This document shows, one piece after another, positions 1 through 16,501 of a stretch of DNA of 16,501 nt. The stretch's first letter is position 1. Every line of letters begins with the position of its first letter. The DNA is from Desulfobacterales bacterium (GTDB taxonomy: Bacteria; Desulfobacterota; Desulfobacteria; Desulfobacterales; JAFDCJ01): the NCBI GenBank assembly GCA_020345785.1, contig CP070771.1, positions 5,913,314-5,929,814 of the forward strand, read 5' to 3'. The notes beneath the pieces were generated by a model that worked only from the letters and a program-made list of their open reading frames with translations, made no database searches and was not told the DNA's origin. The position numbers and the translations under genes were made by a program.

Positions 1-28
1 TCGAATCTGCGACAATGGACAGTTTTTA

Positions 29-87
29 GTAGGTTGGGTAGAGGAACGAAACCCAACAAAAGACGCCCGGATCTCAACCCAACCTAC
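29..87. repeat. Dispersed-type inverted repeat with GTTGGGT arms
   Basis: The outer arms GTAGGTTGGGT (29-39) and ACCCAACCTAC (77-87) are a perfect 11-bp inverted repeat. A third complementary block, ACCCAAC at 51-57, allows an alternative shorter hairpin with 33-39. The design, with a GTTGGGT/ACCCAAC core and a GAGGAACGAAACCCAACA-like middle, resembles short palindromic repeats I remember from many environmental bacterial genomes. That family link is from memory and unverified. It lies beyond the 3' end of the minus-strand operon. No T-run follows it on the minus strand, so it is not a standard terminator. Confidence 0.6.
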
Positions 88-224
88 AATCGAGGCAAAA
101 ATACGGCTTAATTGAACCATCCATATTTTTGTACATAGAACCTTTTATTATGAATGGCGAAAATAAAAACGATAGGATACCACCAATATTCAATTTTCAA
201 TCTTCAATATTCATTTCTTAACCC
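88..224. other. AT-rich spacer downstream of the operon, no gene seen
   Basis: This stretch is AT-rich and holds short imperfect reiterations of CAATATTC/TTCAAT words around 188-215. I see no plausible coding frame, RNA gene or intrinsic terminator. The operon 3' end is therefore unmarked unless the repeat at 29-87 serves that role. Confidence 0.5.
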
Positions 225-1457
225 CTACCAGCCAAACCACTCATTGGCCCATTTGTCCGGCCAGCGCTCTTTCAAATCCACGATTTCAACGAGTTGAAAT
301 GTGCCATTTTTTACTTCATAAATCGGCACCTGCCCTGAGATACGATGGTCCTGGGCTGTATAAGTCAGCGGCGGCACGTTCAACCCGATATCGAAATCTC
401 TAAACGTTTCAAAACCTTTTTTTAAAATATTTTCACCGGACAGCTCGCCGGCACTGTCGGCCCTGTTTAATGCTTCCCGCAGGGCCAGCACATTGGCCCA
501 TGCTTGAACGGTGCGAACCAGGCGCCTATCGATGGGTACACCGGGGTTGTATTTTTTGGAATATTCGATGACCTTGTCCATCAGGGGTGCATTTTCACCG
601 TAAAATGCGCAGACCGCAACACCCATTACACCTTCCGACGCTGTACCGGCCAGCTTGAGAAAATTTTCATCGAAGGCCCAGTTGTTGACGATGTGATCTG
701 CCCCCAAATCCATCGCCGCGGCAGCTCTGATGGTAGATGCTACCGACAAACCGGTGTTGCCGTGCCACACCAGGTCCGGCTGAAAAGTCTTCATGGCCCG
801 CACCTGATTTCGGGCGTCGAGGGCAAATAACGAAACATCCTGATCCGGTCCGATATAAAATCCGAAAAGTTCGGCCTGATCCTTAACCGCCTTGATCGGA
901 GCCCTGGAAAAGTCTGAGTTCAACATGAAGGCGCACTGAAACCGCGGTCTGCGTTTGCCATAATCCTTGTGGGCGGGCCATTTTTCGTCAAACCATGCGG
1001 TAAGCGCCGCCCTGGCGCTGGACGAATCGTCGGTTGCCGCAAATATATTATACGGCGCTTTAGTCGGATCCGTCAGGTGCGCTGCGTAGGATGCGGATAG
1101 GTAAGGCATTTTATCGCGTGCCACAACGGCAGACAGGCTCTCCGTATCGACGATATGCCAGCCTAAAACGGCCTTTACTTTCTGCCGTTTGAAAAATTTA
1201 TACTTCGCAAGTACTTCCTGAACCCGGTAACCGTAATCATATTGAATAAGCTCGATCTTCTTGCCGTTAATTCCCCCCTCGTCGTTGATATACCGAATGG
1301 CCTCGGCCACCCCCCGGGCATAATCCGCACCCACGCCTGAGGTCGCCCCGCTCAAGTCATTCAGCACACCAATTGCGATATTCTCTGCTCCCATTGCCGC
1401 AGGAACATCGAAGATAAAAAGGGCTACCAGAAAAAAGAGGATGAGATTCGACTTCAT
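225..1457 (-). CDS. Second Liv-type periplasmic substrate-binding protein (paralogue)
   Basis: This is a periplasmic type I binding protein of the HAAT/Liv ABC importer family, 410 aa. A signal peptide covers residues 1 to about 24 (basic start, hydrophobic core, AMGA before the mature end). The mature start, ENIAIGVLNDLSGATSGVG, is typical of the family. It is colinear with the protein at 5004-6233 and about 70% identical by eye, sharing QYDYGYR/QFDYGYR, VLGW, LTDP, FQC, DLVWHGN, DHIVNNW and the RWPDKW tail. It differs at likely ligand-pocket loops: residues 101-103 are HIV here and GTG in the paralogue. I chose the ATG at 1457 over an upstream GTG at 1463, because an AGG five bases before the ATG fits a ribosome site that the GTG would overlap. 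It is the last gene of the array, 341 bp after the AMP-ligase, so it may have its own promoter. The substrate is unknown. Confidence 0.9.
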   Translation of the reverse strand: MKSNLILFFLVALFIFDVPAAMGAENIAIGVLNDLSGATSGVGADYARGVAEAIRYINDEGGINGKKIELIQYDYGYRVQEVLAKYKFFKRQKVKAVLGWHIVDTESLSAVVARDKMPYLSASYAAHLTDPTKAPYNIFAATDDSSSARAALTAWFDEKWPAHKDYGKRRPRFQCAFMLNSDFSRAPIKAVKDQAELFGFYIGPDQDVSLFALDARNQVRAMKTFQPDLVWHGNTGLSVASTIRAAAAMDLGADHIVNNWAFDENFLKLAGTASEGVMGVAVCAFYGENAPLMDKVIEYSKKYNPGVPIDRRLVRTVQAWANVLALREALNRADSAGELSGENILKKGFETFRDFDIGLNVPPLTYTAQDHRISGQVPIYEVKNGTFQLVEIVDLKERWPDKWANEWFGW

Positions 1458-1798
1458 TGGCACCTAATAACGAGGACGGCTTAGTTTACCTTTGATGAAA
1501 AAAAAGAGGAAGGTGATCAGGAAACCAAATATTCGGCTGACGGCGCACGGTTTATGGTAAATGTAAAAAAGATCTTTTCTTCTTGACTATCAGCTAACAG
1601 CTATGAACTATCACCTGGCACTGAAAGCGTCTCAACCCGCAACACAATGCTTTCCCTTCGTCTCAGATCCTTTGCGCTCTGCTCTATACGCTATGCCCTC
1701 TGCAATTGAATCCCATACCCCGCAATCCAATCCTCAAGGCCTGAAAGGCCGCTCCTCAAACCACCGCAGGTGGTGCTCTTCAAGCGCAGCGCTCAGTT
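1458..1798. other. Long intergenic spacer with repeat hairpins and low-complexity words
   Basis: No credible gene is seen in this 341-bp gap. The left half holds a short AAAAGATCTTTT palindrome near 1569-1580 and A/T runs. The middle, about 1590-1730, is built of reiterated words such as GCTCTGC and ATGCCCTCTGC, similar to words in the livM-livH gap at 7495-7555. The right end holds the three-hairpin repeat described separately. A 75-codon plus-strand frame (1603-1830) runs through these repeats and overlaps the ligase gene end, so I treat it as spurious. Confidence 0.6.
1732..1793. repeat. Triple hairpin array with 9-nt GCTCYTCAA spacers
   Basis: There are three consecutive palindromes: GGCCT-gaa-AGGCC (1738-1750), ACCACC-gca-GGTGGT (1760-1774) and AGCGC-a-GCGCT (1783-1793). 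They are separated by near-identical 9-nt words, GCTCCTCAA (1751-1759) and GCTCTTCAA (1775-1783), and preceded by CCTCAA (1732-1737). The hairpin arms differ in sequence while the spacers are conserved, the reverse of ordinary REP elements. It lies 6-67 bp past the stop of the AMP-ligase gene. It could act as a 3' mRNA barrier, but no U-tract follows. Confidence 0.6.
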
Positions 1799-3325
1799 TT
1801 ATTTCTGCTCCCCACCATAGAGCTCCTTGACCTTGGCCCTATCGATCTGACCGTCTTTTAACCGGGGAAGCTCGGATACAAATTCGACGTACTGCGGTTT
1901 TTTGAAGGAGGCGATGCGTGCACCGACAAAATCAATCAACTCCTGCGCTGCGAGGGCTTGCCCTGATTTCAGCTGGCAGACGGCCTTGATGCCTTCTTTC
2001 CACTTGGGATCCGGCACCCCGAATACCACGGTCTTCTCAACGGCCGGATGTTCGAGAATTGCTTTTTCAACCTCAGCCGGATAAACGTTCTCACCACCGG
2101 GTTTTATCAGCTCTTTTTCGGCCTTGCGCCCCTCGTACCACAGAAAACCGTCCTCATCAAAGCGTCCCAGATCGCCGGTGTGATGCCAGCCGCCGCGAAA
2201 GGCCCGGGCGGTGTCTTCCGGCAAATTCCAGTAGCCCTTGAACACCATAGGGCCTTTGACGGCAATTTCGCCGATCTCACCGACAGGTAACGGAAGATCC
2301 CCTTCATCCACCAGGCGGACATCGGTGAGTTGAATGGTTCTGCCGGCGGACCTCGGTTTGTCGTCATAGCGGCCCATGGTGGCGATGGCCGATGTTTCCG
2401 TCTGACCGTACATGCAGTAAAAGGTTCCACCGGTCAATTTCTGGTATTTCTCGATAACTTCCGGCGATTCCAGTCCGGGGACATGCAGCAGAGACTGGAT
2501 GCTTCGGCCGGATTTTTCACTTTCAGCGAGAATCGACGACAGAATCGGCGCAAAATCAAACATAACGGATACCTGTTTCTGCTCGATGAGTTCGACAGCC
2601 CGGGCGGCATCAAATTTGCTCATATTAATGTTTAAAGCCCCGGCGTGAAAAGCGCCCGACGCCATGAAAAGACCACCGACATGAAACAGGGGCAGAATGT
2701 TGAGATGGACGTCTGCGGTAGATAAATTCAAGTTGAGACCGATATGAATGTTGGCACTGATGAAATTGCGATGTGTCAAAAGGGCGCCCCGCGGTCTTCC
2801 CTCCACCGCGGCCGTGTGGATGATGACCAGGCCGTCGTCATTGGTCATTTCAGGGGGATGAAAATCACCGCGGTTGTTCATCAGCGTACTAAACCGGGTC
2901 AAGCCTCCCAGGGGCGGCTTGAGGCTGAAAAAATTTTTTATCGAAGGCAGTCGGTCGCGATGAGACGCGATCAACTCCTGGTATTCTGCGTCGACGAACA
3001 GCGCAACCGGTTCACCATCATTGAGGTTGAACAAAACTTCCTCGGCTGAAAGCCGCCAGTTGATGGCCAGCACAATGGCCCCAATGGCGGCGGCCGCGCC
3101 GTAAAGAACAAAGTATTCAAGGCTGTTTTTGCCGTAAACCCCGATGCGATCTCCTTTGGTGATTCCGGCGTCCTGAAGTCCCTTGGCCAGTCGATCGACC
3201 ATATACCGATATTCGCCAAAAGTAAGCATGCGATCGTCATCGACTTCAAACCACGCCGGACGGTTTTTGAAACTAACCGCATTGCGTCTGATCAGATCAT
3301 AAAAGGTATAGTCATGGAGTCCCAT
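1799..3325 (-). CDS. Divergent AMP-dependent acyl-CoA synthetase/ligase (ANL superfamily)
   Basis: This is a 508-aa adenylate-forming enzyme, near full length for the family, expected to activate a carboxylic acid via acyl-AMP to a CoA thioester in the cytoplasm. Visible core motifs are YGQTE at 306-310 (A5), GEIAVKGPMVFKGYW from 352 (A6), HTGD at 382-385 (A7), GRKAEKELIKPGGENVYP from 399 (A8, hinge) and GVPDPKWKEG from 437 (A9). Two elements are atypical. The A3 phosphate loop, normally YTSGTTGxPKG, reads HTAAVEGRPRG (170-180). The A10 motif reads LKDGQIDR (489-496), with Gln493 where the catalytic Lys of GK is normal. The enzyme may use another lysine (K490), be slow, or have a different role. 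It lies 127 bp downstream of the lipoprotein gene, across a strong hairpin. The ATG start has only a weak upstream AAGG. The substrate cannot be told from sequence. Confidence 0.85.
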   Translation of the reverse strand: MGLHDYTFYDLIRRNAVSFKNRPAWFEVDDDRMLTFGEYRYMVDRLAKGLQDAGITKGDRIGVYGKNSLEYFVLYGAAAAIGAIVLAINWRLSAEEVLFNLNDGEPVALFVDAEYQELIASHRDRLPSIKNFFSLKPPLGGLTRFSTLMNNRGDFHPPEMTNDDGLVIIHTAAVEGRPRGALLTHRNFISANIHIGLNLNLSTADVHLNILPLFHVGGLFMASGAFHAGALNINMSKFDAARAVELIEQKQVSVMFDFAPILSSILAESEKSGRSIQSLLHVPGLESPEVIEKYQKLTGGTFYCMYGQTETSAIATMGRYDDKPRSAGRTIQLTDVRLVDEGDLPLPVGEIGEIAVKGPMVFKGYWNLPEDTARAFRGGWHHTGDLGRFDEDGFLWYEGRKAEKELIKPGGENVYPAEVEKAILEHPAVEKTVVFGVPDPKWKEGIKAVCQLKSGQALAAQELIDFVGARIASFKKPQYVEFVSELPRLKDGQIDRAKVKELYGGEQK

Positions 3326-3392
3326 AAATTATCGCCTTGGCTTCAAATTATTCCTTGACTGGGCTTCAGGCTTAAAATGGACCCAATTTGCC

Positions 3393-3440
3393 ATCCCTCG
3401 CCTTGCCGCAGACCTGGCATCGAAGATCAAGGCGAGGGAT
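3393..3440. repeat. Strong intercistronic hairpin (13-bp perfect stem)
   Basis: ATCCCTCGCCTTG (3393-3405) and CAAGGCGAGGGAT (3428-3440) are perfectly complementary around a 22-nt loop. The element lies between the lipoprotein stop and the ligase start. On the minus strand the sequence after the stem has no U-tract, so it is better read as an mRNA-stabilising or processing hairpin, or a repeat remnant, than as an intrinsic terminator. Confidence 0.7.
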
Positions 3441-3452
3441 ATATCATGCAGG

Positions 3453-4049
3453 CTATTTCGGATAGGTGCCTTCAAAGGCGGCGACTTTGGTCAGCCCGCC
3501 TGCTTCGAAAATAGCCGAGCCCTGGGTAACCCCCACCGGGAATGAAAAATCCGGTGCACCCGTCCAAATCTTTTCGATCTGGTCCATAAAGCCCACTCCT
3601 TTTGCCTTTAGTTCCTGGCCCGCAACGACCAGCAAACTCAACTGCGTACCGCTGAAGTCGTACATGACCTCCACCCGCAGCTGGTTTGTCTTGCCGGCCG
3701 GAATCCACATGATCTCGTTGGAATACCCCGAATTGATCTGGAACCCGTCGATGACACAGGCGAATTTTAAGCCATTCAGCATGACCGGAAAGGAGTTGGG
3801 GTTTTCAATATTAAAGATAAAAGCGTAATCCAGCGGAGCTGAATTGTTTCCGGCCTTTCCCTTGGTCGGTTCGACCTTGTTGTTGTAAAACCACCAGCCA
3901 AAGTAATGGGCCACATCGACATAATCCAGGGTGACGACCGGCGTTTTAAAATTGCTCTCCGTCGGCTTTTGCATCGCCGCGCAGCCGGAGAGGAGAACTG
4001 CTATCCCAAAAACAGCTAAAAACATCAACACAATCGATTTTTTTTGCAT
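3453..4049 (-). CDS. LEA14/WHy-domain-like lipoprotein
   Basis: This is a 198-aa envelope protein. A type II signal peptide (MQKKS start, hydrophobic stretch) ends in the lipobox LLSGC, with lipidation predicted at Cys23. The mature part contains FIFNIENPNSFPVMLNGLKF, followed by VIDGFQINSG. This is the pattern of water-stress/LEA type 2 (WHy) beta-sandwich domains, which read F.IENPN..PV.L..L.F...I.G. I chose the start at 4049 rather than an upstream in-frame codon at 4088, because a good AAGGGGG ribosome site precedes this ATG and the signal peptide then begins correctly. It lies 26 bp after livF in the operon. WHy domains are linked to stress or ligand-binding scaffolds. The role next to a Liv importer is unknown; an accessory envelope factor is a guess. 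Confidence 0.75.
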   Translation of the reverse strand: MQKKSIVLMFLAVFGIAVLLSGCAAMQKPTESNFKTPVVTLDYVDVAHYFGWWFYNNKVEPTKGKAGNNSAPLDYAFIFNIENPNSFPVMLNGLKFACVIDGFQINSGYSNEIMWIPAGKTNQLRVEVMYDFSGTQLSLLVVAGQELKAKGVGFMDQIEKIWTGAPDFSFPVGVTQGSAIFEAGGLTKVAAFEGTYPK

Positions 4050-4075
4050 ATTTACCCCCTTACGCAATTTAAGGG

Positions 4076-4888
4076 TTAAGTGAGCCATCTTTTTCTACGC
4101 TTGTAGTGCTTGACATCCCGAAAACTTTTTCTTCCCCCGAAATCGGTCATGCCCAGATAGAAGTCCTTGATATCAGGATTCTCTCTGAGTTTTTCGGCAC
4201 TGTCGTCCATTACGATCCGCCCGTTTTCCAGCACGTAGGCGTGGGGGGCCACATTGAGGGCCAGTTTGGCATTCTGTTCCACCAGGAGCATGGAGATTTT
4301 TTCCTCTTGATTGAGCCGGGTAATGATGTTGAAGATCTCTTGGATGAGAAGGGGCGCCAGACCCATGGATGGCTCGTCCAGCAGGATCAATTTGGGGCTT
4401 GTCATCAGAGCCCGCCCGACCACCGTCATCTGCTGTTCCCCGCCGCTGATAAATCCGGCGATTTCATTGCGCTTTTCTTTTAAGCGGGGGAAATAGTGAT
4501 ATACTATTTCCAGCCCTTCTTTGATCGATCGACCGTGCTTTTTCATGTGTGCGCCGACCTTCAGGTTCTGCTCCACCGTCAGGTGCTCGAACACCCGGCG
4601 TCCTTCGATTACCTGCACAATGCCCATCTTGGCTATTTTTTCAGGCCCCATCTTGTCGATGCGCTCTCCCATAAACTCGATCGACCCGTCGGTGACCTCG
4701 CCGTCCTCATGCTTTAGCAGCCCGGAGATCGCCTTTAAGATCGTGCTTTTCCCAGCTCCGTTGGCTCCAAGAAGCGCGACAATGCCACCTTGCGGAACTT
4801 CGATGGAAACGCCTTTGATCACGAGAATGACTTCGTGGTACTTGACCTCAATGTTGTTGATCTTCAAGATCCTGTTATCGTCGGACAA
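4076..4888 (-). CDS. livF: Liv-type ABC transporter ATP-binding protein LivF
   Basis: This is one of the two nucleotide-binding subunits of a branched-chain-amino-acid-type (HAAT) importer, on the cytoplasmic face and paired with LivG. The 270-aa protein has Walker A GANGAGKST (41-49), the Q-loop glutamine near 92, signature SGGEQQ (148-153), Walker B LILLDE (167-172), and LLVEQN in the switch region, as is usual for LivF. It carries a basic C-terminal extension (about 250-270, ending HYKRRKRWLT) beyond the normal LivF end near 235-250. The start is a TTG preceded by GGGAGG ten bases upstream; no nearby ATG keeps the conserved N terminus. It lies between livK and the lipoprotein gene in the same operon. 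The E. coli name is by family; the true substrate may not be an amino acid. Confidence 0.93.
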   Translation of the reverse strand: MSDDNRILKINNIEVKYHEVILVIKGVSIEVPQGGIVALLGANGAGKSTILKAISGLLKHEDGEVTDGSIEFMGERIDKMGPEKIAKMGIVQVIEGRRVFEHLTVEQNLKVGAHMKKHGRSIKEGLEIVYHYFPRLKEKRNEIAGFISGGEQQMTVVGRALMTSPKLILLDEPSMGLAPLLIQEIFNIITRLNQEEKISMLLVEQNAKLALNVAPHAYVLENGRIVMDDSAEKLRENPDIKDFYLGMTDFGGRKSFRDVKHYKRRKRWLT

Positions 4889-5003
4889 TGTATTCTGACC
4901 TCCCTGGGGTTTGGTTGAATAGATTCCCTCTCAAACAGTCAAAAAGGTTCAGCGCCTCTCCGACCATTCAACGATTCAACTATTTAACCATTTGACGAAA
5001 CTC

Positions 5004-6233
5004 TTACCACCCTAGCCATGTCGGCCATTTGTCCGGCCAACGGCCTTTCAGGTCGGGTGTTGCCAGCAGGACGATCTTGCCGCCTTTGATTTCATAAATG
5101 GGCACTTTGCCGGCAACGCGATGGTCCTCGGCCGTATAGGTCAACGGAGGCACCCGCAAGCCGATGTCAAACCCGTTGAAGGTTTCAAACCCTTTCTTGA
5201 GGATGTTTTCCCCGCTTAATCCGCCGGCTTTGTCGGCTCTCACCAGGGCTTCTCTGAGCGCCAGGACATTGGCCCAGGCCTGGATGGTCCGGATCAGTCG
5301 TTTTTCGGTCGGGATGCCTGGGTTATATTTTTTGCCGTATTCCAAGACTTTATCCATCACGGGCACATTTTCGCCGTAAAATGCACACACCGCTGCCCCC
5401 ATGACGCCTTCAGCGGCATCGCCGGCCAGTCGCGGCAGGTTCTCATCGAATCCCCAGTTGTTGACGATATGGTCGGCACCCAATCCCAGGGCATAGGCGT
5501 CGCGCACCGTGGCGGCCACCGACATGGTGGTATTGCCGTGCCAAACGAGATCCGGCTTGAATTCCTTCATCGCCAGGACCTGGCTCTTGGTGTCGATGGC
5601 GGTCAGCGAGGTGTCCTGATCCGCACCCACCTCAAATCCCAGCAATACAGCCTGGTCTTTGACGGCCTTGATGGGGGCGCTGCAATAGGCGGAGGCAAAC
5701 ATGTAGGAACATTGAAAGCGAGGTTTGCGTTTGCCGTAATCCTTGTGTTTCGGCCACTTGGTGTCAAACCAGGCGGTGATGGCAGCCCGGGCGTTGGTCG
5801 AATAATCCGTTGCCGCAAAAAGATTATACGGGGTTTTTTTCGGATCCGTCAGGTGGCCGGAATACGATGCGGATACGTAGGGCATTTTATCTTTGGTGAT
5901 CGTGGGCGACAACGCCTCGGTGTCTCCGGTGCCCCATCCGAGCACAGCTACAACCTTCAGCCTCTGGAAAAGCTTATACTTTGTGAGGGCTTCCGGGATG
6001 CGGTAGCCGTAGTCGAACTGATAAAGTTTAATCGTTTTGCCATTGACACCGCCGGAATCATTCACATAATGGACGGCTTCGGCGATCCCGAGGGCAAAGT
6101 CCTTGCCGACATCTGAGGTCGCCCCGGTGGTGTCATTGAGGGCGCCGATCTTAATTTCGTCTGCTCCCGCAATGGAAAGCGATCCGGCGAAAAAGAATAT
6201 CGCAAGTAACACTAACATGAATTTCGATTTCAT
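5004..6233 (-). CDS. livK: Liv-type periplasmic substrate-binding protein
   Basis: This 409-aa periplasmic binding protein delivers substrate to the LivHM permease. A signal peptide spans residues 1-24 (hydrophobic, IAGA before DEIKIG). There is no lipobox, so it should be soluble in the periplasm. The mature N terminus, KIGALNDTTGATSDVGKDF, is the typical type I periplasmic-binding-protein start, followed by VNDSGGVNGKTI and the VLGWGTGDTEALS pocket loop (97-109). The ATG has an excellent ribosome site (GGGGAGG). It is encoded between livM and livF, so it is the core binding protein of this system. A diverged paralogue ends the operon at 225-1457. The divergent pocket loops suggest the pair bind different ligands. 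Confidence 0.93.
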   Translation of the reverse strand: MKSKFMLVLLAIFFFAGSLSIAGADEIKIGALNDTTGATSDVGKDFALGIAEAVHYVNDSGGVNGKTIKLYQFDYGYRIPEALTKYKLFQRLKVVAVLGWGTGDTEALSPTITKDKMPYVSASYSGHLTDPKKTPYNLFAATDYSTNARAAITAWFDTKWPKHKDYGKRKPRFQCSYMFASAYCSAPIKAVKDQAVLLGFEVGADQDTSLTAIDTKSQVLAMKEFKPDLVWHGNTTMSVAATVRDAYALGLGADHIVNNWGFDENLPRLAGDAAEGVMGAAVCAFYGENVPVMDKVLEYGKKYNPGIPTEKRLIRTIQAWANVLALREALVRADKAGGLSGENILKKGFETFNGFDIGLRVPPLTYTAEDHRVAGKVPIYEIKGGKIVLLATPDLKGRWPDKWPTWLGW

Positions 6234-6308
6234 AATTTCCTCCCCTTATTTCTAAGTCGGATTTAAATGAATCTCACCAATACGAATTAATCATCACCTC
6301 CTTTGCTG

Positions 6309-7415
6309 TTAATACGAAAATGGCCACAGGTTGAAATAATTCTTAATTTGCCACCAGCGATACGCCAGACCATAGGGTTCAAATATCATAAAGGCGCAGA
6401 TCGCCAGGCCAAAAGCGGCTTCTTTGACGAAAAGAAAATCCATCATAAATTTTTCACCGATCGCGGTATCGGCAAACTGCATGATGATCAGCTGGAGAAT
6501 CTCCATGACCACCACCATGAATAAAGAGCCAAAAATGGTCCCATGAATGGAACCGACCCCTCCGATGAGAATCACGCCGACCAGCCACAAAGAGACAAAC
6601 CATGGAAAATGCTCGGGGCTGATGGCGGCCAGGTTGCTGATCCAGAATGCGCCGGCAATGCCTCCAAAGAATCCGGCCACAAAAAAGGCCAGCAGCTTGT
6701 ATTTGAAAACGTTGATGCCCATGACCTCCGCGGAAATATCATTGTCCCGAATCGCGACCCAGGCCCTGCCGGCCCGCGACCTCAGGAGGTTGGCCAGACC
6801 GATGATACAGATGATCACCAGCACGATCATCATGTAATAGACCTTTAAATCGTTATCGATGGTCCAGGGGCCGACCTTGATGGTTCCAGGAGGCAGGGAA
6901 AACGCCATTCCGCGGCCGCCGATCTGGGCCACATACTGGGTAATAATAAAATCGACGGTGATGAATTGGGCCGCCATTGTGGTTAAGATCAGATAAAACC
7001 CCTTGACTTTGGCGGAGGGCAGACCAAAGAGGACGCTCCAGAAACCGGCGACGACCGCTGCGGCGATGATGCTGATCGGATATGCCAGGCCCCAATCAAT
7101 CAGGAAGGTCGGCCAGGGAAACTCCAAAATAAGAAGGGTGCTGGTGTATGCCCCGACAGCCAGAAACGCCGCGTGGCCCAGGGTGACCTGGCCGCAAAAA
7201 CCGATCAAGAGCTGCACTCCCAGGGCGCCCAGTATGGTATAGCCCACGGTGTTGTAAACGCTGAGCCAGTAATCGTCTGCAATAAGCGGAATAAAACCGA
7301 ACAGGAATAAACCCAGCAGGATCATTTTGCCTTTGATGAATTTCGTCTGAAACCAGGCATGATCTTCGGTATAGGATTGATGATAATCACCGCAAGGCAG
7401 CCACGTTGTTGACAT
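6309..7415 (-). CDS. livM: Liv-type ABC transporter permease LivM
   Basis: This is an inner-membrane permease subunit of the HAAT importer, 368 aa, with many hydrophobic helices from about 31 to 350. Family marks are CGQVTLGHAAFLAVGAYTS (74-92), GLPSAKVKGFYLILTTMA (131-148), IGGRGM (165-170), and the cytoplasmic coupling loop RAWVAIRDNDISAEVMGIN with KLLAFFVAGFFGGIAGAFW (217-258). A final GGVGSIHGTIFG segment is also typical. The N terminus carries about 30 polar residues before the first helix, somewhat longer than minimal LivM. The ATG is preceded by GGAG at eight bases. It forms the channel with LivH, whose gene lies 137 bp upstream across a short inverted repeat. Confidence 0.93.
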   Translation of the reverse strand: MSTTWLPCGDYHQSYTEDHAWFQTKFIKGKMILLGLFLFGFIPLIADDYWLSVYNTVGYTILGALGVQLLIGFCGQVTLGHAAFLAVGAYTSTLLILEFPWPTFLIDWGLAYPISIIAAAVVAGFWSVLFGLPSAKVKGFYLILTTMAAQFITVDFIITQYVAQIGGRGMAFSLPPGTIKVGPWTIDNDLKVYYMMIVLVIICIIGLANLLRSRAGRAWVAIRDNDISAEVMGINVFKYKLLAFFVAGFFGGIAGAFWISNLAAISPEHFPWFVSLWLVGVILIGGVGSIHGTIFGSLFMVVVMEILQLIIMQFADTAIGEKFMMDFLFVKEAAFGLAICAFMIFEPYGLAYRWWQIKNYFNLWPFSY

Positions 7416-7510
7416 GTATGTTTCTCCGAGTTGATTAAGATAGTTATTAACTTTTGGACCAATAAGTTCGTCCAGGAGATAATATCAAGGCGCAGCGCAT
7501 GGCACATAGG

Positions 7511-7542
7511 GCAGAGCGTAAGTGATTCGCCCTGCGCTCTGC
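7511..7542. repeat. Inverted repeat in the livH-livM spacer
   Basis: GCAGAGCG (7511-7518) and CGCTCTGC (7535-7542) form an 8-bp perfect inverted repeat with a 16-nt loop. It sits 10 bp past the livH stop on the minus strand. No U-tract follows. The surrounding words (GCGCAGAGCGCAGGGC) resemble those at about 1670-1710, which suggests a shared degenerate spacer repeat. It might tune the livH/livM expression ratio. Confidence 0.5.
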
Positions 7543-7552
7543 GCTTTTCGCA

Positions 7553-8437
7553 TTATACGCGCTCGATTCGTTCCCAACCCCACAAGCCGTATGGTTTGAA
7601 GAGCAGGAAGACGGCCATGAACACAAACGGGGCGATCTCTTTGACGCCGCCCGGAAAGTATTTGTCCAGGTATGCCCCGCAAAAATTCTGCAATATGCCA
7701 ATGGTGATGCCGCCGACGATCGCACCGGGCACGGAGTTTAAACCTCCCAGGACGACGGCAGGCAAAACCAGCAGTGAAAGAAAACCGACGGAGATATTCA
7801 ATCCGTTGATGTTGCCCAAAAGGCTGCCACCGACGCCGGCTGCCATAAAGGCAATCGACCAGGCCGCCGCATACACGAAGCGGGCACTCACTCCCAAACT
7901 GAGGGCGGCCATCTCGTCATCGGCCGTGGCTTGCATGGCAAGCCCCCAGCGGGTGTATTTAAAAAACGATACGAAAATAACCAGAAGAATGATTGCGGCG
8001 ATAAAACTCCACAGGTATACCTGGCCGATGACCAGGGGGCCCAGGCGAATCGGTTCGATCGAGAAGACCGGCGGCTCAAATACCCGGGTATCGGTGCCCC
8101 AGATTAATTCGACGGTTCCTTTAAAGAAAAAAGAGAGCCCCACGGTGACCATGATCACGGTTAAAACCGGTTCACCGATGAGTTTGTCCAGGAAGATTCT
8201 TTCGGTCAGGATTCCCAGAAAAAAACCGACGATCAGCGAACAGAGCAGCGCCAGAAGAAAAGGGAACCCCATGGAGTAAAAGCTCAGGGACACATAAGCA
8301 CCGATAAGTGTCAGTTCCCCCATGGCCAGATTCAGCACCCCTGAACATTTGTAGATCAGCACCCAGCCGAGGGCCACCAGGGCGTAAATTCCGCCGACTA
8401 AAATTCCCGTCGTCAGGGTCATAAAAAAAAGTTCCAT
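7553..8437 (-). CDS. livH: Liv-type ABC transporter permease LivH
   Basis: This is the second inner-membrane permease subunit, 294 aa, the usual LivH size. Visible landmarks are LVALGWVLIYKCSGVLNLAMGELTLIGAY split across 20-48 (the conserved N..qGe/l.m.GAy region), the coupling loop TRWGLAMQATADDEMAALSLGV (162-183), FMAAGVGGSLLG, and VLPAVVLGGLNSVPGAIVGG (224-243). The C terminus holds FLLFKPYGLWG, as in this family. The ATG has AGGAG about eight bases upstream. It lies 236 bp downstream of the acyl-CoA synthetase gene, across a MITE-like element, so transcription either reads through or restarts there. It works with LivM, LivG, LivF and the binding proteins. Confidence 0.93.
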   Translation of the reverse strand: MELFFMTLTTGILVGGIYALVALGWVLIYKCSGVLNLAMGELTLIGAYVSLSFYSMGFPFLLALLCSLIVGFFLGILTERIFLDKLIGEPVLTVIMVTVGLSFFFKGTVELIWGTDTRVFEPPVFSIEPIRLGPLVIGQVYLWSFIAAIILLVIFVSFFKYTRWGLAMQATADDEMAALSLGVSARFVYAAAWSIAFMAAGVGGSLLGNINGLNISVGFLSLLVLPAVVLGGLNSVPGAIVGGITIGILQNFCGAYLDKYFPGGVKEIAPFVFMAVFLLFKPYGLWGWERIERV

Positions 8438-8480
8438 TCAATATTCTCCTCGCCAACACGTTATTGTTTAATAATTGAAC

Positions 8481-8596
8481 CTTGACGGTCTCGTAAAAAG
8501 TCCTAAAAACGGCGATTGCGTTTTTTCGCATTTAATAATTTCAATATGTTACACGCACGATTTTCCCAAATTTTGACTTTTTACGAGTTGATCAAG
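8481..8596. repeat. MITE-like element with terminal inverted repeats
   Basis: Terminal arms CTCGTAAAAAGTC (8490-8502) and GACTTTTTACGAG (8575-8587) are a perfect 13-bp inverted repeat. Including the flanking CTTGA (8481-8485) and TCAAG (8592-8596), the arms reach 22 nt with only four mismatches. The 72-nt interior is AT-rich, has a small TGCG-TTTTTT-CGCA hairpin and no coding capacity. The size and shape fit a miniature inverted-repeat element inserted between the acyl-CoA synthetase gene and livH. I loosely remember CTCGTAAAAAGTC-type arms as frequent in Desulfobacterales genomes, which is unverified. Target-site duplications are not clear. Confidence 0.55.
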
Positions 8597-8673
8597 CTTC
8601 GAATTTGAAATTTGTTACTAATTTCATATTTCGTGCTTCGAATTTTTAATTTCAAATAAAGACAACTAATCGA

Positions 8674-10614
8674 TTATTCTTTTAACATCCGGATTTGCAT
8701 GTCGGTCACGATACGGGCCTCGCGCCCGTCTTCGTACTTAATCGTCGTGTCGATATGGACCACTTCTTTGTCTGAATAAAGGGCGTTGACGATGTCTTCA
8801 TATCGTTTTTCAACAAAGGCGCGCCGTAGTTTCCGGGTGCGGGTCAGTTCGTCGTCATCCGGATCCAATTCCTTGTATAGATTGGTAAATTTTAATACTT
8901 TGGCGACATCCGGCAGATCTTTATTGGCCATACGGATTTGTCTTTCCACCAGGTCGTAAACTTCGGGCATCTGGGAAAGTTCCTGATAGCTGGTGTAGTT
9001 AAGCTTTTTTTCATCCGCCCATTTGCCCACCACCGAATAATCGATGCACAGCACCGCGCTGATGTATTCTTTCTTGTCACCGATCACCCACGAATCTTTT
9101 ATAAAGGGGCTGAATTTGAGGCGGGTTTCCAGATACTGGGGGGCGAAGGGTTTGCCGTCTTTTAAGGTAAAAACATCCTTGGTGCGGTCGAAAACCACCA
9201 GATGACCGTCGTCATCGATGAAGCCCTTGTCGCCTGAATACAGCCAGCCGCCATGCAGGGTCTTTTCGGTGGCCTCCGGGTTTTTGTAGTATCCTTGAAA
9301 AACCGACGGGCTGCGGGTGAGAATCTCTCCGTCCTCGCCGATCTTGACCTCGGTGCCGGGGATGGGATGGCCGACGGTGTCGAATTTGATGTCGCCGGTG
9401 CGATGCACCACCGAGATGCCGGCTACCTCCGTCTGTCCGTATATTTGCTTCAGGTTGACCCCGAGGGCGTGGAAAAAGCGGAAATGGTCGGGTCCCATGG
9501 CCGCCCCTCCGGTATAGGCGTTGCGGACCCGGGAAAGCCCGAGATGGTCCTTGAGCTTTTTTTGTACGGAGATCGACGCCAGCCATTCCAGCAGTCGCCA
9601 GTACCAGGGCACCGGTTTCTTTCCGAATTTGAGGTTGGCGACTTTGTAGCCGACATAGGTCGAAAACTCATAGAACTTGCGCTTGATCCAACTCGCGTCC
9701 AGGTATTTGACCTGCACCGTACGTGTCATCTGCTCATACATCCGCGGCGGTGCAAACATGACATGGGGTCCGATCTCGCGGATATTTTCCTGGGCGGTTT
9801 CCGGGTCCTCCGGAAAATTGAGGGTATAGCCGACCTGCAGACCGCAGGAAACCGACATCATCTGTTCGCCGATCCAGGCAAAAGGGAGATAGGAGACATA
9901 GTCATCGGTATCCTGACAGGAATCGACCTGCATCAGATGCTGCCCCATGGTCAGCATGTTGTTATGCGACAGCAGAGCGCCTTTGGGCAATGCGGTAGTT
10001 CCGGATGTATAAAAAAGAAGTGCCACTTCCTCTCCGCTGCCCTTGTTAATCAACTCTTCGAACAGATTCGGCTTGTCTTTTTCCAACTCCCGTCCCAGCT
10101 GCCGCACCTCTTTGAGGCTGATCAAATAATCCTCATTATAGTTGCGCATACCTTTGGGATCATCCCAGATAATTTTTTTCAATTTGGGACATTCGTGAAA
10201 GATGGAAATGGCCTTGTCGACCTCCTCCTGGCCCTCGCCGAATAAAAACGTGGTATCGGAATGGTCGATAATATATCTGACTTCATCGATCAGACAGTCC
10301 TGAAACAACCACACCCCGATCCCCCTGGCGCAGAGCGTCGCCATCTCAGCCCACAAGCCCTCGGGACGGTTGTCGCCGATCATGGACACTTTATCACCCT
10401 CTTCCAGGCCTAAACTGATGAGCCCCAGGGTGATATACTTCACGTTCTGCAGGTAGTCATGCCAGGTAATGGGACGCCAGATGCCGAATTCCTTTTCCCG
10501 CATGGCGATTCGATCCTTGCCGTACCTTTTAGCCTGCTGATAAAACAGCTTGGGGATGGTCAGCTCCGGCGTGATATCGATTTTATAGGACTCGGTTTTA
10601 CTTTCGTGTTGCAT
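8674..10614 (-). CDS. Long-chain-type acyl-CoA synthetase (AMP-forming)
   Basis: This 646-aa AMP-forming acyl-CoA ligase is of the large long-chain (FadD15/bubblegum-like) type. It would convert a fatty or other bulky acid plus ATP and CoA to acyl-CoA at the cytoplasmic side of the membrane. Motifs are YTSGTTALPKG near 202-212 (A3, with Ala replacing the usual Gly), YGQTE near 392-396 (A5), SGDKGFIDDDGHL near 460-472 (A7), DRTKDVFTLKDGKPFAPQYLE (A8), and a C-terminal LTRTRKLRR segment in place of the short-enzyme GK motif. I chose the ATG at 10614 because GAGG precedes it by seven bases; the upstream in-frame GTG at 10629 overlaps that ribosome site. The gene overlaps the livG end by 17 bp, so the two are translationally coupled. 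This supports a link between import and CoA activation. The substrate is unproven. Confidence 0.92.
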   Translation of the reverse strand: MQHESKTESYKIDITPELTIPKLFYQQAKRYGKDRIAMREKEFGIWRPITWHDYLQNVKYITLGLISLGLEEGDKVSMIGDNRPEGLWAEMATLCARGIGVWLFQDCLIDEVRYIIDHSDTTFLFGEGQEEVDKAISIFHECPKLKKIIWDDPKGMRNYNEDYLISLKEVRQLGRELEKDKPNLFEELINKGSGEEVALLFYTSGTTALPKGALLSHNNMLTMGQHLMQVDSCQDTDDYVSYLPFAWIGEQMMSVSCGLQVGYTLNFPEDPETAQENIREIGPHVMFAPPRMYEQMTRTVQVKYLDASWIKRKFYEFSTYVGYKVANLKFGKKPVPWYWRLLEWLASISVQKKLKDHLGLSRVRNAYTGGAAMGPDHFRFFHALGVNLKQIYGQTEVAGISVVHRTGDIKFDTVGHPIPGTEVKIGEDGEILTRSPSVFQGYYKNPEATEKTLHGGWLYSGDKGFIDDDGHLVVFDRTKDVFTLKDGKPFAPQYLETRLKFSPFIKDSWVIGDKKEYISAVLCIDYSVVGKWADEKKLNYTSYQELSQMPEVYDLVERQIRMANKDLPDVAKVLKFTNLYKELDPDDDELTRTRKLRRAFVEKRYEDIVNALYSDKEVVHIDTTIKYEDGREARIVTDMQIRMLKE

Positions 10615-11419
10615 ATAAATCCTCTTCACCCAGATATGCTTTGATCACTTCGGGATTGTTTTGCACTTCCTCGGGTGTGCCGTCCATAATCATATTACCG
10701 AAATTGAGCACGAACACGCGATGGGAAAGATCCATTACCACCCCCATGTCATGCTCAACCAATAGGCAGGTAACCCGCCAGTTTTTTTCCTCGTTGATAT
10801 CCAATATGAAGCGGGCCATATCCTCAACTTCTTCCAGGTTGAGACCGGCTAATGGTTCATCGAGAATTAAAAGCTCGGGTTCCAACGCGAGCGCCCGGCC
10901 CAGCTCGACTCTTTTCTGTAAACCATAGGGAAGCATTCCGGTGGGTTTGTGACGGATGTGTTGAATTTCTAAAAGATCGATGATTTCTTGTTCAATGAAT
11001 TTGCGGTGCTCATATTCCTCATTGGCAGTTTTGCCGATGTAAAAGGATCCGCTGGCAATACCGGATTTCAGGTGGATGTGTCGCCCCAGCCGGATATTGT
11101 CCAGCACAGTCATACCTCCAAAGACTTCAACCTTTTGAAAAGTCCTTGAGATACCCAGCTTAGCCCGATCGTAAGGTTTGAGATGGTTGATTTTTTGCCC
11201 TTTGTAATGGATGCTGCCCTTTTGCGGGTGGTAAAGACCGTTGATGCAGTTCATCATCACTGTTTTGCCGGCACCATTCGGCCCGATAACTGAATGTATC
11301 TCACCTTTCCGGACCGTTAAACTGATGCCGGATAGCGCGTTGACTTTTCCAAATGACATGTGAATGTCATCAATTTCAAGCAGGGCATCACTTTCGTTGA
11401 TAGCATTTGATTCTACCAA
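10598..11419 (-). CDS. livG: Liv-type ABC transporter ATP-binding protein LivG
   Basis: This is the second nucleotide-binding subunit of the importer and the first gene of the operon, 273 aa. It has Walker A GPNGAGKT (46-53), Q-loop Gln95 in SRTFQ, the LivG-type signature LPYGLQKR (163-170, replacing LSGGQ), Walker B LLILDE (183-188), and switch His223 in VEHDM. The start is a TTG at 11419 with a strong AAGGAGG nine bases upstream, and the sequence enters the conserved N-terminal strand soon after. The end overlaps the acyl-CoA synthetase start. About 284 bp of leader and control DNA separate it from the regulator gene upstream. Confidence 0.93.
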   Translation of the reverse strand: MVESNAINESDALLEIDDIHMSFGKVNALSGISLTVRKGEIHSVIGPNGAGKTVMMNCINGLYHPQKGSIHYKGQKINHLKPYDRAKLGISRTFQKVEVFGGMTVLDNIRLGRHIHLKSGIASGSFYIGKTANEEYEHRKFIEQEIIDLLEIQHIRHKPTGMLPYGLQKRVELGRALALEPELLILDEPLAGLNLEEVEDMARFILDINEEKNWRVTCLLVEHDMGVVMDLSHRVFVLNFGNMIMDGTPEEVQNNPEVIKAYLGEEDLYATRK

Positions 11420-11703
11420 ATCTTTCGGCCTCCTTCATATTTACCGGTGTAGCAACGATCTTTTTTTGAGAGAGTTTCAAATCTGGTGCCTGGTGTTGGC
11501 CCCACACAGGTATCTGCTTTATCGCTTATGTCTTACGATTCATGAAATTCAAAATACGGGCTGAATCAGTGGGCACCAATTATCATAAATATATGAATGC
11601 GATTCATTTCGTAAAAGGCTATCTATCGGATATTGAATCTTTAGTCAAGCAAATAAAAAATGTCAAGTTGATAAGATAGTAGTAAAATAGTGGGTAATAC
11701 CCA
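11420..11703. other. Presumed control region of the liv/CoA-ligase operon
   Basis: No gene is seen here. The 284-bp stretch holds a candidate promoter (11638-11666), most of a 19-bp palindrome (11688-11706), an ATGAAT-GCG-ATTCAT dyad (11593-11607), and an inverted copy (11529-11543) of the last codons of the regulator gene. A promoter at 11638-11666 would give livG a leader of roughly 210 nt, long enough for post-transcriptional control. No known riboswitch was recognised. Confidence 0.55.
11638..11666 (-). promoter_or_regulatory. Candidate sigma70 promoter for the liv operon
   Basis: Read on the minus strand there is a perfect TTGACA (complement of 11661-11666), a 17-nt spacer, and TAAAGA (11638-11643), which matches the -10 consensus at only three of six positions. 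A second overlapping option is TTGACT (11643-11648) with TAGATA (11620-11625). The weak -10 would suit an activated promoter. Its position relative to livG fits, but the call rests on sequence match alone. Confidence 0.4.
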
Positions 11704-11706
11704 CTA
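11688..11706. promoter_or_regulatory. 19-bp perfect palindrome, candidate regulator operator
   Basis: TAGTGGGTA-A-TACCCACTA is a perfect 9+1+9 palindrome. Its centre is about 66 bp upstream of the transcription start implied by the TTGACA promoter, a usual activator position. Two-fold symmetry of this size fits a dimeric LuxR-type HTH protein such as the one encoded next to it. It overlaps the stop codon of that regulator gene. Alternatively it forms a 7-bp hairpin followed on the minus strand by ATTTTA and acts as a weak terminator for the regulator transcript. Confidence 0.5.
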
Positions 11707-13299
11707 TGAATCGTAAGACAAGAGGTGAGATCTCAGGTTGATTTTTTTATTCTTTAACCCGAGTTTTTGGCGGATATTGTACCGGTGAAATAACACGGTA
11801 TTCTTGGAAATATAGAGTAACTCTGCGATTTCCTTATTTGTTTTACCCTCTTTAACAAGATTCGCCACCCGCACTTCCATTGGCGTCAGATTGAAATATC
11901 TGGAGGAAAGCTTGCTGATAAACGGTGATATCATGTTGCTTAAATTCGAATCCAGAATGTTGATCAGCGTTTTTTGATCGGTATTTAACCGGCTTTTTTT
12001 CAGTCTTTCTAGGTAAGGTGAGATTAATTCCTTGACATTGGATAGAACGTTTTCACCCAGCTCCTTTTTGTCATCCTCCCTTTGTTTCAGCAGCACTTTC
12101 AGCGCCGTATTCACCTCTTCCAGATGGTGTGACTGGGCTTTTAGCTCAATTTCGTGCTTGCGCAACGTTTTTTCGGCTCTTTTGCGCTCGTCGATTTCCT
12201 GCTTAAGCTGGGCATTGATTTTGGCAAGCTCAGCGGTGCGCTCCCCAACCAGTTCTTCGAGATGATCATGGTATTTTCTCAACTCAATCTCGGCTTTTTT
12301 CTGGGCGCTGATATCCCGTAGTGTAACAATGTTGCCGGCAGGTTCACCTTTGTGATCATAGTAGAGCGTAGAGCTTAGTTGAACATCGAGGACTCGGCCG
12401 TCTTTGGTCAGTCGCCTGGTTTCGAACAGATGGATTTTTTTGCCGCTCAACATGTTTACGATGGCCTCTTTGGTCTCCGGCCAGTTTTCTTCTGGAACAA
12501 AATCGATTTGTTTGCCGAGCAATTCATCGCTCGAAAATCCAAAGGTTTGCTCAAAGGCCGGATTCACGTAGGTCGCCCTGCCATGAATATTATATACGAC
12601 GACAGGGTCCGGCGATGATTCCAGCAGGAGACGGTAGCGCTGTTCACTCTCCCTTAAAGTGGCCTCGGTGCGCTTTCTTTCCGCCAGCTCGCGTCGAACA
12701 TCCGCATATAACTTGGCTTTATCCAAGGCAACCAGGACCAGTTCGGCAAAACGGCCCAAAACGGCAATATCATCTTCCTTAAATCGCCGACCGGGTTTGA
12801 CCGTTGCCAGTCCAATGACACCGTGGACCCGTTGGCGGTCCTTCAAGGGAATTCCCACCACCGAGTGAAGATCATCCAGAGACCTGTCGCTGAGACGTCC
12901 CTGCCAGCTGCGGTAATCCGTAACCACCAGCGGTTGCTCGGATTCCCAGACCTTGCCGCCCACGCCCTGGCCCTTTTTTACCCGCAGCCCCAGTTGACGC
13001 TTAAAGAAACCCATCCCCACCCGCATTTGGATCTCGGCTTCGCCCGGTTCAAGCAGGTAAATGTAACCGTGCTCGGTCCCTGACAGCATGGCAGCCCGCT
13101 GCAATACGGCTTCCAGCAGTTCTTCTTTGCCCAGATGGTCGATCAGTCCCAGGGAGGTCTCATGCAGTGCGGTCAGATATTCATTTTGCCGGCGCAGGGT
13201 TTCTTCAGCCTTTTTAACTTCAAAAATTTCTCTTTCCAGCGTCTCGGCCCTTTCCTCTAACGCCTCATAGGTCAACTTTTCGGTTTTTAAATCCAACAC
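11704..13299 (-). CDS. GAF-PAS sensor with LuxR-type HTH output (transcriptional regulator)
   Basis: This is a cytoplasmic one-component regulator, 531 aa from the chosen start. In order it has an N-terminal coiled coil (to about 40), a GAF domain (about 55-195, with GVGGKVWESEQPLVV and VVGIPLKDRQRVHGVIGLA), a PAS domain (about 220-335, with SPDPVVVYNIHGRATYVNPAFEQTFG split over it), a long coiled coil (335-415), a conserved linker with ISPYLERL, and a LuxR/FixJ-type HTH at 471-515 (LTPMEVRVANLVKEGKTNKE, then IAELLYISKNTVLFHRYNIR). No kinase or receiver domain is present. I prefer the GTG at 13299, preceded by AAGG at nine bases; the longer frame to a TTG at 13344 runs into TCATTCGTCA repeats. 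It is transcribed toward the liv operon, 284 bp upstream of livG, and probably controls it in response to a small ligand, but this is inference. Confidence 0.88.
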   Translation of the reverse strand: MLDLKTEKLTYEALEERAETLEREIFEVKKAEETLRRQNEYLTALHETSLGLIDHLGKEELLEAVLQRAAMLSGTEHGYIYLLEPGEAEIQMRVGMGFFKRQLGLRVKKGQGVGGKVWESEQPLVVTDYRSWQGRLSDRSLDDLHSVVGIPLKDRQRVHGVIGLATVKPGRRFKEDDIAVLGRFAELVLVALDKAKLYADVRRELAERKRTEATLRESEQRYRLLLESSPDPVVVYNIHGRATYVNPAFEQTFGFSSDELLGKQIDFVPEENWPETKEAIVNMLSGKKIHLFETRRLTKDGRVLDVQLSSTLYYDHKGEPAGNIVTLRDISAQKKAEIELRKYHDHLEELVGERTAELAKINAQLKQEIDERKRAEKTLRKHEIELKAQSHHLEEVNTALKVLLKQREDDKKELGENVLSNVKELISPYLERLKKSRLNTDQKTLINILDSNLSNMISPFISKLSSRYFNLTPMEVRVANLVKEGKTNKEIAELLYISKNTVLFHRYNIRQKLGLKNKKINLRSHLLSYDS

Positions 13300-13370
13300 G
13301 GCGATATTCCTTTTAAATGACGAATGACGATTGACGAATGACAAACGGCGGATGTCGCTCGCTCAGCGCC

Positions 13371-13403
13371 AGCGCTTGCGCGGCGTGCGCGCCGCGTGTC
13401 GCT
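13371..13403. repeat. GC-rich palindrome between regulator and selenoprotein genes
   Basis: CGCGGCG-TGCG-CGCCGCG (13379-13396) is a 7-bp perfect stem with a 4-nt loop, extended by AGCG (13371-13374) and CGCT (13400-13403) across a small internal bulge. It lies downstream of the selenoprotein gene and upstream of the regulator. On the plus strand a T6 run (13409-13414) follows; on the minus strand none does. Its orientation does not fit a terminator for the selenoprotein gene. Confidence 0.5.
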
Positions 13404-13508
13404 CCACCTTTTTTATAGCAATAATTCCAATTTAAAACGACAGAATTCCTTCATTATTCATTCGACATTCTTTAGTCATTCGACATTCGTCAATATTCAT
13501 TCCTGGGG

Positions 13509-13522
13509 CTTCCAGCCGGAAA
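13509..13522 (-). promoter_or_regulatory. Putative bacterial SECIS for the second UGA (Sec73)
   Basis: Eleven nucleotides after the UGA at 13534-13536 the mRNA can form UUCC-GGCU-GGAA (a four-pair stem plus a U-G pair) with an apical loop starting GG. Spacing and loop resemble the SECIS of E. coli fdhF, whose loop is GGUCU. Most of the hairpin lies beyond the presumed UGA stop at 13525-13527, so it is largely in the 3' untranslated region. No folding calculation was run. Confidence 0.55.
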
Positions 13523-13524
13523 AA

Positions 13525-13752
13525 TCAGACCGCTCAGGTACCCCCGTCAAAGCCGATGGTTACATTTTCACCTTCGGCGATTACCGGAACCTTTCTGATG
13601 CCCTTGGAGAGCTTCAGCATGCGGTCGAGATGTCGCCTGTTTTTTACGACATTCAAATAATCAAACGGCCGGCCTTCTTTGGCAAATGCTTCACGAGCTG
13701 CCCTGGTATAGGGTCAAGCGTCCTTTCCAAAAATCAGAATTTTATCAGCCAT
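13525..13752 (-). CDS. Glutaredoxin-like selenoprotein with two Sec codons (Uxx-star type)
   Basis: This is a 75-aa thioredoxin-fold protein that is open only if two in-frame UGA codons (13714-13716 and 13534-13536) are read as selenocysteine. Residues 1-16 read MADKILIFGKDAUPYT, placing Sec13 at the first position of a CPYT-type glutaredoxin active site. The cis-proline motif KVPVI is at 54-58 and the glutathione-site GG at 70-71. The end is GGTUAV-stop, with Sec73 third from the C terminus. This matches my memory of the 'Uxx-star' glutaredoxin-like (seleno)protein family, which has Sec or Cys at that place. There are no cysteines, so a Sec-Sec pair may be the redox couple. The ATG has GGGAG about ten bases upstream, and hairpins follow both UGAs at 11 nt. 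It would act as a cytosolic reductase or peroxide/thiol handler; partners are unknown. It is upstream of, and codirectional with, the GAF-PAS regulator. No sel genes are in the window. Confidence 0.85.
13681..13702 (-). promoter_or_regulatory. Putative bacterial SECIS for the first UGA (Sec13)
   Basis: Eleven nucleotides after the UGA at 13714-13716 the mRNA can fold as GGCA-GCU, loop CGUGA, AGC, a three-base bulge AUU, then UGCC: seven pairs with a G at the second loop position. Bacterial SECIS elements lie just inside the coding region at this distance and carry a G early in the apical loop (known from E. coli fdhF and fdnG). The fold was found by eye. Confidence 0.6.
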
Positions 13753-14037
13753 CTTTTCTTCTCCCGTTGGGGCAATACCGATAACATTTTCCCGAAATCG
13801 ATATGTGTGCCAATTTGAATTTTTATCATGTTATACATAACGACATAAATCATTGTGCGAAATCAGCGCCCACCAGCAGAGCTGCGGGGATGAGGAAGGC
13901 CCCTGGAAGGAGCCGGAACCACGCTCTGTCACTGGTCGCTGATGTATATAAAAAATTTTGGCGACATCATTTGGGATAAAATGCAGTGGGTTGCAAAAAC
14001 CTTAACAGCCATTATCTTTCGTGTCAACATTTCTAAA
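13753..14037. other. Divergent intergenic region between selenoprotein and HPr genes
   Basis: This gap separates the minus-strand selenoprotein start from the plus-strand HPr promoter. Besides the 82-nt structured element at 13862-13943 it holds a GTTAT-AC-ATAAC palindrome (13830-13841). I found no convincing -10/-35 pair for the selenoprotein gene. A TTGGCAC on the minus strand lacks the matching GC at the -12 position needed for a sigma54 promoter. Confidence 0.5.
13862..13943. ncRNA. Unassigned 82-nt structured element (possible sRNA or leader RNA)
   Basis: The ends ATCAGCG (13862-13868) and CGCTGAT (13937-13943) pair perfectly. Inside, ACCAG (13872-13876) pairs with CTGGT (13932-13936), and CAGAGC (13877-13882) with GCTCTG (13923-13928). 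This gives 18 pairs interrupted only by two 3-nt bulges. The 40-nt top contains GGGG (13886-13889) facing CCCC (13900-13903) and purine-rich GAGGAAGG and GGAAGGAGCCGGAACC words. It is much more GC-rich than its AT-rich surroundings. Either strand could be transcribed: 111 nt before the selenoprotein start, or upstream of the HPr promoter. It does not fit a tRNA cloverleaf, and I recognise no known family in it. Confidence 0.45.
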
Positions 14038-14066
14038 TTGACAAATTGTTGCAATTAACAGATACT
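14038..14066 (+). promoter_or_regulatory. Sigma70 promoter for the HPr-EI-smpB operon
   Basis: A perfect TTGACA (14038-14043) is followed by a 17-bp spacer and GATACT (14061-14066), which matches four of six -10 positions. The implied start near 14073 leaves a leader of only about 17 nt before the HPr ATG. That agrees with the lack of a clear ribosome site there. Confidence 0.65.
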
Positions 14067-14089
14067 AACAACTTTTGATACGGCAACCT

Positions 14090-14371
14090 ATGGCAACAAT
14101 CGGGAAGGAATTATACAGGACAACAACTATTATAAATGATCTCGGACTGCATGCACGGGCAGCGGCGCGGATTGCTGAAATTGCCGGAAATGCCGCCGCA
14201 AATATCTGGCTGATGAAAGACGACCAGAAAGCCGACGCGTCCAGCATCGTGGACATATTAACGCTGGCTTGTGAAAAAGGTACAAAAATAAAGATTATCA
14301 TCGAGGATCCGGTGGACTCCGACATCTTAACCGCCCTTGTCGATCTCGTTGATAGCGGATTTGGGGAATAG
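14090..14371 (+). CDS. HPr-family phosphocarrier protein
   Basis: This is a small cytoplasmic PTS phosphocarrier that takes phosphate from enzyme I on a histidine and passes it to EIIA-type partners. From the ATG at 14090 it is 93 aa, slightly longer than the usual 85-90. The active-site motif NDLGLHARAA has His21; Ala replaces the common Pro of HARPA. Ser52 in DASSIVDIL is exactly 31 residues later, the spacing of His15-Ser46 in classical HPr, so control by HPr kinase is possible. A longer reading to a TTG at 14075 would start at the predicted transcription start, so I prefer the ATG although it lacks a good ribosome site. It lies six bases upstream of ptsI. With no EII gene nearby it may act in a regulatory (PTS-Ntr-like) relay. 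Confidence 0.88.
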   Translation: MATIGKELYRTTTIINDLGLHARAAARIAEIAGNAAANIWLMKDDQKADASSIVDILTLACEKGTKIKIIIEDPVDSDILTALVDLVDSGFGE

Positions 14372-14377
14372 ACCATA

Positions 14378-16138
14378 ATGTCGCGACCGGTTGGAGAGAA
14401 AAGACTCAAAGGAATCAATGCCTCGCCTGGTATATGTATCGGCAGGGCCTATCTGGTCGATCGAGAAGGCGTCGATATCGTCGAAAAGTATTTTATCGAG
14501 AAGAAGAAACTGCCAAAAGAAATCGAACGCTTCAAGGCGGCCGTTAAAAAAGCAGGGGATGACATTCGCCTCGTCATCGCAAACAGCCCGGAAGAACTGC
14601 GGCGCGCCCAAATTCTTGAAACTCACGTCGCCCTGCTGACAGACAAAATGCTTTATGGCAAAACTATCGAGACGATAGAGAGAGAGGGGGTTAACGCCGA
14701 ATGGGCCCTCAAGCAGGTTGTATCCAATCTCAAATCGGTTTTTCTGAGCATGGCCGACGCATACCTGAAGGAGCGGGCTTCAGACATCGTGCATGTATCA
14801 GACAGCATCATGCGCAACCTTATCGGAGCCGAATCTGAAAAAATCGCCGACATCGACAAACGCGTCATCCTGGTGGCCCGCGATCTGTCTCCGGCCGACA
14901 CCAGCCAGATAAACCTGGAGAAAATTATGGGCTTTATCACGGATCACGGCGGGAAAGCATCCCATACCGGTATCGTGGCCCAAGCCCTTGAGATTCCGGC
15001 GGTAGTCGGTCTTGAGCATGCTACCAGCCAAATCAAAAATGAAGATCTCATCATCGTCGACGGCAATACCGGCAAGGTAATCGTAAATCCGAGCGAAAAA
15101 TCCCTGGTGGAATACGAAGAACGCAAGATTCAATACGAAGCATACCGAGCCGTCATCACTCGGGAGAGCCATTTAAGGGCGGAAACAACCGACGGCATGC
15201 AGTTGGACGTCATGGGCAATATTGAACTCCCGGAAGAGGTGGTTTCGGTAAGAAATTACGGCGGCGACGGCATCGGCCTTTACCGCACCGAATTTCAGTA
15301 TATGAATCGGGCGGTTTTCCCGGGGGAAGAAGAATTGTTTGAAAAGTATAAAGATGTGGTTGAAGTGATGGCGCCCAAGCCCGTCACCATTCGCACCCTG
15401 GATATCAACGGCGACAAGGCGGTGATCGGTCAATCCGCTCATGATGAAGCCAATCCCGCCCTCGGTCTTCGCTCGATACGATATTGCTTGAGAAAACCGG
15501 AGATATTCAATACCCAGCTGCGAGCCATATTGAGGGCGGCGGCGTTCGGAAACGTTCGCATCCTGTTTCCAATGATCTCAGCCTACTTTGAAATATGCGA
15601 AACGAGGAAATTGTTGGACCAGGCAGCCGAATCTCTCGAAAAAGACGGCCTGCCGTATAACCGGGAAATTGATATCGGAATCATGATCGAAGTTCCATCG
15701 GCAGTTATCCTGGCCGATTTACTGGCGGAGAAAGTAGATTTTTTCAGTATCGGTACCAATGACCTCATCCAATACGCCCTTGCGATTGACAGAGGCAACC
15801 GGCAAGTTGCCCATCTATATCAGCCGCTGGATCCTGCCGTCATCCGACTGATCAAGCAGACGGCGGACGTGGCCAAAGACAAGGGGATAAAGGTTTACAT
15901 TTGCGGTGAAATGGCAGCAACGGCCCATCACATTCCCCTGCTGTTAGGCCTTGGCATGGACGAGCTGAGTATGAATCCTCAATCGATTCCGCATATCAAA
16001 CGGATAATTCGATCCTTGCACCTGGGCGATGCCCGATTATTCCTGCAGGAGGCCCTCAAAAAGCGGACGGCCAGGGGGGTCTTTGGGCTGGTGCGGGAGG
16101 CCTACGGAGATATTCTGGCGGACAGGGCGCATAGCTGA
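14378..16138 (+). CDS. ptsI: PTS enzyme I (phosphoenolpyruvate-protein phosphotransferase)
   Basis: This cytoplasmic enzyme autophosphorylates with phosphoenolpyruvate and phosphorylates HPr. It is 586 aa, the normal length (about 570-590) for EI without a GAF domain, so it is the classical form rather than EI-Ntr (PtsP). An N-terminal HPr-binding helical domain (about 11-140) precedes the phosphohistidine domain with GGKASHTGIVAQALEIPAVV (191-210) and active His196. The C-terminal PEP-binding barrel has GIGLYRTEFQYMNR, the SIGTNDLIQYALAIDRGN motif and YICGEMA, with the catalytic acid Cys. The usual GGxTSH reads GGKASH, a mild variation. It follows the HPr gene by six bases and is followed two bases later by smpB, which points to one operon. 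Confidence 0.95.
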   Translation: MSRPVGEKRLKGINASPGICIGRAYLVDREGVDIVEKYFIEKKKLPKEIERFKAAVKKAGDDIRLVIANSPEELRRAQILETHVALLTDKMLYGKTIETIEREGVNAEWALKQVVSNLKSVFLSMADAYLKERASDIVHVSDSIMRNLIGAESEKIADIDKRVILVARDLSPADTSQINLEKIMGFITDHGGKASHTGIVAQALEIPAVVGLEHATSQIKNEDLIIVDGNTGKVIVNPSEKSLVEYEERKIQYEAYRAVITRESHLRAETTDGMQLDVMGNIELPEEVVSVRNYGGDGIGLYRTEFQYMNRAVFPGEEELFEKYKDVVEVMAPKPVTIRTLDINGDKAVIGQSAHDEANPALGLRSIRYCLRKPEIFNTQLRAILRAAAFGNVRILFPMISAYFEICETRKLLDQAAESLEKDGLPYNREIDIGIMIEVPSAVILADLLAEKVDFFSIGTNDLIQYALAIDRGNRQVAHLYQPLDPAVIRLIKQTADVAKDKGIKVYICGEMAATAHHIPLLLGLGMDELSMNPQSIPHIKRIIRSLHLGDARLFLQEALKKRTARGVFGLVREAYGDILADRAHS

Positions 16139-16140
16139 TT

Positions 16141-16501
16141 ATGGAAAAGAGCCACATCAAAATAATCGCCGTCAACCGCAAAGCCCGGCACGACTTTTTT
16201 ATCGAAGATGAGTATGAAGCCGGAATGGTCCTGAAGGGAACCGAGGTAAAGTCCCTCAGGCTCGGCAAGGTCAATTTAAAGGATTCCTATGCCAGAATTA
16301 AAGACGGCGAGGTGTTCGTTTACCAGATGCACATCGGCCCCTACCCCTTTGCCCACTACGAAAATCACGATCCGTTGAGGACCCGCAAACTTCTCCTCCA
16401 CAAGCAAGAGATTAAACGCATAAATGCCAAGGTAAACGAAAAGGGCCACACACTGGTACCCCTCAAAATCTACTTTAAATCCGGCAAGGTAAAATTGTCC
16501 C
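16141..16501 (+). CDS. smpB: SsrA-binding protein SmpB, N-terminal part (cut by window end)
   Basis: SmpB binds tmRNA and mimics a codon-anticodon pair so that stalled ribosomes are rescued and the nascent chain tagged. The visible 120 codons match the conserved core throughout: NRKARHDFFIEDEYEAGMVL, then GTEVKSLRLGKVNLKDSYA, HIGPYPFAHYENHDPLRTRK and KGHTLVPLKIYFKSGKVK. Typical proteins are 145-160 aa, so only the basic C-terminal tail is missing. The ATG lies two bases after the ptsI stop, so the gene is probably expressed with it. The pairing has no obvious functional reason and may simply be a lineage-conserved arrangement. Confidence 0.95.
   Translation, partial: MEKSHIKIIAVNRKARHDFFIEDEYEAGMVLKGTEVKSLRLGKVNLKDSYARIKDGEVFVYQMHIGPYPFAHYENHDPLRTRKLLLHKQEIKRINAKVNEKGHTLVPLKIYFKSGKVKLS

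Follow-up and report, generated by a model that had tools for sequence, protein, structure and literature searches.

A predicted double-selenocysteine glutaredoxin-like protein of UXX-star family 1 in a Desulfobacterales bacterium, with candidate SECIS hairpins behind its two in-frame UGA codons

The window analyzed here is a stretch of 16,501 nucleotides from a Desulfobacterales bacterium, in which an earlier note made from the letters alone had proposed a short minus-strand selenoprotein gene. Translation of positions 13525-13752 confirms a frame of 75 codons on the minus strand, running from the ATG at 13752 to 13528 and closed by UGA, and interrupted by UGA at codons 13 and 73 alone, with no further stop or frame break. 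The product reads MADKILIFGKDAUPYT...VTIGFDGGTUAVU, where U marks the UGA codons 13, 73, and 76. Codon 13 (13714-13716, minus strand), a predicted Sec, opens the motif UPYT (residues 13-16), while codon 73 (13534-13536, minus strand) is predicted to supply Sec at the third residue from the C-terminus (U-A-V-stop). The predicted stop, UGA codon 76 (13525-13527, minus strand), lies 9 nt past the Sec73 codon. The ribosome-binding site claimed in the earlier note is present as GGAG at 13764-13761 (minus strand), 8 nt upstream of the ATG, and the translated frame contains zero Cys residues, as had also been stated. The shadow frame that had been feared does exist, an opposite-strand ORF at 13396-13818 (+) of 140 aa that overlaps the whole selenoprotein frame. 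Such a gene is easily overlooked by standard gene callers.

In a search of the NCBIfam profiles, the protein scored 104.5 bits (cut-off 72, E = 2.5e-30) with NF041114.2, the profile of UXX-star selenoprotein family 1; residues 5-75 are aligned with positions 1-70 of the 70 in that profile. NF041212, a parent-like profile, was matched with 84.1 bits against a cut-off of 66, and Pfam Glutaredoxin (PF00462) with 37 bits against a gathering cut-off of 22.9 (E = 4.1e-9), which supports the proposed Uxx-star glutaredoxin-like identity. The listed traits of NF041114 were observed at the codon level, namely UxxT, two UGA codons, and a predicted Sec third from the C-terminus, and no essential difference from this family was found. 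The predicted model displays a thioredoxin-like fold with matching structural neighbours, some of which are glutathione complexes; the alignments of the 50 matches listed end at residue 70 or 71 and leave the Sec73 tail uncovered. A protein search returned 117 database proteins (P0002-P0118) at E <= 0.001. Together with the E values for NF041114 and Pfam Glutaredoxin, these homologues agree with the earlier view that the frame is not in decay, and at the sequence level the minus-strand double-UGA frame is confirmed, far beyond chance, and looks like a real gene. The best relatives share 85% identity in the protein search and 65% among genome contigs, the nearest named ones being Desulfobacterales/Deltaproteobacteria MAGs; no relatives of the selenoprotein were found in the viral contigs searched.

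In the part of a 2026 review that was available (PMC13188914), the family appears as “Distant Grx-like protein 1 (UXX-star selenoprotein family 1)”. It is placed among the high-confidence predictions, and the motif UxxT and two Sec are given for it. Haft and Tolstoy 2025 are credited there with UXX-star family 2 and the fusion, and that part of the text mentions no experimental work on the double-Sec family 1. The Grx-like row in the accessible portion of Zhang and Gladyshev 2008 (PMC2398784) gives UxxC, not UxxT, and the tie of family 1 to that paper depends on the corresponding portion of the review. The double-Sec arrangement is already catalogued, and the window gene is a well-supported addition to an existing family; the description of its redox centre as unusual was overstated, since a two-Sec family is found both in NCBIfam and in the available part of PMC13188914.

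Comparison with related systems places the protein more precisely. The profiles for UXX-star families 2 and 3 and the HUGP/GUXX-star fusion (NF041211, NF047338, and NF045501) are related and their matches span most of the protein, but the scores of 53.1, 54.9, and 47.9 bits are below the cut-offs of 100, 97, and 325, respectively. Fold and motif position are shared with the NrdH redoxins (1h75, 4fiw) and the YruB-type glutaredoxins (TIGR02196); however, the protein reaches only 27.4 bits for NrdH (TIGR02194, cut-off 85.75) and 37.5 bits for YruB (cut-off 88.55), and the solved NrdH chains are aligned up to model residue 70 only. Glutaredoxin 3 (TIGR02181) likewise scores 31.9 bits, below its cut-off of 90. 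The alignment with the glutaredoxin of Clostridium oremlandii, which we take to be the source of cGrx1 (PDB 7c12/7c10), also stops at model residue 70 and contains no counterpart of the Sec73 tail. There, the GFD of the query is opposite the GFD of that protein, so that the GG of GFDGGTU comes after that site. The canonical glutaredoxin GG motif is GGxD. The glutaredoxin GG motif that had been noticed just before Sec73 is thus present as a GG pair, but it may not be the canonical one.

Conservation of the two UGA positions was analyzed across distinct loci. In the phylum of the relative G004, a family match above the cut-off was found in 100 of 395 whole genomes; the listed above-cut-off places in this phylum and those of 9 nearer genomes gave 129 rows. 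Eight rows were left out (4 cut by a contig end, 3 representing second weak domains, and one, L020, of another type without Sec73), and merging of identical copies reduced the remaining 121 to 109 distinct loci, window included, which were picked by a family model that favours this architecture and are mutually related. Codon 73 is UGA in 109/109 loci, a count from which any Cys73 locus would have dropped out as well, L020 being the sole such exclusion. Codon 13 is UGA in 95 loci, TGC in 9, and TGT in 5. Clustering at 80% left 86 representatives, with UGA73 in 86/86 and UGA13 in 73/86. It follows that Sec73 is fixed while position 13 is Sec or Cys, which is the outcome of the search for Cys or Sec at both positions that the earlier note had suggested. 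No further Cys is present in 97 of the 109 loci. A tandem pair of double-UGA gene copies occurs in one genome (G376; L044/L055), with starts 425 bases apart. Seven loci (L108, L115, L116, L117, L119, L120, and L127) form a divergent subgroup with an inserted stretch followed by GGTUPVK or a similar end, and without a stop directly after Sec-x-x.

The database entries for these proteins carry traces of misannotation. Among the 117 homologues, 104 have W at both positions 13 and 73, and 30 of these show W again at the place of the stop; in another 12, position 13 is Cys and the sequence breaks off at GGT, as though truncated at UGA73, and in one the N-terminus is absent. The W residues probably reflect the use of a code in which UGA means Trp, a systematic misreading by gene callers, in line with the warning that such genes defeat standard annotation.

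Sec machinery occurs in most of the relatives examined. SelB scored above its cut-off in 7 of 9 near family-bearing genomes and in 14 of 15 selected for the length of their contigs, and selA and selD were each found in 21 of 23 family-bearing genomes, an internal TGA being located inside 20 of those 21 selD genes. SelC was detected in 4 of 9 near genomes and 13 of 15 with longer contigs, where the tRNA-Sec search scored 149 or 150 of the first candidates at most, which may account for some of the misses. In individual genomes, selA was not found in the near-closed G047, selB was not found in G096, and in the near-closed G401 selC was not found and selD was partial only. Both UGA codons are presumably decoded as Sec in the organism of the window.

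A figure legend in the available part of PMC13188914 describes the bacterial SECIS by a loop 16-37 nt from the UGA, a G within the first two bases of that loop, and MFE <= -7.5. A broad scan on this basis, which took spacings of 16-37 nt and E <= -7.5 over many folding windows, was discarded, since approximately 45% of shuffles pass (UGA13, 84/109 loci against 247/545 shuffles; UGA73, 98/109 against 248/545). A strict count was used instead, with perfect hairpins of at least 4 pairs, a loop of 3-7 nt with G in its first two bases, an energy <= -5 kcal/mol, and a loop 16-24 nt past the UGA, this bracket having been set after the spacings were known and applied equally to the controls. A strict hairpin follows UGA73 in 90/109 loci, compared with 29/545 dinucleotide shuffles and 17/562 post-stop stretches of long frames, the latter being stop-to-stop frames of at least 200 codons on both strands from L011 onward, shadow frames and overlapping loci included. 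Following UGA13, it was observed in 50/109 loci against 21/545 shuffles. With the bracket removed at -5 kcal/mol, the values for UGA73 were 93/109 loci, 80/545 shuffles, and 70/562 after other stops, and for UGA13 52/109 loci against 67/545 shuffles. The loops of the UGA73 hairpins sit past the stop codon, and the stems comprise 33 different 4-nt arms with 5 or 6 pair types per place, implying that structure rather than sequence is kept.

In the window, the candidate SECIS hairpin for Sec73 is GGCU-GGA-AGCC at 13507-13517 (minus strand), past the stop; its energy is -7.0 kcal/mol with outer pairs and -2.9 kcal/mol for the 4-bp hairpin alone, and its position is kept in relatives. The candidate for Sec13, GCU-CGUGA-AGC at 13688-13698 (minus strand), lies inside the frame and has a 3-pair stem, with -8.2 kcal/mol over 40 nt in a lax scan. 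Spacing (18 nt from UGA13 to its loop and 20 nt from UGA73) and the loop G agree with the model in both cases, but the stems are weak. The strict scan found no good hairpin at either UGA of the window, which is therefore outside the 90 loci, and an Rfam scan of the window yielded no family over threshold.

The location of the Sec73 hairpin raises the question of how two UGA codons so close together could be told apart. The codon 76 position is UGA in 51 loci, UAA in 23, and UAG in 23, with no stop in 12, so that UGA makes up 51 of 97 stops; TGA closes 273 of 568 long open frames in the same stretches, and the family does not visibly avoid a UGA stop. In the 45 strict-hairpin loci with a UGA stop, the loop begins 16-23 nt past UGA73 and 7-14 nt past the stop. 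The latter distance falls short of the published 16-37 nt, and spacing may decide that the first UGA is read as Sec and the second as stop. In its fullest form this idea, which we hold only tentatively and consider somewhat less probable than its negation, is that a SECIS past the stop serves the Sec-UGA, that a UGA 9 nt further on and nearer the SECIS stops, that distance alone decides, and that the protein is a glutathione-independent redoxin in which the tail Sec replaces glutathione. The members choose UGA as stop at much the same rate as the long open frames of these stretches, as though the spacing rule were safe. The 51 loci with a UGA stop 9 nt past the Sec-UGA would constitute a natural experiment on how the ribosome discriminates between the meanings of UGA. 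A SECIS-like hairpin past the stop is less covered in the literature consulted than the double-Sec family: a search short of full texts returned nothing on a bacterial SECIS past the stop or on a UGA stop beside a Sec-UGA, and the available parts of PMC4513850 and PMC12013277 contain nothing on SECIS/UGA spacing.

The window gene is flanked by a GAF/PAS/LuxR regulator, downstream on the same strand, and by a divergent HPr-PtsI pair. Neighbours were grouped by BLAST clusters with one representative of each scanned, and HPr/PtsI was scanned in the window. Divergent HPr/PtsI was found in 9 of the 109 loci, including the window, and the regulator in 5. A SLOG/“Lysine_decarbox” gene lies downstream in 13 loci (L001-L006, L050-L052, L054, L062, L064, and L093), the window not being one of them, with a median gap of 44 nt. 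A rubrerythrin-like neighbour occurs in 10 loci and a PF01758-type transporter, presumably an ACR3-like arsenite efflux protein, in 11; 6 of the 7 divergent GGTUPVK-type loci belong to this transporter cluster. No operon common to the whole family was detected among the 109 loci, within flanks of 1.5-3 kb that are often cut.

Glutathione capacity was judged from the synthetase PF02955 alone. On that measure, 6 of 8 near relatives have a strong match (E < 1e-50), as against none of the 15 longer-contig family genomes, two of which had a weak match above the Pfam cut-off. This distribution suggests that the family at large does not need glutathione, while the lineage of the window may have it.

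Our preferred reading, with a probability of roughly 0.6, is that the gene encodes a real 75-residue UXX-star family 1 selenoprotein acting as a redoxin without need of glutathione, in which residue 13 attacks, Sec73 resolves, and spacing sets the SECIS decoding. The protein would adopt a glutaredoxin fold reduced to its minimum, in which Sec13 occupies the catalytic position of a CPYT-type motif and a short tail at the C-terminus carries the invariant Sec73. Residue 13, Sec or sometimes Cys, would attack the substrate, and Sec73 would resolve the intermediate to give a Sec13-Sec73 diselenide or a Cys13-Sec73 bond, subsequently reduced by some reductase. Translation would require two SECIS elements. 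That for UGA13 would lie within the gene and that for UGA73 past the stop, at 20 nt from UGA73 itself and 11 nt from the UGA stop, a spacing that would have UGA73 read as Sec and the UGA behind it as stop. Residues 13 and 73 are the sole reactive residues in the 97 loci without further Cys, which makes an intramolecular 13-73 bond the simplest scheme; we infer this pairing, as well as the involvement of a reductase and a substrate. A Sec13-Sec73 diselenide is plausible. Since Cys13 forms exist, a selenenylsulfide must suffice as well, and Cys at position 13 in 14 of the 109 loci indicates that two seleniums are not required family-wide, which counts against a strict diselenide centre.

Other functions must be weighed against this reading. 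Sec13 and Sec73 could be soft-metal ligands of a protein that binds or transfers metals or metalloids, rather than a redox pair. The available part of PMC13188914 proposes metal binding for UXX-star proteins, and the 11 loci near a PF01758-type transporter, which are lower-scoring members, point in the same direction. However, neighbours differ between subgroups, and no metal gene was seen either beside the HPr/PtsI pair and GAF/PAS/LuxR regulator of the window or in its closest relatives, which adjoin HPr/PtsI and the SLOG/“Lysine_decarbox” protein. We regard a metal-binding role as unlikely, though worth serious consideration. The Pfam Glutaredoxin match, the glutathione complexes among the fold neighbours, and the strong synthetase score of most close relatives (6/8) are what would be expected of an ordinary monothiol-type glutaredoxin, where Sec13 attacks, free glutathione resolves, and Sec73 merely modulates. 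Yet Sec73 is the less variable of the two residues, with UGA in every locus, and the strong synthetase match is absent from 15/15 longer-contig family genomes (weak in 2), which renders such a mechanism improbable.

The remaining alternatives concern decoding. UGA at codon 76 in 51 of the 109 loci, together with a window frame open for 30 codons further, would permit the third UGA to be read as Sec also, in which case the protein would be longer and have a UxxU tail. Against this, codon 76 is UAA or UAG in 46 loci, the loop distance of 7-14 nt in 45 loci is under the 16-37 nt given in the available part of PMC13188914, and peptides past the hairpin look unconserved by eye except in close relatives; a third Sec is therefore very improbable. 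UGA is a stop by default and the hairpins of the window are weak, which would suit a gene in decay whose two UGA codons are accidental, but the same two UGA codons in 95 of the 109 loci, the family E value of 2.5e-30, and the otherwise intact frame leave decay with a negligible chance. A redoxin that need not use glutathione is the most likely account of the locus.

Most of the remaining window, at 225-11419 (-), is taken up by an ABC transporter cluster of the branched-chain amino acid type, with two substrate-binding proteins and a pair of AMP-binding enzymes of the acyl-CoA ligase type.
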